Of a stretch of DNA of 34,104 bases, positions 1 through 34,104 are shown one piece after another. How positions within the stretch are numbered: position 1 is the first letter of the stretch; the number at the start of each line of letters is the position of its first letter. Source of the DNA: an uncultured Lachnospiraceae bacterium (GTDB lineage: Bacteria; Bacillota; Clostridia; Lachnospirales; Lachnospiraceae); assembly GCA_947567595.1 (NCBI GenBank), contig CANOMQ010000042.1, forward strand, positions 1 through 34,104. The letters are read 5' to 3'. A program made the position numbers and the translations under genes. The notes below the pieces were generated by a model. It saw nothing but the letters and a program-made list of their open reading frames with translations, was not told where the DNA came from and did no database searches.

Positions 1-26
1 TAAAACCAAAATTTGAGGTAACTGGA

Positions 27-2117
27 ATTAATTTTTACACAACTGATAAAATCAGAAATATCGTTTTGCTAGGGCACGGGGGTGCGGGAAAGACCACACT
101 TGTGGAGTCTATGGCATATCTGGCGGGCGTCACCTCGCGTATGGGCAGGGTGGAGGACGGCAATACCGTCAGCGACTTCGGCAAGGAGGAACAGAAACGC
201 AAAATCTCTATCAGCACGTCCGTCGTACCAATCGAGTGGGAGGGTACCAAGATTAACGTACTCGACACACCCGGCTATTTTGATTTTATAGGCGAGGTTG
301 AGGAGGCAATCAGCGCGGCGGATGCGGCGGTCATTGTCGTTTCGGGCAAATCGGGCGTTGAGGCAGGCACGGAGAAGGCATGGGAGCTTTGCGAGAAATA
401 CAAGCTGCCGCGCATGATTTACGTGACCGGAATGGACGCGGACAACGCTTCATTTAAAAATGTGGTGGAAAAGCTGACGGAGATGTATGGTAAGAAGATT
501 GCACCGTTCCATTTTCCGATTCGTGAAAATGAGAAGTTTGTCGGCTATGTCAATGTCGTGAGCGAGACAGGAAACCGTTGGAAGGGCAAGGAAGTCGAGG
601 AGTGCGAAATTCCCGATTACAGCAAGGAAAATCTTTCCCTTTACAAGGATACCTTGATGGAAGCGGTTGCGGAGACAAGCGAGGAGTTTATGGAGCGCTA
701 CTTTGGCGGCGAGACGTTTACGGAAAACGAAATCCGTGCGGCGCTTCGCACAAACGTGATTGACAGCTCGATTGTTCCGATTAGTATGGGCTCTAGCTTA
801 TTGTGTCAGGGTACATACACCCTTTTGGACGATATTGTAAAATATATGCCAAGCCCGGAGAATAGGCAGATTGCAGGCATTAACATGAAGACAAATGAAG
901 TCTTTGAGGCGAATTATGATTTTTCGAAGGCAAAGTCTGCGTATGTATTTAAGACGATTGTGGATCCGTTTATCGGTAAGTATTCACTAATCAAGGTTTG
1001 TTCAGGCGTATTCAAGCCGGATGATGTGATTTATAATAAAGATAAAGATGTTGAGGAGAAGGTGAATAAGCTTTATATTTTGCAGGGCAGCAAGCCGGTT
1101 GAAATCAGTGAGCTGCACGCGGGCGACATCGGCGCGATTGCAAAGCTGACGGCGGCAAGGACAGGCAATACGCTTTCCACAAAGGCGAATGTAATTGAAT
1201 ACGGTAAGTTTGAGCTGTCAAAGCCTTATACGGCAATGTGCTATAAAGTGCCGAACAAGGGCGACATTGACAAGGTTTCGCAGGCATTGCAGAAGCTTTC
1301 GCATGAGGACCAGACGCTCAAGGTTGTCAATGACACGGAGAACAGGCAGACATTGCTCTACGGTATCGGCGAGCAGCAGCTTGACATCATCCAGAGCCGT
1401 CTTTTGAATGAATATAAGTGTGAGATTGAGCTGTCAAAGCCGAAGGTTGCGTTTAAGGAGACGATTAAGAAGAAAGCGGACGTGGAGGCGAAATACAAGA
1501 AACAGTCAGGCGGACATGGTCAGTATGGTCATGTGAAGATGCGTTTTGAGCCGTCGGGCGATTTGGAGACGGCATATGTGTTTGAGCAGGAGGTTGTCGG
1601 CGGTGCGGTGCCTAAGAACTACTTCCCCGCGGTGGAGAAGGGTATGCAGGAATCCGTTTTGAAGGGACCGCTTGCGGCGTATCCGGTTGTGGGCGTGAAG
1701 GGCGTGCTTTACGATGGTTCGTACCATCCGGTAGACTCTTCGGAGCAGGCGTTTAAGATGGCGTCGATTCAGGCGTTCAAGAAGGGCTTTATGGATGCTG
1801 CGCCTGTTTTGTTAGAGCCGATTGCCAATCTCAAGGTGACGGTTCCTGACCGGTATACGGGCGATGTTATGGGTGATTTGAACAAGCGCAGGGGCAGGGT
1901 GCTTGGCATGAACCCGATTGGAAACGGCAAGCAGGTGATTGAGGCGGATATTCCGATTATGGAGCTTGCGGGATATTGTACGACGCTGCGCTCGATGACG
2001 GGCGGACGCGGCAATTTCGAGTATGAGATTGTGCGCTACGAGCAGACACCAAGTGACGTGCAGGCAGCGGAAGTGGCTGCGCGCGCGGCGAAGGTGGCGG
2101 AGAATAGTGCGGAATAA
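27..2117 (+). CDS. EF-G-like translation GTPase (FusA2-type), start uncertain
   Basis: Cytosolic translational GTPase of the elongation factor G superfamily. The P-loop GHGGAGKT is near residues 16-23 and the G3 motif DTPG near 80-83. The C-terminal two thirds carry EF-G domains II-V (for example GGHGQYGHVKMRFEPSG and the SMTGGRGNFEYE end). At about 696 residues the length fits the family. The G4 motif, normally NKxD, reads TGMD near residue 134, so this is likely a divergent paralogue rather than the main EF-G. The frame is open to the left edge. The family N-terminus (MNxYxTDKIRN as I recall it) aligns with INFYTTDKIRN, so codon 27 is either an AUU start, with GAGGT at 15-19 as its ribosome site, or an internal residue of a longer ORF. 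A TTG at 66 would remove the beginning of the G domain and is unlikely. It converges on the histidine kinase gene with a 36-bp gap. Confidence 0.88.
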   Translation: MNFYTTDKIRNIVLLGHGGAGKTTLVESMAYLAGVTSRMGRVEDGNTVSDFGKEEQKRKISISTSVVPIEWEGTKINVLDTPGYFDFIGEVEEAISAADAAVIVVSGKSGVEAGTEKAWELCEKYKLPRMIYVTGMDADNASFKNVVEKLTEMYGKKIAPFHFPIRENEKFVGYVNVVSETGNRWKGKEVEECEIPDYSKENLSLYKDTLMEAVAETSEEFMERYFGGETFTENEIRAALRTNVIDSSIVPISMGSSLLCQGTYTLLDDIVKYMPSPENRQIAGINMKTNEVFEANYDFSKAKSAYVFKTIVDPFIGKYSLIKVCSGVFKPDDVIYNKDKDVEEKVNKLYILQGSKPVEISELHAGDIGAIAKLTAARTGNTLSTKANVIEYGKFELSKPYTAMCYKVPNKGDIDKVSQALQKLSHEDQTLKVVNDTENRQTLLYGIGEQQLDIIQSRLLNEYKCEIELSKPKVAFKETIKKKADVEAKYKKQSGGHGQYGHVKMRFEPSGDLETAYVFEQEVVGGAVPKNYFPAVEKGMQESVLKGPLAAYPVVGVKGVLYDGSYHPVDSSEQAFKMASIQAFKKGFMDAAPVLLEPIANLKVTVPDRYTGDVMGDLNKRRGRVLGMNPIGNGKQVIEADIPIMELAGYCTTLRSMTGGRGNFEYEIVRYEQTPSDVQAAEVAARAAKVAENSAE

Positions 2118-2153
2118 GAATATTTGAACGCAATACAGTCAATCAGATTATGG

Positions 2154-3473
2154 TTACGGCAGCCGTACCGTAAAGACCGTGCCGCGTCCTGTGTCCGGGT
2201 TATCGGCGGCGGTGATGGTTCCGCCGTGTGCGGCGACAATTTCATAGGCGATGGACAGTCCAAGCCCGAAGTGGTTTTTATCGCTTCGGGCTTTTTCGCT
2301 GCGGTAAAAGCGTTCGAAGATACGGGTTTTGTCGTCGTCGCTGATACCGATACCGGTGTCATAGACAGCGAGCGAAAAATGTCTGCGCGCGTTTTTGCGA
2401 TAGCTGAGGGTGGCGGCGATGCTACCGTGTTCGGGGGTATAGCTGACGGCGTTATGCAGCAGGATTGTGAGCGTCTGCGCGATACGCTGCGCGTCACAGC
2501 AGCAGGCAGGGACGGGAGTGTCAGGGAGGACTACGGACAGGCGGATATTTTTTTCGGCGGCAAGACGCTCGAAGGCTTCGCAGGTATTTAAAAGCAGGGT
2601 GTCAAGCTCGGTGGGCGCTTTTTGGATATCAAGGTGTCCGGCGTCACGGCTTGAGAGGGTGAGCATGTCGTTTAGCAGGCGGGAGCTGCGCAGCGCTTCG
2701 TTTTTGATGGCGGCAATATCGTGCTTTAAGTTTATGACACTTGTGTCAGTTTTTCCTGTCTGCTGTGTGGTGGAGGAAGCAAGGTTGTCCTGTGCCGCCT
2801 CCGCGCAGGAGAGAATGACCGCAAGGGGCGTGCGCAGCTCGTGGGAGGCTGCGGCAACAAAGCGGTTCTGGCGCAGGCGGTTTTCTTCGATGGGCGCTAA
2901 GAGTCGTTTGGTGTAAATCCACATGAAAATCCAAATGGCAATAAGCGCGAGAAAAACAACCCCGAGAAAGACAAAGCGCTGTCTTAAAACCTGTCCGCGT
3001 ATGTCGGAGAGCGGGATTGCAATCAGCATTTCAATGGGCGTCTTGTTCTGTATGACCGTGATGACAAAGCAGTAGTAATCGGCGGTGGAAAATGACTGGT
3101 AGTGGCATTTATAGGAAATGGCAACGGAAACGGCAGGCTCGTTGTCCCTGTAATATGCCCAAAGGCTGTCAAGCAGTTCGGTGCGCTGTTTGGTGGTCTG
3201 CTTTTGGTTAAACAAAGAAGGCTTGCCGTTGTCGAGCAGGGAAATAAAACAGTTGTGCGACGCCTCAATCTGCGAGAGCCATATGTGCGAAATGACGCCC
3301 AGATTGTCCAAGTGTACGGCGATGTTGTAGATGTCGGACTGGTAGGAGCTGCGGCGGTTTTCAATCAGGTTTTGCTCCGAGATGTAAAGATAACCGCAGG
3401 TCATAATCGTCAAAATGAGCGTGGTCATCATGCCGCTTAGCAAGGTCAGCCGGATACGGACTTTTTTAAACAT
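2154..3473 (-). CDS. Sensor histidine kinase (two-component system)
   Basis: Membrane sensor kinase of 439 residues. A transmembrane helix at about 10-30 and another at about 167-188 bracket an extracellular sensing region of about 130 residues with no motif I recognise. The dimerisation/phosphoacceptor box is ASHELRTPL, with the likely phosphorylated histidine at 211. An HATPase domain follows, with an N box (LLHNAVSYTPE), G1 (DTGIGIS) and G2 (GLGLSIAYEI). No full HAMP domain is visible between the second helix and the H box. The gene lies 23 bp downstream of the response regulator on the same strand and is probably cotranscribed with it. The stimulus is unknown; the shared operator upstream of the 5002-10747 operon makes that operon the likely output. 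Confidence 0.95.
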   Translation of the reverse strand: MFKKVRIRLTLLSGMMTTLILTIMTCGYLYISEQNLIENRRSSYQSDIYNIAVHLDNLGVISHIWLSQIEASHNCFISLLDNGKPSLFNQKQTTKQRTELLDSLWAYYRDNEPAVSVAISYKCHYQSFSTADYYCFVITVIQNKTPIEMLIAIPLSDIRGQVLRQRFVFLGVVFLALIAIWIFMWIYTKRLLAPIEENRLRQNRFVAAASHELRTPLAVILSCAEAAQDNLASSTTQQTGKTDTSVINLKHDIAAIKNEALRSSRLLNDMLTLSSRDAGHLDIQKAPTELDTLLLNTCEAFERLAAEKNIRLSVVLPDTPVPACCCDAQRIAQTLTILLHNAVSYTPEHGSIAATLSYRKNARRHFSLAVYDTGIGISDDDKTRIFERFYRSEKARSDKNHFGLGLSIAYEIVAAHGGTITAADNPDTGRGTVFTVRLP

Positions 3474-3496
3474 AACGGTTCTCCATAGGTTCTTGT

Positions 3497-4189
3497 TTAT
3501 GGTTGTTTTGCACCTGCTTCGTCGTGCAGGCAGTAGCCGACGCCGCGGATTGTCTTGATTTCAAGGCGGCTGCCGACTGTTTTTAGCCTGCGCCGCAGGA
3601 AATAGATATAGTTGTCAAGATTGCCCTCCTCAACGTCGCTGTCCGGTCCCCAGATTTTGAGGAGCAGCGTGTTTCGGGGGAAGGTCTGCGTGGGATTTTT
3701 GAGGAACACTTCAAGCAGCGCCCCTTCGCGGTTGGAGAGGGTGCAGGCGCCGTCTTTTCCGGTGAGCGAGTTGTCAGCCGCGTTGTAGCAGATGTCCGCA
3801 AGGCGCAGCTCGCTTGTCATGTTTAAAATGGGCGAGCGGCGTGTGACACATTGGATTCTTGCAAGCAGCTCTTCAAACGCGAAGGGCTTTACGAGGTAAT
3901 CGTCCGCGCCGAGATTTAAGCCCGTTACCTTGTCGCTTAGTGTGCCGAGCGCTGTGATTAAGATAACGGGGGTGCCGATACCGGTTTCACGCAGTTTTTT
4001 CAAAACGGTGGTTCCGTCCATTTGGGGGAGCATCCGGTCGAGCAGGATAACGTCGTGGATATTCTGTTCACAAAAGTAAAGCGCCTCCTCGCCGTCAAAG
4101 CAGCAGTCAACCGTAAAGCCGTTTGCCGTAAGCTGCTGTGCGATGGAATGATTTAAGGCTTTGTCGTCCTCTGCAAGTAAAATGCGCAT
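3497..4189 (-). CDS. OmpR/PhoB-family response regulator
   Basis: DNA-binding response regulator of 230 residues. The N-terminal receiver domain has an acidic pocket at EDD (7-9), phosphoacceptor Asp51 in LLDRMLPQMDG and the conserved Lys101 in LVKPF. A winged-helix effector domain covers about residues 127-225, with the typical ending TIRGVGYCL. The start ATG is preceded on the minus strand by an AGGAGG-like site. The promoter region carries two TTAGAGA half-sites 11 bp apart (4277-4297), followed 10 bp later by TATACT, which suggests autoregulation. The same arrangement is present before the lipoprotein operon at 5002. Confidence 0.96.
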   Translation of the reverse strand: MRILLAEDDKALNHSIAQQLTANGFTVDCCFDGEEALYFCEQNIHDVILLDRMLPQMDGTTVLKKLRETGIGTPVILITALGTLSDKVTGLNLGADDYLVKPFAFEELLARIQCVTRRSPILNMTSELRLADICYNAADNSLTGKDGACTLSNREGALLEVFLKNPTQTFPRNTLLLKIWGPDSDVEEGNLDNYIYFLRRRLKTVGSRLEIKTIRGVGYCLHDEAGAKQP

Positions 4190-4276
4190 GGGTGCGTTGT
4201 TCCTCCTTTGTTCCGCATTGTGTATGCTTTCTATTTTAATGCGTTTTTCTTGAGTTTAAAAACAGTATAGCACAAA

Positions 4277-4297
4277 GTTTCTCTAAAGTATCTCTAA
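4277..4297 (-). promoter_or_regulatory. Predicted response-regulator operator upstream of the regulator's own gene
   Basis: Read on the minus strand, this is TTAGAGA-N4-TTAGAGA followed by AAC. The half-sites are 11 bp apart, the spacing used by OmpR/PhoB-type dimers. The second half-site ends 10 bp before a -10 box, TATACT (plus-strand 4264-4269), and there is no good -35, as in activator-dependent class II promoters. Nineteen of 21 bases match the element at 4904-4924. That the neighbouring regulator binds here is inference from position and spacing. Confidence 0.65.
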
Positions 4298-4319
4298 TTA
4301 AGGAAATATTAAGGAAACA
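4298..4319 (+). repeat. 11-bp tandem direct repeat TTAAGGAAAYA x2
   Basis: TTAAGGAAATA is followed immediately by TTAAGGAAACA, ten of 11 bases identical. It abuts the TTAGAGA operator but runs on the opposite strand, toward the small-ORF pair at 4413. Eleven-bp tandem repeats are the usual format of OmpR-family sites, so this may be a second, diverged binding site for the same regulator. A TATACT -10-like box lies at 4361-4366, too far away for a class II arrangement; a weak CATAAA at 4326-4331 has the right spacing. Confidence 0.45.
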
Positions 4320-4412
4320 TAAATCCATAAAGAACTATAGATATCGTGATAAAAATATGATATACTAAGGGCATGACAAAAATGTTCTTTTCTCAATGAA
4401 AGGGGTGAATGT

Positions 4413-4589
4413 ATGCCAAATAATGAAAAAGAATATAATGGATATCTCTTGGATCAGCTTGAATTGATTGAACGGCTTGAAATGGTAATAGAAGAAAATA
4501 ACATTGAGGCAGTAAAAAAACAGCTTGCGCTTGAAAAGAAATTTGTGGAGCGGAAATTGTATCAGAAGCCGCCGATCAAGGGTGAATAG
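4413..4589 (+). CDS. Small protein, 58 aa, unknown
   Basis: I do not recognise this protein. It starts MPNNEKEYNGYLL and ends QKPPIKGE. A ribosome site AGGGGTG (4401-4407) lies 6 bp before the ATG, which supports real translation. The composition is charged, with two predicted helices (about 10-28 and 31-50), no signal peptide, no membrane segment and no cysteine. It is followed 55 bp later by a second small ORF of similar size and shape. Both sit between the two-component genes and their predicted target operon. The sequence is AT-richer than the flanking large genes. Confidence 0.7.
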   Translation: MPNNEKEYNGYLLDQLELIERLEMVIEENNIEAVKKQLALEKKFVERKLYQKPPIKGE

Positions 4590-4644
4590 GCTTCATAAAA
4601 TTGGAACAATTAATATAGATTAAAAAAGGAAAGTAGGCGGTTGT

Positions 4645-4809
4645 ATGTCATTAGAAGAACAAAAAGAAGTAGCGATTAACCGATACGTAGATTTAATGCG
4701 GATAAAAGCGCATGAAACAGGGGAAAACAAAGAATTGGAATATCAGATCAGAGTTGCAAAGGTAAAGCTGGCAAGCTTTGGGATTGACTATTCGGAATTG
4801 GAACTGTAA
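4645..4809 (+). CDS. Small protein, 54 aa, unknown
   Basis: I do not recognise this protein. It starts MSLEEQKEVAINRY and ends GIDYSELEL. A purine-rich ribosome site (AGGAAAG and AGGCGG at about 4627-4640) precedes the ATG. It is predicted to form two helices with a break at HETGEN, and has no signal peptide or membrane segment. Its layout resembles the upstream 58-residue protein (helix, polar turn, helix rich in K/E/L), so the two may be distant paralogues, but identity is low. A strong terminator 20 bp after the stop closes the pair as one short transcription unit. Confidence 0.7.
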   Translation: MSLEEQKEVAINRYVDLMRIKAHETGENKELEYQIRVAKVKLASFGIDYSELEL

Positions 4810-4828
4810 TCGAAAGCAAATGTTTATT

Positions 4829-4873
4829 AAAAAGTGTGACATCTTAAATCAAAATAAGAGTTCACACTTTTTT
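4829..4873 (+). terminator. Rho-independent terminator after the small-ORF pair
   Basis: A perfect 11-bp stem pairs AAAAAGTGTGA (4829-4839) with TCACACTTTTT (4862-4872). The loop is 22 nt and the stem runs into T residues. It separates the small-ORF unit from the promoter of the lipoprotein operon. Confidence 0.8.
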
Positions 4874-4903
4874 CATTTTATAAAAATACAACAAAATCAT
4901 TCC

Positions 4904-4936
4904 TTAGAGATTTTTTAGAGAAACCTCTGCTATGAT
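4904..4936 (+). promoter_or_regulatory. Predicted response-regulator operator and -10 box of the lipoprotein operon
   Basis: TTAGAGA-N4-TTAGAGA at 4904-4921 has half-sites 11 bp apart and continues AAAC. The -10 box TATGAT (4931-4936) starts 9 bp after the second half-site. The repeats occupy the -35 position and no consensus -35 is present, as in PhoB-type class II activation. Nineteen of 21 bases match the element upstream of the response-regulator gene (4277-4297). Control by that regulator is inference. Confidence 0.65.
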
Positions 4937-5001
4937 GTCATCATACACCAATCTGCAAAGCTTGAAGACAGGGTTGGTATGAAAGGAGTATGGATATCAA
5001 A

Positions 5002-7443
5002 ATGAAGCATCAAATTGTGAAAAAAATAACAACGAAAGCGGCGGCTTTTGCGATAGCCCTCGCCTTATGCGCAGGGCTTACAGCCTGCCAGTCCGGTGGC
5101 GGGCAGAATGCCGACATGCAGACCGGCGCGCAGGCAGGAACGCAGCAACAGCAGTCAAGCGCGCCCACAGCAGAAGAGGGCGGCGACGCCGTAAGCATGG
5201 GGCGTTATGTGGAAAAGCAGGCGGAGCTTGGGGAAGGCATGGAAGGGCATTCCTACATGGTGCGGGACGGCAAAAATGTCAAGATGTTTGCGTACGGCTC
5301 GACCTTTTATACGTCGGAGGATAACGGAGACACTTGGAGCGGAACCGAACTGGAGTGGTATGAGAAGCTGCAGGAGGATAATTATGTCATGCAGACCGCG
5401 TTCACAAACGACGGAACCTATGCCATTCAGTATTCCCCGCTTTCCAAACGCGAGGACACCTTAAAGGAGGGCATGGCAGGCGACATGGGGGTGGATACGG
5501 AAAGCTCTGAGGACGAAGGGCAGACGAAACTTGACCCGCATCTGATGATTGTCAGCCCTGACGGCACGCAGAAGGAGGTGCCCGTGCAGTTTTCGTCGGA
5601 CGATATGTATGCAAGGCAGCTGCACTTTACGCAGGACGGACGGCTGTTTATGGTTACCTTTAATAAGGGCGTGTACGAGGTTGACGTGGAGACGGGCGCG
5701 CTAAACAGGCTTTGCACGATTGAAGACAACGCAATGACAATGGAAGTGCAGGGCAAGCTTTTGATGCTTGTCACCTACGACGGCGTGCTCCTTTATGACA
5801 TGGAGGGCGAGCGCTTTCTCGAGGACGAGGTGCTTGACGATTTTGTGAAGGAAACCTACAATGGGGCGACGGATTACGGCAACTGCTACAATATGTATGC
5901 ATTTTTCGGCACGGAAGATGAAAACGCGGTCTATATCGCGGGCGGCAAGGGACTGCACCGCCATGTCATCGGCGGAGCCGCGGTTGAGCAGGTGATTGAG
6001 CCGGGACTTTCGTCGTTTGGCAATCCTTCGCGCGATATTGTACATGCGATTGCGCTGGAAAATGAGGAGTTTCTGGCGCAGTTTAGCGATGGGGCGGTGG
6101 TGAAGTTTTATTATGACGAGACGGTGCCGACGGTTCCAAGCGACAGGCTTTCTGTCTATAGCCTGAAAGGCAATGACACGGTCAGACAGGCGATTGCGGC
6201 GTATCAGACGGCAAATCCCGGCGTGTTTGTGGAGTATGAGGCGGCGCTTGACGCGGACGGGATTACGCGGGAGGACGCGCTGAAAAATCTGAGCACAAGG
6301 CTGTTAAACGGCGAGGGACCGGACGTGCTCATTCTTGATGAAATGCCGATTGATACGTATGTGGAAAAGGGTATTCTGATGGATATGAGCGATATTGTCA
6401 CGGAGGTAAAAAACAGCGACGGACTGTATGAAAATGTGGTTGAACCGTTTGTGACGGACGGCAAGATTTATGTGGTGCCGATGGAGTTCCAGCTTCCGCT
6501 TGTGATGGGCGATAACCGGTATGTGGAGCAGTCGAGAACCTATGAGGGCTATGCGCAGGCGGTTGAGGCGCTTCGCGGCGAAAATCCGGAGGGTATGATT
6601 ATCAGCGACTGCAATGAACAGGGGATTACAAGGCGGTTTCTTGATGTCTGTGCGCCTGCTTGGAAAAATGAGGACGGCAGTATCAATGAAAAGAACATTC
6701 GGGCGTTTATGGAGCAGACCAAGAAAATTTTTGACGCGCAGATGAGCGGTTTAACGCAGAAACAGATGAGCGAATACAATGACAATGTGTCAAGGGTTTT
6801 CCAAAGCGGGGGCAGTGGTCAGCAGGATGAAATTGACTGGTTGTTTTATTGGAAAATGATTGAAGCGGGTGATTTTATGTATCATGATGTGAAAATGAGC
6901 AGTGGAACGGCGTATTCAATGGATAAATTTGCGGAGTCGCTTTCCATGCCAAGAAATGAGGGCTGTGAGAATATTTCCATCGGGCTGTTTGACGGGCAGA
7001 GCGAGGGCGTCTATATGGCGGAAACGCTGACGGGTATTAGTGCACAGAGCAAGAATGCCGAGGCGGCGAAATCGTTTGTGAAGCTAATGCTTTCGGAGGA
7101 AATTCAGACAAGTACGTTTCGTGGGCTTCCTATTAATAAGGCGGCGTTTGAGACGGCGCTTTCACAGTACGATGATACGCTGGAGAATGAGGAAGCTTAT
7201 ATGATGTATGGCGGTTCTGACCAAGAGGGCAATAGCTGGTTTTGGGAGTCATGGTGGCTTGACGATGCGCAAAAGCAGCAGGTTCGCGACTGGGCGGCGC
7301 AGGCGAAGACACCGCATATCACGGACGTCACGCTTGAGGACGCTGTAGAGAGCGCGTGCACGGAGTATTTAAAGGGCAGGCTTAGCCTTGACGATGCGGT
7401 TTCGCAGGTTCGCAGCAGCACCGCGATTTATATGTCGGAGTAA
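5002..7443 (+). CDS. Lipoprotein: Asp-box (propeller-like) region fused to an ABC solute-binding domain
   Basis: Surface lipoprotein of about 813 residues, roughly twice the size of a usual sugar-binding protein. A signal peptide ends in lipobox LTAC, followed by a Q/A/S-rich linker. Residues about 70-390 contain an Asp-box (SEDNGDTW) and repeated strand-like segments (SPDGTQ, FTQDGRLFM, YDGVLLYDM), suggesting a beta-propeller or BNR-like fold. From about residue 392 (DRLSVYSLKGNDTVRQAI) the sequence reads as an SBP_bac_1 domain (LLNGEGPDVLILDE, GKIYVVPMEF, ending in the usual AAKSFVKLMLS helix region). ATG 5002 is chosen over ATG 4990 because the site GAAAGGAG (4981-4988) lies only 1 bp before 4990; spacing to 5002 is long, so the start is uncertain. 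First gene of an operon with two permeases and an HlyD-type adaptor. The propeller assignment is inference. Confidence 0.88.
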   Translation: MKHQIVKKITTKAAAFAIALALCAGLTACQSGGGQNADMQTGAQAGTQQQQSSAPTAEEGGDAVSMGRYVEKQAELGEGMEGHSYMVRDGKNVKMFAYGSTFYTSEDNGDTWSGTELEWYEKLQEDNYVMQTAFTNDGTYAIQYSPLSKREDTLKEGMAGDMGVDTESSEDEGQTKLDPHLMIVSPDGTQKEVPVQFSSDDMYARQLHFTQDGRLFMVTFNKGVYEVDVETGALNRLCTIEDNAMTMEVQGKLLMLVTYDGVLLYDMEGERFLEDEVLDDFVKETYNGATDYGNCYNMYAFFGTEDENAVYIAGGKGLHRHVIGGAAVEQVIEPGLSSFGNPSRDIVHAIALENEEFLAQFSDGAVVKFYYDETVPTVPSDRLSVYSLKGNDTVRQAIAAYQTANPGVFVEYEAALDADGITREDALKNLSTRLLNGEGPDVLILDEMPIDTYVEKGILMDMSDIVTEVKNSDGLYENVVEPFVTDGKIYVVPMEFQLPLVMGDNRYVEQSRTYEGYAQAVEALRGENPEGMIISDCNEQGITRRFLDVCAPAWKNEDGSINEKNIRAFMEQTKKIFDAQMSGLTQKQMSEYNDNVSRVFQSGGSGQQDEIDWLFYWKMIEAGDFMYHDVKMSSGTAYSMDKFAESLSMPRNEGCENISIGLFDGQSEGVYMAETLTGISAQSKNAEAAKSFVKLMLSEEIQTSTFRGLPINKAAFETALSQYDDTLENEEAYMMYGGSDQEGNSWFWESWWLDDAQKQQVRDWAAQAKTPHITDVTLEDAVESACTEYLKGRLSLDDAVSQVRSSTAIYMSE

Positions 7444-7455
7444 GGATTATCAACA

Positions 7456-8217
7456 ATGTACAAAAAATGGTTTTTCGTTTTTATCACGCCAAGTCTTGTC
7501 GGCGTGGGGGTGTTTGTGGTGCTGCCGTTTGCGGACGTGGTAAAGCGTTCGTTTATGACCGTCATGTCGCAGGAATTTGTGGGGCTTGACAATTACAGGC
7601 GTGTTTTTTCCAATCAGGCGTTTGCGCTTGCGATGAAAAACACGCTGCGCTTTACGGCGACGGCAATCCCGCTGCTCGTCTTTGCCGGGCTTGTCATCGC
7701 GCTTGTGCTTGCGAAAATAAATGACACGCGTGTCATAAAAAGCCTGTACCTGTTTCCGATGGCAATGCCGACGGCGACGGTGGTGATTGTGTGGCGCATG
7801 TTTTTTTACAGGCAGGATTTTGACAGCCTTGTCGCGGGCTATTTATGGAAAAATTTAGGGTATACGCTGGTGCTTTGGCTTGCGGGGATTGCGGCAATTC
7901 CAAACGAGCTTGTGGAGGCGGCAAAGGTGGACGGCGCAGGGTGGATAAGGTGTCTGATTTATGTGAAACTGCCCTGCCTAAAGGGGAGCTTTTATACGAT
8001 TGTGGTGCTGTCCTTTCTAAACTCGTTTAAGATTTACCGCGAGGCGTACCTTGTGGCAGGCTCGTACCCGAAGGAGGAAATTTACCTGCTGCAGCATATT
8101 TTTAACAACTGGTATGTCAATTTGGAGCTCGATAAGCTGTCCGCCGCGACGGTGATGGTGGGGGCGTTTTTGTTTGTGTTTATTATGGTGCTGAACAGGC
8201 TTTGGAATGGAGATTAA
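7456..8217 (+). CDS. ABC sugar-importer permease, MalF-like, short form
   Basis: Inner-membrane permease of 253 residues. About six hydrophobic segments are visible, and the EAA loop reads EAAKVDGAG at about 154-162, the contact for an ABC ATPase. MalF-type permeases of this class are usually about 290 residues. The piece normally found between the third and fourth helices, before the conserved W-K-x-L/T-G-Y/F segment, appears to be missing: DFDSLVAGYL runs almost directly into WKNLGYT. The lactose-operon permease at 17342 keeps this segment. The gene starts 12 bp after the lipoprotein gene. No ATPase gene is in the operon, so a shared MsmK-type ATPase is likely. Confidence 0.9.
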   Translation: MYKKWFFVFITPSLVGVGVFVVLPFADVVKRSFMTVMSQEFVGLDNYRRVFSNQAFALAMKNTLRFTATAIPLLVFAGLVIALVLAKINDTRVIKSLYLFPMAMPTATVVIVWRMFFYRQDFDSLVAGYLWKNLGYTLVLWLAGIAAIPNELVEAAKVDGAGWIRCLIYVKLPCLKGSFYTIVVLSFLNSFKIYREAYLVAGSYPKEEIYLLQHIFNNWYVNLELDKLSAATVMVGAFLFVFIMVLNRLWNGD

Positions 8218-9091
8218 GGGTATGCGGCTTTTTAGACGGATTGTGAATAGTGCAGTGGCGATGACCGTTAAGCTGATGTTTATCGCAATGGGCGTGGTGA
8301 TTTGCATGCCGGTCTTTTTAGTCGTGACAGGCTCGGTGATGGGCAGTTCGGATTTGCAGGAGTGTCTTGCGCCCGTGTTTTTGGAGGGGCAGGGCTTTGT
8401 CACATGGAAGCTCATTCCGCAGTACCCGACCTTGGAGCACTACAAACGCCTCTTAATTGAGACGCCGCAGTTTTTTATCCTGTTTTGGAACAGTGTCAAA
8501 ATCACGCTGTTTATCCTTGCGGGGCAGCTTGTTGTCGGGGTGCCTGCGGCGTGGGCGTTTGCCGTGTACGACGTGCGTGGGAAGAACGCGCTGTTTTTGG
8601 TGTATGTGGTGCTCATGCTTCTGCCGTTTCAAGTGACAATGCTTTCAAGCTATATCGTGTTGGACAGGCTGTCACTGTTAAACACGCATTGGGCGGTGAT
8701 TTTGCCGGCGGTGTTTAGTACGTTTCCGGTGTTTGTCACATACGGCGGGTTCCGGGCAATCCCAAAGGCGCTGATTGAGGCGGCGCGCATTGACGGGGCA
8801 GGGGAGTTTTACATATTTACAAGGATTGGCTTGTCGCTTGGAAAGGGCGGGATTTTGTCGGCGGTGGTGCTTGGCTTTTTGGAGTATTGGAATCTGATTG
8901 AACAGCCGCTTGCGTTTTTGAAGGAGAAGGCGCTTTGGCCGCTGTCGCTCTACCTGCCGGAAATCGACTGGACACAGGCGGGATTTTCGTTCGCGGCATC
9001 GCTTGTCATGCTGATTCCGGCGGTGTTTGTGTTCCTTATGGGGCAGGATTACTTGGAGCAGGGGATTATTTACTCAGGACTAAAACAATAG
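8207..9091 (+). CDS. ABC sugar-importer permease, MalG-like
   Basis: Inner-membrane permease of 294 residues with about six transmembrane helices. The EAA loop reads EAARIDGAGEF in the MalG form. It overlaps the end of the preceding permease gene by 11 bp, indicating translational coupling. ATG 8222 (MRLFRRIV) is an alternative start with GGAG 10 bp upstream. With its partner it should form a heterodimeric pore served by the lipoprotein at 5002. The substrate cannot be told from sequence; the family usually carries oligosaccharides. Confidence 0.92.
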   Translation: MEIKGMRLFRRIVNSAVAMTVKLMFIAMGVVICMPVFLVVTGSVMGSSDLQECLAPVFLEGQGFVTWKLIPQYPTLEHYKRLLIETPQFFILFWNSVKITLFILAGQLVVGVPAAWAFAVYDVRGKNALFLVYVVLMLLPFQVTMLSSYIVLDRLSLLNTHWAVILPAVFSTFPVFVTYGGFRAIPKALIEAARIDGAGEFYIFTRIGLSLGKGGILSAVVLGFLEYWNLIEQPLAFLKEKALWPLSLYLPEIDWTQAGFSFAASLVMLIPAVFVFLMGQDYLEQGIIYSGLKQ

Positions 9092-9127
9092 GGTGCGTTC
9101 CTTGGGAATTTTGGAGTGGTATGGGAT

Positions 9128-10747
9128 ATGGAAAAGAATAAAAAATGGGTACGGCTGTTGTTGCTCTTTTTGGCAGTGATGTGGCTTTTTACGATTATTT
9201 CAAAAAGTATCTACGTGTCGAGGCTTGCGAGGGTGAAGACCGATGTGCTTTCCAAAAAATATATCGAACATATTGTCGAGGCGGACGGCATTGTCCTTGC
9301 GGGTGGCGAGGTGGCGGTCAACGCGCTCGCGGGGCTTCGTGTGGAGCATATTGCAGTGCAAAAGGGCGACTTGGTGCAAAAGGGCGAGGTGCTTTTCACG
9401 GTGGATTTGCGTGATTTGGAGGAGCTGATTGCCGATAAGGAGGCACAGCTTGCGCGCTTGGAGCTTCAGCTTGGCACGGCGCAGTTTAATGAGGTGCTCG
9501 ACGCGCAGAAGAAGGAGATTGCGCGGCTGTGGGCGCAGGAGGATTATGCGAATGCCGATAAGGAGACACAGCTTGCCCTAGACCGTGCGCAGAGCGCGCT
9601 TTTGGACGCGCAGAATGATTTGAACAAGCATTTGGACACCAGCGCGCCGCATACGTCGGGTTCTTCGCGGAAAAAGGCGTGGGAGAAGTATAACGACTGG
9701 AAGAAACAACGTTACGCATTGGAGGATAAGATTGCGGAGCTTGAGAAGGAGATTGAACGGCTAAAGGGCGAGCTTGCGGACGCGCCAGAGGAGGAGACAG
9801 ACACGGACGCAGACGTGGCGGACAAAGAGGAACAACTTGCAAAAAAGGAAAAGGAGCTGGAGGAATGTAAGGCGGAGCTGACCGATTTGGAGCGCAATCC
9901 CGTTTCACAGCCCGATTATTCAGCGGAGGAGAGTGCGTATGACGCGTGGCAGCAGACGAAATCGGGCTTGGAGGACGCGGTGCAGACGGCGAAGCACGCA
10001 TTGGAGGACGCGAAGCTTGCGCGGGAGAGTACACTGCGCGGGAAGCGGCGCGACTTGGCAAGCGCGGAGGTGACGGTAGCCGCAGACGCGACGATTGGCA
10101 TTTACAACATGGACATTGCCGCGTTGCAGAGCGAGATTGCGGATTTAAATGATGTGAAAAGCAATCAGGGCTGTGTGGCGGCAAAGGCGGACGGGTATGT
10201 CTCGGAGATTCTTGTTGCGACAGGACAGCGCACGGCGGACACGGCTGCAATGCTGCTTGCGGATACGACATCGGAGTATATGTTCCGATTTGGCATTTCA
10301 AAGGAAGAGAGTAAGTATGTACAGCTTGGCGACAGCGTCGAACTTTCCTTAAATTCTGCAGACCACAAAAAAGTGACCGTGACGGCGGACTATATCGAGG
10401 AGAATACGGCGGGCGGCTATGACGTGACATGCAGGCTTGGCGACGCGAAGGCGCCGATTGGATCATACGGCGTGGCAAAGCGGACAGTTCAGGGCGAGAT
10501 GTATTCAAGCACGGTGCCGATTGATGCGATTTTGGAAGAGAATAAGGTGTATTATCTGTTTACGGTGAATGAGAAGACAGGGATTTTGGGGAAGGAGTAT
10601 TATGTGGAGCGGCTGAAGGTGAACATTACGGACAAGAACGACCGCTATGCCGCGATTGAGGGCGCCGCGATTGGCGCGGATACGCAGATTGTTATTTTTT
10701 CGTCAAAGGAGTTGAAGCAGGGGGAGAGTGTCAGGCTGCAGGAGTAG
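9128..10747 (+). CDS. HlyD/MacA-type membrane-fusion (adaptor) protein
   Basis: Membrane-anchored adaptor of about 539 residues. It has one N-terminal transmembrane helix (LLLLFLAVMWLF), then the first half of a biotinyl-lipoyl-like domain (VEHIAVQKGDLVQKGEVLF). A long charged coiled coil follows (about residues 90-320, rich in E/K/A heptads), then the second lipoyl half (AKADGYVSEILVATGQ) and a beta-barrel region (FGISKEESKYVQLGDSVELSLN). Such proteins normally link an exporter to the outside; in single-membrane bacteria they accompany MacB-type or peptide exporters. Here it follows importer-type permeases, which is unusual. ATG 9128 is preferred over GTG 9116 because the membrane helix follows directly and GGAG lies 11 bp upstream. 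No terminator is seen before the Uma2 gene. Confidence 0.88.
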   Translation: MEKNKKWVRLLLLFLAVMWLFTIISKSIYVSRLARVKTDVLSKKYIEHIVEADGIVLAGGEVAVNALAGLRVEHIAVQKGDLVQKGEVLFTVDLRDLEELIADKEAQLARLELQLGTAQFNEVLDAQKKEIARLWAQEDYANADKETQLALDRAQSALLDAQNDLNKHLDTSAPHTSGSSRKKAWEKYNDWKKQRYALEDKIAELEKEIERLKGELADAPEEETDTDADVADKEEQLAKKEKELEECKAELTDLERNPVSQPDYSAEESAYDAWQQTKSGLEDAVQTAKHALEDAKLARESTLRGKRRDLASAEVTVAADATIGIYNMDIAALQSEIADLNDVKSNQGCVAAKADGYVSEILVATGQRTADTAAMLLADTTSEYMFRFGISKEESKYVQLGDSVELSLNSADHKKVTVTADYIEENTAGGYDVTCRLGDAKAPIGSYGVAKRTVQGEMYSSTVPIDAILEENKVYYLFTVNEKTGILGKEYYVERLKVNITDKNDRYAAIEGAAIGADTQIVIFSSKELKQGESVRLQE

Positions 10748-10764
10748 GGAGGTAAAGTTATCGG

Positions 10765-10793
10765 TTGTGTTTTGGGGTAATTGTGTCTATAAT
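10765..10793 (+). promoter_or_regulatory. Sigma-A-type promoter for the Uma2 gene
   Basis: TTGTGT (10765-10770), a 17-bp spacer and TATAAT (10788-10793), placed 43 bp before the Uma2 start codon. It suggests this gene is transcribed independently of the adaptor operon. Confidence 0.55.
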
Positions 10794-10835
10794 AAATTTA
10801 GGAGCAGATTGTTTGGCAGAAATGGGGGATTGGTT

Positions 10836-11369
10836 ATGGACGCATTCAGAGAAGAAAAAATTTATACGATTGAGGATATTTATGCGTTGCCGGACGGAGA
10901 GCGTGCGGAGTTGGTTGACGGAAAGATTTATTATATGGCACTGCCAAGCAGGAGACATCAGGATCTTATTTTTTCGATATCACGAAAAATAGCGGATTAT
11001 ATTGACGCAAAAAAAGGCGGTTGTAAAGTTTATTTGGCACCCTTTGCAGTATTTTTAGACAAAAACAATCAAAATTATTTTGAACCTGACATTTCCGTTA
11101 TCTGTGATTTATCAAAATTAGACGAGAAAGGCTGTCACGGCGCGCCTGATTGGGTGATTGAGATTGTATCGCCAAGCAGTAGGCAGATGGATTATCTTAC
11201 AAAGCTTCTCCGATATCAGACGGCAGGTGTGAGAGAGTATTGGATTGTTGACCCCCAAAAAGAACGCGTGACGGTCTACTTTTTTGAAAAAGAAAACGTT
11301 GAAGAATATATGTTTGGAGAGGAGATCCCCGTTGGGATTTATGAGGGATTTTCCATAAAAATAGAATAA
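10836..11369 (+). CDS. Uma2-family (DUF820) PD-(D/E)XK-type protein
   Basis: Protein of 177 residues from the Uma2 family, which has a PD-(D/E)XK nuclease fold but whose cellular role is largely unknown. Visible family features are the N-terminal YTIEDIYALPDGERAELVDG, FEPDISVI and the core WVIEIVSPSSRQMDYLTKL followed by Y-x-x-x-G-V-x-E-Y-W-I-V-D. The D, E and K positions of the fold are present. The start ATG follows GGGGGA by about 7 bp; a longer reading frame to 10728 has no basis. It is isolated between the adaptor operon and a convergent XRE gene. These genes are often scattered singly and may be mobile, but no mobility gene is beside it. Confidence 0.9.
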   Translation: MDAFREEKIYTIEDIYALPDGERAELVDGKIYYMALPSRRHQDLIFSISRKIADYIDAKKGGCKVYLAPFAVFLDKNNQNYFEPDISVICDLSKLDEKGCHGAPDWVIEIVSPSSRQMDYLTKLLRYQTAGVREYWIVDPQKERVTVYFFEKENVEEYMFGEEIPVGIYEGFSIKIE

Positions 11370-11388
11370 CCTTTTATGAAAAGAATAC

Positions 11389-11426
11389 AAAAAGCATTTG
11401 GCGCATAAAAACCCAAATGCTTTTTT
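11389..11426. terminator. Bidirectional terminator between the Uma2 and XRE genes
   Basis: GCATTTGG (11394-11401) pairs with CCAAATGC (11413-11420). An A-run lies to the left and a T-run (11421-11426) to the right, so it can end transcription from either side. Confidence 0.8.
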
Positions 11427-11434
11427 CTTGAGCG

Positions 11435-11719
11435 CTATCTTCGCTTCATGACGCGGATCAGCTGTAAAATTGCAGTCACCTCTTCTTCAGTCAGACCCGA
11501 CAAATCAATCTCCTGATACCGTTCCAGCCCCAGCAGATAATCGGTACTCATGTGAAAAATCTTTGAAATATGGATCAGAATATCATAGGAGGGCAGGCGC
11601 AGCCCGTTTTCATAAGCGCTAATCACCGACTTTGTAACGTCCAGCTTTCGGGCAAGCTCTGCCTGTGTCATATCTTCTTTGCGGCGCAAAGTACGCAGTA
11701 TCTTTCCAAAGTCAACCAT
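11435..11719 (-). CDS. XRE-family HTH transcriptional regulator
   Basis: Small DNA-binding protein of 94 residues. A Cro/CI-type helix-turn-helix occupies about residues 7-61 (MTQAELARKLDVTKSVISAYENG, with the typical FHMSTDYLLGL end). The C-terminal tail is short (LTEEEVTAILQLIRVMKRR) and has no effector domain. The ribosome site AGGAGG lies about 7 bp before the ATG. The target is unknown; it is divergent from the decayed genes starting at 11888 and may have controlled them or itself. Confidence 0.93.
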   Translation of the reverse strand: MVDFGKILRTLRRKEDMTQAELARKLDVTKSVISAYENGLRLPSYDILIHISKIFHMSTDYLLGLERYQEIDLSGLTEEEVTAILQLIRVMKRR

Positions 11720-11788
11720 AAGAAAACCTCCTAATCAGTATCATACTATGAAAATTATACTCTAATGGTTGACAAAATGTTTATATAG

Positions 11789-11817
11789 TTGGCTTTTAGG
11801 GCGAATAAGAATATAAT
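11789..11817 (+). promoter_or_regulatory. Sigma-A-type promoter ahead of the broken zinc-ribbon gene
   Basis: TTGGCT (11789-11794), a 17-bp spacer and TATAAT (11812-11817). The downstream gene is frameshifted, so this promoter may be a relic or still drive a short transcript. Confidence 0.5.
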
Positions 11818-11887
11818 ACAACAGACGGAACATGCAATATTTTAGAACTTTGTCAACTGACAGTGACTATTAAGAGAGGACCAATTA

Positions 11888-12065
11888 ATGATGGATTGTA
11901 CTTTTTGCGGAAAACAAATTGCGGACAACGCGGTATATTGTCCGTACTGCGGATAACGGGACAGGATTGATCAAAGAAACAGGCGGTGTTACCGAGTCGG
12001 AGGACATGGAAGAAGGCAGTGAGATCAATAACTCGGAGGACACTGCAGAAAGAGGGGTTATTTAA
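11888..12065 (+). pseudogene. Frameshifted small zinc-ribbon protein
   Basis: The start is preceded by AGAGAGGA. Reading begins MMDCTFCGKQIADNAVYCPYCG, a complete two-CxxC zinc-ribbon knuckle, then stops at TAA (11954-11956). A shift of one base into the next frame at about 11955 continues as an acidic tail (GLIKETGGVTESEDMEEG...) and ends at TAA 12063-12065, 3 bp before the next gene's ATG. This strongly suggests one original gene of about 59 codons. A translated 22-residue zinc-ribbon peptide is still possible. Sequencing error is the main alternative to decay. Confidence 0.6.
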
Positions 12066-12068
12066 CAG

Positions 12069-12688
12069 ATGAAAAAATATTTACAAAAAGAAATGATTAG
12101 GAAAAAAATGAAAGCATTCAGGATACTCTCGGCGGTGCTCGCCGTATCAATGGTGCTGTCAACGGCGCTGACCGCACACGCGCAGATACTGTTCCCCAAT
12201 ATGAAACAGACCGAGGACGGGAAAATCGAAATGACAAGTACGGGGGTTGAACTCGGTGATAAGAACGGCGAAATCCATTGGTTTGATACCTATTGCGGAT
12301 ATCCGTACGGCGTCCGCAAGGAGTATTACGACGTCGAAAAGCCGTGGGGCACGGTCACGCAGGTTCATATCTACCTTGAATGTTATCTCACCGATTATAT
12401 AAAGGAACATGACGCATAGAAGCGTCATCTGAAACAGAAACAACCAAAGACGTTGAGACAGTGGAAACCATTGAAACAGCAGAAGACGTCGAGACAGTGG
12501 AAACCATTGAAACAGCGGAAGATATCGAAACGACAGAAAATATTGAGACAGTACGCATTATTGAGCTGAATAAGGACGCGATGGAACGTCTGGTGAAAGC
12601 GGTCATGGATAACGACAACAGGAACAGAAAGAAGTACCTGACGAAGGAAGAAATCATGGAGGCGGCAGGTGAACTGAATAGAGCGTGA
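12069..12688 (+). pseudogene. Secreted protein of unknown function, broken by a frameshift near 12416
   Basis: The first reading frame (12069-12419) encodes 116 residues with a basic start and a signal peptide ending near TAHA, then a region with WFDTYCGYPYGVRKEYYDVE. It stops at TAG 12417-12419. From about 12413 another frame continues without a break to 12688: an acidic threonine-rich stretch with two 12-residue repeats (DVETVETIETAE), then MERLVKAVMDNDNRNRKKYLTKEEIMEAAGELN. The join of a secreted head and an intact tail across a frame change suggests a single broken gene of about 205 codons. I do not recognise the family. If the halves are separate genes, the second would start at ATG 12461. 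Confidence 0.6.
12449..12520 (+). repeat. Two 36-bp tandem repeats, with a degenerate third
   Basis: Units at 12449-12484 and 12485-12520 are nearly identical (34 of 36 bases). A decayed third copy, starting GATATCGAAAC, follows at about 12521-12553. The units encode the 12-residue acidic repeat DVETVETIETAE within the broken secreted gene, so they may expand and contract by slippage. Confidence 0.85.
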
Positions 12689-12836
12689 GGATTAAACTAT
12701 TTTTCTGTTCGGATATTGGCGGTGCATAAAAAAGAAAATAAAAAGATTTCTTTATATTTCTATATTTCACTGGAAAAGATTTACATAATAATATATAATT
12801 ATTATTAAATTTTATGTGAAATCAAATTAGGAAAAT

Positions 12837-13464
12837 GACGTGGTTGTTTCACAAGCATCTACCAAGGAAATCTTAAAAAGCAGAGGGATTACTGTGAAAA
12901 ATAAATTTTTCACAGGGCAAATATGTGCTTACGCTCAAATTCGCAGTCTTATGTTACCTTAGATGAGCCTTATCTGATAACTGCAGACCACGGCGACGCT
13001 TATCCGCGCGGCATTCTGCTGTCAAAGCATACCAAAGCGGGCGAGAAGAATACGTACTTTACATCTCAGAAATCAGCGCAAACCATAACTGCGCTTCAAC
13101 TTGGAGGCGCTCCTCCAAGTAATATTACAGACGCTTCTGTAGGCGGACTTGAGGCATTGGATACTTCATATTTGGTTTTTGGAAATTCGGTTGACCAAAC
13201 CACACAGCCGTATGATCGATGCTATTGTGGGCACAGGAGACTACAGTGATTGAAAATAATGCGCCCTAAAGAACAAAAGACGTAAAGTGCGTCCTGCTCA
13301 ATGGAGCCGGCGAGCCTGTTTCAGGAATTTACAGTTTTGCGGGCGGTCTTTCGGACTGCAAACCGATTCTGATTGACGGAAAGCTGGTTTGGTACTATAC
13401 AAACAAGAGCGCTCCTAAATTCTGTACGCTCATTCCGGAGGATGTCAGAAAACAGCCGCGCTGA
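12837..13464 (+). pseudogene. Remnant of a secreted or cell-surface protein, several frameshifts
   Basis: Coding-like pieces lie in successive frames: KEILKSRGITVKNKFFTG (12837 on), then SYVTLDEPYLITADHGDAYPRG through GLEALDTSYLVFGNS (about 12940-13190), then MIDAIVGTGDYSD (about 13210), then VLLNGAGEPVSGIYSFAGG through YYTNKSAPKFCTL to a TGA at 13462-13464. At least three frame changes and internal stops separate them, so this is real decay and not one sequencing error. No start codon or signal peptide remains. The family is not recognised with confidence. The open stretch 12923-13249 is only one of the fragments. Confidence 0.65.
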
Positions 13465-13504
13465 TTGCATCAAGAATTTATCGGACAAGCACTGAATTTT
13501 GCAG

Positions 13505-13545
13505 GCGCCGATTCTCTTCTGTACTGGGATCCTCGGCGCTTGTTT
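13505..13545 (+). terminator. Possible terminator after the surface-protein remnant
   Basis: GCGCCGA (13505-13511) pairs with TCGGCGC (13533-13539), with a 21-nt loop, followed by TTGTTTC. The stem is GC-rich but the T-tract is imperfect. Confidence 0.4.
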
Positions 13546-13562
13546 CTGAAGGGGTAGTATGC

Positions 13563-13591
13563 TTTACACTTTTCGCATAATCCGCTATAAT
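13563..13591 (+). promoter_or_regulatory. Sigma-A-type promoter for the acetyltransferase operon
   Basis: TTTACA (13563-13568), a 17-bp spacer and TATAAT (13586-13591). The predicted transcript starts near 13598, giving a leader of about 74 nt before the ATG at 13672. Confidence 0.65.
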
Positions 13592-13671
13592 GATTAAAAA
13601 CGGACTGCGGTGCGTTATGTTAAGGCAGTTTGATACATCATTGGAAAATCAGGGGTTAAAAGGTATAATAT

Positions 13672-15012
13672 ATGAAGAAGAAAATAACCGACACGGTGAA
13701 TACGCAAAAAGAGGTACAGACAAAAACAAAAGCAGCAGTAAAAAACCGCGAAATCCGTTGGGACAGATTGGACAACACAGCGCACCTGTTCCCGGTAATC
13801 GCAGGCGACAGCATGAGCAACGTCTACCGCATCAGCGTAACACTCACCGAGCTGATACAGCCGGAGCCATTACAGCGCGCGCTTGACATCGTGCTTCCCA
13901 AATTTGACGGATTTAACCTGCGCCTTAGGCAGGGCGTATTTTGGTATTACTTTGAGGAAAATGGAAAGCCTGCGCCGCGCGTGCGGGAGGAGAACACGTT
14001 TCCATGCCGCTTTATCTATCCAAACAGAAACAACAGCTACCTGTTTCGGGTGACGTATTACAAATACCGTATCAATCTGGAGGTATTCCATGTACTCACC
14101 GACGGCATGGGGGGCATTAATTTCCTAAAGGAGCTTACGTACCAGTACCTGCGCCTTGTGCACCCTGAGCTAAAAGGCGACAGGGGAGACGAGCTTAACA
14201 GTGCCACGTCCCTAAACCGTGAGGACAGCTTCTTGAAAAATTACCGCAAAAGCTCGCAGAGAGGCTATCAGACAAAAAAGGCGTATTTAATCAAGGGTGA
14301 AAAGCTAAGCCCCGGCGAGTTCGGGCTGATGCACGGCTATATGAAGGTACCGGAATTAAAGGCAGTCTGTAAGCGTTATGGCGTGAGTATCAATGAATAC
14401 TTGGTGTCGGTCTTTGTGTGGAGCGTTTATCAGGAATGTATGCACAAAATGCCCGCAAAGCGTCCGATACGGGTTGCGGTTCCCGTCAATTTAAGACCGT
14501 ATTTTAACTCGATTACGACAAAGAACTTTTTCGTCATGGTGTCGGCGGAATTTGCTCCGACGAAGGAGGAGTATGTGTTTGAGGAGGTCATAGAGGCGGT
14601 AAAGACCAGCTTGGAGAGTCAGATTAACAAGGAAAATTTAGAAAAGCTGTTTTCCTATAATGTGTCAAATGAAAAGTTTTTTATCGCGCGTGCCGTTCCG
14701 CTTGTTGCAAAAAACCTTGCAATGCGCATTATTTACACGCAGTCGGCGCTTGCGAACACGACGACCATCACCAACATCGGAAACCTTTCGGTGGACGAGG
14801 CATATCAGCCGTATGTGGAAATGTTCCATTCGTGCCTTGCCATGTCGAAGGGGCAGCATATAAAAGGAAACATATGTTCTTATGGCGATACGTTGGTTTT
14901 TACGTTCAGCTATGACATTGCGGACGCGTCGGTGCAGCGGTGTTTTTTCCGCAAAATTGCGTCGGACGGCGTCGGTGTGGAGATTGACAGTAACGGGGTG
15001 AATTATGAGTAG
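13672..15012 (+). CDS. Alcohol acetyltransferase-like (condensation-domain superfamily) protein
   Basis: Protein of 446 residues in the chloramphenicol acetyltransferase/condensation-domain superfamily. The catalytic motif HxxxDG appears as HVLTDGMGG at residues 140-148, where His140 would be the general base. The usual bridge-region pattern of alcohol acetyltransferases is present (RPIRVAVPVNLRPYF, about 268-282). No signal peptide or membrane segment is seen. Family members transfer acyl groups to alcohols or sugars; the substrate here is unknown. The ATG has only a weak ribosome site (AAAAGG about 8 bp upstream). The end overlaps the next gene by 8 bp, so the pair is likely translationally coupled and works together. 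Confidence 0.85.
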   Translation: MKKKITDTVNTQKEVQTKTKAAVKNREIRWDRLDNTAHLFPVIAGDSMSNVYRISVTLTELIQPEPLQRALDIVLPKFDGFNLRLRQGVFWYYFEENGKPAPRVREENTFPCRFIYPNRNNSYLFRVTYYKYRINLEVFHVLTDGMGGINFLKELTYQYLRLVHPELKGDRGDELNSATSLNREDSFLKNYRKSSQRGYQTKKAYLIKGEKLSPGEFGLMHGYMKVPELKAVCKRYGVSINEYLVSVFVWSVYQECMHKMPAKRPIRVAVPVNLRPYFNSITTKNFFVMVSAEFAPTKEEYVFEEVIEAVKTSLESQINKENLEKLFSYNVSNEKFFIARAVPLVAKNLAMRIIYTQSALANTTTITNIGNLSVDEAYQPYVEMFHSCLAMSKGQHIKGNICSYGDTLVFTFSYDIADASVQRCFFRKIASDGVGVEIDSNGVNYE

Positions 15013-15667
15013 GTGTAATCAGTGTAAAATCGAGGTGCTTGACGAGGCGCAGCACTGCCCGCTTTGCCAGTCGGCGTTAGAGCACACGATTGAGGTGGAA
15101 AATATGTATCCCGATATCCGTATGCGGGCGAGAAAGCTTGTGCTGATTTCGCGCATTTTTCTGTTCCTTGCGATTGTGGCGGAGATTGTTTTGGTCAATG
15201 TGAGTATTTATTTGGACTGGAGTTCCATTGTGTACCTGATTTGCGGTATGGGGCTTTTTTACGGATACATGGTAATCCGCTATGCGATATTGGGGCGCAG
15301 CGGGTATATCGCAAAGACGATGGTGCTTACGAGTTTGGCGCTTGCGCTGCTTGTGGCGGCGGATTTTGTGGTGGGCTATAACGGCTGGTCGGTGAACTAT
15401 GTGCTGCCGTCAGGGATTTTACTGATTGACGCGGGCGTGGTGTTCATGATGGTGATTAACCGCAAGAACTGGCAGAGCTATATAATGCTGGAGCTTTTTA
15501 TGGTTCTGTGCGGCGGCGTGATGCTGGTGCTTTACCTGTTTGGCATTGTGACAAGTCCGGTGATGTCGTCGGTGGCGTTTAACGTGTCGGTCATTTTGTT
15601 TCTTGGCACGGTGATTATCGGCGGCAGGAGGGCGCGGGTGGAGCTTAAGAGACGGTTTCATATTTAA
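15005..15667 (+). CDS. Zinc-ribbon membrane protein (DUF6320-like)
   Basis: Protein of 220 residues. It starts with a zinc ribbon (CNQC at 4-7 and CPLC at 18-21), followed by a linker and about six transmembrane helices from residue 45 to 205, and a basic C-terminus (RRARVELKRRFHI). It resembles the DUF6320 family as I recall it, found next to acetyltransferase genes in Clostridia. Its start overlaps the acetyltransferase stop. A reasonable inference is a membrane partner for the acyl transfer, for example moving or presenting the acylated lipid or polymer, but no sequence motif proves it. A terminator follows at 15690. Confidence 0.82.
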   Translation: MSRCNQCKIEVLDEAQHCPLCQSALEHTIEVENMYPDIRMRARKLVLISRIFLFLAIVAEIVLVNVSIYLDWSSIVYLICGMGLFYGYMVIRYAILGRSGYIAKTMVLTSLALALLVAADFVVGYNGWSVNYVLPSGILLIDAGVVFMMVINRKNWQSYIMLELFMVLCGGVMLVLYLFGIVTSPVMSSVAFNVSVILFLGTVIIGGRRARVELKRRFHI

Positions 15668-15689
15668 ATAGTGAAAAAATATCATGTGT

Positions 15690-15744
15690 GCAAATTCGGC
15701 TGTCTTGTGAAAAAAATCACAAAATAGCCGAATTTGCATTTTTC
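15690..15744 (+). terminator. Rho-independent terminator after the acetyltransferase operon
   Basis: A 12-bp perfect stem, GCAAATTCGGCT (15690-15701) with AGCCGAATTTGC (15726-15737), followed by ATTTTTC. Confidence 0.85.
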
Positions 15745-15748
15745 TTGG

Positions 15749-15788
15749 TTGAAATCGCATACCACATAAGGCAGTTTATTGGTATAAT
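15749..15788 (+). promoter_or_regulatory. Lactose-operon promoter with cre-like (CcpA) site
   Basis: TATAAT lies at 15783-15788 without a good -35 box. A catabolite-responsive element-like sequence, TTGAAATCGCATACCA (15749-15764), matches the WTGNAANCGNWWNCA consensus at all but one position and covers the -35 side. Carbon catabolite control of the operon is plausible; the lack of a -35 also suggests an activator. The AraC-type relic at the far end of the operon may be what is left of it. Confidence 0.45.
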
Positions 15789-15883
15789 GCTTATATCGGT
15801 TGAGAAAAGATTGTAAAAAGTGTGCAAAATGACCAAATACATCTTTTCTTACGAAAAAAATTTTAAGGGAGGAATACTTAAAA

Positions 15884-17263
15884 ATGAAGAAGAAATTACT
15901 TTCACTTGTTCTTGTTGGCGCAATGTCAACAGCAATGCTTGCAGGCTGCGGTAATTCATCAGCGCCGGCAGCAGATTCACAGGCACCGGCAGCGGACGCG
16001 CAGACACCCGCGGCTGACACACAGACACCGGCAGCAGATACATCATCATCTGACAATGCGGCAGGTGGGGAACAGACGCTTACCGTATGGTGCTGGGACC
16101 CTGCATTTAACATGAATGCAATGTATGAAGCAGAGAAGGTATATCAAAAGGATCATCCGGACTTTAAACTGAATGTCATTGAGACACCTTGGGAAGATGT
16201 ACAGACAAAGATTACAACGGCGGCAACGTCAGGTGATTTAAGCACATTGCCGGATATTTTACTGATGCAGGATAATGCATTCCAGAAAAATGTAATCAGC
16301 TTCCCGAATGCGTTTGTTGACCTGACAGGCAGTGGTGTGAACTATTCTGATTTTGCAGCAGGAAAAACAGCATATTCTGTAATCGACGGTAAGAATATGG
16401 GCGTTCCGTTTGATAACGGTGCTGTAGTCGGCTGCTACCGTTCTGATATCCTTGAGCAGGCAGGTCTGACAGTTGATGACTTTACGGATATTACATGGGA
16501 TCAGTACATAGAGAACGGAAAGAAAGTATTAGACGCAACAGGAAAGCCCCTCATTTCCATGCAGGCAGGCGAATGCGATTTGATTATGATGATGCTTCAG
16601 TCAGCAGGCTCTTCTTTATTCAATGAAGATGGCACTGCGAATATCGTAAACAATGATACCCTGAAGATTGTTATGGAGACCTATAAAGCTTTGAAGGATT
16701 CCGGTGTTCTTGTAGAAGTAAATAGCTGGGATGAATATGTTGGATCGTTCATAAGCGGTGATGTTGCAGGTACGATAAACGGATGCTGGACTATGGCTTC
16801 CATTCAGACGGCAGAAGACCAGTCAGGTAAGTGGGCGCTTACCAACATGCCAAGTCTTGTCGGCGCAACAGGTGCAACCAATTATTCAAATAACGGCGGT
16901 TCTTCATGGGCGGTAACTGCAAACTGCCAGAATACGGAATTAGCGTTTGATTTCCTTGCAAGCACATTCGCAGGAAGCACAGAGCTGTATGATAATATCC
17001 TTCCGAGTGGTGCACTTGCAACATGGGCTCCGGCAGGTGAGTCAGATGCATATGCTGTACCGAATGACTTCTTTGGAGGAGATGCTGTTTCTGCTAAGAT
17101 TGTAGAATTTTCTACAAAGGTACCTTCTAATATTACAGGCGTTTACTATTATGAAGCGCGTGACGCTGTAGCAACGGCAATCACAAACTATATCAATGGT
17201 TCTGACATTGCGACAGAGCTGGATACAGCAGAGAAGACAGTAAACTTTAATATGGGTAAATAA
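15884..17263 (+). CDS. Sugar-binding lipoprotein of an ABC importer (lactose-type operon)
   Basis: Extracellular solute-binding lipoprotein of 459 residues. The signal peptide ends in lipobox MLAGC, then comes a low-complexity linker of near-identical units (about residues 28-53, APAADxQ / TPAADTQ), and from about 65 an SBP_bac_1 fold (LTVWCWDPAFNMNAM ... VYQKDHPDFKLNVIETPWEDVQTKI). The ribosome site AAGGGAGGAA lies about 8-10 bp before the ATG. First gene of an operon with two permeases and a beta-galactosidase, so lactose or another beta-galactoside is the likely ligand. A stem followed by T residues after the gene probably lowers expression of the downstream permeases relative to the binding protein. 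No ATPase is encoded nearby. Confidence 0.93.
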   Translation: MKKKLLSLVLVGAMSTAMLAGCGNSSAPAADSQAPAADAQTPAADTQTPAADTSSSDNAAGGEQTLTVWCWDPAFNMNAMYEAEKVYQKDHPDFKLNVIETPWEDVQTKITTAATSGDLSTLPDILLMQDNAFQKNVISFPNAFVDLTGSGVNYSDFAAGKTAYSVIDGKNMGVPFDNGAVVGCYRSDILEQAGLTVDDFTDITWDQYIENGKKVLDATGKPLISMQAGECDLIMMMLQSAGSSLFNEDGTANIVNNDTLKIVMETYKALKDSGVLVEVNSWDEYVGSFISGDVAGTINGCWTMASIQTAEDQSGKWALTNMPSLVGATGATNYSNNGGSSWAVTANCQNTELAFDFLASTFAGSTELYDNILPSGALATWAPAGESDAYAVPNDFFGGDAVSAKIVEFSTKVPSNITGVYYYEARDAVATAITNYINGSDIATELDTAEKTVNFNMGK

Positions 17264-17283
17264 AATATCATATTCAATTACCG

Positions 17284-17316
17284 GGGGAATGGTTCTCACA
17301 GGCTGTTCCCCTTTTT
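17284..17316 (+). terminator. Intercistronic stem after the binding-protein gene (partial terminator)
   Basis: GGGGAA (17284-17289) pairs with TTCCCC (17306-17311), followed by TTTTT. It lies between the binding protein and its permeases, the usual place for a leaky terminator or mRNA-stabilising stem. Confidence 0.6.
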
Positions 17317-17341
17317 AAAAGGAGGAAAAGGAGGGATTTTT

Positions 17342-18235
17342 GTGAGTAAGTCATCCAAGAAAATGACATTAAGCAGAAAGCACAATCTTACCGGATGGGT
17401 GTTCTTAGCGCCGGGAGCGCTGCTAATCCTTTTTATGAGCTTTGTCCCAATGGTAAAAGCGTTGCTATTATCATTTAAGACAGGCGTGGGTGCAGCGACT
17501 ACTTGGTGTGGAATTTCGAACTATGTCCGGATGTTTGAGGATGCGGTATTTATACAGTCCATTAAGAACACGTTTTTCTACTTAATCATTCAAGTGCCGA
17601 TCATGCTGATTTTTGCCTTGATATTGGCATCGATACTGAATAATAGAAACCTTCGGTTTAAGGGAATTTTTCGTACCATGATTTTCCTTCCCTGCGCAAC
17701 TTCGTTGGTGGCATATGCAGTTATTTTCCGTTCTTTATTTGCAAATAATGGTATCATTAATTTGGTATTGGTTAATCTTGGAATATTGGATCAACCGTAT
17801 TCGTTCCTTACACATGCGACAAGTGCAAGAATTGTGATTATCATCGCGCTTCTCTGGCGTTGGACGGGATATAATATGGTATTTTATCTGTCAGGATTAC
17901 AGAATATCGAGTATTCCGTTTATGAGGCGGCAAAAATTGACGGAGCCAATGCAGTTCAGACGTTTTTCAAGATTACGGTTCCATTGTTAAAGCCTACGAT
18001 TTTGCTGACTGCGATTATGTCTACAAACGGTACGTTGCAGTTGTTTGATGAGTCCGTCAACCTGACAGATGGCGGCCCGGCGAATGCTTCTATTACAATG
18101 TCACATTACATATATAATTTATCGTTTAAATATGTGCCCAATTTTGGATATGCGGCGGCGATGTCGTTTTTAATCTTAATTTTGGTTGCTGTGCTGGCAT
18201 TCTTGCAGATGAAAGTAGGTGATAAACGTGACTAA
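17342..18235 (+). CDS. ABC sugar-importer permease, MalF-like
   Basis: Inner-membrane permease of 297 residues, normal length for the family, starting at GTG with GGAGG and GAGGGA just upstream. About six transmembrane helices, with the periplasmic-to-helix-4 segment intact (NGIINLVLVNLGILDQPYSF, then WRWTGYNM). The EAA loop reads YEAAKIDGANAVQTF. Second gene of the lactose-type operon. Confidence 0.94.
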   Translation: MSKSSKKMTLSRKHNLTGWVFLAPGALLILFMSFVPMVKALLLSFKTGVGAATTWCGISNYVRMFEDAVFIQSIKNTFFYLIIQVPIMLIFALILASILNNRNLRFKGIFRTMIFLPCATSLVAYAVIFRSLFANNGIINLVLVNLGILDQPYSFLTHATSARIVIIIALLWRWTGYNMVFYLSGLQNIEYSVYEAAKIDGANAVQTFFKITVPLLKPTILLTAIMSTNGTLQLFDESVNLTDGGPANASITMSHYIYNLSFKYVPNFGYAAAMSFLILILVAVLAFLQMKVGDKRD

Positions 18236-19034
18236 AGGCAAAAAATTTGGTATGTATCTGTTCTTGTGTATTGTATCCTTCATATCCGTTTTTCCGCTGT
18301 ATTGGATGGTCTGCGCGGCTACGAATAAGAGCGCTGATGTCGTTAGCGGGCGTTTGATTCCGGGAACGTATTTTTTGGAGAATGTGAAGAATCTGATGGC
18401 AAATCAGAATATTGGAAGGGCTTTGGGAAACTCTTTTAAATATGCCATTATTCTGACAGTGATTTCGCTGCTTGTCAGTTCATTGGCAGGTTATGGCTTT
18501 GAGATTTATCACGATAAGGCAAAGGACACGGTGATGAATATCATTCTGTTGGCGATGATGGTTCCGTTTGTGGCAACGTTAATTCCGTTGTTTCAGATGA
18601 TTTCTACCGCAGGGTGGCTGAATACGACGATTGGCTTTATTCTGCCAACCATTTCCACGCCATTTTTGATCATGATGTTCCGGCAGAGTGCGAGGTCGTT
18701 TCCGCATGATATTATGGAGGCGGCGAGAATTGACGGACTTTCGGAAATAAGAATCTTTTTCCAGATGTTCATGCCGACAATGCGGTCGACTTATGCGGCT
18801 GCCATGACGATTACTTTTATGAATGCATGGAATAGCTATTTGTGGCCGAAGGTTATCATGACAAACAGTGACAGCCAGACAATGCCGATGGTAGTTGCCA
18901 ATCTGACGCAGGGTTATGTGACAGATTATGGTATGCTGATGCTCGCGGTACTGATTTGTACACTGCCGACAGCGATTGTATTCTTCTGTCTGCAGAATGC
19001 GTTTGCGGAAGGTATTACCGGTGCAGTCAAATAA
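18228..19034 (+). CDS. ABC sugar-importer permease, MalG-like
   Basis: Inner-membrane permease of about 268 residues with about six transmembrane helices and the EAA loop MEAARIDGLSEIRIF. GTG 18228 is chosen because AGTAGGTG lies about 8 bp upstream; GTG 18219 is possible. It overlaps the end of the preceding permease gene by 8 bp. It forms the import pore with that permease and needs an ATPase encoded elsewhere. Confidence 0.94.
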   Translation: MTKGKKFGMYLFLCIVSFISVFPLYWMVCAATNKSADVVSGRLIPGTYFLENVKNLMANQNIGRALGNSFKYAIILTVISLLVSSLAGYGFEIYHDKAKDTVMNIILLAMMVPFVATLIPLFQMISTAGWLNTTIGFILPTISTPFLIMMFRQSARSFPHDIMEAARIDGLSEIRIFFQMFMPTMRSTYAAAMTITFMNAWNSYLWPKVIMTNSDSQTMPMVVANLTQGYVTDYGMLMLAVLICTLPTAIVFFCLQNAFAEGITGAVK

Positions 19035-19116
19035 GTCTGATATGGCAGGCTTTGCTGTTTCAAAACAAAACGATTCAATGTGGTTTATAGTAAAAAGAAT
19101 AGTATGAGGATAAGTT

Positions 19117-22100
19117 ATGGCAATGTTTGATTATGGAAAAGTAAAGGATCCGACATTTTTTAAGGAGAATGTGCTTGCGGCACATTCTGCACATATGACT
19201 TATGCGGGGAAAGGTGAGCTGTCAGGAATGGGCAGCTCACTTGTCACCTTGCTGGACGGTGTGTGGAAATTTGCGTATGCGCCGAATTACCATTCCGCGA
19301 TTAAGGGGTTTGAGGCGCCTGATTATGATTGTACAAGCTGGGCGGATATCCGTGTTCCGGCGCATATCCAGATGGAGGGGTATGATATTCCGCAGTATGC
19401 TAATGTACAGTATCCGTGGGACGGACGCGAGGAGCTTGTGCCGGGGGAAATCCCGACACGGTTTAATCCGGTTGCCAATTATGTGAAATATTTCACAATC
19501 CCTGAACAGATGAAGGGCATGGATATTCACATCAATTTTAGGGGTGTGGAGAGCGGCATGGCGGTGTGGCTCAACGGCGCTTATGTGGGTTACAGTGAGG
19601 ACAGCTTTACGCCGTCGGAGTTTGATTTGACGCCGTACTTGAAAGACGGGGAGAATAAGCTTGCAGTTCAGGTGTTTAAGTGGACGTCCTCAAGCTGGTG
19701 CGAGGATCAGGATTTCTTCCGGTTTTCGGGAATTTACCGGAGCGTGGAGCTGCGTGCGATACCAAAGACGCATTTGGAGGATTTGTTTGTAAAGACGCTC
19801 TTTGACGGGAATGATTTTTCGAAGGCGACGTTTCGCGCTGCGATGAAGGTCAGCGGGACGGGCAGTCTGCGTGTGACGCTGCGGGACAAGGATACGGTGA
19901 TTTTTTCGCGCACGGTGGACGCTGCGGCGGAGGTCCTGCTTGAGGAGCCTGTCAGTGCGCCGAAGCTTTGGAGCGCGGAGGAACCTTACTTGTATGACAT
20001 GGAAATTGAGGTTTTGGACAGTGCGGGTGTGGTGACGGAATATATTCCGCAGACGGTGGGCTTTCGCAAATTTGAGTTAAAGGACAACCGTATGCTCATC
20101 AATGGAAAGCGCATTGTGTTTAAGGGGGCGAACCGTCATGAGTTCAGTTCCGTTTCGGGCAGGCATGTGTCGTATGCGGAGCTTGAGAAGGACATTGTGA
20201 CGATGAAGCGCAACAATATCAATGCAATCCGTACCTGTCATTATTCTGATGATGTAGACATATATGATTTGTGTGACCGTTACGGGCTTTACATGATTGC
20301 GGAAAACAATATGGAATCGCATGGCACATGGGACGCATATATTCACGGTAAGAAGGAAGAGGATTTCATTTTGCCAAACGACAGACCGGAGTGGAAGGCG
20401 ATGATGTCTGACCGCATTAATTCCTGCTTCCAGCGGGATAAAAACCACCCCGCGATTGTGATTTGGTCGGTGGGAAATGAGTCGTACGGCGGGAAAACGA
20501 TTTTAGAGATGTCAGAGCAGTTCCGCGGGCTTGACGATACAAGGCTTGTCCATTATGAGGGTGTTTTTAACGACAGGCGCTACAATGACAGCTCCGACAT
20601 GGAGAGCCGTATGTATGCAAAGGCGGCGGAGATTGAAGCGTATTTAGAGGACGAGAGTGCAAAGCCGTTTATCAGTTGTGAATATGCGCACACGATGGGC
20701 AACTCGTTTGGTGCGGTACAAAAATACACGGATCTTGCGGACAAGGAAAATTCGGGTTATCAGGGCGGTTTTATCTGGGATTATATCGACCAGTCCCTTT
20801 ATAAGAAAGATCGGTACGGAAAATGGTTCCAGGCATATGGCGGCGATTTCGGGGAGCGTCCGACGGATTATAATTTCAGCGGAAACGGAATTGTTTACGG
20901 CGGGGAGCGCGATGAATCTCCAAAGATGCAGGAGGTAAAGTATCTTTATCAGAATATTGCCGTGACGGTTGGAAAAGAGGATTTTGAGGTATGGAATAAA
21001 AATCTTTTTGTGTCAACGGCTGATTTTGACTGTGTGGCGGAGCTTGCAAGGGACGGTGTGCTCATTGCGAAAAAAGCGCTTACGGACATTACTGTGGCGC
21101 CGGAGAGCAGGAAGCGGTTTCCGAATCCGTTTGAAGTGCCTGCACTTTGCGGTGAGTATGCGCTGACGGTTTCGTTCCGGTTAAAGGAGGATACGCTTTG
21201 GGCAGGGCGCGGTCATGAGGTTGCGTTCGGACAGGCGGTCATTGCAGTTGTTGAGGAAGCGGAAAAACCGGCGGATAAGCCGTTTACGGTGATTTATGGA
21301 AACCACAATATCGGCGTGCGCGGCGCGGAGTTTGATGTGCTTTTTACGGAGCTAAACGGCGGACTTTCCTCATACCGGTATGCCGGAAAAGAGCTGATTG
21401 AGGAAATCCCGAAGCCGAATTTCTGGCGTGCGCCGACAGACAACGATATGGGCAACGATATGTGTGTGCGTCAGGGGCAGTGGAAGCTTGCGAGCATGTA
21501 TGCGACGCACAAGAGAGCAGGGATTGCAAAGCAGGACAGGCTTGGAAATGCGGCGTATGAAAATCCCGTGGTGCATGAGGAGAAGGATTTTGTGAGTGTA
21601 CGGTATTTCTATTATCTTCCGACCGCACCGGCTTCGGAGTGCCAGCTTGAATACAAGGTTTATGGCGACGGACGGATTTGTACAACCCTTTCCTATGAGC
21701 CCGTGGCGGGACTTCCCGATATGCCGGAGTTTGGCGTGATTTTTAAGTTCAATGCGGACTATGACCGTGTGGAGTGGTACGGAAACGGTCCTGCGGAGAC
21801 ATATGAGGACCGAAAAATGGGCGCAAAGCTTGGCATTTACCAAAATATGGTTTCCGACAATATGGCGGCATATCTTGTACCGCAGGAGTGCGGGAACAAA
21901 ACTGATGTTCGTTGGGCAAAAATTACGGACAGGAAGGGCAGAGGCATTTTGTTTGCGGCGGAGGAGGCTGCGATGAATTTCTCGGCATTGCCATATACAC
22001 CGCATGAGATGGAGAACGCAAAGCACCCGTATGAGCTGCCTGAGGTGCACTATACGGTCGTGCGCGTGGCAAAGCAGCAGATGGGCGTTGGCGGCGACGA

Positions 22101-22185
22101 TAGCTGGGGCGCTCCGGTGCATGAGGAGTATCATCTTGCGGTGGATAAAAAGCTGGAATTTTGCTTCAGCTTTCAAGGGATTTAG
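19117..22185 (+). CDS. lacZ: Beta-galactosidase, glycoside hydrolase family 2
   Basis: Cytosolic enzyme of 1022 residues that hydrolyses terminal beta-galactosides such as lactose. Length and domain order match long LacZ: sugar-binding jelly roll (about 40-220), immunoglobulin-like domain, TIM barrel (about 310-620), then the C-terminal beta-sandwich domains (DNDMGND...GPAETYEDR). The acid/base Glu455 is in WSVGNES and the nucleophile Glu522 is in SCEYAHTMGNS. No signal peptide, so substrate must be imported, which fits the upstream binding protein and permeases. AGGATAAG precedes the ATG. The stop overlaps, on the other strand, the stop of a relic AraC-type regulator. Confidence 0.96.
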   Translation: MAMFDYGKVKDPTFFKENVLAAHSAHMTYAGKGELSGMGSSLVTLLDGVWKFAYAPNYHSAIKGFEAPDYDCTSWADIRVPAHIQMEGYDIPQYANVQYPWDGREELVPGEIPTRFNPVANYVKYFTIPEQMKGMDIHINFRGVESGMAVWLNGAYVGYSEDSFTPSEFDLTPYLKDGENKLAVQVFKWTSSSWCEDQDFFRFSGIYRSVELRAIPKTHLEDLFVKTLFDGNDFSKATFRAAMKVSGTGSLRVTLRDKDTVIFSRTVDAAAEVLLEEPVSAPKLWSAEEPYLYDMEIEVLDSAGVVTEYIPQTVGFRKFELKDNRMLINGKRIVFKGANRHEFSSVSGRHVSYAELEKDIVTMKRNNINAIRTCHYSDDVDIYDLCDRYGLYMIAENNMESHGTWDAYIHGKKEEDFILPNDRPEWKAMMSDRINSCFQRDKNHPAIVIWSVGNESYGGKTILEMSEQFRGLDDTRLVHYEGVFNDRRYNDSSDMESRMYAKAAEIEAYLEDESAKPFISCEYAHTMGNSFGAVQKYTDLADKENSGYQGGFIWDYIDQSLYKKDRYGKWFQAYGGDFGERPTDYNFSGNGIVYGGERDESPKMQEVKYLYQNIAVTVGKEDFEVWNKNLFVSTADFDCVAELARDGVLIAKKALTDITVAPESRKRFPNPFEVPALCGEYALTVSFRLKEDTLWAGRGHEVAFGQAVIAVVEEAEKPADKPFTVIYGNHNIGVRGAEFDVLFTELNGGLSSYRYAGKELIEEIPKPNFWRAPTDNDMGNDMCVRQGQWKLASMYATHKRAGIAKQDRLGNAAYENPVVHEEKDFVSVRYFYYLPTAPASECQLEYKVYGDGRICTTLSYEPVAGLPDMPEFGVIFKFNADYDRVEWYGNGPAETYEDRKMGAKLGIYQNMVSDNMAAYLVPQECGNKTDVRWAKITDRKGRGILFAAEEAAMNFSALPYTPHEMENAKHPYELPEVHYTVVRVAKQQMGVGGDDSWGAPVHEEYHLAVDKKLEFCFSFQGI

Positions 22186-22283
22186 CGCCGCGCATTGCGC
22201 TTGCGGTATTCTGATGGCGCAAATCCTGTCTGTTTGTGAAAAATGCGGATAAACCAACTGACGCTCATGCCGCGTGAGACAGC
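22182..22283 (-). pseudogene. C-terminal relic of an AraC-family regulator
   Basis: On the minus strand the sequence reads SRGMSVSWFIRIFHKQTG followed by FAPSEYRKRNARR and a TAA stop. This is the second helix-turn-helix and the FxRxFxKxTGxxPxxYR signature of AraC/XylS regulators. Only about 33 codons remain; upstream on that strand the similarity ends and a terminator hairpin follows (22304-22339). The rest of the gene has been lost. Position suggests a former regulator of the lactose-type operon, converging on lacZ. Confidence 0.72.
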
Positions 22284-22303
22284 GTAGAAAAGGAAACACT
22301 GCA

Positions 22304-22339
22304 AAACGCCGCATAGGTTTATTGGCTTATGCGGCGTTT
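22304..22339. terminator. Terminator between lacZ and the small minus-strand genes
   Basis: AAACGCCGCATA (22304-22315) pairs perfectly over 12 bp with TATGCGGCGTTT (22328-22339). T-rich sequence lies on either side, so it can serve both lacZ and the minus-strand pair 22350-22801. Confidence 0.8.
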
Positions 22340-22349
22340 CCTTGTTTTG

Positions 22350-22586
22350 CTATTTCGTTTCGTCGTCCGTATCCTGTGGATAAACAATGTGCAATGCGTC
22401 CCGTTCCTCACTGGTGATATTTGTAAACTGGTCAAATATGATAGAGAGGTCTGCCGATTTTGCACTGCATAGCAGATAGATTACATCGGAAAGCTGTGAA
22501 ATGATGTCTTTCATGCGTGATGTACTGATTTTCGTGGATTTTGCGGGAGTATCCGGAACCGTTTTGATAATGTCTTGAATGTCCAT
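22350..22586 (-). CDS. Small hypothetical protein, 78 aa
   Basis: I do not recognise this protein. The ribosome site AGAGG lies about 6 bp before the ATG. It begins MDIQDIIKTVPDTPAKSTK and is predicted mostly helical, with no membrane helix or signal peptide. It contains one cysteine and an acidic end (DTDDETK). It follows the 67-residue gene by 11 bp on the same strand, so the two form a small operon ended by the stem at 22304-22339. Confidence 0.6.
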   Translation of the reverse strand: MDIQDIIKTVPDTPAKSTKISTSRMKDIISQLSDVIYLLCSAKSADLSIIFDQFTNITSEERDALHIVYPQDTDDETK

Positions 22587-22597
22587 TTGTACCTCTT

Positions 22598-22801
22598 TTA
22601 AATTCGTGCCAAATAATTGTCAAAAGCGTTTGAGTAAATGCTGCCATAGCATTCTGCGGAGATTTTTCCAGCCCTGTAAAGCCGGTATGCCTCTTGGCAC
22701 GCTGATTTGAGCTGTGGTGAATTGCCGTAGTATTCACCGATTTTTTTCACTTTTTCAAGCTGTTCAAGCTCTAACACCGTGTATTTTTCAAACCTTTTCA
22801 T
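22598..22801 (-). CDS. Small hypothetical protein, 67 aa
   Basis: I do not recognise this protein. It begins MKRFEKYTVLELEQLEKVKKIG and contains ACQEAYRLYRAGKISAECYGSIYSN. It is helical and charged, with no membrane segment. AAAGGGG lies about 10 bp before the ATG, and a good promoter (TTGCCT, 17 bp, TATAAT) lies further upstream on the same strand. First gene of a two-gene unit with the 78-residue protein. Confidence 0.62.
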   Translation of the reverse strand: MKRFEKYTVLELEQLEKVKKIGEYYGNSPQLKSACQEAYRLYRAGKISAECYGSIYSNAFDNYLARI

Positions 22802-22871
22802 TTCTCATTTGCCCCTTTATTGTAGTGTGGTTGTAATCATTTCCATGAAACGATTACGTCATTATTACATA

Positions 22872-22900
22872 ATTATAACAAGTTACTTGACTTTAGGCAA
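22872..22900 (-). promoter_or_regulatory. Promoter of the small minus-strand gene pair
   Basis: On the minus strand: TTGCCT (plus 22895-22900), a 17-bp spacer and TATAAT (plus 22872-22877). It overlaps the divergent pyrophosphatase promoter, so the two may compete. Confidence 0.6.
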
Positions 22901-22915
22901 TAATATATGTACGAT
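22887..22915 (+). promoter_or_regulatory. Promoter of the pyrophosphatase gene
   Basis: TTGACT (22887-22892), a 17-bp spacer and TACGAT (22910-22915). The predicted start of transcription is near 22922, 40 bp before the ATG. Confidence 0.55.
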
Positions 22916-22961
22916 ATTAATAAAAAATTGAAAAAAATGAAATATTTTTGGAGGATAATTT

Positions 22962-24629
22962 ATGGAGACTTCAGAAGCTGTGAGAAGACCTGTTTACATA
23001 GTAGGGCACAAAAATCCCGACACGGATTCGATTTGTTCCGCGGTTGCGTATGCGTACCTGAAAAACGCGTGCGACGACGGCTGCGATTATATCCCTGCAA
23101 GGGCGGGGCAGATTAATCAGGAGACGCAGTACGTGCTGAACGCGTTTCACGCCGAGCCGCCCGTTTACCTGCATGATGTGATGACAGACGTGCGCGATAT
23201 TGACATGAATGACGTGGAGGGCGTGACGCAGGATATATCGCTGAAAAAGGCATGGCATCTAATGCGTGATAGGGGTGATGTGACGCTTCCCGTGATAGAG
23301 GACAGAAAGCTTGCCGGCATTATCACAATCGGCGACATTGCGAATGCGTATATGGACGTGTATGACAACGCGATTTTGTCGCGCGCGCGGACTTCCTATA
23401 AAAATATACTGGAAACGCTTGACGCACAGATGATTGTGGGCGACGAGAACGGCTATTTTGAGAGCGGCGACGTGGTAATTGCGACGGCAAACCCGGACGT
23501 GCTGGAGGACTATATCCATAAGGGGGATATGATTATTCTTGGCAACCGTTATGAGACGCAGCTTTGTGCGATTGAGATGGGGGCGGCGTGCGTGCTGATT
23601 ACGATGGGCGCGAAGGTGTCAAAGACCATTCAGATTTTTGCGGCGGAGCATAACTGCGTGATTATCAGTACGCCTTATGATACGGCGACGGTGGCGCGTT
23701 TTGTCAATCAGAGTATGCCGATTGGGTATTTTATGAGACGCGAGAAGCTGACCACGTTTAAGATTACGGACAAGACAGAGGACATTCGTGCGATTATGAA
23801 AAAGAAGCGTTATCACGATTTTCCGGTGCTTGACGAGGAGGATAATTACGTGGGCATGATTTCGCGCCGTATGCTGTTGAATTTGCGCAGGAAACAGCTT
23901 ATTCTTGTGGACCACAACGAGGTGTCGCAGACCGTGGACGGAATTGAGTTTGCGGATATTTTAGAGGTCATTGACCACCACAGGATTGGTACGCTTGAGA
24001 CGGTGGCGCCGGTGTATTTCAGGAACCAGCCGCTTGGCTGTACGGCGACGATTATTTATCAGATGTATCAGGAGAAGGGTGTGGAAATCCCGAAGAATAT
24101 CGCGGGGCTGATGATGGCGGCGATTATTTCGGATACGTTGATGTTCCGTTCGCCGACAGTGACGGAGGTTGACAAGGCGGCGGCATATAAGCTTTCGGAG
24201 ATTTGCGGCGTGGAGCCGGAGGAGTTCGCGCTTGACATGTTCGGCGCGGGAAGCAATCTGGGCGACAAGGACGCGGACGAAATTTTTAAGCAGGACAATA
24301 AGAGCTTCTCGGCAAACGGCTTCGAGTTTCGGGTAGGGCAGATTAATTCGATGAACAGCATTGAGCTGGACGAGATTAAGGAAAAGATTGTTCCTTATAT
24401 TAAAGAAAAATTTGGAGAGCTGGAAGTGGATATGTGCTTTTTCATGCTGACGAATATTGTTTACGAAAAGACGGAGCTTTTATGCTTTGGCGAGAGGGCA
24501 AGGGAGCTTGTGCGGGAGGCGTTTAAGCTGCCAAAGGAGCAGAAGGAGTTTGTGCTAAAGAATTTGGTGTCAAGGAAGAAGCAGTTGATTCCGGCGTTTG
24601 TGTCGGTTTTGCAGCAGTGGGAGAAATAA
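22962..24629 (+). CDS. ppaC: CBS-domain manganese-dependent inorganic pyrophosphatase (family II)
   Basis: Cytosolic enzyme of 555 residues that hydrolyses pyrophosphate to two phosphates. Metal-site motifs are GHKNPDTDS (about 12-20), VDHNE (about 317-321) and DHHR (about 338-341). The N-terminal catalytic half is interrupted by a regulatory insert in the order CBS (DVMTDVRDIDMN...VIEDRKLAGIITIGDI), DRTGG-like (about 150-250) and a second CBS (HDFPVLDEEDNYVGMISRR). The DHHA2 domain closes the protein. In this subfamily CBS domains bind adenine nucleotides and tune activity. The ribosome site TTTGGAGGA precedes the ATG. The next gene starts 14 bp after the stop and is probably cotranscribed, though its function looks unrelated. 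Confidence 0.95.
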   Translation: METSEAVRRPVYIVGHKNPDTDSICSAVAYAYLKNACDDGCDYIPARAGQINQETQYVLNAFHAEPPVYLHDVMTDVRDIDMNDVEGVTQDISLKKAWHLMRDRGDVTLPVIEDRKLAGIITIGDIANAYMDVYDNAILSRARTSYKNILETLDAQMIVGDENGYFESGDVVIATANPDVLEDYIHKGDMIILGNRYETQLCAIEMGAACVLITMGAKVSKTIQIFAAEHNCVIISTPYDTATVARFVNQSMPIGYFMRREKLTTFKITDKTEDIRAIMKKKRYHDFPVLDEEDNYVGMISRRMLLNLRRKQLILVDHNEVSQTVDGIEFADILEVIDHHRIGTLETVAPVYFRNQPLGCTATIIYQMYQEKGVEIPKNIAGLMMAAIISDTLMFRSPTVTEVDKAAAYKLSEICGVEPEEFALDMFGAGSNLGDKDADEIFKQDNKSFSANGFEFRVGQINSMNSIELDEIKEKIVPYIKEKFGELEVDMCFFMLTNIVYEKTELLCFGERARELVREAFKLPKEQKEFVLKNLVSRKKQLIPAFVSVLQQWEK

Positions 24630-24643
24630 CGGGGAGATTTTCA

Positions 24644-26224
24644 ATGGGGCAATTTCTGAATAAAGGAAATAAAAAATTTGCGGAGCTTGTCACGTCAAAA
24701 TATTTTGTTGATAAGACGGTGTTGATTAATAAGCTGTTAAAGAAGGACGGAACCGAAAAATTTATTTGCAACAGCAGGGCGCGCAGATTTGGAAAGTCTG
24801 TAACGGCAGACATGCTTGTCGCGTATTTCAGCAAAGGGGCTGCTTCCAAGGAGTTGTTTGAGCCATTGAACTGTGAAAAGAATGCGTTGTTCATGCGGAA
24901 TATGAACCAGTATGATACGATTTTTGTGGATATTCAGGCGCAGTTTGTTCAGGCGAAAAAGAAAAAATTAGAACCGAGTAACTATATAGAAAAAATATTG
25001 GTACAGGAGCTGAGAGCGGCATATCAGGAGATTGTTTCAGAGGATGACACGATCGCGGATGCCTTGGCAAAAATATATAATGAGACGGAAAATCAGTTTG
25101 TTATTATTTTTGATGAGTGGGACTATCCGGTCAGGGAAATTGAAGAGGGCTCCCAAGAGCGAACAGATTATATTGAATTTCTGCGTGGGTTGTTCAAAAA
25201 CAGTGACGCAAAGGAGTATATCCGCTTGGCATATCTTACCGGAATCATGCCCATTGTCCGCACAAAGGGACAGTCTGCTGTCAATAATTTTGTGGAATAT
25301 ACGATGACAAATCCAATGGATTTAGCACAGGATATTGGTTTTACGCAAGAAGAGGTCTGGTTCCTTTGCGAGAAATTTGGTATGGGCTTTGACCAGATGA
25401 AGGAATGGTATAACGGGTATAACCTAAACGGCATTGCGATGTATAATCCGCTGTCGGTCGTGAGGGCGCTTTCTGCGGGGAGGTTTCAACAGTACTGGGC
25501 AACAACAGGAACTTATGGAGATATTGATGATTTGATTAATATGAATTTTGACGGTCTTCGGGAGGACATTATAAAAATGCTTTCGGGGAACAGGATACCA
25601 GTCAATGTATCAAACGGTAAAAATGATTTGCAGTCGTTTAAAAATAAGAGTGAAGTGATAACGGCTTTGATACATTTAGGGTATTTTGCTTATGATGCGG
25701 ATATGAAGGAGGCATATGTGCCGAATAAGGAAATTCAGGAAGTTTTCTATCAATATATGGAGGATAATGAAAACGATAACCTGTCGCGGTTTATGCGGTT
25801 TTCCGAGAAGATATTGAATGCTGTGATGGAGGGAGATTTTGGGCAGACTGCAAGGCTGATACAAAGTGTGCACAATGATTTTGTTTCCGGTATCGAATAC
25901 AATGACGAAAATTCACTGTCCTGTACCATTATGATTGCACTCATTTCCGCGTTCAGGTATTACCATAAACCCATTCGTGAATTTCCATGCGGTAAGGGCT
26001 TTGCGGATATTGTATATCTGCCATTGCGAAACCACCCGAATCGTCCGGTAATCGTGGTCGAGTTAAAATGGGATAAGAGCGCTGATGCGGCAATTTCACA
26101 GATTAAGAAAAAACAATATCCCGAGTCGCTAAGGGAGTACGCAGGTGATATTTTACTGGTGGGAATTGATTATGACAAAAAGACGAAGGAGCATGTATGT
26201 CAAATTGAAAGTTTGGGCTTGTGA
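24644..26224 (+). CDS. AAA-like ATPase with C-terminal PD-(D/E)XK nuclease-like domain
   Basis: Protein of about 526 residues of the family with an AAA-ATPase-like head and a PD-(D/E)XK-like tail (DUF1703 type). The nucleotide-binding motif is the characteristic degenerate form RARRFGKS (about 44-51), the Walker B-like motif is VIIFDEWD (about 152-160), and the nuclease-like motif is FADIVYLP...VIVVELKW (about 450-476) with D, E and K in place. The cellular role is unknown; the family is common in gut anaerobes in many near-identical copies. ATG 24644 follows GGGGAGA by 6 bp; a longer frame to 24617 would overlap the pyrophosphatase gene. Base composition is AT-richer than its upstream neighbour, consistent with later arrival. 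A minus-strand terminator lies just after the stop. Confidence 0.88.
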   Translation: MGQFLNKGNKKFAELVTSKYFVDKTVLINKLLKKDGTEKFICNSRARRFGKSVTADMLVAYFSKGAASKELFEPLNCEKNALFMRNMNQYDTIFVDIQAQFVQAKKKKLEPSNYIEKILVQELRAAYQEIVSEDDTIADALAKIYNETENQFVIIFDEWDYPVREIEEGSQERTDYIEFLRGLFKNSDAKEYIRLAYLTGIMPIVRTKGQSAVNNFVEYTMTNPMDLAQDIGFTQEEVWFLCEKFGMGFDQMKEWYNGYNLNGIAMYNPLSVVRALSAGRFQQYWATTGTYGDIDDLINMNFDGLREDIIKMLSGNRIPVNVSNGKNDLQSFKNKSEVITALIHLGYFAYDADMKEAYVPNKEIQEVFYQYMEDNENDNLSRFMRFSEKILNAVMEGDFGQTARLIQSVHNDFVSGIEYNDENSLSCTIMIALISAFRYYHKPIREFPCGKGFADIVYLPLRNHPNRPVIVVELKWDKSADAAISQIKKKQYPESLREYAGDILLVGIDYDKKTKEHVCQIESLGL

Positions 26225-26236
26225 TTTCCCCCGAAA

Positions 26237-26275
26237 CGCAAAAATACCGCAGAACCCATAAATTCTGCGGTATTT
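26237..26275 (-). terminator. Terminator of the tRNA-Pro gene
   Basis: A perfect 13-bp stem, AAATACCGCAGAA (26242-26254) with TTCTGCGGTATTT (26263-26275). On the minus strand it is followed by a T-run (TTTTTGCG), so it serves the tRNA; it may also protect the end of the AAA-like gene transcript. Confidence 0.8.
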
Positions 26276-26292
26276 CGCACTATTTAAATAAA

Positions 26293-26367
26293 TCGGAGTG
26301 ACAAGATTCGAACTTGCGACCTCCACCTCCCTAAGGTGGCGCTCTAGCCAAACTGAGCCACACCCCG
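26293..26367 (-). tRNA. tRNA-Pro, anticodon AGG
   Basis: A 75-nt cloverleaf on the minus strand. The acceptor stem is CGGGGTG with CACTCCG, discriminator A, no encoded CCA. D arm GCTC...GAGC; anticodon stem CCACC/GGTGG with loop TTAGGGA, giving anticodon AGG; T arm GCAAG-TTCGAAT-CTTGT. An adenine at position 34 would normally be deaminated to inosine by TadA. In bacteria A34 is typical only of tRNA-Arg(ACG), so this is an unusual proline tRNA. Its promoter lies at 26408-26436 and its terminator at 26237-26275. Confidence 0.93.
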
Positions 26368-26407
26368 ATATACATAAGCATATGTAGCCGTATCAACGAC
26401 ATGTATT

Positions 26408-26436
26408 AGTATACACATAATCCATACGAATGTCAA
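26408..26436 (-). promoter_or_regulatory. Promoter of tRNA-Pro
   Basis: On the minus strand: TTGACA (plus 26431-26436), a 17-bp spacer and TATACT (plus 26408-26413), a near-consensus sigma-A promoter about 40 bp before the tRNA. Confidence 0.85.
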
Positions 26437-26481
26437 TAATAAAAAGAATAAAAAAATATTGTAGGAAATTAAAAGAAAATA

Positions 26482-26510
26482 TTGACAATTGTCAGACTAT
26501 TTGATATATT
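26482..26510 (+). promoter_or_regulatory. Strong promoter with palindromic operator, upstream of hflX
   Basis: TTGACA (26482-26487), a 17-bp spacer and TATATT (26505-26510). The -35 box lies inside a perfect 12-bp palindrome, TGACAATTGTCA (26483-26494), a possible repressor site. The predicted transcript starts near 26517 and would run toward hflX. Confidence 0.65.
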
Positions 26511-26516
26511 GCTTAT

Positions 26517-26667
26517 AGGTTCGTGACAACTCCATCACGAATGAATCACTTAACTCTTTTTCAATATAGTAATCCTTAAAAGAAAGTGTCCTTCCGGCAG
26601 TATCCTCCCAATTCTTTACTGCCGGATCGAGACTTTCTTTGTTTTACAGCCTTTTTTTGGCTTTTTC
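26517..26667 (+). ncRNA. Candidate structured leader RNA or small RNA upstream of hflX
   Basis: The predicted transcript starts with a 7-bp stem, TTCGTGA/TCACGAA (26520-26541). Next is a 12-codon ORF (26541-26579). Directly after it comes a compound hairpin: outer stem AAAGAAAGT/ACTTTCTTT (26579-26587 with 26632-26640) and inner stem TCCGGCAGTA/TACTGCCGGA (26593-26602 with 26617-26626), with a 14-nt apical loop containing TCCTCCC. A small stem AGCC-T7-GGCT followed by TTTTTC (26648-26667) could terminate transcription. The loop TCCTCCC is fully complementary to the hflX ribosome site GGGAGGA. No known RNA family was recognised. The minus strand reads as an open 48-codon stretch here (26497-26643), so a decayed gene is the alternative. 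Confidence 0.4.
26541..26579 (+). CDS. Candidate 12-residue leader peptide upstream of hflX
   Basis: Reads MNHLTLFQYSNP and stops at TAA 26577-26579, exactly where the left arm of the long hairpin begins. No clear ribosome site precedes it; the ATG starts at the last base of the 5' stem. Placement of a short ORF against an attenuator-like hairpin is the usual form of translation-coupled attenuation. Too short to be judged by coding content. Confidence 0.3.
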   Translation: MNHLTLFQYSNP

Positions 26668-26779
26668 TTCTGAAATCAATATCTTTTCCCAATAAATCAC
26701 AAAAATATGGTAAACTATAAATAAAAACAGCATACGATAACAGTGGACAGGTTTGTCCAAATTTAAGGGAGGACTTTCA

Positions 26780-28048
26780 ATGGAAAGAGCACTGATAATA
26801 GGTGTGAATATAGGCACGGACAGGAAAACCAGCGCGGCGTTCGGACTGGCGATGGACGAGATGGTAAGCCTCGTAAAGGCATGTGACATGCAGCCTGTCG
26901 GGAGAATGGAGCAGAACATGGAGCGCGCGAACACGGCGACCTATATCGGCGCCGGAAAGGTGGAAGAGGTGCGTGCACTGGCGGCGCAGCTCGAGGCGGA
27001 TATTGTGGTGTTTGACAACGGACTTTCGCCGATACAGCTTCGCAATTTGCAGCGCGAGCTCGATTGTCCGGTGATTGACAGGACGACGCTCATTTTGGAA
27101 ATTTTTTCGACAAGGGCGCAGACAAGGGAGGCAAAGCTCCAAGTGGAGGTGGCGCGTTTACAGTACATGCTGCCAAGGCTTGTGGGGCTTCACGCGGCGC
27201 TTTCAAGGCAGGGCGGCGCGTCGGGGGCAATGAGTAACAAGGGCGCCGGGGAGAAAAAGCTGGAGCTTGACAGACGGCGTCTGGAGCAGCGTCTTACCAG
27301 CATGAAGCGTGAGCTGGAGGCGATTTCAGGCGAGCGCAGGACACAGCGCAAAAAGCGGGCAGAGTCGGGACTGCCGCGGGTGACGCTTGTGGGGTATACG
27401 AATGCGGGCAAATCAACTGTCATGAATATGCTCTTGTCCGCATATGTAGATAAGGAGGAAAAGCAGGTGCTCGAACAGGATATGCTGTTTGCCACGCTGG
27501 ACACGACGGTACGGCGGATTGCGCCGCCGGATAAAAACGCGTTTTTGCTCTCGGATACAGTCGGGTTTATTTCCAACCTGCCGCACAGCCTTGTGAAGGC
27601 GTTTCGCTCAACGCTTGAGGAGGTGAAGGAGGCGGATTTGCTGCTGCAGATTATCGACTACTCCGACGAAAACCACAGGGAGCACATGCGGGTGACGGCG
27701 GAGACGCTGCGGGAGCTTGGCGCGGGCGACGTGCCGATGATTTATGTCTTTAACAAGGCGGATCTTTGCGGTATGGGGACGTTTGCGACCATACAGGGCG
27801 ATGATAAGATTTACATGTCAGCGAAATCGCAAAGCGGGATTGAGGCGCTTCTTATGCTGATTGCGGGAAAGCTTGCGGGCGGTTACCGGGATTGCAGGCT
27901 GCTGATACCGTATCAGCGAGGAGATATTGTTTCCTATTTAAGTGAAAACGCGGTGGTTTATGAAACAAAATATCAGGAGACAGGCATCTACGTGGAAGCA
28001 AATGTAACGGTCAGGGACGCGGGAAGGCTTCAGGCATATCTGCTATAA
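26780..28048 (+). CDS. hflX: HflX-type ribosome-associated GTPase
   Basis: GTPase of 422 residues that in characterised members binds the 50S subunit and splits or rescues stalled ribosomes under stress. The N-terminal HflX domain has the glycine-rich YIGAGKVEEV and FDNGLSPIQLRNL motifs. A long helical linker follows (about 155-200), then the G domain with GYTNAGKST, DTVGFISNLP and NKAD. The ribosome site AAGGGAGGA lies about 6 bp before ATG 26780; the reading frame is open further upstream, but this start is clear. A structured leader precedes it. The genes at 28185 and 29388 follow in the same direction. Confidence 0.95.
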   Translation: MERALIIGVNIGTDRKTSAAFGLAMDEMVSLVKACDMQPVGRMEQNMERANTATYIGAGKVEEVRALAAQLEADIVVFDNGLSPIQLRNLQRELDCPVIDRTTLILEIFSTRAQTREAKLQVEVARLQYMLPRLVGLHAALSRQGGASGAMSNKGAGEKKLELDRRRLEQRLTSMKRELEAISGERRTQRKKRAESGLPRVTLVGYTNAGKSTVMNMLLSAYVDKEEKQVLEQDMLFATLDTTVRRIAPPDKNAFLLSDTVGFISNLPHSLVKAFRSTLEEVKEADLLLQIIDYSDENHREHMRVTAETLRELGAGDVPMIYVFNKADLCGMGTFATIQGDDKIYMSAKSQSGIEALLMLIAGKLAGGYRDCRLLIPYQRGDIVSYLSENAVVYETKYQETGIYVEANVTVRDAGRLQAYLL

Positions 28049-28074
28049 TTTTCCATATGGAAAACTTTTCCTTT
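28049..28074 (+). terminator. Weak stem after hflX
   Basis: Palindrome TTTTCCATATGGAAAA (28049-28064), starting right at the hflX stop and followed by CTTTTCCTTT. The stem is AT-rich and short, so termination is doubtful. Confidence 0.3.
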
Positions 28075-28184
28075 GGTGAATGTTCACAATTTATTTAAAC
28101 TTTGCTAATAAAAATATGGTATTCTATATAGGAGATACCGACAACCATAGGAAGCTTGATTGGAAAAGGATAAAGTATGAAGTG

Positions 28185-29369
28185 ATGGACAGATTAAAGA
28201 AAAGGAAGGTTTTATTTGCGGCGGGGACGGCGGGCGTTGTCCTGCTCAATGCCGCGTCATGGAAAAGCAGGGCGTTTAGTGACTGGTATATGGCGTATAT
28301 CTTTCCGGTCTGGCTCAATACATATGCGCGCCTTACAAGCCTTGTGGCGTTTTCGGTAGGGGAGGTCATGCTTGTGCTTGCGGTGCTTGTTACCGTATTT
28401 GGGGCGGGGTTTTTGGTCTTTCATCTGCTGAAAAAAAGAAAATATAAAAACGGGATAAAACGTTTCGGCGCCGTGTATGCATGGCTTGTGCTTGCGGTAT
28501 GCTATATTATGACGCTCAACTGTTTTATTTTGTACCATGCGTCCGATTTTGCACAAAAGTACATGGTGAAGGAGGGGACGCGGCAGTATGAGGATGCGCT
28601 GCTTGTGGACGGCTCAAGGGAGGCGGTTGCAAAGGTGCGTACAAGTGCGTATTCCGCCAAGGAGCTTGCAATGCTTCGGGATTATATCGTGGAGCGGTGC
28701 AATGCGCTTGCAAAGGAGGTTGCGCGGGACGAGAACGGCGTGCCGTATTATGAGGGCGACCTTGTGGCGGCGTCAATGGACGCCATGCGCTTGCTTGGCG
28801 CGGAGTATGACCAGCTTTCCGGCTTTTATGTGACGCCAAAATATCTGACCTGCTCGGAATTTTTCAGCCAGCAGTATATTATGGGATATTATTTTCCGTT
28901 TTCTTTGGAGGCAAATATCAATTCTGTGATGTATGTGACGAACGTGGCGCCGACGGTGTGCCATGAGCTTGCGCACACGAAGGGCTTTATCAATGAGGAC
29001 GACGCGAATTTGATTGGCTTTTTGGCGTGTATCCAGTCGGACGATGTGTTTCTGCAGTATTGCGGGTATCTGAGCGTTTTGAATTATGTAAACAATGACT
29101 TTTACGAGTCAATCCATCATGACAAGCAGAAATACCGCGCGCATGTGCGCATTAGCGATGTGGTGGCGGATGACAATATTTTCCTAACAAGAGAGGACTG
29201 GCAGGCGGTTGAGAAGAAAGCGGTCATCAAGACGGAGACTGTGAAAAAGGTATCAAACGCGTTTACGGAGACGACGCTGAAATTAAACGGCGTGGAGGAG
29301 GGAATGCAGCAGTACAATCATGTCGTGGAGCTTTTGCTGCTCTATTATGACGGGGAGTACGGGGATTAG
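28185..29369 (+). CDS. DUF3810-like membrane protein with HEXXH motif
   Basis: Membrane protein of about 394 residues. Three hydrophobic segments lie near the N-terminus (about 9-28, 55-85 and 105-130), followed by a long soluble domain on the outer face or in the cytosol. The motif TVCHELAHTKGFINEDDANLIGF contains HELAH, a zinc-metallopeptidase type HEXXH site, with acidic residues 9-10 positions after it as in the gluzincin pattern. This matches the DUF3810 family as I know it, whose function is not established. Start uncertain: ATG 28185 is chosen because AAAGGA lies upstream (spacing about 14) and the membrane helix follows; ATG 28080 and 28116 are in frame but lack any ribosome site and sit in promoter-like sequence (TTGCTA, 17 bp, TATATA). 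Confidence 0.8.
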   Translation: MDRLKKRKVLFAAGTAGVVLLNAASWKSRAFSDWYMAYIFPVWLNTYARLTSLVAFSVGEVMLVLAVLVTVFGAGFLVFHLLKKRKYKNGIKRFGAVYAWLVLAVCYIMTLNCFILYHASDFAQKYMVKEGTRQYEDALLVDGSREAVAKVRTSAYSAKELAMLRDYIVERCNALAKEVARDENGVPYYEGDLVAASMDAMRLLGAEYDQLSGFYVTPKYLTCSEFFSQQYIMGYYFPFSLEANINSVMYVTNVAPTVCHELAHTKGFINEDDANLIGFLACIQSDDVFLQYCGYLSVLNYVNNDFYESIHHDKQKYRAHVRISDVVADDNIFLTREDWQAVEKKAVIKTETVKKVSNAFTETTLKLNGVEEGMQQYNHVVELLLLYYDGEYGD

Positions 29370-29387
29370 ACCAATCGGGAAAGGAAT

Positions 29388-30557
29388 ATGATTACGGGTA
29401 TGGGAGATATTATTTCATATGTGGACGAATACGGGGGCTTTACCTTTGCGGAAAAGCCCTTTTGTGAAATTGACGGGTTGTTGTGCGCGCATTTTTCGTA
29501 TTTTATCTTTACGGATATTGTGCCGTCTCCCACAGACAGCAGGCCGGCGATACGACTTAGCGACGCGGCGCAGAAAATTCACTGGGACAATTTTATTTCC
29601 GTGAAGTGGGAGCTTGAAAAAAACAGGGAGCTTTTTTACAAGACGGCATTTTCAAGAAGGTACCGCAATACAAAGCTGAACTTCTTGGTGGAGGAGACGG
29701 ATTTGGAGCAGGGACTTCAATTTTGTGCCGTCACGTTTCTGCTTGGAAACGGCGACGTGTTTTTGTCGTTTCGGGGGACGGACGACGCGCTTGTGGGGTG
29801 GCGCGAGGATTTCAACATGGCGTATCAGACGCCGGTGGAGGCGCAAATCCGCAGCACGAACTACGTCAATGAGGTGGCGGAGCTTTTGGCAAGAAAGCGC
29901 AATTTAAGGCTCTATCTTGGCGGGCATTCGAAGGGCGGAAATCTGGCGGTCTATGCGGCGATGACCTGCAGGGACACGATTAAGCCGCGTATCGGACGCA
30001 TTTACAATATGGACGGTCCGGGCTTTCGCCCTGATTTTATGGAAACGCTGGACTATGACGGCATGAAGGACAAGATTTTAAAGATTGTGCCGGACGAGTC
30101 GTTTGTGGGTATGCTGATGGAGCCAAAAACGGATTACGAGCTGATTAAGAGCAGCCAAATCGGCTTGCAGCAGCATATCTGCTTTTCGTGGAGCGTGGAG
30201 GGCGACCGGTTTGAGCGCGCCGAAAATCAGGTGCCTAAGCGAAAGGAGCTTTACGACCGGATTAACAACTGGATTTATGCGCTTGACAGGGAGCGCGTCG
30301 GTGCATTTATTGACGATTTGTTCCGACTCATTGAGGTCACGGAGGCGCGCACGCTCACGGATTTGAAGGAATTAAGCGGCGAAATGCCAAAAAAGCTGCA
30401 TGAGCTTGCGCAGGAGTATGCGCAGATTAGCGAGGAGACGAAGCATACGTTTTGGGAAATCAGCCTGTTTTTGGTGGAAGTTCTTGTGGCAGACCAGCAG
30501 GAGCGGGTGAGCAGATGGAAGGCAATCGACAAAATCAGGCAGCGTCTGGAGCATTGA
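29388..30557 (+). CDS. Mbeg1-like (DUF2974) alpha/beta hydrolase
   Basis: Soluble protein of 389 residues with an alpha/beta-hydrolase fold. The nucleophile elbow is GGHSKGGNLAVY (about 183-194), where the serine would be catalytic, preceded by a lipase-like strand (VFLSFRGTDDALVGWREDF). Family members are annotated as lipase-like proteins of unknown substrate. No signal peptide. GGAAAGGAAT precedes the ATG. It starts 18 bp after the DUF3810-like gene and is probably in one operon with it. The C-terminal 100 residues are helical and charged. Confidence 0.87.
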   Translation: MITGMGDIISYVDEYGGFTFAEKPFCEIDGLLCAHFSYFIFTDIVPSPTDSRPAIRLSDAAQKIHWDNFISVKWELEKNRELFYKTAFSRRYRNTKLNFLVEETDLEQGLQFCAVTFLLGNGDVFLSFRGTDDALVGWREDFNMAYQTPVEAQIRSTNYVNEVAELLARKRNLRLYLGGHSKGGNLAVYAAMTCRDTIKPRIGRIYNMDGPGFRPDFMETLDYDGMKDKILKIVPDESFVGMLMEPKTDYELIKSSQIGLQQHICFSWSVEGDRFERAENQVPKRKELYDRINNWIYALDRERVGAFIDDLFRLIEVTEARTLTDLKELSGEMPKKLHELAQEYAQISEETKHTFWEISLFLVEVLVADQQERVSRWKAIDKIRQRLEH

Positions 30558-30625
30558 GAAACGGCGCAAACAGTGACGGTAAAGGCGTTATGTAAAAGCT
30601 TTCATAAAAAGTGACTGAAATGTGG

Positions 30626-30654
30626 TTGACTTTCTTGTGAAAACGATATAAAAT
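30626..30654 (+). promoter_or_regulatory. Promoter of the hexuronate operon with cre-like site
   Basis: TTGACT (30626-30631) and TAAAAT (30649-30654) with a 17-bp spacer. Between and over them lies TGAAAACGATATAA (30638-30651), one mismatch from the CcpA cre consensus. Repression in the presence of a preferred sugar is plausible. Confidence 0.55.
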
Positions 30655-30660
30655 TCAAAT

Positions 30661-30691
30661 TGTAAGTGCTTACAGTTTTTTCCTGTAAGCG
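30661..30691 (+). promoter_or_regulatory. Palindromic operator at the hexuronate promoter
   Basis: TGTAAGTGCTTACA (30661-30674) has 6-bp arms around a 2-bp centre and sits at the expected transcription start. A second half-site, TGTAAGCG (30684-30691), follows one helical turn or so later. The form resembles LacI-family sites of the TGTAAGCGCTTACA type (KdgR/UxuR-like); a GntR-family regulator is the alternative. The regulator gene is not in the window. Confidence 0.6.
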
Positions 30692-30725
30692 ACGAAAGAT
30701 TTTAAAATTGATAGGAGATAACAGT

Positions 30726-32189
30726 ATGGAATTATTAAACGCAGCTAAGACCGGAAAAAAAGAAAGACCGATTAAAGTCCTTCAGTTTGGCGAGGGCAAT
30801 TTCTTGCGTGCATTTGTGGATTATTTTATCGACATTGCAAATGAAAAAGGAATGTTCGACGGAGACATTGTTTTGGTAAAGCCGATTGACGGTTCCGGAA
30901 TTTTAAACATGTTCCATGATCAGGACTGCCAGTATACGGTCTGCCTAAGAGGAATCGTTGACGGTGAGCCGAAGGTGGAAAAGCGGGTAATTACAAGCGT
31001 TGCGGACGTTGTGGACGCTTACGCGGAATATCAGAAGTACAGTGATTTCGCAAAATTAGAGTCCCTAAGATACATTGTTTCCAACACGACGGAGGCAGGT
31101 ATTGTCTTTGATGATACGGACAAGTTTGAATTAGATCCTCCTAACACATATCCCGGAAAGCTCTGTAAATTCCTTTATACAAGATATAAGCACTTTAACG
31201 GCGCGATGGACAAGGGGCTTGTCATGCTGCCGGTAGAGCTGATTGACGACAACGGCATTATGTTAAAGAAATGCGTTGTTGAATTTGCAAAGCTTTGGAA
31301 TTTGGAAGAGGGCTTTTTGACATGGCTTGACGATGCGTGCGTATTTACTTCCACACTGGTAGACCGTATCGTTACGGGTTATCCGAGAGACGACGCGGAG
31401 GAGCTTTGGAAAGACTTCGGATACCGCGACAATATCGTTGTTACGGCAGAGCCGTTTGGTCTTTGGGTTATCGAGAGCGCAAAGGACATCAGCAAGGAGT
31501 TCCCGCTTCCCGAGGCAGGCTGCCCTGTTATCTTTACGGATAATCAGAAGCCGTATAAGCAGAGAAAGGTTCGTATCTTAAACGGCGCACATACATCTTT
31601 CGTTCTTGCTTCTTATCTTGCAGGAAACGACTATGTAAGAGAGTCTATGGAGGATGAAATTATCGGCAACTTCATGCATCAGACGATTTATGATGAAGTC
31701 ATTCCGACACTGGATCTTCCGAAAGAAGACCTGCTTGAGTTTGCGCAGGCAGTGAACGGAAGATTTAAAAATCCGTACATCAAGCACGCGCTGCTTGCAA
31801 TTTCACTGAACTCGGTATCAAAGTGGAGGGCAAGATGTATGCCGTCGCTTTTGGTTTATGTGGAGCGCAAGGGTGAGCTGCCAAAGCACCTGACCTTCTC
31901 GATTGCGGCGCTGATGGCATTCTACACGGGCAGCGAAATCCGTGAGAAGGCGTTAATCGGTCACAGGGACGGACAGGAGTACAACATTATGGACGACGCG
32001 GCAGTGCTTGAGTTCTTTGCGGCAAACAGCGCGAAGCCTTCTGCGGAGTTTGTAAACGCATATTTGAGCAATGTTGACTTCCACGGTCAGGATCTGACAC
32101 AGGTAGCAGGTCTTGCGGACGCGGTTACGGCTTATCTTGAGGACATCAGGACGCTTGGCATGAGAAAGGCAATTGAAAAGAATTTTTAA
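30726..32189 (+). CDS. uxaB: Tagaturonate reductase (altronate oxidoreductase)
   Basis: Cytosolic NAD-dependent enzyme of 487 residues converting D-tagaturonate to D-altronate in galacturonate breakdown. It belongs to the long-chain mannitol dehydrogenase family: N-terminal nucleotide-binding region (KVLQFGEGNFLRAFVDYFID), then RYIVSNTTEAGIVFD, and the C-terminal catalytic part (KVRILNGAHTSFVLASYLAG with the conserved K/N/H pattern). ATG 30726 follows ATAGGAGATAAC; a longer frame to 30666 would run through the operator. First gene of the uxaB-uxaA-kdgK order, under a cre-like and palindromic site. Confidence 0.94.
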   Translation: MELLNAAKTGKKERPIKVLQFGEGNFLRAFVDYFIDIANEKGMFDGDIVLVKPIDGSGILNMFHDQDCQYTVCLRGIVDGEPKVEKRVITSVADVVDAYAEYQKYSDFAKLESLRYIVSNTTEAGIVFDDTDKFELDPPNTYPGKLCKFLYTRYKHFNGAMDKGLVMLPVELIDDNGIMLKKCVVEFAKLWNLEEGFLTWLDDACVFTSTLVDRIVTGYPRDDAEELWKDFGYRDNIVVTAEPFGLWVIESAKDISKEFPLPEAGCPVIFTDNQKPYKQRKVRILNGAHTSFVLASYLAGNDYVRESMEDEIIGNFMHQTIYDEVIPTLDLPKEDLLEFAQAVNGRFKNPYIKHALLAISLNSVSKWRARCMPSLLVYVERKGELPKHLTFSIAALMAFYTGSEIREKALIGHRDGQEYNIMDDAAVLEFFAANSAKPSAEFVNAYLSNVDFHGQDLTQVAGLADAVTAYLEDIRTLGMRKAIEKNF

Positions 32190-32206
32190 TAAATAGAGGA
32201 TTAAGA

Positions 32207-33688
32207 ATGGCAAATTTTATTAAAATCAATGAAAACGATAATGTGGCAGTGGCGCTTGACGTCATTGCCGAAAACACCACGCTTGACGTGGCAGGCACGC
32301 AGGTGACGACGACGATGGAAATTCCGGCGGGACACAAGTTTGCGCTTGTGGATATGCCGGAGGCGACGCCGGTCATTAAGTACGGTTTCCGCATTGGAAA
32401 CACGACTGCCGCAGTGAAACAGGGTGAGTGGATTCACACGCACAATTTAAAGACAGGCTTGGGCGATTTGCTGGAGTATTCGTACGAGCCGGATTTTGCC
32501 GAGGAGAAGTTCACGGAGGACGCAACCTTTATGGGCTACAACCGTAAGAACGGCAAGGTGGGCGTGCGCAATGAGATTTGGATTATCCCGACGGTTGGCT
32601 GTGTCAACAATGTGGCGAGCAAGATTGCGGAGCTGTCAAAGGATTTGGTATGTGAAAATATCGAGGCAGTGTGCGCATTCCCGCACCCGTACGGCTGTTC
32701 ACAGATGGGAGACGATCAGGAGCATACAAGACAGATCCTTGCAAACCTGATTAACCACCCGAACGCAGGCGGCGTGCTTGTGCTGGGGCTTGGCTGTGAG
32801 AACAGCAATATTGACGTATTAAAGGGCTATATGGGCGAGATTGACACGGACAGGGTGAAGTTCCTCGTATCGCAGGAGAGCGACGACGAAATCGCGGAGG
32901 GTGTTGAGATTGTTAAGGAATTGGCAAAGTATGCTTCCCAGTTCAAGCGCGAGCCGATTAGCGTGTCAAAGCTTGTGATTGGCATGAAGTGCGGCGGCAG
33001 CGACGGATTTTCGGGTATTACGGCAAATCCGACGGTCGGACGTTTCTCGGATATTCTGATTAGCAAAAAGGGTACAACCATTCTGACAGAGGTGCCGGAA
33101 ATGTTTGGCGCGGAGACGATTTTGATGAACCGCTGTGCAAATGAGGAGCTGTTCAATAAGACGGTTGATTTGATTAATGACTTCAAGAATTATTTTAAGA
33201 GCCACAATCAGACCATTTACGAGAACCCTTCGCCGGGTAACAAGAAGGGCGGTATTTCCACGCTGGAGGACAAATCCCTTGGCTGTACGCAGAAGTCGGG
33301 CAGTGCGATTGTAAAGGGTGTTTTGGCATACGGCGAAATGGTGAGTACACCGGGCTTGAATTTGCTTAGCGCACCGGGAAATGATTTGGTGGCGGCGACG
33401 GCGCTTGCGGCGAGCGGGGCGCATATCGTACTCTTTACGACGGGGCGCGGCACACCGTTTGCGTGTCCGGTACCGACGATGAAGATTTCAAGCAACTCAA
33501 GGCTTGCGGGCAAGAAGGAGAACTGGATTGACTTTAACGCGGGCGTGGTTGCGGAAGGTGAAGACCTTGACACGGCAGGACAGCGGTTGTTTGACGAGGT
33601 TGTGGCGGTTGCTTCCGGCAAGGAAGTCAAGAGCGAGAAGGCTGGCTTCCATGACATGGCAATCTTTAAGCAGGGCGTAACACTGTAA
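32207..33688 (+). CDS. uxaA: Altronate dehydratase
   Basis: Cytosolic iron-dependent enzyme of 493 residues that dehydrates D-altronate to 2-keto-3-deoxygluconate. The N-terminal SAF-like domain (about 1-95, with GEWIHTHNLKTGLGD) joins the C-terminal UxaA catalytic region (FMGYNRKNGKVGVRNEI, HPYGCSQMGDD, LGLGCENSN, GMKCGGSDGFSGITANP). Cys residues in these motifs are likely metal ligands. It starts 17 bp after uxaB with AGAGGA before the ATG. A short stem (ACACTGTA/TACAGTGT, 33680-33707) spans its stop codon. Confidence 0.95.
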   Translation: MANFIKINENDNVAVALDVIAENTTLDVAGTQVTTTMEIPAGHKFALVDMPEATPVIKYGFRIGNTTAAVKQGEWIHTHNLKTGLGDLLEYSYEPDFAEEKFTEDATFMGYNRKNGKVGVRNEIWIIPTVGCVNNVASKIAELSKDLVCENIEAVCAFPHPYGCSQMGDDQEHTRQILANLINHPNAGGVLVLGLGCENSNIDVLKGYMGEIDTDRVKFLVSQESDDEIAEGVEIVKELAKYASQFKREPISVSKLVIGMKCGGSDGFSGITANPTVGRFSDILISKKGTTILTEVPEMFGAETILMNRCANEELFNKTVDLINDFKNYFKSHNQTIYENPSPGNKKGGISTLEDKSLGCTQKSGSAIVKGVLAYGEMVSTPGLNLLSAPGNDLVAATALAASGAHIVLFTTGRGTPFACPVPTMKISSNSRLAGKKENWIDFNAGVVAEGEDLDTAGQRLFDEVVAVASGKEVKSEKAGFHDMAIFKQGVTL

Positions 33689-33707
33689 TATTTTAAAAAT
33701 ACAGTGT
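33680..33707 (+). repeat. Intercistronic inverted repeat after uxaA
   Basis: ACACTGTA (33680-33687) and TACAGTGT (33700-33707) form an 8-bp stem with a 12-nt A/T loop over the uxaA stop. It lacks a T-tract, so it is more likely an mRNA processing or stability element than a terminator. Confidence 0.5.
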
Positions 33708-33756
33708 AACAGATATAAAATGATAACAAAAAGAGATAAAACGGAGGATTATTATC

Positions 33757-34104
33757 ATGGCAAAAAAAGTAGTTACAATGGGCGAAATTATGTTAAGACT
33801 TTCAACACCCAACAATGAGAAGTTCATTCAGGCGGACGAGTTTGACATCAACTATGGCGGCGGCGAGGCAAACGTTGCGGTTTCTCTTGCAAACTATGGA
33901 CATGAGGCAAGCTTTGTCACGGCAGTTCCTGACAATGAGCTTGGCGAGTGCGCAATCGCGGCTTTGAGAAAGTATGGCGTTGACACGAAGAACATTGCAA
34001 AGTGTGGAGAAAGACTTGGCATTTACTATTTGGAGTCAGGCTCTTCCATGAGACCTTCCAAGGTTGTATATGACAGGGCACATTCTTCCATCTCGACAGC
34101 TACG
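33757..34104 (+). CDS. kdgK: 2-keto-3-deoxygluconate kinase, partial (cut by the right edge)
   Basis: The first 116 codons of a PfkB/ribokinase-family sugar kinase (VTMGEIMLRLSTP, then the sugar-binding NYGGGEANVAVSLANYG). Such KdgK enzymes phosphorylate KDG to KDPG, the step after altronate dehydratase. GGAGGA lies 8 bp before ATG 33757. The catalytic GAGD motif and the ATP site lie outside the window, so substrate is inferred from context. A KDPG aldolase gene would be expected next. Confidence 0.88.
   Translation, partial: MAKKVVTMGEIMLRLSTPNNEKFIQADEFDINYGGGEANVAVSLANYGHEASFVTAVPDNELGECAIAALRKYGVDTKNIAKCGERLGIYYLESGSSMRPSKVVYDRAHSSISTAT

Follow-up and report, generated by a model that had tools for sequence, protein, structure and literature searches.

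In the Pho regulon of Escherichia coli, the PHO box is placed in the -35 region of the promoter, and PhoB, an OmpR/PhoB-type response regulator, contacts sigma. The box is built of two 7-bp direct repeats (CTGTCAT) with 4 less conserved bases, at an 11-bp pitch, as laid out in those passages of one report that treat it (PMC4415409). The VanR-VanS systems, including VanR-G, also involve an OmpR-type regulator that acts on repeated sites, which for VanR-G are given, in the corresponding part of another report, as three 12-bp repeats of the form (T/C)CGTANGAAA(T/A)T upstream of a -35 (PMC4405338). The locus under study belongs to an uncultured Lachnospiraceae bacterium and lies in a window of 34,104 nucleotides, a term that denotes here the whole stretch of DNA that was analysed. 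Its regulator is of the OmpR/PhoB type, as is PhoB, and its candidate operator shares the repeat length and the 11-bp pitch of the PHO box as set out in those passages (PMC4415409). It is nonetheless not a PHO box, its repeat being TTAGAGA and not the CTGTCAT given there (PMC4415409), and, unlike in the Pho regulon, none of the target families identified here comprises a phosphate gene. Neither does it correspond to the VanR-type site in the form described in that part of the VanR-G report, both window elements consisting of TTAGAGA repeats (PMC4405338).

The regulator (3497-4189, minus strand) carries a receiver domain and a winged-helix domain, Response_reg and Trans_reg_C in Pfam, both above cut-off, which places it in the OmpR/PhoB class. 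It falls short of orthology to PhoB, with 172 bits against a cut-off of 296.2 for the NCBIfam model TIGR02154. An identification as VanR was rejected on account of the different box and because no VanR model rose above its cut-off among the best 25 of 91 models, vanR-B giving 112 bits against a cut-off of 480. Downstream of the regulator lies a sensor histidine kinase (2154-3473, minus), with the Pfam domains PF00512 (HisKA) and PF02518 (HATPase_c) above cut-off, whose orthologs adjoin the regulator in relatives. The divergent operon, on the plus strand, starts with a lipoprotein (4990-7443) in which a strand-rich, propeller-like N-terminal part (residues about 70-380) is joined to a solute-binding domain of family 1 (residues about 385-817). 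This is followed by two ABC importer permeases, A (7456-8217) and B (8207-9091), both matching BPD_transp_1 of Pfam, permease B being identified by alignment as well, and by a probable membrane-fusion adaptor of the HlyD/RND kind (9116-10747), for which both model scores stay below cut-off (NCBIfam RND_mfp, 63.5 bits against 94.9; Pfam HlyD_D23, 27.2 bits against 30). A family-1 solute-binding fold accompanied by two BPD_transp_1 permeases is also the composition of CUT1-type oligosaccharide ABC importers such as CbpC, MsmE and YesO. The window operon differs from these in the strand-rich N-terminal extension, in the probable adaptor and in its lack of an ATPase gene, none having been found among its four genes; one OB_MalK-domain gene, a 403-residue frame, is present elsewhere in this genome.

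Two copies of a 21-bp element lie between the divergent genes. Copy 1, before the regulator gene, reads TTAGAGATACTTTAGAGAAAC on the minus strand from 4297 to 4277 (18-mer at 4280-4297), while copy 2, before the lipoprotein operon, reads TTAGAGATTTTTTAGAGAAAC on the plus strand from 4904 to 4924 (18-mer at 4904-4921). Both have the form TTAGAGA-N4-TTAGAGA followed by AAAC. They were found on the sequence exactly as the initial annotation had reported them, with 19 of 21 bases identical and half-sites at an 11-bp pitch, and the same applies to the -10 boxes, of which TATACT (minus, 4269-4264) starts 10 bp past the second half-site of copy 1, and TATGAT (plus, 4931-4936) starts 9 bp past that of copy 2. 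The earlier description had left out that both hexamers are preceded by TGC, forming extended -10 elements at 4264-4272 (TGC TATACT) and 4928-4936 (TGC TATGAT). Between the two operators, at 4413-4589 and 4645-4809 on the plus strand, there are two small frames of 58 and 54 aa, for which no Pfam or NCBIfam match was found; in a close relative, G010, the two operators lie about 100 bp apart, with no space for these frames.

Non-conservation of the elements in relatives had been named beforehand as the outcome that would overturn the proposed link between the two operons; instead, conservation was found upstream of both genes and in other genera. Across 98 genomes, among them this one, 47 have matches to the lipoprotein, many of which are partial, and all have regulator-family matches. 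Of the 30 lipoprotein loci retrieved with their DNA, 29 were used (the fragment L037, cut by a contig end, was omitted), and 28 of these 29, the window's own included, bear an upstream site with at most one mismatch in 14 positions, a number that does not change at two mismatches. For the 30 regulator loci, again including that of the window, the corresponding values are 27 at one mismatch and 29 at two. The exceptions are L062, a partial match from another family, and L091, whose regulator has an altered helix (SSLDTYVHF in place of GNLDNYI(H/Y)F). Even where regulator identity drops to 47-48%, as in G038 from another genus and G084 from another family, the operator is kept. When the regulator promoters of five close species are compared, the longest stretch of near invariance takes in both the operator and the extended -10; within it, a single base varies and G024 lacks one base.

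The frequency of the element in whole genomes leads to the same picture. The exact pattern TTAGAGA-N4-TTAGAGA occurs 3 times in the 4.16-Mb genome, against no occurrence of the reversed pattern, and 69 times over 38 genomes of the genus, against 11. The significance of the operator derives from this exactness throughout the genome and from its conservation, and not from a three-mismatch scan of the window alone, which is uninformative (3 found, 2.2 expected). That the matches arise from chance similarity in A+T-rich intergenic DNA has a vanishingly small probability: the reversed pattern does occur, at the level just given for the genus and at 21 copies for 102 sites among the best 80 of 520 named loci described below, but placement, spacing, conservation and co-occurrence with the regulator speak against chance, which the conservation tests had already refuted. 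Single matches were nevertheless taken as chance, namely one in this genome with one mismatch (G000:C57:12676), which falls inside a coding frame and does not appear among the listed operator-promoters, and G029:C9:9521, also within a coding frame. Elsewhere in this genome, two identical and opposed copies of TTAGAAATATATTAGAAA lie about 1.6 kb apart, at G000:C35:34417-34434 (minus) and 36029-36046 (plus).

The association between operator and regulator can be followed through an operator-promoter pattern, TTAGAGA-N4-TTAGAGA-N6-TGNTANNNT with at most two mismatches, which has 116 places in the genus against 11 in the reversed control. It is present in all 28 regulator-positive genomes of the genus and in 2 of the 10 that are regulator-negative (Fisher p 9e-7); in G018, one of these two, the contig ends at the module, which retains the divergent site, so that the absence of the regulator probably reflects only a gap in the assembly. 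Furthermore, the recognition helix NLDNYI(H/Y)F is found in 33 of 34 orthologs, the 34th being masked by X, whereas none of 16 paralogs of this genome has it, and the promoters of these 16 paralogs are devoid of sites at up to two mismatches. The element is thus very probably the binding site of the regulator encoded at 3497-4189, to judge from these sequence comparisons. The initial annotation's proposal that one operator links the two-component pair to the lipoprotein operon gains support from conservation, co-occurrence and recognition helix alike, and its assignment of the regulator to the OmpR/PhoB type agrees both with the domains and with a helix that is kept in orthologs and differs in paralogs.

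The range of this association was extended by searching genome contigs with the second permease, of which the best 80 of 520 loci were used, a regulator being counted at 50% identity or more. By their titles, most of these 80 named loci come from Lachnospiraceae or from genera within it (Kineothrix alysoides, Parablautia muri and Eisenbergiella tayi among them); a few have titles that are not specific, and one metagenome bin bears the title Muribaculaceae. Within these best 80 of 520, the regulator is present in 34 loci, all of which have at least one site (at most one mismatch) somewhere in the locus; in 28 of the 34, a site with at most two mismatches lies between 400 bp before and 60 bp inside the regulator frame, compared with 0.15% in shuffles, and in the other 6 no site at that threshold was found near the regulator start. 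The 46 loci of the same best 80 that lack an adjacent regulator divide into 25 with a site and 21 without; in the former the regulator must therefore act from elsewhere. These 25 loci could equally be taken to indicate that the operator belongs to a different regulator conserved with the locus, such as another OmpR-type protein, of which this genome encodes at least 16 that match over most of the query. Such an assignment is very improbable, as 8 of the 10 genus genomes that lack the regulator also lack the operator-promoter despite many other response-regulator matches, and all 16 paralogs differ in their helices and have promoters without the site. Examples of the 21 modules (of 46, in the best 80 of 520) that have neither regulator nor operator next to the permeases are L234, L241, L256, L259, L263, L265-L267, L269-L271 and L273-L275; this group, which includes some modules on short contigs, could possibly serve as a natural control.

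The pairing of the element with the regulator at 3497-4189 raises the question of how transcription would be controlled. In 133 of 154 distinct contexts, the distance from the second half-site to the start of the best -10 is exactly 9 bp, against an average of 4.7 in shuffles, which never exceed 12; the 154 contexts are related by descent, and the count thus amounts to fewer than 154 independent events. TGn precedes the -10 in 115 of the contexts with the 9-bp spacing. In this species, as in G006, G010 and G031, the spacing at the regulator promoter is 10 bp, which is why the genome-wide 9-bp pattern misses the regulator promoter of the window. TGn is absent before the -10 of the amidase promoters in this genome, G010 and G031. 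The absence of a -35, asserted earlier for the two window promoters, is borne out by 141 aligned contexts, in which the best match to TTGACA at a spacing of 16-18 bp ranges from 1 to 4 of 6 bases and is mostly 2 or 3. Target promoters thus have tandem direct repeats at an 11-bp pitch in the -35 region, which is the arrangement of OmpR/PhoB sites. By analogy, this layout, with repeats that replace the -35, a nearly fixed distance and an extended -10, is as would be expected for activator-dependent promoters of the PhoB type, and the same analogy, together with the missing -35, suggests activation over repression. A repeat that covers the -35 region could also allow the bound protein to block polymerase, and the regulator might then act as a repressor, or alternate between repressing and activating, at either promoter or at both. 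This is improbable, given that no usable -35 is left, as expected where an activator is needed, and that the nearly fixed distance from repeat to -10 suits a contact with polymerase, for which repression has no need. In the activation that we favour, the phosphorylated regulator would bind in head-to-tail fashion to the two direct repeats of 7 bp, where a -35 would otherwise be, and bring RNA polymerase to the extended -10 promoter located 9 bp downstream (10 bp at its own gene), thereby activating both its own operon and the divergent operon of lipoprotein, permeases and adaptor.

The genome scan for TTAGAGA-N4-TTAGAGA that had been proposed as a check uncovered targets beyond the two operons of the window. 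The third exact site of this genome, G000:C72:7438-7455 (L029 3439-3456), lies before an Amidase_2 gene, downstream of truA; the N-terminus of the predicted product is basic and a single membrane segment is likely, and both site and gene are kept in three close relatives (G010, G031 and G006). A fourth site, with one mismatch (G000:C36:19868-19900; L030 5869-5901, minus), precedes a 185-residue lipoprotein of a small OB-like family. Eight other genomes were then picked for holding the module and searched for sites without regard to genes, the target being the frame with the best score among those starting no more than 330 bp from a site. This yielded 30 sites against 2 in the control, 29 of which lie before five families: 13 small OB-like lipoproteins, 7 regulators, 5 binding-protein lipoproteins, 2 Amidase_2 proteins and 2 C39-like peptidases; the thirtieth precedes an unassigned frame next to masked bases. 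Twenty stretches of the genus, hand-picked from the operator-promoter list, hold 21 distal sites, of which 9 belong to small lipoproteins, 4 to amidases and 8 to frames outside the known target families. For these target counts, duplicate loci within clusters were removed by hand. The 13 small lipoproteins of the eight genomes form one sequence cluster in BLAST comparisons run without low-complexity masking, a grouping that is backed by the alignment of the conserved domain, and their shared C-terminal domain is modelled as an OB-like barrel (pLDDT above 90 for residues 111-217); they are possible members of the DUF5666 proteins of Pfam. In the best 80 of 520 named loci, a gene of this kind often lies inside the module itself, and for 28 of 32 such genes a site (at most two mismatches) lies between 350 bp before and 120 bp inside the frame. 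The many sites share descent; most weight lies with co-occurrence with the regulator and with the independent target families.

Further candidates for control by the same operator are vanG-like ligase genes, a point of contact with the VanR-VanS systems. The operator precedes such a gene in three relatives only, G002, G017 and G003, whose loci are L139 (3804-7961), L140 (6915-11104) and L147, respectively. Among 23 vanG-like ligase genes (L142-L164), the site is exact in G002 and G017 and has one mismatch in G003, and in all three a -10 follows; the gene of G005 has a one-mismatch match with no -10 after it. None of the other 19 has a site with at most one mismatch in the flank that was fetched, which is short in two of the 23 genes (77 bases in L144, 62 in L154), and the operator is absent from the promoters of G005, G014 and G007, close in sequence, among 15 of the 23 promoters inspected. 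VanY-type and VanT-like genes come after the ligase gene in G002 and G017, and a homologue of the window's two-component pair was not found in either L139 or L140. A general link between the operator and vanG was rejected, most vanG-like genes of the genus having no operator. In this genome, the vanG-like ligase gene (G000:C10:41473-45458; L162, L185) has another OmpR-type regulator about 2.3 kb upstream, and a plus-strand TTAGAGA operator with at most two mismatches was not found in the fetched locus.

In sum of its parts, the initial interpretation is well supported as regards the pairing of operator and regulator, and is extended by an extended -10 at a nearly fixed distance and by a regulon that exceeds the two operons. 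The sites, their spacing and conservation, their co-occurrence with the regulator and the families of their targets point with good confidence to an autoregulated cell-envelope regulon, in which the TTAGAGA element would be the operator of the 3497-4189 regulator and the latter would act as an activator via its phosphorylated form; the same control would extend, both here and in relatives, to small OB-like lipoproteins and an amidase of the cell wall. We infer the binding, the activation, its dependence on phosphorylation and the envelope role from these features. An alternative function is that of a nutrient-uptake switch, whereby the kinase would sense a sugar and the operon import it. This is unlikely, as the identified targets are lipoproteins, amidase and C39-like peptidases, with no glycosidase (9 examined sites lie outside the assigned families), and the operon includes a probable membrane-fusion adaptor. 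Such an adaptor is unusual for sugar import. An envelope role is better supported than a feeding role by the nature of the identified targets, namely lipoproteins, the adaptor, the amidase, C39-like peptidases and, in G002, G003 and G017 only, the vanG-like ligase gene. The binding protein and the permeases may serve for sensing, envelope export or envelope repair instead of feeding.

It is conceivable, if somewhat short of probable, that many Lachnospiraceae have in common an undescribed envelope regulon built on a single two-component system and a single operator (TTAGAGA-N4-TTAGAGA-N6-TGnTAnnAT), its core of surface proteins consisting of small OB-like lipoproteins, a propeller-fused solute-binding protein, importer permeases with no ATPase of their own, the adaptor and a membrane-anchored amidase, joined in a few lineages by a vanG-like cluster. 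A literature search over open-licence papers found no published description of the operator motif or of the regulon; what is new is the operator, the regulon and its breadth, and not the mechanism. For an orphan two-component system in a major gut-bacterial group, this would provide a regulon open to testing, whose defined operator can be looked for in any genome. Uncharacterised surface lipoproteins, grouped with an amidase and C39-like peptidases, would gain a first functional context, in envelope upkeep or stress, and the operator could be used as a reporter for finding the signal. Variations in the gene content of the module also occur: in deeper relatives (L127 2980-4239 and L141 5386-6510), a gene for a MacB-type periplasmic domain comes after the adaptor, and in G007 (L124 9441-13007), a gene for an AAA ATPase (AAA_21), a gene that matches HEPN below threshold and a DUF4026 gene lie between the regulator and the lipoprotein.
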